DNA from: Bacillota bacterium
GTDB taxonomy: Bacteria; Bacillota; Desulfitobacteriia; Desulfitobacteriales; JAJXUE01
Length of the DNA: 38,611 nt
Direction: 5' to 3'
Assembly (NCBI GenBank): GCA_021783135.1
Contig: JAJXUE010000030.1
Location: forward strand, 1-38,611
A program made the translations under genes and the position numbers. The notes under the pieces are model-generated. The model saw only the letters and a program-made list of their open reading frames with translations. It had not been told where the DNA came from and made no database searches. Of this stretch, positions 1-38,611 are shown piece by piece. Numbering within the stretch: the first letter of the stretch is position 1; each line of letters begins with the position of its first letter.

Positions 1-1751
1 CTGCTCAAGCAGTCGTTGCTGCAAATTAAGGGCAGCCTGATCCAAAAAGTAGTGCCTTTTCCAAGCTCGCTACTAGCACTTACGTTGCCACCGTGTGCCT
101 CCACAATCCGTTTGACAATGGTAAGGCCCAACCCCATGTGCGTTTTGCCGGATTTATCACCGCGGAAAAAGCTCTCCCAAACATAGGGTAAGTGATCCAT
201 GGCAATACCCTTGCCTGTATCCGACACTGACAGTACGCCCATTTCCGCCTCAGGCTGTACCTTGATTATGATTTTGCCGCCCTCCGGCGTATACCACAGG
301 CTGTTTTCCAGTAGGTTCACTATAACCTGGGTCAGCCTGTCCTTATCGCCAAAAACCAAGGTGGTGCCACTCTCAACCTTAAGTTCCAGACCTTGAGCTT
401 CTGCTCTGGTTTGATATTTTTCCCCTACTTCGCACGCCAATTGGCCGAGATCGAGCCGATTTTGCACAATTGGAAACCCTTGCTCCAAGCGGTTAATTTC
501 TTGCAAGTCACCAACCAGTCTGCCTAAACGTTGAATTTCCTGCAAACTCATCTCCACATAGTTTTTCTGTTCCGGCACGGGAACGAGGCCATCAGCCAAC
601 GCCTCCAGTTGACCTTGCACCAAATGAATCGGCGTCCGCAATTCATGCGACACCGAAGCCATCAATTCACGCCGTAATTTTTCCTGGCGATGTCCGGCCG
701 TCACATCTCTGATTACGGCCACACCTCCACCGTAACCTGCAATATTGCGCAATGGTTCCATATGAATATTTAAAACCTGCGTGTCGATTTCAACTTCGCG
801 CATCGCACTTACCCCAGTCTTGTTCACCTCGGCTAAAGCCTCACGCAGGCAAGCCAAAACTTTTTCCTGCCGCCCGGCGTCATCTTGCCAAAGCTCAAGT
901 GCCGGTGGGTTGACTTGGACCAAATCACCGTGTTCGTTAAGGGTTAAGACCGCATCTCCCATGCTCTCCAGAATGCCGCCCAGTTGTTCCTTTTCCTGCG
1001 ACAATAGCTTAATATTTTTGTCCAACTCCGCAGCCAAAATGTTAAAGGAATTCCGCAAATCCCCAATCTCATCTTTAGTACTGACAGTTAACCGATCCGA
1101 AAAGTCGCCTGCGCTCATTTTGCGAGCGATTTGATTCATCTCAATCAATGGTGTTGTCACGGTGCGCGACAGCCACAGCGCAAACAAAGTCGCCAGCACT
1201 ATCGCTCCACCTGCTACGTAATAAAGCAAATGACTAAAAGAGCGAATACTTTCAGTTACAGGGGCCAACGGGCTGTTAAGCATTAAAACCCACTTAATTC
1301 CCCCCGGCAACTTCAGCTGCGTCACTGCTGTAGCTACTCCATAACCGTCCGTCATAGTAAGTGTCTTGGCTATTGTCTCACCAGCCAAAACCTGGTTGAA
1401 ATCAGTTTGACTTAACGGAATTACATTCATCATACCCATACCCCGGCCTATGCCGTGCATAGCACCGCCCAGAGCTTCGATCTGGCCTTGATTGTTTAAC
1501 ACCAAAGCAGACATCCCTTCGGTATAACGAATGTTATTTAATTGAGCCTGCAGTTCTCCCAAGTCTTGGGACGAGCCAAGGCTTGCCGCTTCCCTTTGTA
1601 CTTCCTGCTTAAGCGAATCTAACTTTTGGTTAGTATAAAAATCGGCAAACAAATAGTTTAACGCCAAGCTAAAGGAACCCAGCACTAAAAGTACTAGGGT
1701 AATCATAACCAGCCACAGTTTAAGCGTAATCCCTTTACCTTTAAAAGGCAT
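1..1751 (-). CDS. Membrane sensor histidine kinase (3' end outside window)
   Basis: This frame reads open from an ATG at 1751, preceded by AGGGGG, to the left edge (583 codons), so the stop lies outside. Visible order: TM1 about residues 10-34, an extracytoplasmic region about 35-174, TM2 about 175-195, a HAMP linker, a PAS-like region about 255-350, HisKA with SVSHELRTP (phospho-His369), an N box (NLLENSLWYTPEGG), G1 (DTGKGIAM), F box (FFRGD) and G2 (MGLGLTIVK). The protein therefore has everything needed for autophosphorylation. It lies 14 bp downstream of the response regulator gene, its expected partner. The sensor region has a Met/Gly/His-rich stretch (Met98, His99, Met105, Met107, Met108). 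The reading ends just after a typical C-terminal TTFWIRLPL, so little of the gene should be missing. The stimulus is unknown. Confidence 0.93.
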   Translation of the reverse strand, partial: MPFKGKGITLKLWLVMITLVLLVLGSFSLALNYLFADFYTNQKLDSLKQEVQREAASLGSSQDLGELQAQLNNIRYTEGMSALVLNNQGQIEALGGAMHGIGRGMGMMNVIPLSQTDFNQVLAGETIAKTLTMTDGYGVATAVTQLKLPGGIKWVLMLNSPLAPVTESIRSFSHLLYYVAGGAIVLATLFALWLSRTVTTPLIEMNQIARKMSAGDFSDRLTVSTKDEIGDLRNSFNILAAELDKNIKLLSQEKEQLGGILESMGDAVLTLNEHGDLVQVNPPALELWQDDAGRQEKVLACLREALAEVNKTGVSAMREVEIDTQVLNIHMEPLRNIAGYGGGVAVIRDVTAGHRQEKLRRELMASVSHELRTPIHLVQGQLEALADGLVPVPEQKNYVEMSLQEIQRLGRLVGDLQEINRLEQGFPIVQNRLDLGQLACEVGEKYQTRAEAQGLELKVESGTTLVFGDKDRLTQVIVNLLENSLWYTPEGGKIIIKVQPEAEMGVLSVSDTGKGIAMDHLPYVWESFFRGDKSGKTHMGLGLTIVKRIVEAHGGNVSASSELGKGTTFWIRLPLICSNDCLS

Positions 1752-1765
1752 GTTCTAACCCCCTG

Positions 1766-2449
1766 TTACTTGGCGCCGGGATCAAACTTATAGCCCACTC
1801 CCCATACTGTGGCAATATAATTTCGTTCGACCTTAACCTTTTCACGAATTTTTTTAATATGAGTATCTACCGTGCGCAAATCACCATAAAAATCATAACC
1901 CCAAACCGTTTCCATTAGCTGCTCCCGGGAAAATACCCGGCCGGGATTCTTAGCTAAAAAATAGAGTAAATCAAACTCCTTCGGGGTAAGGCTTACTTCT
2001 CCTTGCTCGATAGCAACAACCCGCGCAGCCTTATCGATGGACAAACCAGGGAAAGTTAAACTCTCTCCCGTTTGGCCCGGCATACCGGAGCGTTTGAGCA
2101 AAGCCTTGACTCGAGCAACCAATTCACGCGTACTGAAAGGTTTGACGAGATAGTCATCCGTACCAAGCTCAAACCCCAGGACGCGGTCAAACTCCTCGCC
2201 CCGTGCCGTTAGCATAATAATGGGAATGTTCGATTCCGCTCGTACTTGACGACAAACCTGCCAACCGTCCATTTCGGGCATCATTAAGTCGAGAATGAGC
2301 AAATCGAACTTGGCCTCCTTGAGTTTGGCCAAGGCTTCTTTGCCATCAGCACCTTCCTCAACCAGAAAACCTTCATTTTCTAAATAAAGGCGCACTACCG
2401 CCCTGATTTGGCTCTCATCATCCACAACCAATATTTTTGTCTGTGCCAT
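1766..2449 (-). CDS. OmpR/PhoB-family response regulator
   Basis: A 227-residue two-domain transcription factor. The receiver domain (about 1-120) carries the acidic pair Asp10-Asp11, phospho-acceptor Asp54 (LLILDLMMPEMDGW), Thr81 and Lys103 (LVKPF). The C-terminal winged helix (about 130-225) has the family signatures LTPKEFDLLYFLAKNPG, SREQLMETVWGYDF and RTVDTHIKKIREK. The kinase gene follows 14 bp downstream, so the two form one transcription unit and presumably one phosphorelay. It resembles PhoP/ResD/WalR-type regulators, but the sequence does not settle the regulon. The nearby multihaem cytochrome genes are a possible target by location only. Confidence 0.95.
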   Translation of the reverse strand: MAQTKILVVDDESQIRAVVRLYLENEGFLVEEGADGKEALAKLKEAKFDLLILDLMMPEMDGWQVCRQVRAESNIPIIMLTARGEEFDRVLGFELGTDDYLVKPFSTRELVARVKALLKRSGMPGQTGESLTFPGLSIDKAARVVAIEQGEVSLTPKEFDLLYFLAKNPGRVFSREQLMETVWGYDFYGDLRTVDTHIKKIREKVKVERNYIATVWGVGYKFDPGAK

Positions 2450-2485
2450 ACATCCTCCTGCCGTTCGAGCTTTTTAGCCTCCGCT

Positions 2486-2845
2486 TTAGAAAGCCTCCTT
2501 AAGGTGGTGCAAAGTAAGTTTTCCATGAGGCGGATCGTAAATTGAAATTACGTCGAAGCGCACTTCTGCATCCGCTAGAGCAGCATTAAAGGCTAAAAAA
2601 TTTTGGGCAACTAACCTTAGCTTGCTGATTTTTTTACCGGTTATGCTTTCAAAACCGCTGCCATACTGCCGCGAAGACTTCAAGCGAACCTCTACAAAAA
2701 CTACCTGCTTCCCATCCAGCAAGATTAAATCGATCTCCCCGATGCGGCAGCGATAATTACGGGCCAGCAATTGGTAACCCTGCTCTGCTAAATGACGCAA
2801 GGCCAACTGCTCGCCAAAAATCCCCTTCGCGCGGCGGTGCTCCAT
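2486..2845 (-). CDS. yraN: YraN/UPF0102 family endonuclease-like protein
   Basis: A 119-residue protein of the UPF0102 family, which has a restriction-endonuclease-like fold and no firmly established role. Diagnostic segments are GIFGEQLALRHLAEQGY near the N-terminus and CRIGEIDLILLDG followed by VVFVEVRLKSS, which supply the Glu, Asp and Glu of the nuclease-like core. An upstream in-frame ATG at 2860 exists, but GGGAGGT lies just after it and 6 bp before the ATG at 2845, so 2845 is the likely start. The family often sits beside rnhB and rbgA in Bacillota. Here about 18 kb of respiratory genes separate it from them. Confidence 0.9.
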   Translation of the reverse strand: MEHRRAKGIFGEQLALRHLAEQGYQLLARNYRCRIGEIDLILLDGKQVVFVEVRLKSSRQYGSGFESITGKKISKLRLVAQNFLAFNAALADAEVRFDVISIYDPPHGKLTLHHLKEAF

Positions 2846-2922
2846 AACCGGACCTCCCATGTAACTTGTAGCTCATACATTCTCTGTCCGGCGAGCAAAA
2901 TCCTCTGCGTCCTAGATGATAC

Positions 2923-3114
2923 TCATTGACCGTAGGCGCAACAGGACTTATTGAGACGCGATAACCTTGCATTTATCAGTTTACCATCTAATGAAATTTT
3001 GTAAACTTTTACCTTCGTGTCGGTTTGGATCCATTCATGGCAACACTCTTGGCAGTAAAAGCGGCTCCTGCCTATCTGCCCTATGTAGTGATGACCACAG
3101 ACTGGGCAATTCAT
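2923..3114 (-). CDS. Small zinc-ribbon protein
   Basis: A 63-residue protein beginning MNCPVCGHHY with a second cysteine group YCQECCHEW, giving Cys3, Cys6, Cys21 and Cys24 (plus Cys25) as likely zinc ligands. The rest is basic and contains VKVYKISLDGKLI, which looks like a beta strand pair. A GGAG lies about 11 bp before the ATG. The gene precedes yraN on the same strand. No named family is recognised with confidence; a nucleic-acid-binding or structural zinc ribbon is the most that can be said. Confidence 0.7.
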   Translation of the reverse strand: MNCPVCGHHYIGQIGRSRFYCQECCHEWIQTDTKVKVYKISLDGKLINARLSRLNKSCCAYGQ

Positions 3115-3268
3115 GTCAACCAGCTCCTAAATACAAAATATCCTAGCCCATTAGTTTTAATTTAGTTATTTTACATATTTTATAAAAAAGACTTGTACAT
3201 TACATGGAGAAATTGTAAACATTTTGTGAAATATACCATATTGCCAAAATTTCTGACTGCCGGAACAT

Positions 3269-3302
3269 AAAAAAATCCGGGACTAGCTTACTAGCCCCGG
3301 AT
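3269..3302 (-). terminator. Intrinsic terminator of the cytochrome operon
   Basis: On the minus strand a 12-bp stem (ATCCGGGGCTAG pairing with CTAGTCCCGGAT, one G-U pair) closes a 4-nt loop and is followed by a T tract. It lies 14 bp past the stop of the dodecahaem cytochrome gene and separates that operon from the zinc-ribbon/yraN genes. Confidence 0.9.
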
Positions 3303-3315
3303 GGCCGCATAATTA

Positions 3316-4434
3316 TTAGCGGGCGCGAAAAGTCTTATTGTGGCAATCATTACAGCTGCTTGCATCGTGACAGGCAAAGCACTTGGCCTGGTTATCCTTA
3401 TTCACCTGTTTGGGATGAATTTGCAGCCAGTCGGTTGGATGTTGATTGTAATGGCATTGAGCGCAGGTGACCGATGAGGCCGGTTTTTCCGGCACCTTGC
3501 CTTTTTCATCATAGTTGTGGCAAGTCAAACATGCATTAATATTGGCCGTGGCTGCAGGTCCGTGTGACACCGTATAAAAGCTTCTATGCGTGGACGGGCG
3601 TTTGCTATGACATTCCACACAGAAATCCGTCTTGCGCGCAAAACTTTGCACGTCGGTCCAACCATTTCCCTGGGGCTTATACTGTAGTTGCAAGGAAGCA
3701 TCATATTGGTGACAGCTATTACAGGCTGCAACATTTCCTAACGCCACATAGCCGTGCGCGGTGGCAAAATTAGCAGTTTTGTGACTGGCAGGTGGTGTTT
3801 TATCCGCGTGGCAAGCATTACAATTACTAGTTGCCATCGAGCCATTATGGCATTTCATACACCCATCCATCGGTATGCGGTTGGGGTCGAATAAATTTTC
3901 CCCTTGCAACAAAGGACCGCTTTGACCGGGGAGATTGACAGTGACGGCTTTGACAACTTGACCGTGCGCTACCGTGCGGTGACATTGGGTACAAGATAGA
4001 CCCATTTGCACGTGCAAATTGTGCGGTACAAGTAAATCCTGCGGTGGAGTGATTACCCTGGCATCACTATGACACTTGAGACATGATGTGTCAGCCACAC
4101 TCACTTGGAGCGTATTAACACGGTTAACCCCCATGAAGTGTTTATAAGCAAAGTTGGCCAATGAAATATTGGTGTGGCAATCAACGCAATTTGCCCTACT
4201 GTGTGAAGTGGTCTTCCAAGCATCATAGCTAGCCTGCATTTCGTGGCAGCTGACACAAAACTCGGGATTATGCGATGCTGCGTTGTACTTGTAGATACCT
4301 GTTAACAGGATGCCGCAAACAACCAAGCACAAAATCAAAAGGCCAACTCTTTTGCTGCGTCGTTTGCGCCTTTGTTTGCCACCTTCACCTCCGTCTGCTG
4401 TGTAGTCCCACTGTCCCTGGTCTGATTGTTTCAC
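3316..4434 (-). CDS. Dodecahaem c-type cytochrome with NrfH/NapC-like membrane-anchored N-terminus
   Basis: A 372-residue cytochrome with a basic cytoplasmic N-terminus, one membrane span (about 29-48) and twelve CxxCH haem-binding motifs outside the membrane. The first motif is CVSCHEM (Cys60-Met66), the CxxCHxM form of NrfH in which Met supplies the axial ligand of haem 1. The first four motifs (about residues 60-150) have the spacing of a NrfH/CymA/NapC tetrahaem quinol dehydrogenase. Eight more motifs follow to the C-terminus (KCFACH and SCNDCH are the last two). The expected role is to take electrons from menaquinol or from the neighbouring cytochrome b and relay them outward; the terminal acceptor is unknown. 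The start is GTG at 4434 with GGGAGGG upstream. It is the last gene of the operon. Confidence 0.93.
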   Translation of the reverse strand: MKQSDQGQWDYTADGGEGGKQRRKRRSKRVGLLILCLVVCGILLTGIYKYNAASHNPEFCVSCHEMQASYDAWKTTSHSRANCVDCHTNISLANFAYKHFMGVNRVNTLQVSVADTSCLKCHSDARVITPPQDLLVPHNLHVQMGLSCTQCHRTVAHGQVVKAVTVNLPGQSGPLLQGENLFDPNRIPMDGCMKCHNGSMATSNCNACHADKTPPASHKTANFATAHGYVALGNVAACNSCHQYDASLQLQYKPQGNGWTDVQSFARKTDFCVECHSKRPSTHRSFYTVSHGPAATANINACLTCHNYDEKGKVPEKPASSVTCAQCHYNQHPTDWLQIHPKQVNKDNQAKCFACHDASSCNDCHNKTFRAR

Positions 4435-4465
4435 TCTATACCCTCCCTTCGCGGGATTTTTATTT

Positions 4466-4579
4466 CTATTCCAGCCCTACCGGTAGAAAGGTATAGAGAA
4501 ACCATACCAATACTACCGCATACACAATCATTTCTGTGATGATTAAGCGCTTGCTTTGTTCGTGACGATTGCTGCTCAC
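4466..4579 (-). CDS. 37-aa single-span membrane peptide in the cytochrome operon
   Basis: A short frame between the cytochrome b and dodecahaem genes. It starts with GTG at 4579, 5 bp before an excellent AGGAGGT is allowed for, and ends with TAG at 4466. The product has a charged N-terminus (MSSNRHEQSKRLI), a hydrophobic span (about 13-33, including IVYAVVLVWFLYTFL) and a short tail PVGLE. Gaps to its neighbours are 11 bp upstream and 31 bp downstream, where the next gene has its own ribosome binding site. Small single-span subunits are common in quinol-cytochrome complexes, so an accessory or assembly role is plausible. No homologue is recognised. The strong ribosome binding site and tight spacing are the main support. 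Confidence 0.78.
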   Translation of the reverse strand: MSSNRHEQSKRLIITEMIVYAVVLVWFLYTFLPVGLE

Positions 4580-4590
4580 GCCTTTACCTC

Positions 4591-5364
4591 CTAACTCTTA
4601 TGACTGATTTTTTCGCCTGGTATGCCGTCAAGACTGTCCAAGGCCGTTGTATTTACTTTAAAGGAATCAACTTGTGCCACAGTGCCTCCCTCAAGTCTGG
4701 CAAGCTCAGCCGGATGTTCATGTAACATTAGTTCGCGGGACATCTTGCCGGTGTACCAGAGCTTATTCATCGGGAAAAAGGTTGGGCTAAAATGCACATT
4801 GTAGAAGTGCCAGAAGAAAATTACGACGATTGCCAATACCGCTTCATCACTATGGGCTGCCCGGGACGCATCGATAAACCAGCGTGGGACGTACTTGGTG
4901 GCCACATCCGGGAACCACATCATAAGCCCGGACCCGCCAATCATGAAAATCCCCCAAAACACGGCCCAATAGTCAAACTTTTCCTTATACGTATACCGTT
5001 CCCAATTCGCTTGTTTTTTGCTTAAGCCAAGCAGATATGCCAGATTATCGGCCAAGTCTTTAAAGTCCTTTGGCCCAGGCAAAGTAGCCCACGAACGAGT
5101 TTTTTTACGGGACAACATGTAAATTAGCCAAAACAAATGATACACACAACTAGCTAACATCACCGCTGCACCGGTCAAATGGATTTTTAAATCTGTGTCC
5201 GCTCCGCCGAATAATGCCGCCAGCCTCGACCCCCACCCCGTATATGCATATTTAATGGGCAGGCCTGTAAACGTACAAACCATGAAACTGGTAAACATCA
5301 TGACGTGTTGAATCCGCTGATGGATATTAAAGCGCTCATACTCCTTTTTGGGGCCTTCTGCCAT
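4591..5364 (-). CDS. Cytochrome b, di-haem quinone-interacting membrane subunit
   Basis: A 257-residue membrane protein of the b-type cytochrome family related to formate dehydrogenase gamma and Ni-hydrogenase cytochrome b subunits. Four spans lie at about 20-38, 60-84, 130-150 and 172-190. Candidate haem ligands are His15/His20 (NIHQRIQHVMM), His62, His76 (CVYHLFW), His171 (AAHSDEAV) and His186/His191 (FWHFYNVHFSP). It sits between the two multihaem cytochrome c genes, 15 bp after the heptahaem gene. It probably connects the menaquinone pool to these haem chains. The start ATG follows GGGAGAGAGG. The hydrophilic C-terminal tail (about 195-257) is longer than needed for haem binding and has no recognised motif. 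Confidence 0.88.
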   Translation of the reverse strand: MAEGPKKEYERFNIHQRIQHVMMFTSFMVCTFTGLPIKYAYTGWGSRLAALFGGADTDLKIHLTGAAVMLASCVYHLFWLIYMLSRKKTRSWATLPGPKDFKDLADNLAYLLGLSKKQANWERYTYKEKFDYWAVFWGIFMIGGSGLMMWFPDVATKYVPRWFIDASRAAHSDEAVLAIVVIFFWHFYNVHFSPTFFPMNKLWYTGKMSRELMLHEHPAELARLEGGTVAQVDSFKVNTTALDSLDGIPGEKISHKS

Positions 5365-5379
5365 AGTACCTCTCTCCCC

Positions 5380-6270
5380 CTAGCGTTTTTCTATGTTTTG
5401 ATAGCGCCGCCACAGTTCCATCTCAATATGGATCAGTAACAAGGTCACAGTAATAATGGTCAACCAGGTGAAAAACTTCAACGTCCAATAGGTTGTAGCT
5501 CCGGGTCCCTCCGCCTTTAATTCGGCGTGCTCCGTACCCTTGGCAAAGTTGGCCCTGGCTTTGAGGTGACACTGGGCACACGTGGCTGCCACATTGTTCT
5601 TGTTCACACTGGATTTAGGATCATCAGCGCCTAAAATTGCGTGCGAACCATGACAGGAGACACACGTAGCTGCGGTAAGACTACCCAGACTCACAGCCCT
5701 GCCGTGAAAACTCTCCGCATACGTTTCTTGGAATTTGTGGTCATGACACTTGGTGCACGTTTGTACCGAATTAAGCGGATAAACACTTGATTCCGGATCC
5801 GATTGTTTGAGAATATTGTGGCTCCCATGACAATCAGAACATAGTGCTGTTTCTTTGCCCTCCAGAAATAGCTTACCGTGGCTGGAGTTGGCATAGACCT
5901 TAGCAATATCGGAATGACATTGTTGGCAGCTTTTGTCAACTTGTTTGGCCAGTTCCCTATCTGAGGGGGCTGAGTGTTTAACATTAGCCTTGATATTCGG
6001 ATGACAACTGGTACAAGCAATGTTCCCATGCATAGATGCCTTATACTTAGCGCTGTCAACATAACCTGCCTGACCGGGCAGGTCACCGGTTATGGCCTGC
6101 TTTTGACCGTGACATTTTAAGCAAGCTTGGTTAATTGTTTGAGCCGCTACCAGGCGTTGTCTGGTTAATTCGTCCAGGTTAACATTAGAATCTGCTAGAA
6201 CTGTGACTTTAGGTACCAGCATGCATAGCAAGATTAAAGCGGTACCCGCAAGCCATTTTTTCCAAACCAA
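5380..6270 (-). CDS. Heptahaem c-type cytochrome with C-terminal membrane anchor
   Basis: A 296-residue exported cytochrome. The N-terminus (MVWKKWLAGTALILLCML) is a signal peptide or anchor, with a possible cleavage site after VLA at about residue 26. Seven CxxCH motifs follow: ACLKCH, ACTSCH, SCQQCH, LCSDCH, TCTKCH, TCVSCH and TCAQCH. A C-terminal span (about 262-282) ends in HIEMELWRRYQ, so the haem domain faces the outside and is tethered to the membrane. The start is a TTG at 6270, preceded by GAGGTGAAC. Cytochrome b follows 15 bp later, so the two should act together in quinol oxidation or outward electron transfer. Confidence 0.9.
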   Translation of the reverse strand: MVWKKWLAGTALILLCMLVPKVTVLADSNVNLDELTRQRLVAAQTINQACLKCHGQKQAITGDLPGQAGYVDSAKYKASMHGNIACTSCHPNIKANVKHSAPSDRELAKQVDKSCQQCHSDIAKVYANSSHGKLFLEGKETALCSDCHGSHNILKQSDPESSVYPLNSVQTCTKCHDHKFQETYAESFHGRAVSLGSLTAATCVSCHGSHAILGADDPKSSVNKNNVAATCAQCHLKARANFAKGTEHAELKAEGPGATTYWTLKFFTWLTIITVTLLLIHIEMELWRRYQNIEKR

Positions 6271-6301
6271 TAACGTTCACCTCTTTTCTTCTCTGGCCAA
6301 C

Positions 6302-6451
6302 TTACCGATATTCGATATTTTCTAAGTCATCCAGAGGAATCAGTACAAGACGTTTACAGTGGCGACATTTGATCACTAAATACCGTTCTTTCTGCTGGCT
6401 AATTATTTTGCCGCATAGGCACTTGATATCTACTACCTTTGCCTCAGCCAA
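6302..6451 (-). CDS. Com-like zinc-finger protein (49 aa), first copy
   Basis: A small frame with a TTG start at 6451, preceded by GGGAGGTG, and a TAA stop at 6302. The 49-residue product has Cys11, Cys13, Cys29 and Cys32 in the arrangement KCLCGK-N13-IKCRHCKRLV. This matches the pattern of the Mu Com-like zinc-finger family (CxCGK...CxxCKR). Phage Mu Com binds mom mRNA and activates its translation; whether chromosomal relatives bind RNA or DNA is unknown. It lies 17 bp after the 69-aa membrane protein and 31 bp before the heptahaem cytochrome, so it is inside the operon. A paralogue is encoded at 6889-7077. Confidence 0.8.
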   Translation of the reverse strand: MAEAKVVDIKCLCGKIISQQKERYLVIKCRHCKRLVLIPLDDLENIEYR

Positions 6452-6468
6452 GACCCTTCACCTCCCTA

Positions 6469-6678
6469 TTATTCGAGTACGGACCACAGATACGGCGGCC
6501 AAACCAGAATAATGCTAACTGCGAAGGTCATCGCAAAAACCACTAAACCCAGACCACACGTCATTACTGCCTTTAGCGCGCTGCTATTTAAATGAATTTT
6601 AAATAACACCACATAGGCTGCTGCACTGAAGCTGAAAATCCCAATAAGCACTAAACCAAGCCCGAATAATAACATCAT
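6469..6678 (-). CDS. Two-span small membrane protein (69 aa), first gene of the cytochrome operon
   Basis: The frame can be extended to 6741, but AGGAGGTGATTTTC lies directly before the ATG at 6678, so the product is 69 residues. It has two hydrophobic segments (about 2-26 and 38-62) around a short polar turn (KIHLNSSALK) and ends WPPYLWSVLE. No family is recognised. As the first gene of the electron-transfer operon it could be a small subunit or assembly factor for the cytochrome complex; this is from context only. Confidence 0.72.
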   Translation of the reverse strand: MMLLFGLGLVLIGIFSFSAAAYVVLFKIHLNSSALKAVMTCGLGLVVFAMTFAVSIILVWPPYLWSVLE

Positions 6679-6728
6679 GAAAATCACCTCCTCACCGAAA
6701 AAATTGGCTTTGGTCAGAAAAACAATAA

Positions 6729-6759
6729 CAGGGGCTGGCAAAACAAATGCCAGCCCCTG
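6729..6759 (-). terminator. Strong hairpin upstream of the cytochrome operon (terminator or attenuator)
   Basis: A perfect 12-bp GC-rich stem (CAGGGGCTGGCA with its complement) and a 7-nt loop. On the minus strand it is followed by TTATTGTTTTTCTG, a moderately T-rich run. It lies 50 bp upstream of the first cytochrome-operon gene, so it may be read through conditionally. Its 5' arm can also pair with the GCCAG at the end of the adjacent 29-bp repeat, an alternative fold that would remove the terminator. Confidence 0.65.
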
Positions 6760-6768
6760 AAATAGTTG

Positions 6769-6797
6769 CTGGCCTCTGGACTTAAAGTCTCCGGACT
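6769..6797 (-). repeat. 29-bp repeat, copy A (operon-proximal)
   Basis: This copy differs at two positions from the copy at 6856-6884, 87 bp away. On the minus strand each copy contains AGTCCGGAG, six bases, then AGTCCAGAG, a direct repeat with a 15-bp period. It also holds the near-palindrome GACTTWAAGTC. A TATA-like TAATAT lies at 6803-6808 just upstream of this copy. Confidence 0.8.
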
Positions 6798-6834
6798 AAA
6801 CAATATTAAGTTAACTAGGAGAAATAAACAGAAA

Positions 6835-6862
6835 AGACCAGTCCCCTGTGGGGAACTGGTCT
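6835..6862 (-). terminator. Terminator after the second Com-like gene
   Basis: On the minus strand AGACCAGTTCCCC pairs with GGGGACTGGTCT (12 bp, one bulged base, 3-nt loop), followed by TTTCTGTTTATTT. It overlaps the end of repeat copy B and lies 26 bp past the stop of the gene at 6889-7077. Confidence 0.75.
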
Positions 6863-6884
6863 CTGGACTTTAAGTCTCCGGACT
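6856..6884 (-). repeat. 29-bp repeat, copy B (Com-proximal)
   Basis: Second copy of the element at 6769-6797 with two substitutions (C/T and A/T). It starts 4 bp beyond the stop codon of the second Com-like gene, and its last bases form one arm of the hairpin at 6835-6862. Confidence 0.8.
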
Positions 6885-6888
6885 CAGG

Positions 6889-7077
6889 CTAGATATTTAC
6901 TAACTTTGCCTCGGTAATTATATATTTTCCCTGCAGGCTACCCGTTACGTGAACGGTTTTGCCTTTATTTATGGTTATGTTGACAATACGTTTGCAATGC
7001 CGGCACTTGATGATAAATACCTCAGCATCGTGCTGACCGAGAAGCTTACCGCATTGACAGCGGACATCATTAAGCAT
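6889..7077 (-). CDS. Com-like zinc-finger protein (62 aa), second copy
   Basis: A 62-residue product from the ATG at 7077, with Cys7, Cys9, Cys24 and Cys27 as RCQCGKLLG-N13-KCRHCKRIV. This is the same layout as the 49-aa protein at 6302-6451 and matches the Mu Com-like zinc-finger family. A C-terminal extension of about 30 residues (TVHVTGSLQGKYIITEA) looks like beta strands. An in-frame GTG at 7137 would add 20 residues, but the shorter start puts the cysteines at the same distance from the N-terminus as in the paralogue; GGTGGG precedes it. A terminator and the 29-bp repeat follow. The target nucleic acid is unknown. Confidence 0.75.
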   Translation of the reverse strand: MLNDVRCQCGKLLGQHDAEVFIIKCRHCKRIVNITINKGKTVHVTGSLQGKYIITEAKLVNI

Positions 7078-7160
7078 TTTCCCACCGTCCCTTTCACGCC
7101 TTGTGTTAATTATCACAAAGCCCAGTTTTTCGACCACTGTGTGTTTCCTTTTCTAGTTAA

Positions 7161-7190
7161 ATTATATGAGATTTCCGGCCCAATTCCCAA
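7161..7190 (-). promoter_or_regulatory. Putative promoter for the second Com-like gene
   Basis: On the minus strand TTGGGA (7185-7190), an 18-bp spacer and a perfect TATAAT (7161-7166) precede the Com-like gene by about 84 bp. The -35 is imperfect. The region also overlaps the 29-codon frame at 7162-7251. Confidence 0.45.
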
Positions 7191-7251
7191 TCAATTGGTT
7201 GGTGCTCTCGGACATTTCGTTGGTAATCACGGTCATGTTTTGTTGCTTCAT
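7162..7251 (-). CDS. Possible 29-aa peptide coupled to the AraC-type regulator
   Basis: The ATG at 7251 overlaps the regulator stop codon as ATGA, and the frame stops at TAA (7162-7164). The product begins MKQQNMTVITNEMSEST and ends NWAGNLI. It has no transmembrane segment or known motif. The four-base overlap is typical of translational coupling, but the ribosome binding site is weak (GATAGG) and a TATAAT lies inside the 3' end. It could be real, or simply a chance frame. Confidence 0.25.
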   Translation of the reverse strand: MKQQNMTVITNEMSESTNQLIGNWAGNLI

Positions 7252-10199
7252 CCTATCTGTTGGCTATTTCGGACTTGAGACCTGGGAAGTTTACGGAATT
7301 CACTGGGAGAAACGCCCATCAAGGCCTTAAAGGTTTTACAAAACTGCGATTTATCACTAAGGCCAACCAAGCTACCTACTTGGCTGATGCTCAGCGTTGG
7401 ATTTTGCAACAGTTCTTTGGCCTTCTCGATCCGAAAGGCCGTAACATATTCTTTAATCCCTAACCCAAAGTAGTGTGAAAACAAACGGCGTAGTTGTCGT
7501 TCCGACATATTGGCGATGTGGCATAGAGTTGCCACATTAACATCGCCGGCGAACTGATTGTGCACATGCTCTAATACATCCGCCAGTTCAGGCGGTAGGC
7601 TGGAGTCGGATGCAAGCACAGCACCCTGTACGGGGTGACCAATTACTGTTTCCGGCAGTCCCAACTGAGATCGGAATCTGCGCTCATGTTGGGGGTTGCA
7701 AATTGCGGTCCAAAGCGTGCAGAGCATAAATCCTTCCGCATACATTGCGTGGGCCAGGCACAACTCACTCATCTGTGCTACCAATTCGCGCACAGCTGCC
7801 ATGTCGCCCTGCCATTGTTGGCATAAAGCCATAACTCTAAGCAAATGCAGCCTGTTGCGCGGTGTTAGATGAGTCTGAGCCAAGTCCTCTAAGTATTGCC
7901 ACGATCGAGTAAGCGCCTGTTCGGTCCTATCACTTGCCGCTATTAGTATCTCCAGGGTTAGAATTTCTTGGGAGATTGTGTTATCCTCCCTGTTTCTCCC
8001 CACTTCCTGCAGATCAACCAAAATATCTTTTAATTTAGTTTGATGATTCGCTAGCAAAGCTAAGTAACTTTCCAACCGGTAAACATTTAGCCGCAAGAGT
8101 TTGGCTTGAGTATATACTTCCAAAGACTTAACCCGCTCCAGGATAGTCTGAGCCATACTATAGTCGCCCCTAAGCATTGCCAGTTGCGCCATTCTAGTTT
8201 GAATTTGCCCTAAGAGCAGCGGATCCTGCATTTTCTTCGCTATGTCTAGGCTCATGTTAAACAAGCTGTCCGCCTCGGCCAGTTCACCGTGTTCCAGTGC
8301 CAACTGGCCTCTGATAAAATAGCTTAAGAGCTTAGCCAAAGCGTTTGAATTAGGATAAGCTGCCAGTTTAGTGGCGTGCTCCAAAGCTTTATTAATTTCA
8401 CCGCTCTGGATGTAGAGAAAAGTGTATATCGCACTTACCTCTTGCGCAACTCCGGCGTCATTGTCATTCTTCGCCCGCTGAGCCAGTAACTCGGCCAAGC
8501 TCTCAGCTTCATCAATTTTATCCATGGCGATGTAAGCAAAAATAATGTTGTTCAGAATCGCTTGCTTATGAACATCGCGGCTCGACTCAAGCGCCATACT
8601 ATAATGCTCCAGTGTTTCCTTATAGTTGCCCATGCGAAAGGACAAATCTCCCAACTTATTTTGGACGGAAGCATAGCGTGCCGTACCTTTTTCTACGCCA
8701 ATATTGAGCAATTCCCCCAAATATCGCCACGCTTCTTGGTAATAGCCGAGAAAACAAGCACTCTCCGCCAACCCTTCTAAAACGGCATAACGATAGAGCT
8801 GGGCAGCAAGTTGATCCAACAATGGGAAAATGTCGCGCGCGGAGACAAAATACCGCCAAGCCGTCTGAAAAGCATAAAGTGATATTGCACGTTGTCCCGC
8901 GACGATTGCATACTTGACCGCCTTGCTTCTGTCGGCGCCCCACTGAAAATGATAAGCAAGCTCATCAGGGTTCTGCCTGGGATCTACAGTCTGTTCCAGC
9001 AATACACCGATTTGTTCATGTAATATTACCTTACGCTGGTAGGAGATGCTTTCATACAAGACTTCCTGCAGCCGAGAACTGACAAAGGTAAAATAACCTT
9101 GGGCGCTTTCGTAATGCTCTTCGATTAATTTTAAACCAATAGCTTCCTCTAATAAGGGGAGCAACTCCAAGAGCGAAATATCCAGCACCTGCGCTAAATT
9201 TTGCGCTGTAAAGCGACGACCGAGGACCGCTGCAGTACTGAGGATTGCCCTTACTTCCGCCCGAATTCCCTGTAAGCGCAATAAAAACATCTCTTTAATC
9301 TCCTCAGGCAACGCAATTTCACGCGGTCGAGAATACTGCCAGCCTCGTCCAGCCTGTTTTAGGTTACCTGTTGTAATCAATTTGCCCACTAAGTGCCTGA
9401 TGACTAAAGGATTACCTTCGCTTTTTTGGAAGATCGCATCCGCCAAACCTGCGGGCAGGACACTTTGCTCCAACAAGCTTTGGATAAATTCCTCTGTTTC
9501 TTCCCGATTAAAGGGTAAGAGATTAATCCGCACGATTGCATCTTCACTGTTTAAGGTGCGAATGAAATTGCGAAAACTTGTAAATTTGGCATTGGCCAAA
9601 TCGACATCATCCAAATCATATGTACCACAGATCAGCATGTGAAAAGCACTCTGATGCTCAATAAAATACTGAATCACTTCCAAAGTGGTCGGGTCAGCAT
9701 AGGGAATATCTTCAATGATTAAGACCACAGCTACTTGTTGCAGTAAATCACTCACAATGCTGCAGGCATTTTCCAAAAATAACTTTTCCGGTAAATTTTC
9801 CGTATAAGAATAACTTCTGGCCATGAGGTTACAGATGCTACCATATTTAGGCACTAAAAGGGCCAGCTCATTAATTACACGCGGCGAATAACTGGCTAAT
9901 ACTTCCTTAACCTTATGTTGACCCAACTGCTCCAGCAGGATGCGCAGGAGTTCCGCCAAGGGGTGATACGGATAGGAACTGCCGAGCGGGCCACTCTTGC
10001 ATACCAAGTAAAATCCGCCGCGCGTCTCAACGTTGCCTCTTAATTGCTGCAAAAGACAAGATTTTCCGATCCCAGTGTCTCCTCCGACCAACAACATATG
10101 TGTACCTCGTTCCAGGCTATCCGCGAATAGCTTGCCTACTTGCTTGCTCTCCTTGGTGCGGCCCACAAACATCTGTAAATGTTCGTCTATTTTAAACAT
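7248..10199 (-). CDS. Large STAND-type ATPase/TPR regulator with AraC-type DNA-binding domain
   Basis: A 983-residue regulator. The N-terminal ATPase has the start signature MFVGRTKE, a Walker A GGDTGIGKS (39-47) and a Walker B-like VVLIIEDIPYAD. A MalT-like winged-helix region about 290-390 (REIALPEEIKEMFLLRL, TAAVLGRRFTAQNLAQ) is followed by a long helical TPR-like array about 400-850. The C-terminal 110 residues are an AraC/XylS double helix-turn-helix (VATLCHIANMSERQLRRLF, ISQVGSLVGLSDKSQFCKTF, GVSPSEFRKL). MalT-type proteins normally end in a LuxR domain, so this output is unusual. The ATG is preceded by AGGAGGG. It lies directly upstream of the Com-like/cytochrome region and is the natural candidate regulator; its inducer is unknown. 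Confidence 0.9.
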   Translation of the reverse strand: MFKIDEHLQMFVGRTKESKQVGKLFADSLERGTHMLLVGGDTGIGKSCLLQQLRGNVETRGGFYLVCKSGPLGSSYPYHPLAELLRILLEQLGQHKVKEVLASYSPRVINELALLVPKYGSICNLMARSYSYTENLPEKLFLENACSIVSDLLQQVAVVLIIEDIPYADPTTLEVIQYFIEHQSAFHMLICGTYDLDDVDLANAKFTSFRNFIRTLNSEDAIVRINLLPFNREETEEFIQSLLEQSVLPAGLADAIFQKSEGNPLVIRHLVGKLITTGNLKQAGRGWQYSRPREIALPEEIKEMFLLRLQGIRAEVRAILSTAAVLGRRFTAQNLAQVLDISLLELLPLLEEAIGLKLIEEHYESAQGYFTFVSSRLQEVLYESISYQRKVILHEQIGVLLEQTVDPRQNPDELAYHFQWGADRSKAVKYAIVAGQRAISLYAFQTAWRYFVSARDIFPLLDQLAAQLYRYAVLEGLAESACFLGYYQEAWRYLGELLNIGVEKGTARYASVQNKLGDLSFRMGNYKETLEHYSMALESSRDVHKQAILNNIIFAYIAMDKIDEAESLAELLAQRAKNDNDAGVAQEVSAIYTFLYIQSGEINKALEHATKLAAYPNSNALAKLLSYFIRGQLALEHGELAEADSLFNMSLDIAKKMQDPLLLGQIQTRMAQLAMLRGDYSMAQTILERVKSLEVYTQAKLLRLNVYRLESYLALLANHQTKLKDILVDLQEVGRNREDNTISQEILTLEILIAASDRTEQALTRSWQYLEDLAQTHLTPRNRLHLLRVMALCQQWQGDMAAVRELVAQMSELCLAHAMYAEGFMLCTLWTAICNPQHERRFRSQLGLPETVIGHPVQGAVLASDSSLPPELADVLEHVHNQFAGDVNVATLCHIANMSERQLRRLFSHYFGLGIKEYVTAFRIEKAKELLQNPTLSISQVGSLVGLSDKSQFCKTFKALMGVSPSEFRKLPRSQVRNSQQIG

Positions 10200-10245
10200 G
10201 CGAGCCCTCCTGGCTAGTGTTAAATTTCACAAATATTGTTTAGAT

Positions 10246-10251
10246 ATTATA
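10246..10251 (-). promoter_or_regulatory. Possible -10 element of the AraC-type regulator gene
   Basis: A perfect TATAAT on the minus strand about 50 bp upstream of the regulator start; no convincing -35 is visible. The rest of the 293-bp gap between this gene and nuoN (10200-10492) holds only the nuo terminator and AT-rich sequence without a supported gene. Confidence 0.35.
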
Positions 10252-10445
10252 TGTAAAACTGACTACCGCAAACACTTAGTTTTTGAACTTCTCTTTTATT
10301 CCGTTCAAGTCCTGCTCCAGTTTCCAGAGCTTTCCGACTAAATTTCTACCGTTTCACAATTTATCAGCCTTTGCTGCTTCAAATTCGCATCAAGCTACTT
10401 ATTAATATAAATATTTCGCGTGTCGCACAATTTTGCCGATCATGC

Positions 10446-10474
10446 AAAAAGCCCCCAGGTCTAAACCTGGAGGC
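10446..10474 (-). terminator. Terminator of the nuo operon
   Basis: On the minus strand GCCTCCAGGT pairs with ACCTGGGGGC (10 bp, one U-G pair, 4-nt loop), followed by TTTTTGC. It lies 18 bp past the nuoN stop. Confidence 0.9.
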
Positions 10475-10492
10475 TCAAGCAACTAAAATTGT

Positions 10493-11926
10493 TTACCGTA
10501 TCAAGCTCTTAGCCGCGCTAATCGCCATCTGGGCCAATGGAGTAGGATAGATGCCAATAAATAATGTCACTATCATTGTTACAAACAGTGTGAACTTACT
10601 TGCTCCACCTAAACCAATTTTAGGCAATCCTTCACCCGGCTCCATATACATGGTTTTCACTACGGACAGATAGTAGTAAACAGACACCATGCTCATCACA
10701 AAGCCGATATACGCCAGGCTTACCCAGCCTTGATTAATTACAGCGGAGAATAAGTAGAACTTACCCACAAAGCCGGCCAGCGGCGGAATACCTGCCAGGG
10801 AAAGCAAGGATATCAGCATGACTGCCGCGGCGAACGGCGAACGTCGGGCCAACCCGGCAAAGTCTTTAATCTGGTCGCTCCCTTGGGCATTGGCGATTAA
10901 CGTTGCCACCGTAAACGCACCCATGTTGGCAAAGACATAGATCATTGCGTAAAACAGTACGGCTTTGACCCCTGCTTGATCCCCGGCCAACAGTCCGATT
11001 GCTAAGTAACCGGCTTGCGCAATGCTGGAATAGGCCATCATACGCTTGAAGCTCTTTTGCGGAATCGCCATTAAGTTACCGGCAATCATGGTCACTGCGA
11101 TGAGCACTGCCAGCACCACTTCCGGGCTGCCACCATAAACTTGCTGTTGGAAGCCAATTAGAAATACCCGCGTGAGCGCAGCAAAACCGGCAGCTTTTGA
11201 AGCTACAGCCAAATAGGCAGTAACCGGCGTGGGTGCACCTTCATAGATATCTGGGGCCCACATATGGAAAGGAATCAGGGAAATCTTGAACGCAAAGCCT
11301 ACTAGGACCATCACCAGGGCCAAAATTATGGCCGGGCTAATGGAACTGCCAAGGCTGGAGGCGACTTCCGCGATAACAGTGGAACCCGTGAGACCATACA
11401 CGAAACTGATGCCATACAGCAACACAGCCGAGGACACAGCGCCAAGAATTAGATACTTTAGCCCAGCCTCACTGGATTTGCCATCCTCTGTCAGATACGC
11501 AACTAAGACGTAAAAAGAGATAGTCATCGTTTCTAGGCCAATGTACAGTGTAATCAAATCCCCGGACCCTGCCATAATCATCATGCCTAAGGCGGCAAAG
11601 AGGATTAACGCATAAAATTCACCACGGTGCGCCGGCAACTTTTGCACATATTCCGTGGACGACAGTACAACCAAAAGCGCTGCTGTCAAAAATAGTAGTT
11701 TGAAAAAGCTGGCATAATTATCGGCATAGTACATTCCATTCAGGAATGTCCCATGCACATTGGCAGCAAACTGCCCACCCGTGACTCCCATCGTTAACAG
11801 GAGGCCCAAAATAGTCAGAGGTACCATGCCTTTATGCGGTCCTTTGGGAATCATTAGTCCAATCGCCAAAATGACTACGGCCACGATTGCCAGAGTAATT
11901 TCCGGCGCAAGCAAAGCGTAATTCAT
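10493..11926 (-). CDS. nuoN: NADH-quinone oxidoreductase subunit N
   Basis: A 477-residue antiporter-like proton-pumping subunit of complex I with about 14 membrane spans. The conserved glutamate of the fifth-helix region is present (LYIGLETMTISFYVLVAY), as are the lysine-bearing helices (VLVGFAFKISLIPFHMWAPD and the SFKRMMAYSSIAQAGY segment). The start ATG overlaps the nuoM stop as TAATG. It is the last gene of the operon and is followed by a terminator. Length and motifs are normal for the family. Confidence 0.96.
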   Translation of the reverse strand: MNYALLAPEITLAIVAVVILAIGLMIPKGPHKGMVPLTILGLLLTMGVTGGQFAANVHGTFLNGMYYADNYASFFKLLFLTAALLVVLSSTEYVQKLPAHRGEFYALILFAALGMMIMAGSGDLITLYIGLETMTISFYVLVAYLTEDGKSSEAGLKYLILGAVSSAVLLYGISFVYGLTGSTVIAEVASSLGSSISPAIILALVMVLVGFAFKISLIPFHMWAPDIYEGAPTPVTAYLAVASKAAGFAALTRVFLIGFQQQVYGGSPEVVLAVLIAVTMIAGNLMAIPQKSFKRMMAYSSIAQAGYLAIGLLAGDQAGVKAVLFYAMIYVFANMGAFTVATLIANAQGSDQIKDFAGLARRSPFAAAVMLISLLSLAGIPPLAGFVGKFYLFSAVINQGWVSLAYIGFVMSMVSVYYYLSVVKTMYMEPGEGLPKIGLGGASKFTLFVTMIVTLFIGIYPTPLAQMAISAAKSLIR

Positions 11927-13440
11927 TAGAATATCCCTCCATTCGACTGGCCGAGAGTCTTAATAACTTCGGCAATACCGGAGGTATGAACGCCGGAATT
12001 AATGATACTCATTAGAATGTTAGGGAGAACCCCGCCAGCTATGATTACAAATCCCAAGACCACCAAGGGCACCATTTCCGGTCCACGAATGTCCTTAAGG
12101 TGATCCCATTCAGGCCGCCGCGGGCCAAACAGCACATTGGCCAAAACCCGCAACGTGTATACGGCTGTGAAAATTACCCCGGCGATGCCCAAAATGGCCA
12201 GAACCGGATACACCCTAACCGAACCGACAAAGATGGTAAACTCAGCCACAAAGTTTACTGTACCGGGCAAACCTAACGAAGCCATGCCTGCAATCATAAA
12301 GGCAATAGCCAGTCGCGGCATTTGGGCCGCCAGTCCGCCCAAATCGGGAATAAACCTGGTGTGAGATTTTTCGTACACAAAGCCAATAGAGGAAAAGAAC
12401 AAGGCAGCCATTACCCCATGGGCAAACATCTGGGCTACCGCACCATCAATGCCCACCACATTCAAGGCAAACATGGCGATCAACACATATCCCATATGAC
12501 TTACAGAGGAGTAACCAATGACATACTTCAAGTCCTTCTGCGCGAGGGCTATAAAGGCCGCATAAAGCACATTGCCAATTGCCAATACTGCTATTACCGG
12601 AGCCCAGAACCTAGCGCCGAGCGGCAAGATAAAAATGCCTACTCGAATTAAGCCATAACCGCCGATTTTCTTCAACACCCCAGCGTGGATCATACTAACC
12701 GCAGTCGGAGCGCCGGCGTATCCATCAGGTGACCAAGAGTGAAAAGGAAACATGGAAATTAGAGAGCCAAAGCCCAATAGCATCAACCCAAACACAATGA
12801 TTTGGAAATTTTGGGGCAGCAATGCCGCTGAACGTTGGGCCAATACCGGAATCATGAAGGTATCAGCGCCTGCTTTAAGGTAGAGCGCCACCATTCCCAC
12901 TAATAGGAATGCAGACCCTAAAAGCAGATATATGGTCAACTTCATACCCGCATATTCTTTAGTGACTCGTTTTGAACTACCCCAAATCAACACCATAATG
13001 TAAATCGGAATAACCACAACTTCGTAGAATAAGAAGAAGATAAATAGATCCTTAGCGAGGAATGTACCCATTACTCCGGTTATCAGGACCATTAAGAGAA
13101 CGAAAAACTCTTTGACTCTGGTGTTGATGTTCCAAGAAGCAAATACAGCTGTAAAGCCAATTAAGTTGGTCAGGAGCAGCATGGGTAAGCTAATCCCGTC
13201 AACACCCAAGGCATACTGCACTCCCAAGTCCTTGGTCCACTGCACAGTTTCATTGAATTGATAACCGCCGACATTTTTGTCATAGGCAAAAAATACGAAC
13301 ACGCTCATGGCCAGGGCTGCTAAAGTGCCCAGGGCCGCCACAATTTTTATGGTCTTTGGTTCATCCTCGGGAAGGAAGATTATGACCAGCGCGGCGATAA
13401 TAGGAGCTAATAACGTAGCTGTTAATACCGGAAAGGTCAT
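11926..13440 (-). CDS. nuoM: NADH-quinone oxidoreductase subunit M
   Basis: A 504-residue antiporter-like complex I subunit. Key features are the pump glutamate in FIFFLFYEVVVIPIYIMVL, the conserved FPFHSWSPDGYAGAPTAVSMIHAGVLKKIGGYG block split around the central lysine helix, and KDLKYVIGYSSVSHMG. The start lies one base after the nuoL stop and the end overlaps nuoN by one base, so translation is tightly coupled. Family length is normal, with no disruption. Confidence 0.96.
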   Translation of the reverse strand: MTFPVLTATLLAPIIAALVIIFLPEDEPKTIKIVAALGTLAALAMSVFVFFAYDKNVGGYQFNETVQWTKDLGVQYALGVDGISLPMLLLTNLIGFTAVFASWNINTRVKEFFVLLMVLITGVMGTFLAKDLFIFFLFYEVVVIPIYIMVLIWGSSKRVTKEYAGMKLTIYLLLGSAFLLVGMVALYLKAGADTFMIPVLAQRSAALLPQNFQIIVFGLMLLGFGSLISMFPFHSWSPDGYAGAPTAVSMIHAGVLKKIGGYGLIRVGIFILPLGARFWAPVIAVLAIGNVLYAAFIALAQKDLKYVIGYSSVSHMGYVLIAMFALNVVGIDGAVAQMFAHGVMAALFFSSIGFVYEKSHTRFIPDLGGLAAQMPRLAIAFMIAGMASLGLPGTVNFVAEFTIFVGSVRVYPVLAILGIAGVIFTAVYTLRVLANVLFGPRRPEWDHLKDIRGPEMVPLVVLGFVIIAGGVLPNILMSIINSGVHTSGIAEVIKTLGQSNGGIF

Positions 13441-13441
13441 C

Positions 13442-15412
13442 TTATCTTACACCTCCCAACTGTGTTAGGGCAGCAAGTTGGCCGTCACCTATCGTAATGA
13501 TTAAGAACAGCGCTACCACTGCAAAGAAGAAGACAATCGCGTACACCTGTAGTTGACCGGTCTGCGCTTTGCGGAACCAATTGCCCAAGAAACGGGCTAG
13601 GAAGGCAAGTCCATTGACAATGCCGTCAACCACATAGATGTCAAACCAATACAGAACCTTGCCAATCCCATCCACAATGTTTTTGATGATCCAGGCGTAA
13701 AATTCATCCACATAGTATTTGTTTTTAAGCACAGTATGCACCCGTGGGAAGGCAGCGGCCAAAGGATCGCTCTCCTTACCGTTATAGATACCGTAAGCAG
13801 ACACCATGCCGGCAAGCCCTACCACGACAGAAATTCCCGCCAGCGTCCAGTTCATCGGATCAGGCTCATACACAGAACCCCACGGCCTAACGTAGTAGGC
13901 AAATCCGTGCGCAGGGATGGCCACCCAACCGCCGACAACGGAAAGTGTACCCAAAATAATTAAGGGCAGGGTCATCATCCAAGGAGATTCGTGCGGATGA
14001 TTTTCCTTCTTTTCCGGACCCATAAATGCGATAACGAAAAGCCTGGTCATGTAAAACGCTGTTAAGAAAGCGGTAAATAAGCCGACCGCATAGATAACAG
14101 GATGACCATTTTTGAGGGCTGTGCCAAGAATTTCATCCTTACTCCAAAAACCGGCAAACGGGAAGATGCCGGAAATCGCTAGCACGGCAATTGCAAAAGT
14201 GGTACCGGTAATACGCATTTTTTTCCACAGACCGCCCATATCCCAAATATCTTGCTTTTCGTGCAAGGCATGGATTACGGAACCGGCCCCTAAGAACAAC
14301 AAGGCCTTAAAGAAGGCGTGCGTCATCAAATGGAACATGCCTGCCGTCATTGTGCCAACACCCATCGCCATCACCATATAGCCCAACTGGCTCAAGGTTG
14401 AATAGGCCAAGATGCGCTTGATATCATTTTGGGCAATCGCGATAGTTGCGGCAAATAGAGCCGTAAAGGTTCCAAGGCTGCCGACAAATTCCAGTACCGC
14501 CGGTGATGCGTGTTGAAACAAAAAGTAAGTCCGAGCCAGCAAATACACACCGGCAACAACCATGGTTGCGGCGTGAATCAAGGCGCTGACCGGGGTAGGG
14601 CCTTCCATTGCGTCCGGTAACCACACATGCAGCGGGAACTGACCGGACTTGCCAATCGGACCGCTAAAGAGCAGAAATGCTGTTAGAGTTAGGTAAGACA
14701 TCCCACCGAAAACAATGGCGTTTTGAAATCCCGGACCCATCAGCTTCGCCAAGTCGACAAAATTGAGTGTGCCGAACTTATTAAACAGGAATAAAATTGC
14801 GATTAATAAGCCGAAGTCACCGACCCTGGTAGTAATGAAGGCCTTCTTCGCCGCTTCGCGCGCCGAAACCTTGAAATACCAAAAACCGATGAGTAGGTAG
14901 GAACACAAACCAACCAATTCCCAAAACAGGAACAGCTCTAACAGATTACTCGCCAGCACCAATCCCAACATCGACATAGCGAACAGGGATTGATAGGCAA
15001 AATACCGTGCATAACCTTTGTCACCGTGCATATAGCCTACTGAATAAATTTGCACCAAAGACGCAACTAAGGTTACCACAAACAACATGACTCCGGTAAT
15101 GGGGTCAATCAAGGTCCCAAAATCAAGACCAAAGGTATTGGGCGTTAAGCCAATATGGACCCCGCTAAAGGTCAACCAATGAACGGTTGCCTGAAAAGGG
15201 TGATCTACCAGCGAAGCACCAACACCACTAAAGAATATGCCGAAATCTATCCATACTGCCAAGACAAACGAGGTAAGGATACACACGATGGAAATGGTAG
15301 AGGATAGCTGTGGCCATTTTTTTGTAATAAAGCCGATTATCAGGAAGGACAGCAGTGGCATGGCCGGAATCAACCAGGCCCACTGAAAACTTGCGTGCAT
15401 CTCGATTAACAC
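13442..15412 (-). CDS. nuoL: NADH-quinone oxidoreductase subunit L
   Basis: A 656-residue subunit, the distal proton channel of complex I. It carries the conserved glutamate in ELFLFWELVGLCSYLLIGFWY, the HVWLPDAMEGPTPVSALIHAA block and the lysine-containing DIKRILAYSTLSQLGYM. After the antiporter core it has the C-terminal extension (about 520-656) with KYYVDEFYAWIIKNIVDGIG and final membrane helix that form the lateral HL arm. The start ATG lies 19 bp after nuoK. Confidence 0.96.
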   Translation of the reverse strand: MLIEMHASFQWAWLIPAMPLLSFLIIGFITKKWPQLSSTISIVCILTSFVLAVWIDFGIFFSGVGASLVDHPFQATVHWLTFSGVHIGLTPNTFGLDFGTLIDPITGVMLFVVTLVASLVQIYSVGYMHGDKGYARYFAYQSLFAMSMLGLVLASNLLELFLFWELVGLCSYLLIGFWYFKVSAREAAKKAFITTRVGDFGLLIAILFLFNKFGTLNFVDLAKLMGPGFQNAIVFGGMSYLTLTAFLLFSGPIGKSGQFPLHVWLPDAMEGPTPVSALIHAATMVVAGVYLLARTYFLFQHASPAVLEFVGSLGTFTALFAATIAIAQNDIKRILAYSTLSQLGYMVMAMGVGTMTAGMFHLMTHAFFKALLFLGAGSVIHALHEKQDIWDMGGLWKKMRITGTTFAIAVLAISGIFPFAGFWSKDEILGTALKNGHPVIYAVGLFTAFLTAFYMTRLFVIAFMGPEKKENHPHESPWMMTLPLIILGTLSVVGGWVAIPAHGFAYYVRPWGSVYEPDPMNWTLAGISVVVGLAGMVSAYGIYNGKESDPLAAAFPRVHTVLKNKYYVDEFYAWIIKNIVDGIGKVLYWFDIYVVDGIVNGLAFLARFLGNWFRKAQTGQLQVYAIVFFFAVVALFLIITIGDGQLAALTQLGGVR

Positions 15413-15431
15413 CTACCTTCTCCTAAACTCT

Positions 15432-15785
15432 CTACCATTTTAACCAGTCTAATTCGTCAATATCAGTTGATAAACGGTTGCGATAAATGGTTATGACCAG
15501 CGCCAAGCCAACTGCAACCTCGGCCGCCGCCACAACTATCACGAATAAAGCCGAAACATGACCAGTTAAAATCGCGTGCTTAACACCGTTAAAATCATAG
15601 GTCTGGTTGTACAAAAAGTGATTAAACGCAACCAGATTGATATTCACAGCATTGAGCATCAATTCGAGAGACATGAGGACAGCAATAGCATTTTTTTTGG
15701 CCAATACACCGTATAAGCCAAAACAAAACAGCATAGCCCCTACTAGAAGGTAGTGAGGTAACCCAACCGATAAGCTCAAATTCAT
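15432..15785 (-). CDS. nuoK: NADH-quinone oxidoreductase subunit K
   Basis: A 117-residue three-span subunit. The two functionally important glutamates are visible: Glu41 ([11 protein letters not shown]) and Glu89 ([13 protein letters not shown]). It is about 15 residues longer than the usual 100-residue NuoK, the extra length lying in the loop between spans 2 and 3 ([17 protein letters not shown]). It overlaps nuoJ by four bases (ATGA). Confidence 0.95.
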
Positions 15786-16297
15786 TTGCTATCATCCACT
15801 CCCTTCGCCAAGATAATAGCGCCAACCATGGCAACTAACAACAATACAGCAGCAACTTCAAACGGCACTACATATTTGGTGAGCAACAGCCACGAAACAT
15901 CTGAAACAGTACTGCCGCCGGATATGCCCGTACCGGTTGTGAGCCATGCCGAGTTCGTGAATATTACCATGCCAAGAACTACAAAGGTCAAGAGGGCCGC
16001 AATTGCACCCCCGATTGCATTCCGCGTATCCCCGTTACTGTTTTCCGGTCCACCGCGCAAGGTAAGCATAACACCAAAGACAACCATAATGGATATAGCG
16101 CCTGCATAGACCAGTAGTTGCACCATAGCCAAAAAGTCAGCATCAAGCATAGCATATAAAGCCGCCACACCGATAAAGGTTAAGATCAAGAAAAGCGCAC
16201 TGTGAATAATATTGCGCGAACTAATAACTAAGTAAGCGGAAAACACCGTAACCAAAGCAAAGACTAAGAAGACCAGACCGCCGCCGATATTACCCAT
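15782..16297 (-). CDS. nuoJ: NADH-quinone oxidoreductase subunit J
   Basis: A 171-residue membrane subunit with five predicted spans. The family signature [20 protein letters not shown] is intact; it forms the pi-bulge helix TM3 that couples quinone chemistry to the pumps. The start overlaps nuoI by 8 bp and the end overlaps nuoK by 4 bp. The C-terminus is short and hydrophilic (AKGVDDSK), as in other bacterial NuoJ. Confidence 0.95.
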
Positions 16298-16748
16298 TGT
16301 CTTTCGCCTCCTCTTGCTTTGTCTCTGGCTTTACCTCTTCCTTAATCTCACCACTTGCAACCTTATCCCGGTAACGCTGCATCATGTCCCATTGCATGTC
16401 TTCGCGGAAATAGACCGCATTTTCAAATTCAGTAGTGGTATACAACGCCTTGGTTGGGCATGCTTCCGTACACAAGCCGCAAAAGAGGCAACGAGTTAAA
16501 TCCATATGATAACTGGTGAGAAACTTCTTGTTACTTTCGTTCTTGTCGGTTGTAAGCGTAATAACCTTATTCGGGCAGGCACTAGAGCACATACCGCAAG
16601 ATATACACTTGGGGGTATTTAAGGCCAGGGAACTCCGAGTCCGGGGTGGTAAGGTGGGCATGTCTTCCGGATAGAACTCTGTAATTTTTTTGTCAAACAT
16701 ATGACGAAATGTGATACCCAATCCCTTGGCTAAACCTTTTCCGAACAC
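16290..16748 (-). CDS. nuoI: NADH-quinone oxidoreductase subunit I, two [4Fe-4S] clusters
   Basis: A 152-residue ferredoxin-like subunit with two complete cluster motifs, CISCGMCSSACP and CLFCGLCTEACP, binding N6a and N6b. It carries electrons toward NuoB. The C-terminus is a charged tail ([16 protein letters not shown]) beyond the conserved core. The start is GTG at 16748 with AGGAGGG upstream, 3 bp after nuoH. As NuoE, NuoF and NuoG are absent, this subunit could accept electrons directly from a ferredoxin or another docking protein. Confidence 0.96.
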   Translation of the reverse strand: MFGKGLAKGLGITFRHMFDKKITEFYPEDMPTLPPRTRSSLALNTPKCISCGMCSSACPNKVITLTTDKNESNKKFLTSYHMDLTRCLFCGLCTEACPTKALYTTTEFENAVYFREDMQWDMMQRYRDKVASGEIKEEVKPETKQEEAKDNG

Positions 16749-16751
16749 TGC

Positions 16752-17804
16752 TTACCCTCCTATCGCCGGATAGATGAGCTGGTAAATGTAGATGCCAACG
16801 CCGGTTAATAGGATATTAGCTACCGACAAGGGCAAGAGTACCTTCCAGCCAAAATGCATCAACTGGTCAACCCTCAGGCGGGGGAATGTCCAGCGAAACC
16901 ACAGAAATAAAAACACCATGAACAAAACCTTGATCGCAAACCAGATCCAACCCGGTAGAAATGGACCTTGCCAGCCGCCTAAGAAGACGGTTGCTGCAAC
17001 CGCGGACACGATAAACAGATTGGCATACTCGCCAAGGAAAAACAACGCCCAGCGCATTCCCGTATACTCAGTGAACGCACCGGCAGTCAACTCAGATTCA
17101 CCTTCCACTAAATCGAAAGGAGCCCGGTTAGTTTCAGCAGTCGCTGCTATGGTATAAACCACAAAGCCCAATGGTTGAAGTAAGATGAACCAGACATGAC
17201 TCTGCGCATTTACAATGGCAGACATTTTAAAAGTCTGTGTAATCATAACGACTCCAAGCAAGGAAAATACCAGCGGAATTTCATAGCTGATCATTTGTGC
17301 TACCGCACGCATACCGCCTAAAAGGGCGAACTTGTTGTTAGAGCCCCAGCCCGCCATAAAAAAGGGTATCGTGGTTAAGGCAGACACAGCCAGTAAGTAA
17401 AAAATACCTACATTAAGGTCAACCGGAACCATACCTTTACCGTACGGTATCACAGCCATGACCATTACGCTTAAACCAATCACAAACATTGGCGCCAACC
17501 CGAAAACCCATTTATCAGCCGCAGCTGGGAATATATCCTCTTTGCCCAACAGTTTCATGGCGTCCGCGACTGTTTGAAACCAGCCCCGCGGACCCAGACG
17601 ATTCGGGCCTGTCCTTAACTGCATCCAGCCGGCGACTTTGCGCTCCAACAGGATCAGGGACAGAGCCGCCAAGGCTATAAGCGCCCAGATAATAAGTGAA
17701 TTAATCACGGTCATGACCACATCGGCAGTAACCGTAGTCCCGCCGAACAATCCCCTGATCAAATGAGCTATACTAACAAATAATCCACTTCCATATTGTG
17801 GCAT
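16752..17804 (-). CDS. nuoH: NADH-quinone oxidoreductase subunit H
   Basis: A 350-residue membrane subunit with eight or nine spans that forms the quinone-access channel. Conserved blocks include [57 protein letters not shown] and [20 protein letters not shown]. The acidic residues of the E-channel are present. The ATG follows GGGGAG, and the nuoD stop lies 30 bp upstream. Confidence 0.97.
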
Positions 17805-17834
17805 CTTTTTCTCCCCTATCAGCCCGTATTTTGG

Positions 17835-18929
17835 TTATCGGTCACATTCCGGGAGGATAATGTCGAGGCTGGCCAAAATTGCAATGACATCAGCAAGCTT
17901 CCACCCGGGAGCCACGTAAGGCAGAACCTGAATATTAACAAAAGTACCGCCGCGAATCCGCAAACGATAGGGCTTGGTACTGCCATCGCTCACAATGTAA
18001 AAACTTAACTCCCCGCGCGGATTTTCCACTCGGTGGTACACCTCGCCCACAGAGGGTTTAATCAGCTTGGGCACCTTAGCAAACGTGGGTCCCTCCGGAA
18101 TGTCCCTAACGGCCTGATGAATAATTTTGATGCTTTCTTCCATTTCTCGCACGCGTACTATATAACGGTCAAAGCAGTCGCCATTGACCCCGACCGGAAC
18201 TTCAAAATCGAACCGGTCATAAATGCCGTAAGGCGCATTCTTGCGCAGATCCCATTTAATCCCTGAACCGCGCAGATTTGGGCCGGTGACCGCAATCTGT
18301 TCCGCCAGTTCAGGAGAAATAATCCCTACTCCTACTGTTCTGGCCTGAAAAATTTCGTTCCCGGTGATAATCCCGTGATATTCCTCGATTGAACCGGGCA
18401 TTTCCCCGAGAAACTTGTTCAAGGCCGGCCAAAACTCTTCGGGTGGTTCAATAATTCCGCCAATTCTTGGCATATTCATAGTCATGCGGCCGCCAATGGT
18501 CATTTCAAACAGGTCAAGAATCTTTTCCCGATCACGGAAGGTGTACAAAAATGGCGTGAATCCTCCCAAATCAAGGCTCCCCGTACCAATCGCCACCATG
18601 TGACTGGCTAAACGTTGCAGCTCCCCAAAGATAATTCTGAGGTATTCCGCTCGTTCCGGTACCTCAACACCCATGAGTTTTTCCACAGTTTGCACATAAC
18701 CAAGGTTGTTGTTGATTGATGCCAGGTAGTCCAGCCTATCCGTATACGGAATGTATTGGGTATAGGTTCTTGACTCCGCTAACTTTTCCATGCCGCGATG
18801 GAGATAGCCTACTTTTGATTCGACGGAGGTTACAGTTTCCCCGTCTAATTTAGTAATCATGCGAAAGACCCCATGGGTGCTGGGATGTTGGGGTCCTAAG
18901 TTAATTTCCAGTTCCTGAGTTTTAATCAT
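17835..18929 (-). CDS. nuoD: NADH-quinone oxidoreductase subunit D (49 kDa)
   Basis: A 364-residue peripheral-arm subunit that helps form the quinone site. Visible signatures: LGPQHPSTHGVFR with the quinone-site His, VGYLHRGMEKLAE, YTDRLDYL, GGRMTMNMPRIGG and the C-terminal LASLDIILPECDR. It is a separate NuoD, not fused to NuoC. The gene ends 30 bp before nuoH and starts 10 bp after nuoC, with AGGAGGT-like sequence upstream. Confidence 0.97.
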   Translation of the reverse strand: MIKTQELEINLGPQHPSTHGVFRMITKLDGETVTSVESKVGYLHRGMEKLAESRTYTQYIPYTDRLDYLASINNNLGYVQTVEKLMGVEVPERAEYLRIIFGELQRLASHMVAIGTGSLDLGGFTPFLYTFRDREKILDLFEMTIGGRMTMNMPRIGGIIEPPEEFWPALNKFLGEMPGSIEEYHGIITGNEIFQARTVGVGIISPELAEQIAVTGPNLRGSGIKWDLRKNAPYGIYDRFDFEVPVGVNGDCFDRYIVRVREMEESIKIIHQAVRDIPEGPTFAKVPKLIKPSVGEVYHRVENPRGELSFYIVSDGSTKPYRLRIRGGTFVNIQVLPYVAPGWKLADVIAILASLDIILPECDR

Positions 18930-18939
18930 CTTGGACCTC

Positions 18940-19434
18940 CTACTCCCCCGGTTTTAGGGTCCGAAGGCGCCTGCGCTCTTCGTAGCTATCGACAACATAG
19001 TCCTTACGTAAGGGATAGCCGACAAAATCGTCCCACAACAAAATGCGAGTGAGATTGGGATGACCGCTGAACTTAATGCCCAACAAGTCAAACGCTTCCC
19101 TCTCCGGAAAATCCGCCCCGGACCATAATCTCACAGCAGAATCTATGACGGGGTTGTCTCTATCTATTGTGGCCTTAACGCGCAACATCTGCGCACCCTT
19201 AAGACTTGATAAGTGGTAAACCACCTCGAACTCATTGCGCTCCGGATAGTCTACCCCTGTAAGATCATGGAGAAAATCACATGGCACTTCGGCAAAGGCC
19301 TTGGCAGCCGATAATGCTTCAATAATCCGGTTACCCTTAATTTTGAGTACCGGCGTATCTATGCTTACTTCTACTTCTCCATCCAACTTTTGGGCTAGCT
19401 CCTCTACTTTTTTCAGCAACACGCTATTTTCCAT
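18940..19434 (-). CDS. nuoC: NADH-quinone oxidoreductase subunit C (30 kDa)
   Basis: A 164-residue peripheral subunit. The family signature is clear: [20 protein letters not shown] followed by [15 protein letters not shown]. It overlaps the end of nuoB by 11 bp. The N-terminal 40 residues are variable, as usual. It is a separate polypeptide rather than a NuoCD fusion. Confidence 0.96.
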
Positions 19435-19945
19435 GCCTAGATAACCTCACCTTAGCAGGATTTTGAACCTTTTGCTTCAGCTGGAGTAAGCCGTAGATTA
19501 AAGATTCCGGTCGTGGAGGACAACCCGGAATATATACATCTACAGGTAAAAACGCATCGGCCCCCGGCACAACGGCGTAGGAATCCACAAAAGGTCCTCC
19601 CCCATTAGCACAGCTGCCCATCGCAATTACCCATTTAGGTTCCGGCATTTGATCATAGATTCTCCGCACAGCAGGAGCCATCTTGCGGGTGATAGTACCG
19701 GCTACAATCATTACATCAGCTTGTCGCGGCGACGGGCGAAATACCTCGTACCCAAACCTGGACAAATCATAACGCGATGCTCCCGCTGCCATCATCTCAA
19801 TCGCGCAGCAGGCCAAGCCGAAAGTCACCGGCCAGAAGGAATGACCGCGGGCCCAATTTAGAGCAGTGTCCACAGTGGTCAAAATAATATTTTTCTTGAC
19901 CATTTCCTCCGCTTCTCGCAGCTCTTTTTCCTTATCTACTTCCAC
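19424..19945 (-). CDS. nuoB: NADH-quinone oxidoreductase subunit B, N2 cluster
   Basis: The subunit that binds the terminal [4Fe-4S] cluster N2 next to the quinone site. Ligands are visible in [20 protein letters not shown] and [10 protein letters not shown]. The frame could start at a TTG at 19966, but the GTG at 19945 follows AAGGAAGGT with an 8-bp gap and overlaps nuoA by only 10 bp, so the 173-residue form is preferred. A charged N-terminus ([18 protein letters not shown]) precedes the core. Confidence 0.95.
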
Positions 19946-20292
19946 TCTAATGCACCTTCCTTCCAAGCATACCAGAAGCCTACCAGCAGGATGGCAATAA
20001 AAATAAACATTTCCACAAATGCAAATGTGCCTAGTTTACGAAATTGCACAGCCCACGGATACAGAAAGATTGTTTCGACGTCAAATGCCACAAATACTAA
20101 AGCATACAGGAAGTAGTTAGTTTTAAATTGAATCCAAGTTTCCCCACGAGTTTCCATACCGCATTCATAAGTAGTCTCTTTTTCCTTGCCCGGTTTGCGG
20201 GGGGCGACCATTTTTGGGATAGCCAGCATCACAATTGGAAAAAGAATAGCAAAAATAAGTATTATGCCAATGGCGCCAAAGTTATCTACCAA
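19936..20292 (-). CDS. nuoA: NADH-quinone oxidoreductase subunit A
   Basis: A 118-residue three-span subunit with the conserved [21 protein letters not shown] loop and the acidic [15 protein letters not shown] segment. It begins with TTG at 20292, preceded by GGAGGGAATCAC. It is the first gene of the 11-gene nuo operon; a good promoter lies about 60 bp upstream. Confidence 0.96.
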
Positions 20293-20347
20293 GTGATTCC
20301 CTCCTTTCTATTAATTATTTGAAAAATGTACACACAACACATTTTTT

Positions 20348-20376
20348 ATTGTGCCATACCGTTCCAACTGCGTCAA
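20348..20376 (-). promoter_or_regulatory. Sigma-A-type promoter of the nuo operon
   Basis: On the minus strand TTGACG (20371-20376), a 17-bp spacer and CACAAT (20348-20353) lie between the rnhB stop and nuoA, giving a transcription start about 50 bp before the nuoA codon. The -35 is near consensus; the -10 is weaker. Confidence 0.6.
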
Positions 20377-20412
20377 GATAAATGGCGTTGCGCCAATGGG
20401 TGAAAAAGTGTG

Positions 20413-21204
20413 TTAAACGGTATAATTTCCAGCCCTAACAGTCCGAACAGGTTCAAATGATGTTCTGTGTACCGCACAATGGCCATACGCCTTTAAGGCA
20501 GATGCATGCTCAGGCGTCAAATAGCCCTTGTTCGCAGCAAAATTGTAACAAGGATAGTCCACATGCAGTTTATGCATCAGGTCGTCCCGGTAGACCTTGG
20601 CCAAAATAGATGCCGCAGCTATCGAGGCACTTAAGCCATCGCCACCAATTATGGCCTTTTGCGGCACAGCCAATTTAGCCAATTTTATGGCATCAATCAG
20701 TAAATAATCCGCTGCTACCCCCAAACTGTCTACAGCTCTGGCCATAGCCAATTTAGTCGCCCCGAGGATATTTAGTTCGTCAATCTCCTCCACACTGGCA
20801 AGGCCGATTGACCACCCGATCGCCTTGTGGCGTATCTCACGTGCCAAGGAATGACGTTTATTTTCCGGCACCCGTTTGGAATCATTCAGACCGTCAAGCA
20901 TAAGCTTGCCGGGAAAGATTACTGCGCCCGCAACAACGGGACCTGCCAACGGTCCCCTGCCCACTTCATCAATTCCAACAATATTAGTGTACCCTTGTTG
21001 CCATAATTCTTCCTCTAAAATATATAGTTTTTCAAGTCGGGCATTTTCCACATGTTGGCGTTCCAATTGCCTACCATAGGACTCAGCTAAACGCCTTACT
21101 CCCTGTCGCTCATCCATGGCACACAGCCTAATAAATTCTTCGGTCGGACTGTCCTGCAAAAGTAGCTTGACTTCGTTGATGGTTAAACAGTCTGGTTTAA
21201 GCAT
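20413..21204 (-). CDS. rnhB: Ribonuclease HII
   Basis: A 263-residue enzyme that cleaves RNA in RNA-DNA hybrids and single ribonucleotides in DNA. The catalytic set is visible: Asp79-Glu80 in GIDEVGRGPLAGPV, NDSKRVPENKR, Asp171 in LLIDAIKLAK and the Asp of AKVYRD (207). An N-terminal helical extension of about 70 residues is typical of the long Bacillota form. A GGGGG lies about 10 bp before the ATG. A terminator separates it from ylqF upstream, so it probably has its own promoter. Confidence 0.96.
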   Translation of the reverse strand: MLKPDCLTINEVKLLLQDSPTEEFIRLCAMDERQGVRRLAESYGRQLERQHVENARLEKLYILEEELWQQGYTNIVGIDEVGRGPLAGPVVAGAVIFPGKLMLDGLNDSKRVPENKRHSLAREIRHKAIGWSIGLASVEEIDELNILGATKLAMARAVDSLGVAADYLLIDAIKLAKLAVPQKAIIGGDGLSASIAAASILAKVYRDDLMHKLHVDYPCYNFAANKGYLTPEHASALKAYGHCAVHRTSFEPVRTVRAGNYTV

Positions 21205-21273
21205 GCCAACTTGCCCCCTGTATCAAATTCCTGAAGGGTTTCGACAATAACATTCTGAGTTCCTCTTTCTGGC

Positions 21274-21304
21274 AAAAAAAATAACCACCCCAAACAGAGC
21301 GGTT
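21274..21304 (-). terminator. Terminator between ylqF and rnhB
   Basis: On the minus strand AACCGC pairs with GTGGTT across a 10-nt loop and is followed by A and then eight T. The stem is short (6 bp, one G-U), but the T run is strong. It lies next to the 12-bp tandem repeats. Confidence 0.6.
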
Positions 21305-21347
21305 AATGGTCCGGTTAATCGTCCGGTTAATGGTTCGGTTAATGGCC
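21300..21347. repeat. Four tandem copies of a 12-bp repeat
   Basis: Four adjacent units of the form CGGTTAATGGTC (plus strand), with one to two substitutions between units, fill the ylqF-rnhB gap just before the terminator. The last unit overlaps no recognised gene. Confidence 0.9.
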
Positions 21348-21368
21348 CGTATGAAATTATGCCACCGG

Positions 21369-22226
21369 CTAAGGCCGATAGTTTTGGGCCATATCCAACG
21401 TAATTTTACCCCAAAGGCCGGCACGGAATTCCTTTAAGCTTAAAATAGCTGCCTTGGTGCGATCAATATTGCCGCCGGCAATCAAGCACCCTCGACGCTG
21501 CCCGATTACTGTCAAGATTTCCTCACCTTGTCCCGGCAGTTCAGTCAGTTTAAAGCGTTCCTGCAGTGCGACCGGTTTTAAATTTTGCACCATTTGCAGT
21601 AAACTAACTGCCAATTCTTCCACGTCTAAAACCAAATCGCTGATTGCGCCCGTGACGGCAAGTTTAACCCCAACCTCCGGGTCATCAAACTTAGGCCACA
21701 AGATTCCGGCAGTATCCAGTAACTCAAAATCAGGGTTAATCTTGACCCACTGCGGACCGCGCGTCACCCCCGGTTTGTCGCCGGTCTTGGCTCGGTTTCC
21801 TCCGGTTAAGCGATTGATTAACGACGATTTACCCACATTCGGAATGCCTACGATCATCGCGCGAATGGCCCGAGGGCGCATCCCTTTGGCTGCACGCGTC
21901 GCCATAACCGGCTCGGTGATTGCTTGTGCCAGGTCGGGAATTTGCTTCAAGCCTTGTCCGGTAAGCGAATTAAGTGCAACAGCACTTACCCCGGTCGTCG
22001 CGAACCACTTGATCCAGGCATTGGTAGCTTGGTCATCTGCCAAGTCAGCTTTATTAAGTACTACCAAGCGCGGTTTATCACCCAAGATCTGCTTAATCAT
22101 GGGGTTGCGGCTGCTGTGAGGAATGCGCGCATCCAATAACTCAATCACCAAGTCAACCAATTTAAGATTTTCCGCAACCTGCTTACGCGCTTTGGCCATA
22201 TGACCCGGAAACCATTGTATTTGCAT
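21369..22226 (-). CDS. ylqF: Ribosome biogenesis GTPase YlqF/RbgA
   Basis: A 285-residue circularly permuted GTPase needed for late 50S subunit assembly in Bacillota. G4 (VVLNKADLAD) comes first, then G1 (GIPNVGKSSLINRL), a threonine-rich G2 (KPGVTRGPQW) and G3 (DTAGILWP), the permuted order typical of RbgA. The N-terminus QIQWFPGHMAKARKQ is diagnostic. GAGGGTG lies 6 bp before the ATG at 22226, making it a better start than the GTG three codons earlier. The next gene upstream, lepB, ends 19 bp away. Confidence 0.96.
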   Translation of the reverse strand: MQIQWFPGHMAKARKQVAENLKLVDLVIELLDARIPHSSRNPMIKQILGDKPRLVVLNKADLADDQATNAWIKWFATTGVSAVALNSLTGQGLKQIPDLAQAITEPVMATRAAKGMRPRAIRAMIVGIPNVGKSSLINRLTGGNRAKTGDKPGVTRGPQWVKINPDFELLDTAGILWPKFDDPEVGVKLAVTGAISDLVLDVEELAVSLLQMVQNLKPVALQERFKLTELPGQGEEILTVIGQRRGCLIAGGNIDRTKAAILSLKEFRAGLWGKITLDMAQNYRP

Positions 22227-22245
22227 ACTATTCACCCTCGGTATC

Positions 22246-22773
22246 CTAGTTAATCAATTGCAGTCTGCTGTAAGGCCAGTATACGTAAAAGGCCTTGCCC
22301 AGGAGATATTGTTTTGGCAACAGGCCCCAATCTCTGCTGTCTTTACTTTTATTCCGGTTATCACCCAAAACCAAAATCTGACCTTGGGGAATATACTGTA
22401 CCGGAAAAGGAGTTATGTTCCTTTCCTTGAGGTAGGGCTCTCGGATAGGTTGGTCATTTACCAATAATTGATTATTTTTAATTTCAACTTTTTCCCCTTC
22501 TAAGCCAATTACCCGTTTAATCAAGATACGTTCCGGATCCTTAGGATATTGAAATACCATAACATCCCCTCGGTTGGGTGCCCAGAACCGATAGGCCAAT
22601 TTATTCACCAGGACCCGGTCGCCGGGTAAAAGGGTGGGTTCCATCGAATTGAATTGAATTTCATACGGTTTAATAGCCGTAACTCTAACTATAATCAACA
22701 GCAATGCCGCAGCGCCAATAACCCACATCAGCTTACGTAAAAACCGTCTTGTGCTTTGTCCGTTCAACTCCAT
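22246..22773 (-). CDS. lepB: Signal peptidase I
   Basis: A 175-residue membrane protease that removes signal peptides from exported proteins. The N-terminal anchor spans about 15-32. Catalytic Ser43 is in FNSMEPTLLPGDRVLVNK and Lys86 in ILIKRVIGLEGE; LVLGDNRNKSKDSRDWG is the conserved box E. The gene lies between rplS and ylqF, a common position in Bacillota. A 47-bp inverted repeat (22780-22826) lies directly upstream of the ribosome binding site. Confidence 0.96.
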   Translation of the reverse strand: MELNGQSTRRFLRKLMWVIGAAALLLIIVRVTAIKPYEIQFNSMEPTLLPGDRVLVNKLAYRFWAPNRGDVMVFQYPKDPERILIKRVIGLEGEKVEIKNNQLLVNDQPIREPYLKERNITPFPVQYIPQGQILVLGDNRNKSKDSRDWGLLPKQYLLGKAFYVYWPYSRLQLIN

Positions 22774-22779
22774 CTCTCC

Positions 22780-22826
22780 CTTACCAAGTGTGAAAGCTAT
22801 TTACACCTCACACATATTATGGTAAG
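22780..22826 (-). promoter_or_regulatory. Inverted repeat next to the lepB ribosome binding site
   Basis: Arms CTTACCA and TGGTAAG (outer) plus GTGTGA and TCACAC (inner) can form a hairpin in the lepB leader. Its base touches the GGGAGA ribosome binding site. TTGACA at 22828-22833 lies just upstream, but I could not find a matching -10 at 17 bp. Confidence 0.5.
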
Positions 22827-22889
22827 TTGTCAACCAAAGCATGCCTGGAAAATAAGCCAAAAACCAAACATACGCCAATCACTAAACAA

Positions 22890-22926
22890 GAAAAGCGCGC
22901 ATCGGTTTCCTTTGCGCGCGCTTTTC
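22890..22926. terminator. GC-rich hairpin between rplS and lepB
   Basis: GAAAAGCGCGC and GCGCGCTTTTC form an 11-bp perfect stem. The A and T tracts at the two ends make it usable in either direction. With 22984-23008 it makes a double stop after rplS. Confidence 0.7.
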
Positions 22927-22983
22927 CTCGTACTATCTTCCGCTGTCCTCACCTAGTTGGCGGGGTTATACTTTCTGATAGTG

Positions 22984-23008
22984 AAACAAAGACCGGCTAA
23001 TGCCGGTC
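22984..23008 (-). terminator. Terminator of rplS
   Basis: On the minus strand GACCGGC pairs with GCCGGTC (7 bp, 4-nt loop), followed by TTTGTTTC. It lies about 10 bp past the rplS stop. Confidence 0.75.
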
Positions 23009-23017
23009 AAGTTGTAA

Positions 23018-23359
23018 CTATTTCTTTTCACGAATACGAGCTGCCTTACCGGATAGCTCACGCAAGTAGTAAAGTTTAGCCCTACGTACGACACCGCGCC
23101 GAATAACTTCAATTTTATCGACACGGGGAGAGTGTACAGGAAAAGTACGTTCAACACCTACGCCATAGGTTACACGCCGCACAGTAAAAGTCTCCCTAAT
23201 AGCGCCGCCTTTGCGTTTGATAACAAGACCTTCAAACACCTGAATACGTTCCCGGGTACCCTCGACAACTTTAACATGAACACGCACGCTGTCACCGGGG
23301 CGGAAGTTGGGTATATCTGTCTTGAGTTGTTCCTTTTCAAGAATGCTAAGTAAGTCCAC
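23018..23359 (-). CDS. rplS: 50S ribosomal protein L19
   Basis: A 113-residue protein at the interface of the two ribosomal subunits. The signatures [22 protein letters not shown] (read in two parts), [17 protein letters not shown] and [19 protein letters not shown] are intact, ending in a basic [18 protein letters not shown] tail. GGAAGGAGGG precedes the start. The 114-bp gap to the NlpC/P60 gene upstream is AT-rich and could hold its promoter, but no clear -35/-10 pair is seen. In most Bacillota rplS directly follows trmD; here two genes intervene. Confidence 0.97.
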
Positions 23360-23473
23360 TAACTATTCCCTCCTTCCTACATAGACGTTCATACACTGCA
23401 ACACAGCCAGAGGACCGCCTGAAATAACACACTAAAAAATTTTATCATAAATGGATTGAAAAATCAAGCCCTG

Positions 23474-24631
23474 CTATTTCAAAATACGCCGTGCACCTAA
23501 AAAGCGGGGTCCCCAATAGGAAGGATCAAACACGTTATCGACAATCGTCCCGATTCCCGGCGCCTCGGCATTAACCATTTTGCCGCCGCCGATATAAATA
23601 CCGACGTGCGAAGCGTCATTGGGATTCCACTCAGTATGGAAGAAAACTAAATCACCCGGTTGCAAATTGCTGGCCGAAACCGGTACACCTTCGGTAACTT
23701 GATCTTCCGAAACCCGATACAGATTAACTCCGAAATGACGGTATACATATTGCACAAAACCTGAGCAATCCCACCCATACGGCGAAGTACCACCCCAAAC
23801 GTAAGGTGTGCCCACAAAACTAAGGGCATAAGCAACGATGGCAGAAGCACTGCCGTTGGCCGCAACCGGCCCATTTATACCGCCTGACCTGCTGCTATAC
23901 AGTTTCTGTTGCGCTTCAATCGCGGCCTCCTGAATCAATTCCTGCACACGTTTAATGTTACTTTGTGCATTGCCGGCCGCCGCAAGTGTAGTCCGTTGCT
24001 GCTGATTGAGGCCGTCTAGTGTATTTTGCTCTGATACAGCCATTGTCTTGACGCTTTGCTCAGTCTGTTCCTTGCTGGCAAGCGTCGTTTGCAACTGCGC
24101 CTGTTGTTGCTCGATGTTAGTCTGTTCCAAGGCTATGGCCTTGTCATTAGCCGCTATCTGTTGTTGCAAATTATGATAATAATTGACAATGGTGCTCATC
24201 TCATAAGCTCGGTCAAATAATTGTGTCCAGCTTTTTGAGCTCAACAGAGTTAACCAATAGTTTGACAAGTCGTTCTCATAATTTGCTTTGAGAAATCCTT
24301 GTAACTGCCCAATGCGTTGCTCCCTTTCGGCCTCCAATTGTTGCCTCTGCGCATTCAAAACCGTAAGATTAGCTTGTTGCCTGGCTATATTGGACCGATA
24401 AGTCCCGATACTAGCGTTAAGTAAATCTATGGATTGCTGCAGCGCCTGTACCTTTTGAGCCACCGTAGAAGTTTGTTGCTTTTGTTGGGAGAGTTGTTGG
24501 TTTAACTGACTGTATTGCTGTTGATAGTGGGTCAGCTTTTGTTGTAAACTGTCGGCATTTGCAGCAGATGGGGCCAAGGTCAACATTACCAGACAGAGTC
24601 CGGCAACAGCCTTACTTTGCCACTTCAGCAT
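23474..24631 (-). CDS. NlpC/P60 peptidoglycan endopeptidase with coiled-coil N-terminus
   Basis: A 385-residue secreted cell-wall hydrolase. A signal peptide (MLKWQSKAVAGLCLVMLTLA, cleavage after ANA at about 26) is followed by a Gln-rich coiled coil (about 28-240) resembling the PcsB/CwlO N-terminal region. A Ser/Gly linker leads to the NlpC/P60 domain (about 262-385). The catalytic Cys289 is in GWDCSGFVQYVY and His342 in DASHVGIYIGGG; Asn354 may be the third polar residue. The enzyme presumably cuts gamma-D-Glu-diamino acid bonds in stem peptides and may need activation through the coiled coil, as in CwlO. It interrupts the usual trmD-rplS order. Confidence 0.93.
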   Translation of the reverse strand: MLKWQSKAVAGLCLVMLTLAPSAANADSLQQKLTHYQQQYSQLNQQLSQQKQQTSTVAQKVQALQQSIDLLNASIGTYRSNIARQQANLTVLNAQRQQLEAEREQRIGQLQGFLKANYENDLSNYWLTLLSSKSWTQLFDRAYEMSTIVNYYHNLQQQIAANDKAIALEQTNIEQQQAQLQTTLASKEQTEQSVKTMAVSEQNTLDGLNQQQRTTLAAAGNAQSNIKRVQELIQEAAIEAQQKLYSSRSGGINGPVAANGSASAIVAYALSFVGTPYVWGGTSPYGWDCSGFVQYVYRHFGVNLYRVSEDQVTEGVPVSASNLQPGDLVFFHTEWNPNDASHVGIYIGGGKMVNAEAPGIGTIVDNVFDPSYWGPRFLGARRILK

Positions 24632-24719
24632 TTTATCACTCCAAATCGCAAAACGAATTTAGATACTACTCAAAACTTTGTTATTCGCGACTTGTTGTGA
24701 AAATTCCTCTTTTATTTGT

Positions 24720-25295
24720 TTATTTTTCGCTAAACCAGGCTTCACCCAATAAGCGATCGAGAATGATGGCTACCGCACTGCGCACAGAAAGATGATTGTA
24801 CTCACCCGGCCCATAAATTGGCTCTAAAATATAATCTGCTTGCTGCATAACCTCTTTAACCATTCCCCAGCCCGTCCCGAACAGAATCAATACAGGTTGG
24901 TCACCGGTCTGGATTTTGCTGCGTAAAACTTGGTACGCGATACTGTTTGGATAGGTTCGGGCATCGGTAGTGATCAATAACGGCCTTTGCCCGCACTCAG
25001 CCTCAACCTCGGCAAAGGCTGCCTCCAAGCTGTCTACCAGGCGCAGAACCTGAAAAGCCCTGTACCGATCAGGATTATATTCGGCACCATAGCCATCCGT
25101 CCAATAACCCAGAATTCGTTTGGCTAAAGCTTGCTGCGCCTCAACCGGATGAATGACAAAGTAACGCTGCACACCGTAAGTAGCGGAACTGCGCGCTATA
25201 TCATGTAAATCTAAATTTGTGATGGAACTGGTAATCACATCCATCCTTTTGTTGTAGATGGGATAATGCAACAGGCCAATATAGACATTACTCAT
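24720..25295 (-). CDS. SPOUT-like RNA methyltransferase family protein next to trmD
   Basis: A 191-residue protein that I match to the RNA methyltransferase family often found beside trmD in clostridia. Signatures are VYIGLLHYPIYNK at the start, ITSSITNLDLHDIARSSATYGVQ, and the knot-like LILFGTGWGM plus IYGPGEYNHLSVRSAVAIILDRL segments. The frame can be extended to 25349, but the ATG at 25295 follows AGGAGG and overlaps the trmD stop by 8 bp. The likely substrate is rRNA or tRNA; the modified base is unknown. It is probably cotranslated with trmD. Confidence 0.8.
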   Translation of the reverse strand: MSNVYIGLLHYPIYNKRMDVITSSITNLDLHDIARSSATYGVQRYFVIHPVEAQQALAKRILGYWTDGYGAEYNPDRYRAFQVLRLVDSLEAAFAEVEAECGQRPLLITTDARTYPNSIAYQVLRSKIQTGDQPVLILFGTGWGMVKEVMQQADYILEPIYGPGEYNHLSVRSAVAIILDRLLGEAWFSEK

Positions 25296-26106
25296 GCTTA
25301 CACCGGTGCCTCCTGGTTTTGTTAAGTTTTGCTTTAGCGGGTGGTTCATACGCCAACCACAAGTGACTGAGGCTATTAATCGCGGCGTCTTCTTGCATTA
25401 GTTCCCGTAGCAGCACAAAGTCACTCGGCTGGAGTTTGTCCGGGCGAAAAAGATCGGGCCGCTGCTGTAAGGTTTTGCGCAACGACTCCTTGCGCCGCCA
25501 CGCCGCAACCAGCGCATGGTTGCCCGACAAAAGCACCGTAGGGACCTGCATCCCAGCGTAGGTTTCCGGTCGAGTGAACTGAGGATACTCGAGGAAGGGT
25601 TCAGTGAAAGAATCAGACTGACTGGATGCTGCCTCACCTAAAACACCGGGAATCAGTCTGGCAACAGCATCAATTACAACCATTGCCGGCAACTCTCCGC
25701 CCGTAAGTACATAATCCCCGATCGAAACTTCCATATCGGCCAAGCTGCGAATACGCTCATCAAAACCCTCATAATGGCCACAAATAAACACAAGTTCTTG
25801 CTCCCGGGACAATTCATCCGCCAAGGAATGATCAAACCGGCGGCCTTGCGGTGACATCAAGATAATTTTGCGGTCGCACCCCGCAGGTAGAGCATCAACT
25901 GCCGCGAAAATAGGTTCAGGCTTTAGGACCATCCCCACACCGCCGCCATAAGGGTAATCGTCAACATTTTTATGTTTACTCGGGGCGTAATCGCGGAAAT
26001 TAACAAGGTTAACATTAATTAGCCCCTTTGCTCGCGCTCTTTTAACAATGCTCTCCTGCAATGGGACAAACATTTCCGGGAAAATGGTTAAAATGTGTAA
26101 ATTCAT
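25288..26106 (-). CDS. trmD: tRNA (guanine-37-N1)-methyltransferase
   Basis: A 272-residue SPOUT enzyme that makes m1G37 in tRNA to prevent frameshifting. Visible motifs: LTIFPEMF, YPYGGGVGMVLKPEPI, FICGHYEGFDERI, and the knot region DYVLTGGELPAMVVIDAVARL with the S-adenosylmethionine-binding loop. The C-terminus is extended and basic (AKAKLNKTRRHRCKHE). It starts 17 bp after rimM and overlaps the next methyltransferase gene, so rimM-trmD-methyltransferase are one unit. Confidence 0.97.
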   Translation of the reverse strand: MNLHILTIFPEMFVPLQESIVKRARAKGLINVNLVNFRDYAPSKHKNVDDYPYGGGVGMVLKPEPIFAAVDALPAGCDRKIILMSPQGRRFDHSLADELSREQELVFICGHYEGFDERIRSLADMEVSIGDYVLTGGELPAMVVIDAVARLIPGVLGEAASSQSDSFTEPFLEYPQFTRPETYAGMQVPTVLLSGNHALVAAWRRKESLRKTLQQRPDLFRPDKLQPSDFVLLRELMQEDAAINSLSHLWLAYEPPAKAKLNKTRRHRCKHE

Positions 26107-26123
26107 GCTTCCTCCCCCCTGCG

Positions 26124-26636
26124 CTAATCCAACAGGCCCGGCAGCGGATCGACTAATATTTCGCGTTTGTTCAAGTCCACATGCTTAATTACACTTTTCA
26201 GCGCCGGCAACAACACCTCTTTGCCGTCGGCGGTCTTAACTACATACACATCATTGGCACCTGTTTGCAGTACCTCGGTCAACATGCCGAGTTCAATTCC
26301 TGCCAGGGTAATTACCCGGAGTCCGATCAAGTCAAATATATAGAAATGCCCCTCTTCCAGCGGAAGAAGGTCCTTTTTCTCAACTTCAAGCAAAAAATCG
26401 CGCAACTTTAACGCGCCATCCGCATCCATAACTTCTTTAAAGCCCAGAATTACTAACTTTTTATGTTCTCGAGCCGAAGTTATATGCAGCATGCGGGTAA
26501 TCCCATCTTTACTAGCCGCTACCTCACCCAGCTTACTAAACCTGCGTTCCGGGTCGTCAGTCCAGGGTAAGACCCGAACCTCCCCTTTTACGCCATGAAT
26601 CGACACAATTTTGCCTATAGCAATGCGTTCAGCCAC
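26124..26636 (-). CDS. rimM: 16S rRNA processing protein RimM
   Basis: A 170-residue 30S maturation factor. Core motifs are IGKIVSIHGVKGEVRVLPWTD near the N-terminus, the KLVILGFKEVMDADGALKLRD segment and the PRC-barrel part FYIFDLIGLRVITLAGIELG with ANDVYVVKTADGKEVLLPAL. It overlaps ylqD by 8 bp and precedes trmD by 17 bp, the usual context. Confidence 0.96.
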   Translation of the reverse strand: MAERIAIGKIVSIHGVKGEVRVLPWTDDPERRFSKLGEVAASKDGITRMLHITSAREHKKLVILGFKEVMDADGALKLRDFLLEVEKKDLLPLEEGHFYIFDLIGLRVITLAGIELGMLTEVLQTGANDVYVVKTADGKEVLLPALKSVIKHVDLNKREILVDPLPGLLD

Positions 26637-27033
26637 GTCTTATTTCCACCACCCGGTCATCTTTAAGTACGATTTTAACTCGATTCTGATACTGCCAAGT
26701 GTCCCCGATGCCAATTTCCACCATAGCTTCAACATGGCCCTGCAGCACCTCTTCTCCAGGTTGCAGTCTGGCAATTTGTTTTACTTGCTCCACAAGCTGT
26801 TGTTTGAGTTGCACTCTCTCTTGTCGTTGCGCGTCTACCTGGCGTTGAACCTGGGCGAGCTGACCCTGACGCTCGGCGTCCATCAACGTGCGGCGCGAAG
26901 TAAAATCAAGTTGTTGTACTTCCAGCTCAATTTTACGCAGTTTTTCCTGCAGGTCAAAAATAAGTTTATGTTTGAAATTGTCGGTCACAATCACCAGTAC
27001 CGGAACTTCCGTTTTCAGCTTTATCTTGTCCAC
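26629..27033 (-). CDS. ylqD: YlqD family protein
   Basis: A 134-residue YlqD-like protein of unknown function found in this operon in many Bacillota. It has a beta-rich N-terminus (KIKLKTEVPVLVIVTDNF), a long charged coiled coil (about 35-95, rich in Gln, Arg and Glu) and a C-terminal beta part (GIGDTWQYQNRVKIVLKDDR). A GTG at 27033 follows GGGAGGGCATACT and is preferred to the upstream TTG at 27048. A strong terminator lies between khpA and this gene, so read-through or an internal promoter is needed. Confidence 0.85.
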   Translation of the reverse strand: MDKIKLKTEVPVLVIVTDNFKHKLIFDLQEKLRKIELEVQQLDFTSRRTLMDAERQGQLAQVQRQVDAQRQERVQLKQQLVEQVKQIARLQPGEEVLQGHVEAMVEIGIGDTWQYQNRVKIVLKDDRVVEIRRG

Positions 27034-27081
27034 AGTATGCCCTCCCAACGCATTTCAATTGTGCCACTTATTGGGCTAGGC

Positions 27082-27108
27082 AAAAAGGGCTGGAGACCAG
27101 CCCTTTTT
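27082..27108 (-). terminator. Perfect intrinsic terminator directly after khpA
   Basis: AAAAAGGGCTGG pairs perfectly with CCAGCCCTTTTT across a 3-nt loop (AGA on the plus strand). The hairpin starts in the khpA stop codon and the T-tract arm doubles as stem. It separates rpsP-khpA from ylqD-rimM-trmD. Confidence 0.85.
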
Positions 27109-27337
27109 AATGATCAATATCAACATTTACACGCCGACCATCTTTAACTGCAGCGGCTTTGACTACAGTTCTAATAGCTTTGGCAATCTTGCCCTGCTTG
27201 CCGATAACCTTGCCCATATCCTCCTGCGCTACTTTGAGCGAAACATTAATAGCACGTTCGTCTTCTGTTTGGGTTACCACAACATTATCCGGGTTATCCA
27301 CCAAAGCTTTAGCGAGAATTTCTACGAGTTCACGCAT
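27107..27337 (-). CDS. khpA: KH-domain RNA-binding protein KhpA
   Basis: A 76-residue single KH-domain protein (YlqC/KhpA). The RNA-binding GxxG loop is GKQGKIAKAIRTVVKAAA with the preceding VSLKVAQEDMGKVIG strand and helix. KhpA partners KhpB in cell-division and sRNA-related functions in other Bacillota. It follows rpsP with a 26-bp gap and is followed immediately by a terminator. Confidence 0.95.
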   Translation of the reverse strand: MRELVEILAKALVDNPDNVVVTQTEDERAINVSLKVAQEDMGKVIGKQGKIAKAIRTVVKAAAVKDGRRVNVDIDH

Positions 27338-27363
27338 CTTCTCACCCCCAGGTTCCGAGAGAC

Positions 27364-27627
27364 TTACTTCGCTCCATTATGCTTAGCTAAAATTCCTGCT
27401 TTATTGAACAGTGAGCGTACTGTCTCGGAGGTTTGGGCACCTTCCTTTAACCATTTCAGTGCTTTTTCCTCGTCGATTTTCAGTTCGACCGGTTCTTTGG
27501 TAGGGTCATAATAGCCGATTTCTTCGATAAAACGACCATCACGCGGGGCACGACTGTCTGCTACCACTAAGCGATAAAAAGGGCTTTTTTTGGCGCCCAT
27601 TCTACGCATACGAATCTTTGTTGCCAT
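27364..27627 (-). CDS. rpsP: 30S ribosomal protein S16
   Basis: An 87-residue ribosomal protein with the family start [39 protein letters not shown] and a C-terminal [19 protein letters not shown]. An ACCTCC complement (GGAGGTG) lies upstream of the start. It sits between ffh and khpA, the canonical position. Confidence 0.97.
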
Positions 27628-27673
27628 TTAAAGTATTCACCTCCTTAACAAAATCATCAATAATAATTACCCC

Positions 27674-29035
27674 TTAAAAGGGTAAACGCAAACCGGCGCC
27701 TTTTTTCTTTTTCATCTTTTTCATTAAGTTACTGTTGCCCGTCAATTGCTTCATCATTTTCTTGGTTTCTTCAAATTGCTTAATTAGCCTGCTCACTTCC
27801 GGGATGCTTGTCCCGCTGCCCTTGGAAATACGCTTTTTGCGGCTGTCCTTAATTATGACCGGATTACGTCTTTCCTCCGGCGTCATTGACTTAATAATTG
27901 CCTCAACGCGGGCAAAATGTTTCTCATCAAGTTCCATATTTTTGAGTTGTTTATTACCGCCGATCCCCGGAATCATATCCATTAACGAACTAAGCGGTCC
28001 CATTGACTTAAGCTGCTGCAGTTGCTCCAAAAAATCCTCTAAAGTAAGCTCTTGCTTGCGGATTTTTCGTTCCATTTCTTTGGCCTTTTCCAGGTCAAAG
28101 TTTTCCTGTGCTTTTTCGATGAGGGAAAGCACATCTCCCATTCCCAGAATTCTTGAAGCTAGTCGATCAGGATGGAAAGGCTCAATCGCATCTAATTTTT
28201 CGCCCACCCCGACAAATTTTATCGGACAACCGGTAACCGCTTTAACTGAAATCGCAGCGCCGCCTCTGGTATCGCCATCCAACTTAGTTAGGACTACTCC
28301 GTCTAAACCAAGCTCCCGATTAAAGCTTTCCGCCACATTGACTGCGTCTTGACCTGTCATCGCATCTACAACCAGGAGAATTTCCTGCGGCCTTACGCGC
28401 TCTTTAATTTGTCTAAGTTCGCCCATCAACTCTTCGTTGATATGCAGCCGTCCGGCGGTATCGATAATAACTAGGTCATTGCCATGCGAGTTAGCATGTT
28501 CAATCGCGGCCTTAGCAATATCAACCGGATTTTGCTTGTTACCCATGTCAAAGACCGGAATATTAAGCTGATCGCCCAAAACCTGCAGCTGTTTGATAGC
28601 AGCCGGACGATATATGTCACAGGCGACCATTAAAGGCCGCTTGCTCTGCTGTTTACGCAAAAGATTGGCCAACTTGGCCGCATGCGTAGTTTTACCCGCG
28701 CCTTGCAGCCCAACTAATAAAATAACAGTGGGTGGTTTCGACGCCATATTAATTTTGCTCTGCGTGCCACCCATCAAGGCAATCATTTCTTCATGCACAA
28801 TTTTAATGACTTGTTGTCCCGGGGTAAGACTGCGCAGAATTTCTTCGCCAATAGCTCGTTCCTTAACTTTATTGACAAAATCTTTGACAACTTTGATATT
28901 TACATCCGCTTGCAACAAAGCCATACGAACTTCCCGCATCGCTTCATTAACATCAGCCTCGGAAAGTTTGCCTTTACCTCTAAGCTTCTTAAAGGTAGCT
29001 TGTAGCTTATCACTCAAGCCCTCAAACATAGCCAT
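27674..29035 (-). CDS. ffh: Signal recognition particle protein Ffh
   Basis: A 453-residue SRP GTPase that binds signal sequences and 4.5S/6S-type SRP RNA. The N domain (about 1-95) precedes the G domain with G1 GLQGAGKTT (109-117), DTAGRL and TKLDGDTRGG. The M domain starts at about 295 and ends in a methionine-rich, basic tail (MMKQLTGNSNLMKKMKKKKG). Start ATG at 29035 follows GGAG about 14 bp upstream; a second ATG is two codons later. It pairs functionally with FtsY, encoded at 36391-37311. Confidence 0.97.
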   Translation of the reverse strand: MAMFEGLSDKLQATFKKLRGKGKLSEADVNEAMREVRMALLQADVNIKVVKDFVNKVKERAIGEEILRSLTPGQQVIKIVHEEMIALMGGTQSKINMASKPPTVILLVGLQGAGKTTHAAKLANLLRKQQSKRPLMVACDIYRPAAIKQLQVLGDQLNIPVFDMGNKQNPVDIAKAAIEHANSHGNDLVIIDTAGRLHINEELMGELRQIKERVRPQEILLVVDAMTGQDAVNVAESFNRELGLDGVVLTKLDGDTRGGAAISVKAVTGCPIKFVGVGEKLDAIEPFHPDRLASRILGMGDVLSLIEKAQENFDLEKAKEMERKIRKQELTLEDFLEQLQQLKSMGPLSSLMDMIPGIGGNKQLKNMELDEKHFARVEAIIKSMTPEERRNPVIIKDSRKKRISKGSGTSIPEVSRLIKQFEETKKMMKQLTGNSNLMKKMKKKKGAGLRLPF

Positions 29036-29056
29036 GTGGTATATCTCTCCTTATTC

Positions 29057-29395
29057 CTAGTCCCGACTTAGCAAATCATCAATAATTGGCCCTATTTGAT
29101 CCATCGGCGCATTGTACAGCGGCAAGCCACGCAGTAAATCCTTTAATGCTAATAGTTTGGCCTGGCGCTCCAAATATTTTTCGACAAGTTTTAGCCTTGC
29201 TTCATAATCAAGCAAAATATGTTCGCTGCGCTTCAACAAATCATGCACAGCTTGGCGGCTAATCCCGCATTCTTCGGCTATCTCCGCTAGTGAGAAATCC
29301 TGCTGATAGTAAAGATCGAGGCTGTCTCTTTGTTTGTCTGTAAGCAAGGAGCTATAAAAGTCATACAACAAAGCCATCCGGGCCAACTTATCCAC
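29057..29395 (-). CDS. ylxM: YlxM/UPF0122 SRP-associated helix-turn-helix protein
   Basis: A 112-residue protein of the YlxM family, which stimulates SRP GTPase activity in other Gram-positive bacteria. The sigma-factor-like helix-turn-helix is clear: LTDKQRDSLDLYYQQDFSLA followed by EECGISRQAVHDLLKRSE. It starts with GTG at 29395, with GGGGATG upstream. It is the first gene of the ffh-rpsP-khpA unit and is controlled by the promoter at 29439-29468. Confidence 0.95.
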   Translation of the reverse strand: MDKLARMALLYDFYSSLLTDKQRDSLDLYYQQDFSLAEIAEECGISRQAVHDLLKRSEHILLDYEARLKLVEKYLERQAKLLALKDLLRGLPLYNAPMDQIGPIIDDLLSRD

Positions 29396-29410
29396 GTAAG
29401 CATCCCCAGT

Positions 29411-29434
29411 CTGTAAAGCAAAAATACTTTACAG
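29411..29434 (-). promoter_or_regulatory. Perfect 8-8 inverted repeat at the ylxM transcription start
   Basis: CTGTAAAG, eight bases, CTTTACAG. It begins close to the predicted start point and ends about 16 bp before ylxM. It could be an operator or a leader hairpin. Confidence 0.55.
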
Positions 29435-29438
29435 TGCT

Positions 29439-29468
29439 ATTCTAAGCTACAGGAGTGCAAGCTGTCAA
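29439..29468 (-). promoter_or_regulatory. Promoter of the ylxM-ffh operon
   Basis: On the minus strand consensus TTGACA (29463-29468), an 18-bp spacer and TAGAAT (29439-29444). It is the only strong promoter signal at the head of this operon. Confidence 0.8.
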
Positions 29469-29600
29469 GTTTTTCTGGTACAAGAAGAATCATTCTCATA
29501 CACCTCAGGGCAGCCGTCCTTTTTCTTTTAAGCGCAATGTCTTATTGTTTTTGCCACAAATGGCATAAAATCACAGTATCAATAAATACAAGAATTCCTA

Positions 29601-29629
29601 TTGACAGAGTAGGAAAAGCAGAGTATTGT
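29601..29629 (+). promoter_or_regulatory. Promoter of the feo operon
   Basis: TTGACA at 29601-29606, 17-bp spacer and TATTGT at 29624-29629. The predicted start falls inside the first Fur-like site. Confidence 0.75.
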
Positions 29630-29635
29630 ATTAGT

Positions 29636-29650
29636 TGAGAAACATTCTCA
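29636..29650 (+). promoter_or_regulatory. Fur-like box 1 at the feo transcription start
   Basis: TGAGAAACATTCTCA is a 7-1-7 palindrome close to the Fur core TGATAATNATTATCA (changes T to G and A to C). Binding here would block the promoter. Confidence 0.65.
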
Positions 29651-29670
29651 TGTATTTTTTACCGCGTTAC

Positions 29671-29685
29671 TGAGAACGATTATCA
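29671..29685 (+). promoter_or_regulatory. Fur-like box 2 upstream of feoA
   Basis: TGAGAACGATTATCA matches the Fur 7-1-7 core at 12 or more of 15 positions and lies 27 bp before the feoA ATG. A weaker half site (AGAATCATTCTCA) is also seen at 29486-29498, upstream of the -35. Confidence 0.7.
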
Positions 29686-29712
29686 TTTATAGGAAAAACG
29701 GGGGGAATTGCC

Positions 29713-29970
29713 ATGGAACGTATGTTACACCATCTGCTACCAGGTGAAAAGGCGCGCGTGCTGCACATCGCAGGCGGTGGTGCTTTACGCATGCGCATGA
29801 TGGATATGGGAATCGTCCCGGGAACAGAGTTAGAGGTTGTGCGCCGAGCACCTTTAGGTGGTCCGATGCAACTCAGAGTTAAAGGATATTACTTAGCAAT
29901 GCGTCGCGGGGAGTGCGCCAAAATTACCGTCGATCAACCGGAGCCCAAGCAACCGTTGGCCGGCCGTTAA
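29713..29970 (+). CDS. feoA: Ferrous iron transport protein FeoA
   Basis: An 85-residue SH3-like protein that modulates FeoB. The family signature is MRMMDMGIVPGTELEVVRRAPLGGP (residues about 27-51). GGGGGG lies about 6 bp before the ATG. It is first in a feoA-feoB-feoC-like operon with Fur-like sites, as expected of iron-regulated Fe(II) uptake in an anaerobe. Confidence 0.95.
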   Translation: MERMLHHLLPGEKARVLHIAGGGALRMRMMDMGIVPGTELEVVRRAPLGGPMQLRVKGYYLAMRRGECAKITVDQPEPKQPLAGR

Positions 29971-30008
29971 ACTACCCAATTTAATTATATATAGCTCTGG
30001 AGAGGTTA

Positions 30009-32111
30009 ATGCAACTTATGAAAGATTTAAAAATTGCCCTAGTGGGCAACCCTAACGTTGGCAAAAGCACTGTTTTTAACGCGTTAACCGGCTCAAACCA
30101 GCAGGTCGGCAACTGGGCCGGCAAAACCGTCGAACGCAAAGTGGGCACTGTTAAGCGGTCCGATGTTAACATAGAGCTCATAGATCTGCCGGGAACCTAT
30201 AGTTTGACCGCTTATTCCCAAGAAGAAATTATTACCCGTGAATATATCTTGCGCGAAAACCCAGCTGCCATTATGGCGTTAGTGGATGCTTCGAACCTTG
30301 AGCGCAATCTTTATCTGGTGCTGCAAATCCTGGAACTGACACCAAAAGTCGTCATAGGGCTTAATATGCTGGATCTTGCCCGCAGTTCCGGGCGCAATAT
30401 CGATGCCGGGAAGCTCGCACAGTGGCTCAAAGTACCCGTAGTTGAAATAATTGCGGCCAAAGGCGACGGGCTCAGTGATTTTTTGGATGCCGCCTTGGTT
30501 ATGGCAGGCACAAGCCCGCAAGCAGCCATCTCCGTAAACTATCCTCCGGCAGTGGAGGAAAAAATAGTCGCCATGGAAGATGTATTGCGCCCTACGGTAT
30601 GGGCCCAACGCTATCCGTTGCGGTGGTTAGCCTTGAAACGTTTAGAGCGTGATGCCGAGTTAGGTAAAGAGTGGAACTCAATTGCCAACACCAACTCCGT
30701 AGCCGATGCTACCCCTGCCTGTTGTGATGTCGGCGATGCGGTCACCTATGAACTTCGGTCCAGCACTGAACTGCCGGGCGAAGATTTACTTCAAACTTTT
30801 GCCGCATCCGGGTGGGATCATGAACAGTTTGAAATGGCCTTTGCCGATGCCAAATACAGTTTTATTAGCGAGATTATTGCCGAGTTCGTGACCGAAACAC
30901 CCCTGGCCAAACCTTCCCTTACCGATACACTTGACCGCTTAGCCCTATCGCCCGTCTGGGGTTATCCTATACTAATCGCGGTGTTAGCTCTTGTATTTTG
31001 GGTTTCCTTTATCGCCAGCGCTCCCCTGGGGGATTTGATTTCGCAGGGTATGACCTGGCTGGCCAACATGCTAGTACCTATTTTACGTTTAGCACACGCA
31101 CCTGTTTTGCTGCAAGAATTAGTTAAAAACGGTATCTTTGCCGGCGTCGGGGCAGTTCTATCGTTTGTTCCCCAGATGGCACTATTTTTCGTCTTTTTTT
31201 CACTGCTGCAAGACAGCGGTTATCTCGCCCGAGCTGCCTTCTTAGGGGATCGTTTTATGCAGTTGATGGGCTTACATGGTAAATCTTTTTTTTCGCTCGC
31301 CACCAGCTATGGCTGTAACGTACCGGGAATTATGGCTACGCGGACCCTCGAAGACCCCAAAGACCGCCTGATTACCATGCTTTTAAACCCACTCATCCCC
31401 TGTGTACCACGTCTGGGAGTAATGAGCGCAGTCGTAGCAGCATTTTTCCCCGGCAGCCGGGGCGCCGTGGCAATGTTAAGTCTGCTCGGCATCAGTGGCA
31501 TCACGCTTGTTTTATCCGCCTTGTTTCTGCGTAAATCTGTTATCAAGACGGAAAAGTCCTCTTTCGTCATGGAGCTCCCGCTCTACCATATCCCTACCCT
31601 GCGCAATACGTTATTGCCCGCTTGGCAAAAAACCTACGCCTTTTTGCGCCGAGCTTGGACTTATATCTTCGCCGCATCGGTTATAATTTGGTCGCTCAGT
31701 ACCTTTCCTTTGGGAGTACCGCTCAATCAGAGTTTCGCCGGCAAACTGGGGGGTTTACTGGCTTTCATCGGCCATCCGCTCGGTTTTGACTGGCGGATCA
31801 TGGTCGCCATTATCTTCGGATTTGCGGCCAAGGAAACCACTCTTTCCACCCTCGGCATTCTCTATGGTGTTACCGCAAATGCCTCCCACACCATTGCCCA
31901 AGTTATGACTGCTTCCATGAGCAGTCTGAACGCTTTTACTTTTCTAGTGTTTTATATGCTGTATATACCCTGCATCGCAACCGTAGTCACGACCTATAAG
32001 GAATCAGGCAGTTTAGGCTGGACTTTGTTTGGCGTAGGGTATAACTTAATAGTAAGTTTCATTATTGCATGGTTAATCTTCCACGGCGGTCTGATGCTTG
32101 GTTGGCATTAG
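30009..32111 (+). CDS. feoB: Ferrous iron transporter FeoB
   Basis: A 700-residue Fe(II) transporter. The cytoplasmic GTPase domain has G1 GNPNVGKST (14-22), G3 DLPGTYSL and G4 NMLD. The membrane part holds two Gate repeats with SFVPQMALFF, the conserved YGCNVPGIMATRTL (Cys on the transport path) and LNPLIPCVPRLGVM. It is somewhat short compared with the 770-residue enterobacterial form, mainly at the cytoplasmic linker. The ATG at 30009 and one three codons later are both possible; the ribosome binding site GGAGAGG is 3 bp before the first and 12 bp before the second. Confidence 0.96.
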   Translation: MQLMKDLKIALVGNPNVGKSTVFNALTGSNQQVGNWAGKTVERKVGTVKRSDVNIELIDLPGTYSLTAYSQEEIITREYILRENPAAIMALVDASNLERNLYLVLQILELTPKVVIGLNMLDLARSSGRNIDAGKLAQWLKVPVVEIIAAKGDGLSDFLDAALVMAGTSPQAAISVNYPPAVEEKIVAMEDVLRPTVWAQRYPLRWLALKRLERDAELGKEWNSIANTNSVADATPACCDVGDAVTYELRSSTELPGEDLLQTFAASGWDHEQFEMAFADAKYSFISEIIAEFVTETPLAKPSLTDTLDRLALSPVWGYPILIAVLALVFWVSFIASAPLGDLISQGMTWLANMLVPILRLAHAPVLLQELVKNGIFAGVGAVLSFVPQMALFFVFFSLLQDSGYLARAAFLGDRFMQLMGLHGKSFFSLATSYGCNVPGIMATRTLEDPKDRLITMLLNPLIPCVPRLGVMSAVVAAFFPGSRGAVAMLSLLGISGITLVLSALFLRKSVIKTEKSSFVMELPLYHIPTLRNTLLPAWQKTYAFLRRAWTYIFAASVIIWSLSTFPLGVPLNQSFAGKLGGLLAFIGHPLGFDWRIMVAIIFGFAAKETTLSTLGILYGVTANASHTIAQVMTASMSSLNAFTFLVFYMLYIPCIATVVTTYKESGSLGWTLFGVGYNLIVSFIIAWLIFHGGLMLGWH

Positions 32112-32132
32112 AAAGTTATCTTGGGGAGAAGG

Positions 32133-32447
32133 ATGGATGAAAAGATGTTAAGCGAAATTTTAACCCTCTTAAGCAAAGAACAAAGCCTTACTCTGGCGCA
32201 TCTGGCCGAAGTCGTCGGTTACCCTGTCCCACAAGTTGAAGGAGGCTTATTACAGCTCCAACTCATGGGCTACATTCACCGCGAGGAGTTGGGGCAAAGT
32301 TGCTCTACCGGCAGTTCCAGCTCCTGCTCCAGCGGCTGCAGCGCGTGTTCTCTTGGCCCAAGTAGTGCCATGACGGCCTGGAGCCTAACAGACAAAGGTA
32401 AAATATATCTGACCCGAACACCCGTCGCCCCCACTAAAAAAGCTTAA
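32133..32447 (+). CDS. FeoC-like winged-helix protein with cysteine cluster
   Basis: A 104-residue protein at the end of the feo operon. The N-terminal half is a winged helix (LSEILTLLSKEQSLTLAHLA and VEGGLLQLQLMGYIHREE). A Ser/Cys loop follows with CSTGSSSSCSSGCSACSLG, four cysteines spaced C-x7-C-x3-C-x2-C, resembling the Fe-S loop of FeoC but inserted in a serine-rich context. The C-terminus (WSLTDKGKIYLTR) returns to winged-helix form. The ATG at 32133 is used because GGGGAGAAGG abuts it. A role in regulating or stabilising FeoB in response to iron or oxygen is inferred from FeoC. Confidence 0.72.
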   Translation: MDEKMLSEILTLLSKEQSLTLAHLAEVVGYPVPQVEGGLLQLQLMGYIHREELGQSCSTGSSSSCSSGCSACSLGPSSAMTAWSLTDKGKIYLTRTPVAPTKKA

Positions 32448-32472
32448 CGGCCCATGGCTGTTAAGCTTTTTG
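32437..32472. terminator. Bidirectional terminator between feo and the salvage genes
   Basis: AAAAAAGCTTAAC and GTTAAGCTTTTT form a stem of about 12 bp with flanking A and T tracts, so it can stop both convergent operons. It overlaps the stop codon of the FeoC-like gene. Confidence 0.85.
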
Positions 32473-32493
32473 CTTGATTGTATCTTGCTGCTA

Positions 32494-33810
32494 CTATTTA
32501 ACTTCGGCTGCCAACCTTTGTTTGATGTCTTCAGCCCGGCTTTGAACTTCCTGCATTGTTTTCTCAGTATCCAACGTCAGCACCTGGCGATTTTCCATCA
32601 CCAACACCCCGTCAATGATTACATTTTGCACATCGGAAGCATGCGCGGCATACACCAAATGAGCCACAATATCGTGCCGCGGGTACAAATGCGGTTGATG
32701 CATATCTAACATAATTACGTCAGCCTTAAAGCCAGGGTACAGTTGACCCAAATTTTGTAAGCCTAGAGCCTCCGCACCTTTTACAGTTGCCAATTCCAGT
32801 GTTTCATAGGCCGGCAACGCAGTACTGCCAAAGTTAACCTTCTGCAGAAGTGATGCCGTGCGCATCTCACCAAACATATCTAAGTTATTGTTAGAGGACG
32901 CACCGTCAGTACCGATACCTACTTTAACCCCAGCCGCCAGCATCTTGGTTACCGGACATACCCCACTGGACAGCTTCATGTTGCTTTCCGGATTATGAAC
33001 TACACCCACCCGATGCTTAGCTAATAGTTCAATTTCGGCATCATCGACAAAAACGCTGTGCGCTGCTACTACCTGACGCTTGAACAGGCCGACCTCTTCC
33101 ATTAACCTAACCGGTGATTTACCATATTGCCTGAGCATATCCGTTACCTCACCCAATGTCTCGGCAAGGTGAATATTGATACCCACATTATAGGCTTCAG
33201 AAACCTTTATTACCTCTTGCAAATACTCCGGTGGACAAGTATAGGGGGCATGTGGCCCGAGCATAACGGTAATCCGTCCGTCAGCCTTGCCATGCCAATC
33301 TTTAATTAATTGGATACTTTGCTGCATTGCTTTAGCCGCACCCGCTCCGGTGCCAATCATGCCGCGCGAAATAATTGCCCGCAGTCCACTCTCCTGCGTA
33401 GCCTCAGCCACCCTGTCCATGGCGTCATACATGTCAACCATCGTCGTAGTGCCTGACAGCAGCATCTCCACCAAAGCAAGTTTTGTGCCCCAGTAAATAT
33501 CGTCGCCCTTGAGTTTAGCCTCAAAGGGCCAAATCTTTTCCTGCAACCATTCCATCAAAGGCAAGTCATCGGCGTAGCTACGCAAAATTGTCATGGCAGC
33601 ATGTGTATGGCCATTAATCAAACCCGGCATGGCGAGGAGGCCGGGCTTGTCAAAAATCAAATCCGGTCTCCAGTCTTGCGGTGCGGAACCTAACGGCCCA
33701 ACGCTAAGAATTTTGCCGTCTTCGATTGCCAGTTCACCGTGAGCATAAAAATCTCCTTTGCCGGTCATGGGTAAAATCATACCTCGAAACAATATCTTCT
33801 GTTTTGCCAT
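32494..33810 (-). CDS. mtaD: 5'-methylthioadenosine/S-adenosylhomocysteine deaminase
   Basis: A 438-residue amidohydrolase that deaminates MTA (and probably SAH, adenosine or 5'-deoxyadenosine) to the inosine derivative. Metal ligands include His68 and His70 in INGHTHAAM, with GPHAPYTCPPEY, HLAET, AHSVF and the Asp of GTDGASSNNNLDMFGEM. The frame can run to 33837, but GGGAGG lies before the ATG at 33810, so that start is chosen. Its neighbours encode mtnP, mtnA and an aldolase, so it is the entry enzyme of a salvage route. Confidence 0.9.
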   Translation of the reverse strand: MAKQKILFRGMILPMTGKGDFYAHGELAIEDGKILSVGPLGSAPQDWRPDLIFDKPGLLAMPGLINGHTHAAMTILRSYADDLPLMEWLQEKIWPFEAKLKGDDIYWGTKLALVEMLLSGTTTMVDMYDAMDRVAEATQESGLRAIISRGMIGTGAGAAKAMQQSIQLIKDWHGKADGRITVMLGPHAPYTCPPEYLQEVIKVSEAYNVGINIHLAETLGEVTDMLRQYGKSPVRLMEEVGLFKRQVVAAHSVFVDDAEIELLAKHRVGVVHNPESNMKLSSGVCPVTKMLAAGVKVGIGTDGASSNNNLDMFGEMRTASLLQKVNFGSTALPAYETLELATVKGAEALGLQNLGQLYPGFKADVIMLDMHQPHLYPRHDIVAHLVYAAHASDVQNVIIDGVLVMENRQVLTLDTEKTMQEVQSRAEDIKQRLAAEVK

Positions 33811-33863
33811 TGATTTTCCTCCCTCAATGTACCGCAACTGTGTTGCGCCAAATCCGCGCCACT

Positions 33864-34529
33864 TTACTGCTGACTGTAGCTATATAAATATTTATGTCGC
33901 AAGCTAGCGACTGCTTCCGTGGCTAGCACGGAAGGCCGACCTAAGGAAGTTGCCATAAGGTTAATGTGTGCTGATTTTTCAACAAGCTGGCACACCCGCA
34001 TAGTCTCTGCCAAATTGCGGCCCATGCCGACCATCCCATGATTAGCCAACAGCACTGCCCAGCTGTCACCCATGGTACGAACAGCATTATTAGCCAATTC
34101 CTCTGTACCCGGCAAGGCATAGGGAGCTACCGCCACACCACCGCCGTTAATCATGGCCAAATCTTCTACACTGGCCGGAATGGCAACACCTGCCACTGCA
34201 TGGGCTGTAGCAAAGATGCTGTGGGTGTGCATTACCGCGTGAGCCTCTGGTCTGTTTTGATACAAGCGGAGGTGCAGCATAAATTCCGAGGAAGGTGGAC
34301 GCGTTCCCGCCACGACCTCTCCCCGGAGATCAAGCACAACTAAGTCGTCCGGAGTAATTGCCAAATAGCCCATCCCGCTGGGGGTGATCACAAATTGATC
34401 GCTGCCAGGTATCCTGGCGCTGATATTACCCCAAGTTCCCACCACGAGGCCACTTTGCACCATTTCCCGGCCGGAATCAACTAGCGCTTGTTTTAGTGTT
34501 TCAACATGTTTTTGCCGCTTAATTGTCAT
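33864..34529 (-). CDS. Class II aldolase, probable methylthioribulose/5-deoxyribulose-1-phosphate aldolase
   Basis: A 221-residue zinc aldolase of the fuculose-1-phosphate aldolase family. Catalytic Glu82 (PPSSEFMLH), zinc ligands His101 and His103 (MHTHS) and His163 (LLANHGM) are present; the GTWGNISAR motif binds the phosphate. Next to mtnA it is best read as the Ald2-type enzyme that splits methylthioribulose-1-phosphate or 5-deoxyribulose-1-phosphate to dihydroxyacetone phosphate and an aldehyde. A dehydratase (MtnB) is a possible alternative. The start at 34529 overlaps the mtnA stop by nearly nothing (3-bp gap reversed); AGGTG precedes it. Confidence 0.8.
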   Translation of the reverse strand: MTIKRQKHVETLKQALVDSGREMVQSGLVVGTWGNISARIPGSDQFVITPSGMGYLAITPDDLVVLDLRGEVVAGTRPPSSEFMLHLRLYQNRPEAHAVMHTHSIFATAHAVAGVAIPASVEDLAMINGGGVAVAPYALPGTEELANNAVRTMGDSWAVLLANHGMVGMGRNLAETMRVCQLVEKSAHINLMATSLGRPSVLATEAVASLRHKYLYSYSQQ

Positions 34530-34531
34530 CT

Positions 34532-35569
34532 TCACCTAACCATTACTTTTAACAAATTTACTGAATACGGCGGCAGGACGATACCTTTTTCAGTGATAAT
34601 GCCGCTGATATACTTGGCCGGAGTCACGTCGAAAGCCGGGTTAACTACTTCAACTTCTGCAGGTGCCACTTGTTGTCCGTATATTTCCCGCACTTCACTT
34701 TTGGTCCGCTCTTCTATGGGAATTTCGCTGCCATCAATGAGCTTAATGTCCACTGTAGCGGTAGGTGCAGCAATGTAAAACGGTATGTTATGAGCTTGAG
34801 CCAGTACAGCCAAGGAGTAAGTGCCTATTTTATTGGCTGTATCCCCATTCGCAGCGATGCGATCTGCCCCCACAATAACCACACTCACCTGACCCTTTTG
34901 CATGAGGTAACCCGCCATATTATCGGTAAGCAAAGTTACCGGTATTTTGTCCTGCATTAATTCCCAGGTAGTGAGCCTCGCCCCTTGCAATAATGGTCTG
35001 GTTTCATCGGCATAAACTCGGACATTTTTGCCCGCCGCATGGGCGGCACGTACCACACCTAAGGCAGTACCGTACCCAACCGTAGCCAACGCGCCTGCAT
35101 TGCAGTGCGTAAGAATATTAGCCCCTTGCGGCACAATTTCATTACCGTACTCACCAATTTTGCGGTTAACAACAATATCTTCCGCCGCAATAGCATGTGC
35201 TTCCGCCAGTAAGGCGGCCTCGATCGCCGCAAAACTATTGTCTTTAACCTCGCGCAAAGTATCTTCCATGCGGCGCAACGCCCAAAACAGATTGACTGCA
35301 GTCGGCCTTGTCGCTGCTAGAGTTTCCGAGACTACTTCCATGTGCTGCAAAAAACCTGCGTGGTCATCTCCCGCGAATTGAGAGGCACCCAAGACAAAGC
35401 CGTAGGCAGCAACAGAACCTATTGCCGGTGCGCCTCGCACAACCATACTCTTGATAGCCTTGGCAACACTCTGGTAGTCACTGAAGTCTCTATATTCCAC
35501 TTGACAGGGCAATTTGGTCTGATCGAGCAACCTCAGCTTGCCGTCTACCCATTCAATTGAATTATACAT
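34532..35569 (-). CDS. mtnA: S-methyl-5-thioribose-1-phosphate isomerase
   Basis: A 345-residue aldose-ketose isomerase converting methylthioribose-1-phosphate to methylthioribulose-1-phosphate. The catalytic Cys156 (LTHCNAGALATVGYGTALG) and Asp236 (VGADRIAANGDTANKIGTY) are present, as is RGAPAIGSVAAYG. The 14-bp gap to mtnP and contact with the aldolase gene indicate one operon. The C-terminal NPAFDVTPAKYISGIITEKG is the normal family end. Confidence 0.95.
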   Translation of the reverse strand: MYNSIEWVDGKLRLLDQTKLPCQVEYRDFSDYQSVAKAIKSMVVRGAPAIGSVAAYGFVLGASQFAGDDHAGFLQHMEVVSETLAATRPTAVNLFWALRRMEDTLREVKDNSFAAIEAALLAEAHAIAAEDIVVNRKIGEYGNEIVPQGANILTHCNAGALATVGYGTALGVVRAAHAAGKNVRVYADETRPLLQGARLTTWELMQDKIPVTLLTDNMAGYLMQKGQVSVVIVGADRIAANGDTANKIGTYSLAVLAQAHNIPFYIAAPTATVDIKLIDGSEIPIEERTKSEVREIYGQQVAPAEVEVVNPAFDVTPAKYISGIITEKGIVLPPYSVNLLKVMVR

Positions 35570-35583
35570 AGAAAACCGCCCTT

Positions 35584-36372
35584 CTAAAACTTGCCTAACT
35601 CATCGGGTGCGTGTTGACATAGACAACTCCGTTCTACTGCCAGAGACTGCAACGTGTTAAAAATCAAAGCGCGCAAATGCTCCCCCATCTGAGCCATATT
35701 CTGCGTCACTTCCACATGGGTGAGAATCTTAGACGCAATACCCGCCGCGAAGTTAGTCACCATGGCCACACTAGCGTAGCACATTGCACACTCCTTGGCT
35801 AAAATAACTTCCGGTACGCTTGTCATACCGACCACATCCGCACCGAGAAGCCGGTACATACTTATCTCAGCCGGAGTCTCAAAGCGAGGTCCTTCCGTGC
35901 ACACATATGTGCCACCGTTTTTCAGTCCGAGCTGCAGTTTTCCGGCTTGTTCTGCCAGGGCGGCACGCAATTCACCACAATAGGGATCGCTCATATCAAC
36001 GTGCAAAACCCCTGTTTCTCCTGTATAAAAAGTTGCGCTGCGATTTTTCGTAAAATCTAAAAACTGATCTACCAAAACAAACTCTCCCGGGCTGAAGTCC
36101 GTCCTTAGGGAGCCAACAGCCGCAGTTGCTATAACCTTTTGCACCCCTAAAAGTTTCAAAGCCCAAATGTTAGCCCGATAATTCACCAAATGCGGGGGTA
36201 CTGAATGCCGCCTGCCGTGACGCGCCAAAAATGCAACCTCGCGGCCCTCCAGTTGTCCAATCTGCACCACCACTGAGCCGAAAGGAGTAGCAACTTCCTC
36301 TTCCCGCATATTATCGAGTAGCTTGGGATCATAGACACCTGTCCCGCCAATAATTGCATAATTCACGCCCAA
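35584..36372 (-). CDS. mtnP: Methylthioadenosine/methylthioinosine phosphorylase
   Basis: A 262-residue trimeric purine nucleoside phosphorylase of the MTAP type. Signatures: IIGGTGVYDP, ARHGRRHSVPPHLVNYRANI, TAAVGSLR and GPRFETPAEI. At the base-binding position it has Asn207 (AMVTNFAAG) where human MTAP has Asp (ATDYD), so a 6-oxopurine such as methylthioinosine is the likely substrate. That fits the deaminase in the same operon. The start at 36372 is TTG with GGGAG about 12 bp upstream; a GTG two codons later is possible. ftsY ends 18 bp upstream. Confidence 0.88.
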   Translation of the reverse strand: MGVNYAIIGGTGVYDPKLLDNMREEEVATPFGSVVVQIGQLEGREVAFLARHGRRHSVPPHLVNYRANIWALKLLGVQKVIATAAVGSLRTDFSPGEFVLVDQFLDFTKNRSATFYTGETGVLHVDMSDPYCGELRAALAEQAGKLQLGLKNGGTYVCTEGPRFETPAEISMYRLLGADVVGMTSVPEVILAKECAMCYASVAMVTNFAAGIASKILTHVEVTQNMAQMGEHLRALIFNTLQSLAVERSCLCQHAPDELGKF

Positions 36373-36390
36373 CTAGACACTCAACTCCCG

Positions 36391-37311
36391 TCATCTGCTC
36401 TCAAACAGTGCCGCGGCAAAATCTCCTGCGGCAAACTCCCGCAAATCTTCTAAACCTTCGCCAATGCCAATCAATTTGACCGGTACACTTAGTTCGTGCA
36501 TAATCCCAATAATTACGCCGCCACGCGCGGTACCATCCAGCTTAGTCAACGCAATCCCGGTTACTCCGGCTACTTCACTAAATAGTTTAGCTTGGGATAA
36601 CGCATTTTGGCCTGTTGTAGCATCGAGTACCAAGAGTACTTCATGTGGCGCTCCAGCCAATTCACGCCCAATAACCCTGGTAATTTTACGCAATTCCTCC
36701 ATAAGATTAGCCTTGTTATGTAATCTTCCGGCCGTATCGACAATCAAGACATCGACTTTGCGCGACTTGGCCGCTTGTACTGCATCATAAGCAACAGCAG
36801 CCGGGTCAGTACCTTCCTGCTGCTTGATGACTTCTACCCCTACTCGACTGCCCCAAATCTCTAACTGGTCAATGGCTGCCGCGCGAAAGGTATCTCCTGC
36901 GGCCAGGAGAACTCTCTTCCCTTGCGCTTTTAACTGATGCGCCAATTTCCCAATTGTTGTCGTTTTGCCTACGCCGTTAACTCCCACCACCATAATAACG
37001 GTGAGTGAGCCTTCCTGTAAATTGAGTGGCTCAGTTTCTGAACCGAGCATAGCAGCAATTTGTTCCTTCAGCACATCGGTCAACATGGCCGGATCATCTA
37101 TTTTTTGTGCTTTAACCTGAGCGCGCACTGCTTCGACCAGGTCCATTGCCGTATCGACTCCCACGTCGGACTGAATCAAAATGTCTTCGAGTTCTTCATA
37201 TAGTTCTGCGTCAATTCGCTTGCGTCCGGTAAATAATTCTTCCACCTTGCCTACTAAGCCTTGACGTGTTTTGCTTAAGCCATCCTTAAGTCGCGCGAAT
37301 AATCCGACCAT
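36391..37311 (-). CDS. ftsY: Signal recognition particle receptor FtsY
   Basis: A 306-residue SRP GTPase. The NG domain shows G1 GVNGVGKTT, the DTFRAAAIDQL and DTAGRLHNK motifs and TKLDGTARGG. There is no long acidic A domain, as usual in Bacillota. The frame can be extended to 37386, but AGGAGGAAAT lies directly before the ATG at 37311 and the usual MVGLFARLKDGLSKT start begins there. It lies downstream of smc, a classic pair, after a terminator-like hairpin. Confidence 0.96.
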   Translation of the reverse strand: MVGLFARLKDGLSKTRQGLVGKVEELFTGRKRIDAELYEELEDILIQSDVGVDTAMDLVEAVRAQVKAQKIDDPAMLTDVLKEQIAAMLGSETEPLNLQEGSLTVIMVVGVNGVGKTTTIGKLAHQLKAQGKRVLLAAGDTFRAAAIDQLEIWGSRVGVEVIKQQEGTDPAAVAYDAVQAAKSRKVDVLIVDTAGRLHNKANLMEELRKITRVIGRELAGAPHEVLLVLDATTGQNALSQAKLFSEVAGVTGIALTKLDGTARGGVIIGIMHELSVPVKLIGIGEGLEDLREFAAGDFAAALFESR

Positions 37312-37407
37312 ATTTCCTCCTGTACAGGCATTATATCGTGCTAATTTTACCATAATGATGCATAATCCACAACAAAGGACAGTCAAGGGGACCTTGAGCG
37401 CACAATA

Positions 37408-37438
37408 AACGGGCCAGGTTTACATGACCTGACCCGTT
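37408..37438 (-). terminator. Hairpin after smc
   Basis: On the minus strand AACGGGTCAGGT pairs with ACCTGGCCCGTT (12 bp, one wobble pair, 7-nt loop). The T tract is weak (TATTGTG), so termination may be partial and ftsY may still be cotranscribed. Confidence 0.6.
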
Positions 37439-37454
37439 GATGCAATTGGCCTGA

Positions 37455-38611
37455 TTAGCCCACCATACTGGCCGCATCAGCTGTTTCCACCATTTTTACC
37501 GCATAAATTTTCGATACCCCGGTCTCTTCCATGGTAATGCCAAACAGCACATCCGCGGCTTCCATCGTACCTTTACGATGGGAGATCACGACAAATTGAT
37601 TAGTACTACCTAATTCCTGCAAAAAACTGGCGAAGCGATTGACGTTAGTTTCATCCAACGCGGCCTCAATCTCGTCCAAAACACAAAAGGGACTGGGCTT
37701 GACTCGCAACATCCCAAACAATAACGCTATCGCGGTAAGAGCCTTTTCCCCACCCGATAGTAAGGACAGGTGCTGCAGTTTTTTACCGGGCGGCTGGACA
37801 ATAATTTCAATTCCGGTTTCCAGCAGGTTATCCGGCTGGGTTAACTCCAATTCCGCCCTGCCCCCGCCAAACAATTCCACAAAAACGGCGGCAAAGTTAG
37901 CTTTGACCAAAAGGAAGTTGGTATGGAAACGCTCTACCATAATCTGATCCACTTCTGCAATCACGTTAAACAGGGATTCCTTGGCTTGGAGTAAATCCTG
38001 TTGCTGGGTGCTCAGAAAGGTAAATCGCTCTTCCACCCGGGCAAATTCATCCACTGCTCCCAAATTTACGGTACCCAAAGTACTAATCTGGGCTTTAAGC
38101 CTATTAATCTGCCCGGTCGCTTCGCGCCTATTAGTAACCGGTTGACTCTGCAGCCGGGCCGTTGCCAGCGTGATACCCAGATTTTCTTCCAGCTTAGTAA
38201 AGGCTCCTTTGATTTCGGTATCTAAACGTGCTTCTTGCACCTGCAAGCCATGTAACTTTTCCTGACGTTGCTGTAACTCGCGTCGTAAGTTTTTTAGTTC
38301 TTGCTCCAGGGCTGCCAGCTTTTCCGTAAGAATTTGGCGATCTTGCCGTAAATTGATCAATTCGCGTTGGGCGACGTTTTCCGTTTGCACCAGTTGGGCC
38401 AGCCTCTCGCGCAATCCTTCGCTTTCCCCGCCAATGGCCCGTTGCCGCTCAGTTAAATCCGTTTGTTGCCGGCTCAATTCGGCCAGTTCCACCCGGAATT
38501 CATCCTTTTGCCGATAATAACGTTCTAACGCCGCCCGCATTCCTTTTTCTTCTTGCTCCAGACCCGCTATCTTAACCTTTAATCCGGTAATTGCAACTTG
38601 CAGTTGTTCGC
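37455..38611 (-). CDS. smc: Chromosome segregation protein SMC (C-terminal part)
   Basis: The 3' 384 codons of smc; the frame stays open to the right edge, past the internal ATG at 38540, so the gene is cut by the window. The first part is coiled coil (Glu/Gln/Leu rich). The C-terminal ATPase head follows with the ABC signature LLSGGEKALTAIALLFGML, Walker B FCVLDEIEAALDETN and the switch FVVISHRKGTMEAAD. SMC compacts and segregates the chromosome together with ScpAB. It is followed by ftsY, the usual neighbour. Confidence 0.97.
   Translation of the reverse strand, partial: EQLQVAITGLKVKIAGLEQEEKGMRAALERYYRQKDEFRVELAELSRQQTDLTERQRAIGGESEGLRERLAQLVQTENVAQRELINLRQDRQILTEKLAALEQELKNLRRELQQRQEKLHGLQVQEARLDTEIKGAFTKLEENLGITLATARLQSQPVTNRREATGQINRLKAQISTLGTVNLGAVDEFARVEERFTFLSTQQQDLLQAKESLFNVIAEVDQIMVERFHTNFLLVKANFAAVFVELFGGGRAELELTQPDNLLETGIEIIVQPPGKKLQHLSLLSGGEKALTAIALLFGMLRVKPSPFCVLDEIEAALDETNVNRFASFLQELGSTNQFVVISHRKGTMEAADVLFGITMEETGVSKIYAVKMVETADAASMVG

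What the first reader, a model, noticed from the sequence alone, without database searches (positions are those of the whole stretch)
6679..6888. Duplicated repeat-plus-hairpin control region before the cytochrome operon
Two 29-bp near-identical repeats, 87 bp apart, each abut a strong hairpin. Each repeat contains AGTCCRGAG twice with a 15-bp period. In the operon-proximal unit, GCCAG at the end of the repeat can pair with CTGGC of the next hairpin, which would prevent terminator formation. This suggests either a protein-binding site for the AraC-type regulator or an attenuation system, possibly a new RNA element.
Basis: partly seen in the sequence, partly recalled or inferred. Interest (0 to 1): 0.6.

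Follow-up and report, generated by a model that had tools for sequence, protein, structure and literature searches.

The report
Zinc-ribbon-linked RNA terminator switches
Two copies of a previously undescribed, widely conserved RNA signal (tandem tiny hairpins fused to a transcription terminator) sit inside an operon for multi-heme electron-transfer proteins, and they are probably read by small zinc-ribbon proteins, related to phage Mu's RNA-binding protein Com, that the same operon encodes.

Summary
In detail: two 29-bp repeats, 93% identical, at 6769-6797 and 6856-6884, each joined to a strong terminator hairpin on the minus (gene) strand. It is not a local oddity. The unit AGUCC-N-GAG-RC, 2-3 times in tandem, merging into a GRCCAG...CUGGYC terminator, recurs in dozens of operons from several Bacillota families, almost always on the transcript strand (62 of 64 tandems), mostly beside 6-7-heme cytochromes. 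The regulator most strongly tied to it is not the AraC protein but small zinc ribbons (CxC...CRHC); the window's operon encodes two. In 398 genomes sampled from the phylum, 27 of 29 with the RNA also encode the zinc ribbon; 7 of the other 369 do. These proteins resemble phage Com by profile. Published Com-binding test RNAs contain CCAGAGA and CCGGAG, as do the commonest repeats here. Loop sequence changes with the residue after the zinc ribbon's CxC. Protein binding and the sign of regulation are inferred. No Rfam match and no description in the held papers were found.

The parts
7161..7190 (-). promoter-like site TTGGGA-18-TATAAT of the operon
   Evidence: consensus scan (such sites are no rarer in shuffles); same spacing visible in both relatives
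7101..7118 (-). palindrome TTGTGATAATTAACACAA, Rex-box-like, between promoter and first gene
   Evidence: identical in both relatives; 0.02 matches expected by chance; Rex assignment is from memory of the consensus
6889..7077 (-). Com-like zinc-ribbon gene A, 62 aa, CxCGK...KCRHCKR
6873..6884 (-). unit 1, first repeat AGUC-CGGA-GACU
6858..6869 (-). unit 1, second repeat AGUC-CAGA-GACC; its GACC is also the 5' arm of the terminator
6833..6864 (-). unit 1 intrinsic terminator (class I unit)
   Evidence: whole unit matched by the covariance model at 6830-6884 (it is one of the model's own training copies)
6786..6797 (-). unit 2, first repeat AGUC-CGGA-GACU
6771..6782 (-). unit 2, second repeat AGUC-CAGA-GGCC
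   Evidence: unit 2 was not in the model's alignment and is matched at 6742-6797, E 2.6e-13
6749..6774 (-). unit 2 antiterminator: GGCCAGC (6774-6768) pairing with GCUGGC (6754-6749)
   Evidence: stepwise folding
6718..6759 (-). unit 2 terminator hairpin 6759-6729 and T-rich tail (class II unit)
6469..6678 (-). small membrane protein, 69 aa, next gene
   Evidence: conserved beside the element in 19 of 54 related loci
6302..6451 (-). Com-like zinc-ribbon gene B, 49 aa
5380..6270 (-). multi-heme cytochrome c
   Evidence: Pfam; relatives in 34 of 54 loci
4591..5364 (-). cytochrome b561-type subunit
   Evidence: Pfam; relatives in 32 of 54 loci
3316..4434 (-). NapC-type multi-heme cytochrome
   Evidence: Pfam

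Best explanation
Each unit is a cis-acting RNA attenuator made of a tandem recognition module (2-3 copies of AGUC-CNGA-GRC, each a potential 3-4-bp hairpin) whose last copy is built into an intrinsic terminator (class I, unit 1) or into an antiterminator that competes with a terminator (class II, unit 2). Small Com-like zinc-ribbon proteins, encoded in the same operons, bind the tandem CCNGAG loops of the nascent RNA, much as phage Mu-type Com binds CC(N)2-3GAG hairpin loops. Because the last repeat's GRCC can be in the protein-binding hairpin or in the terminator/antiterminator stem, but not both, binding changes read-through: in class I it should block the terminator (antitermination), in class II it should block the antiterminator (termination). 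Shown here: the conserved RNA element, its strand, the compensatory changes in its terminator stem, the overlap of the alternative pairings, the co-occurrence with the zinc ribbon, and the loop/protein correlation. Inferred: direct binding, the mini-hairpins as structures, the sign of regulation, and the signal sensed.
For: Element and zinc ribbon co-occur in 398 sampled genomes: 27 of 29 element genomes have the protein, against 7 of 369 others (Fisher p 4e-33); the 2 exceptions are 61-63% complete. In the window's genome the five loose matches lie beside the five zinc-ribbon genes. 62 of 64 tandems are on the transcript strand. Terminator stem: 5 of 7 pairs with changes on both sides. Loops are CNGA beside CxCGK proteins (29 of 31) and mostly other loops beside CxC[K/N/H]K proteins (11 of 15 for all non-G; p 6e-6); both types coexist with their own loops in the window's organism and in L046, L048, L052. 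Profile comparison with phage Com: probability 97%, E 3e-11. Com's published target is CC(N)2-3GAG in a hairpin loop with a C-G closing pair, bound better when present twice, and its test RNAs contain CCAGAGA and CCGGAG. Stepwise folding gives antiterminator, then terminator, in unit 2.
Against: No binding or transcription data. The mini-hairpin stems hardly vary, so covariation neither supports nor refutes them. Spacing differs from Com's motif (one base between CC and GAG, not two or three). The zinc ribbons miss the Pfam Com cut-off and have CxC, not CxxC, in the first knuckle. Several CxCKK proteins have no recognisable element nearby. Copies were selected for a hairpin, which inflates percent paired. 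Relatedness of genomes and loci inflates the p values. The class II arrangement was found in 21 of 81 copies against 9.5 in shuffles, so some listed cases are chance.
Confidence: 0.65

Rival explanations
1. Constitutive terminator cassette: an efficient terminator with a conserved upstream box, copied along with the zinc-ribbon gene, setting fixed stoichiometry within the operon; the zinc ribbon does something else.
For: Every unit ends in a good terminator; element and gene lie side by side and could be inherited together.
Against: An ordinary terminator does not need a conserved tandem CCNGAG module, varied 1-3 times; elements lie both before and after the genes, and far from them in other operons of the same genomes; loops track the protein type within single genomes; class II copies carry a competing hairpin.
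Confidence: 0.15
2. The same RNA attenuator, but read by another trans-acting factor or a small ligand (a mini-riboswitch of tandem hairpins); the zinc ribbon is a co-regulated accessory protein.
For: Tandem mini-hairpins with conserved loops resemble small ligand-binding RNAs in size; some genomes have elements in operons without a nearby zinc-ribbon gene.
Against: Genome-level co-occurrence with the zinc ribbon, loop/protein correlation, variable repeat number, and loop likeness to Com targets favour the zinc ribbon. No Rfam riboswitch match.
Confidence: 0.13
3. Post-transcriptional control: the protein-RNA modules act mainly on mRNA processing, stability or translation of the next gene, as Com does on mom, and the hairpins are processing or 3'-end protection signals.
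For: The only studied relative, Com, acts on translation (PMC6483171). Unit 2 ends 40 nt before the next start codon.
Against: The repeats are fused to U-tailed terminators and not to ribosome-binding sites; unit 1 lies well away from any start codon.
Confidence: 0.06
4. DNA operator of the neighbouring AraC-type regulator.
For: The AraC/ATPase gene (10199-7248) is next door in all three family members; direct repeats are typical of AraC-family sites.
Against: No relative of that gene in the other 52 loci; strand bias; position inside the operon; fusion to terminator stems that covary.
Confidence: 0.01

Closest known systems
Phage Mu-type Com protein and its mom mRNA target (PF10122 Zn_ribbon_Com; PMC6483171)
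   Same: Small four-cysteine zinc ribbon with basic residues after the last knuckle; target is a short hairpin with a C-G closing pair and a CC...GAG loop, better when present twice, next to an inhibitory structure that binding opens.
   Different: CxC instead of CxxC in the first knuckle, below the Pfam cut-off; one base instead of two or three between CC and GAG; chromosomal, in respiratory operons; fused to transcription terminators, whereas Com acts on translation of a DNA-modification gene.
Protein-dependent transcription attenuators (TRAP/trp, PyrR/pyr, LicT/SacY, ANTAR/EutV-NasR)
   Same: A protein-binding RNA module overlaps a terminator or antiterminator stem, so that binding and the stem exclude each other. 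The ANTAR targets also use two hairpins, the second overlapping the terminator.
   Different: Different protein fold, different RNA motif (tandem AGUC-CNGA-GRC). The resemblance of AGUCCNGAG to the PyrR loop lacks the GGYU side.
Guanidine-II riboswitch (mini-ykkC)
   Same: Two tiny hairpins with conserved tetraloops before an expression platform (from memory).
   Different: Different loops, no Rfam match here, variable number of repeats, co-occurs with a candidate RNA-binding protein.

Membership tests
Com family (PF10122) | Score above the Pfam gathering cut-off | tested here: not met
   No match over the cut-off in the genome; 5 of 24 zinc ribbons match weakly, best E 0.0063
Com family (PF10122) | Remote homology to phage Com by profile comparison | tested here: met
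   hhalign probability 97%, E 3e-11 over 43 columns; the shared pattern is largely the zinc-ribbon motif
Com family (PF10122) | Four-cysteine CxxC...CxxC zinc module | tested here: not met
   Four cysteines invariant but as CxC...CRHC
Com family (PF10122) | Binds CC(N)2-3GAG hairpin loops in RNA | not testable with these tools
   Candidate targets are CC(N)1GAG in potential hairpins
Protein-dependent attenuator | Mutually exclusive antiterminator and terminator | tested here: met
   Unit 2: stepwise folding and overlap; other copies
Protein-dependent attenuator | Termination changes on binding of a regulator | not testable with these tools
   Needs transcription assays
Any Rfam 15 family (including PyrR and guanidine-II) | Score at or above the family threshold | tested here: not met
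   Window region at E up to 5: only four weak, implausible matches; seven element-rich loci at gathering score: one tRNA only
ANTAR target RNA | Two hairpins with six-base loops, A at 1 and G at 4 (from memory) | tested here: not met
   Loops are four-base CNGA, or CCNGAG if six bases are counted
AraC-family operator | Association with the AraC gene | tested here: not met
   Gene found in 2 of 54 related loci, both of the same family

The most novel reading that the evidence does not exclude
A chromosomal regulon in anaerobic Bacillota in which Com-like zinc ribbons act as transcription antiterminators and terminators by reading tandem mini-hairpins. Paralogous proteins are matched to their own loops (CNGA with CxCGK, other NNNA loops with CxCKK), so several separate protein-RNA pairs work in one cell and control multi-heme cytochromes and, in trans, operons such as ATP synthase and ftsZ-spoIIGA.
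Probability: 0.4. Interest if true: 0.86.

Novelty: new variant of a known kind. Interest (0 to 1): 0.72.

Why it matters
It would give Gram-positive metal- and electrode-respiring bacteria (Thermincola, Carboxydocella and relatives) a dedicated RNA-level control of their multi-heme cytochromes, about which the papers found here say nothing. It would move Com, known from one phage gene, into a large bacterial family of RNA regulators with a testable loop-by-residue recognition code, and it would explain a class of unannotated 50-60-residue proteins.

Tried and rejected
AraC operator: rejected, gene absent elsewhere. PyrR site: suggested by ARUCCNGNGA, but the GGYU side is missing and there is no Rfam match. 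Inner hairpin GACUU-AAGUC: looked conserved in the first copies, but the spacer varies freely (GACAAACAGUC, GACGUUAAGUC), so it is not what is kept. Mobile repeat: rejected by the strand bias and by only two close copies in the genome. L005, a two-mismatch hit inside a helicase gene, is chance. The AlphaFold model of the zinc ribbon was poor (pLDDT 62) and no fold search was made with it. A sequence search of solved structures found nothing meaningful. A search of phage records with the window's zinc ribbon found nothing significant. Literature searches found no description of the element or of these zinc ribbons; two genome papers on related organisms do not mention them. Absence from the held library does not prove novelty. 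In one search I first typed the Mu Com sequence from memory; it was then fetched from the phage record, and only the fetched copy was used in the comparison with Com.

Full report
WHAT IS THERE. On the minus strand the operon reads: promoter-like site (7190-7161), palindrome TTGTGATAATTAACACAA (7118-7101), zinc-ribbon gene A (7077-6889), unit 1, unit 2, small membrane protein (6678-6469), zinc-ribbon gene B (6451-6302), multi-heme cytochrome c (6270-5380), cytochrome b561-type subunit (5364-4591), NapC-type multi-heme cytochrome (4434-3316). Both units contain AGTCCGGAGACTTNAAGTCCAGAGRCCAG, 93% identical over 29 nt. Unit 1 runs straight into a 14-pair terminator. Unit 2 runs into an antiterminator (GGCCAGC with GCTGGC) that overlaps a 12-pair terminator.

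CONSERVATION IN THE FAMILY. In the own genome the full pattern occurs only at these two places. Both other genomes of the family hold two units at the same place; none of the other 80 genomes of the order and class do. A looser pattern found exactly five places in the own genome, and all five lie in the two loci that hold its five zinc-ribbon genes, within a few hundred bases of one; contig C48 carries a paralogous cytochrome operon with its own elements.

WIDER SEARCH. A scan of species genomes with an alignment of these zinc ribbons returned 33 loci from Thermincola, Carboxydocella, Candidatus Frackibacter, Candidatus Acetocimmeria, Symbiobacterium-like and other Bacillota. Most hold the same element, often several times. 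Tandem copies lie on the gene strand in 62 cases against 2 to 4, depending on how the few odd ones are counted: the raw table is 62 plus and 4 minus, two of the minus ones being the window's own, whose genes are on the minus strand; taken strictly that is 64 of 66, and I quote the more cautious 62 of 64. In 54 tandem copies the loops are mostly CGGA or CAGA, the last loop base is A in 53 of 54 for each repeat, the spacer is 3-5 nt, and most have a T-rich tail.

STRUCTURE EVIDENCE. On 42 aligned copies the terminator stem that starts with the last repeat's GRCCAG has changes on both sides at 5 of 7 pairs, for example G-C in 30 and A-U in 12 sequences at the second pair. Copies were selected for a hairpin, so the percentage paired is inflated and the shuffle control is partly circular; the alternation of pair types is still what a maintained stem would show. 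The mini-hairpin stems GUC/GRC are almost invariant and give no covariation evidence either way; the only change is U-A to U-G. In copies with unusual loops (UAUA, AAAA, GUUA, AGGA, GAUA, AGAA) the letters AGUC...GRCU stay while the loop changes, which fits a hairpin but is not proof.

PROTEIN LINK. A covariance model of the element and the zinc-ribbon alignment were run on the same 398 genomes drawn from the phylum. At E 1e-8 or better the element is in 29 genomes; the zinc ribbon (E 1e-15 or better) is in 27 of these and in 7 of the other 369 (Fisher p 4e-33; relatedness inflates this, and the model was built from copies near zinc-ribbon genes). The two exceptions are 61% and 63% complete. 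Loops nearest to CxCGK proteins are CNGA in 29 of 31 cases; nearest to proteins with another residue there, 11 of 15 are other loops (p 6e-6, a comparison chosen after seeing the data). Both types coexist with their own loops in the window's organism and in L046, L048 and L052. The residue that splits the types follows the second cysteine. The Com paper's proposed RNA-contact set (Arg8, Asn13, Lys14, Arg31) would include that position if its numbering runs three ahead of Mu Com; I infer this and did not check it.

COM. [quoted passage not shown]). Its designed test RNAs contain CCAGAGA (RNA I, IA) and CCGGAG (RNA II), which are also in the commonest repeats here. Profile comparison of the zinc ribbons with five phage Coms gives probability 97%. 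The Pfam cut-off is not met and the first knuckle is CxC, so I call them Com-like, not Com.

MECHANISM. The last repeat can either be a recognition hairpin or supply GRCC to the terminator (class I) or antiterminator (class II). Binding should therefore raise read-through at class I sites and lower it at class II sites. Class I copies often follow a zinc-ribbon gene; clear class II copies tend to lie before the membrane-protein or cytochrome genes. One operon could thus balance zinc ribbon and cytochrome supply. The class II scan gave 21 of 81 copies against 9.5 in shuffles, so only the clear cases (GCCAG followed by a T-run, about a dozen, and unit 2 of the window family) should be trusted. 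The signal sensed (zinc, redox state, heme) is unknown.

BEYOND CYTOCHROMES. The model also finds elements between ftsZ and the spoIIGA region in two families, before a likely ATP synthase operon, before an AAA-ATPase gene, in a NifB/ParA-like cluster and near a transporter (gene names by eye, not by profile search). This suggests action in trans but is the least tested part.

CONFIDENCE BY STEP. Real conserved RNA element: about 0.93. Attenuator: about 0.8. Zinc ribbon as its direct binder: about 0.7. Opposite signs for the two classes: about 0.45.

Noticed in passing
7101-7118 and 10215-10232 (-): A Rex-box-like palindrome, TTGTGATAATTAACACAA, lies between the operon's promoter and first gene, identical in both relatives; a weaker copy lies just before the start of the AraC/ATPase gene. 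Redox control by Rex is plausible.
   Followed up: partly
7248-10199 (-): Unusual 983-aa regulator: AAA ATPase plus TPR repeats plus C-terminal AraC-type helix-turn-helix, kept next to the operon in the whole family.
   Followed up: no
L026 (contig C48 of the same genome), about 6300-17440: An Hdr-like and methylenetetrahydrofolate-reductase-like gene cluster is followed directly by a paralogous zinc-ribbon/cytochrome operon with its own, diverged elements (gene names by eye).
   Followed up: partly
L153 5068-5115 (-) and L163 5942-5990 (+): In two different families the element lies between ftsZ and a small membrane protein/spoIIGA region; the small protein is related to the window's membrane protein.
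   Followed up: partly
L147 1410-1461 (-): A class II-like element lies before a likely ATP synthase operon in a Thermincola genome.
   Followed up: no
L136, L137, L139, L140, L145: CxCKK zinc ribbons without a recognisable element nearby: either they act elsewhere or their target has diverged.
   Followed up: partly
L012-L015 around 1500-1620: More distant zinc-ribbon genes (about 43% identity) in other genera of the order, next to genes that look like excisionases, apparently in mobile elements.
   Followed up: no
L077 186-523 and L076 301-687: Phage Com genes also overlap DNA methyltransferase genes rather than mom, so Com-type control is not limited to mom.
   Followed up: no
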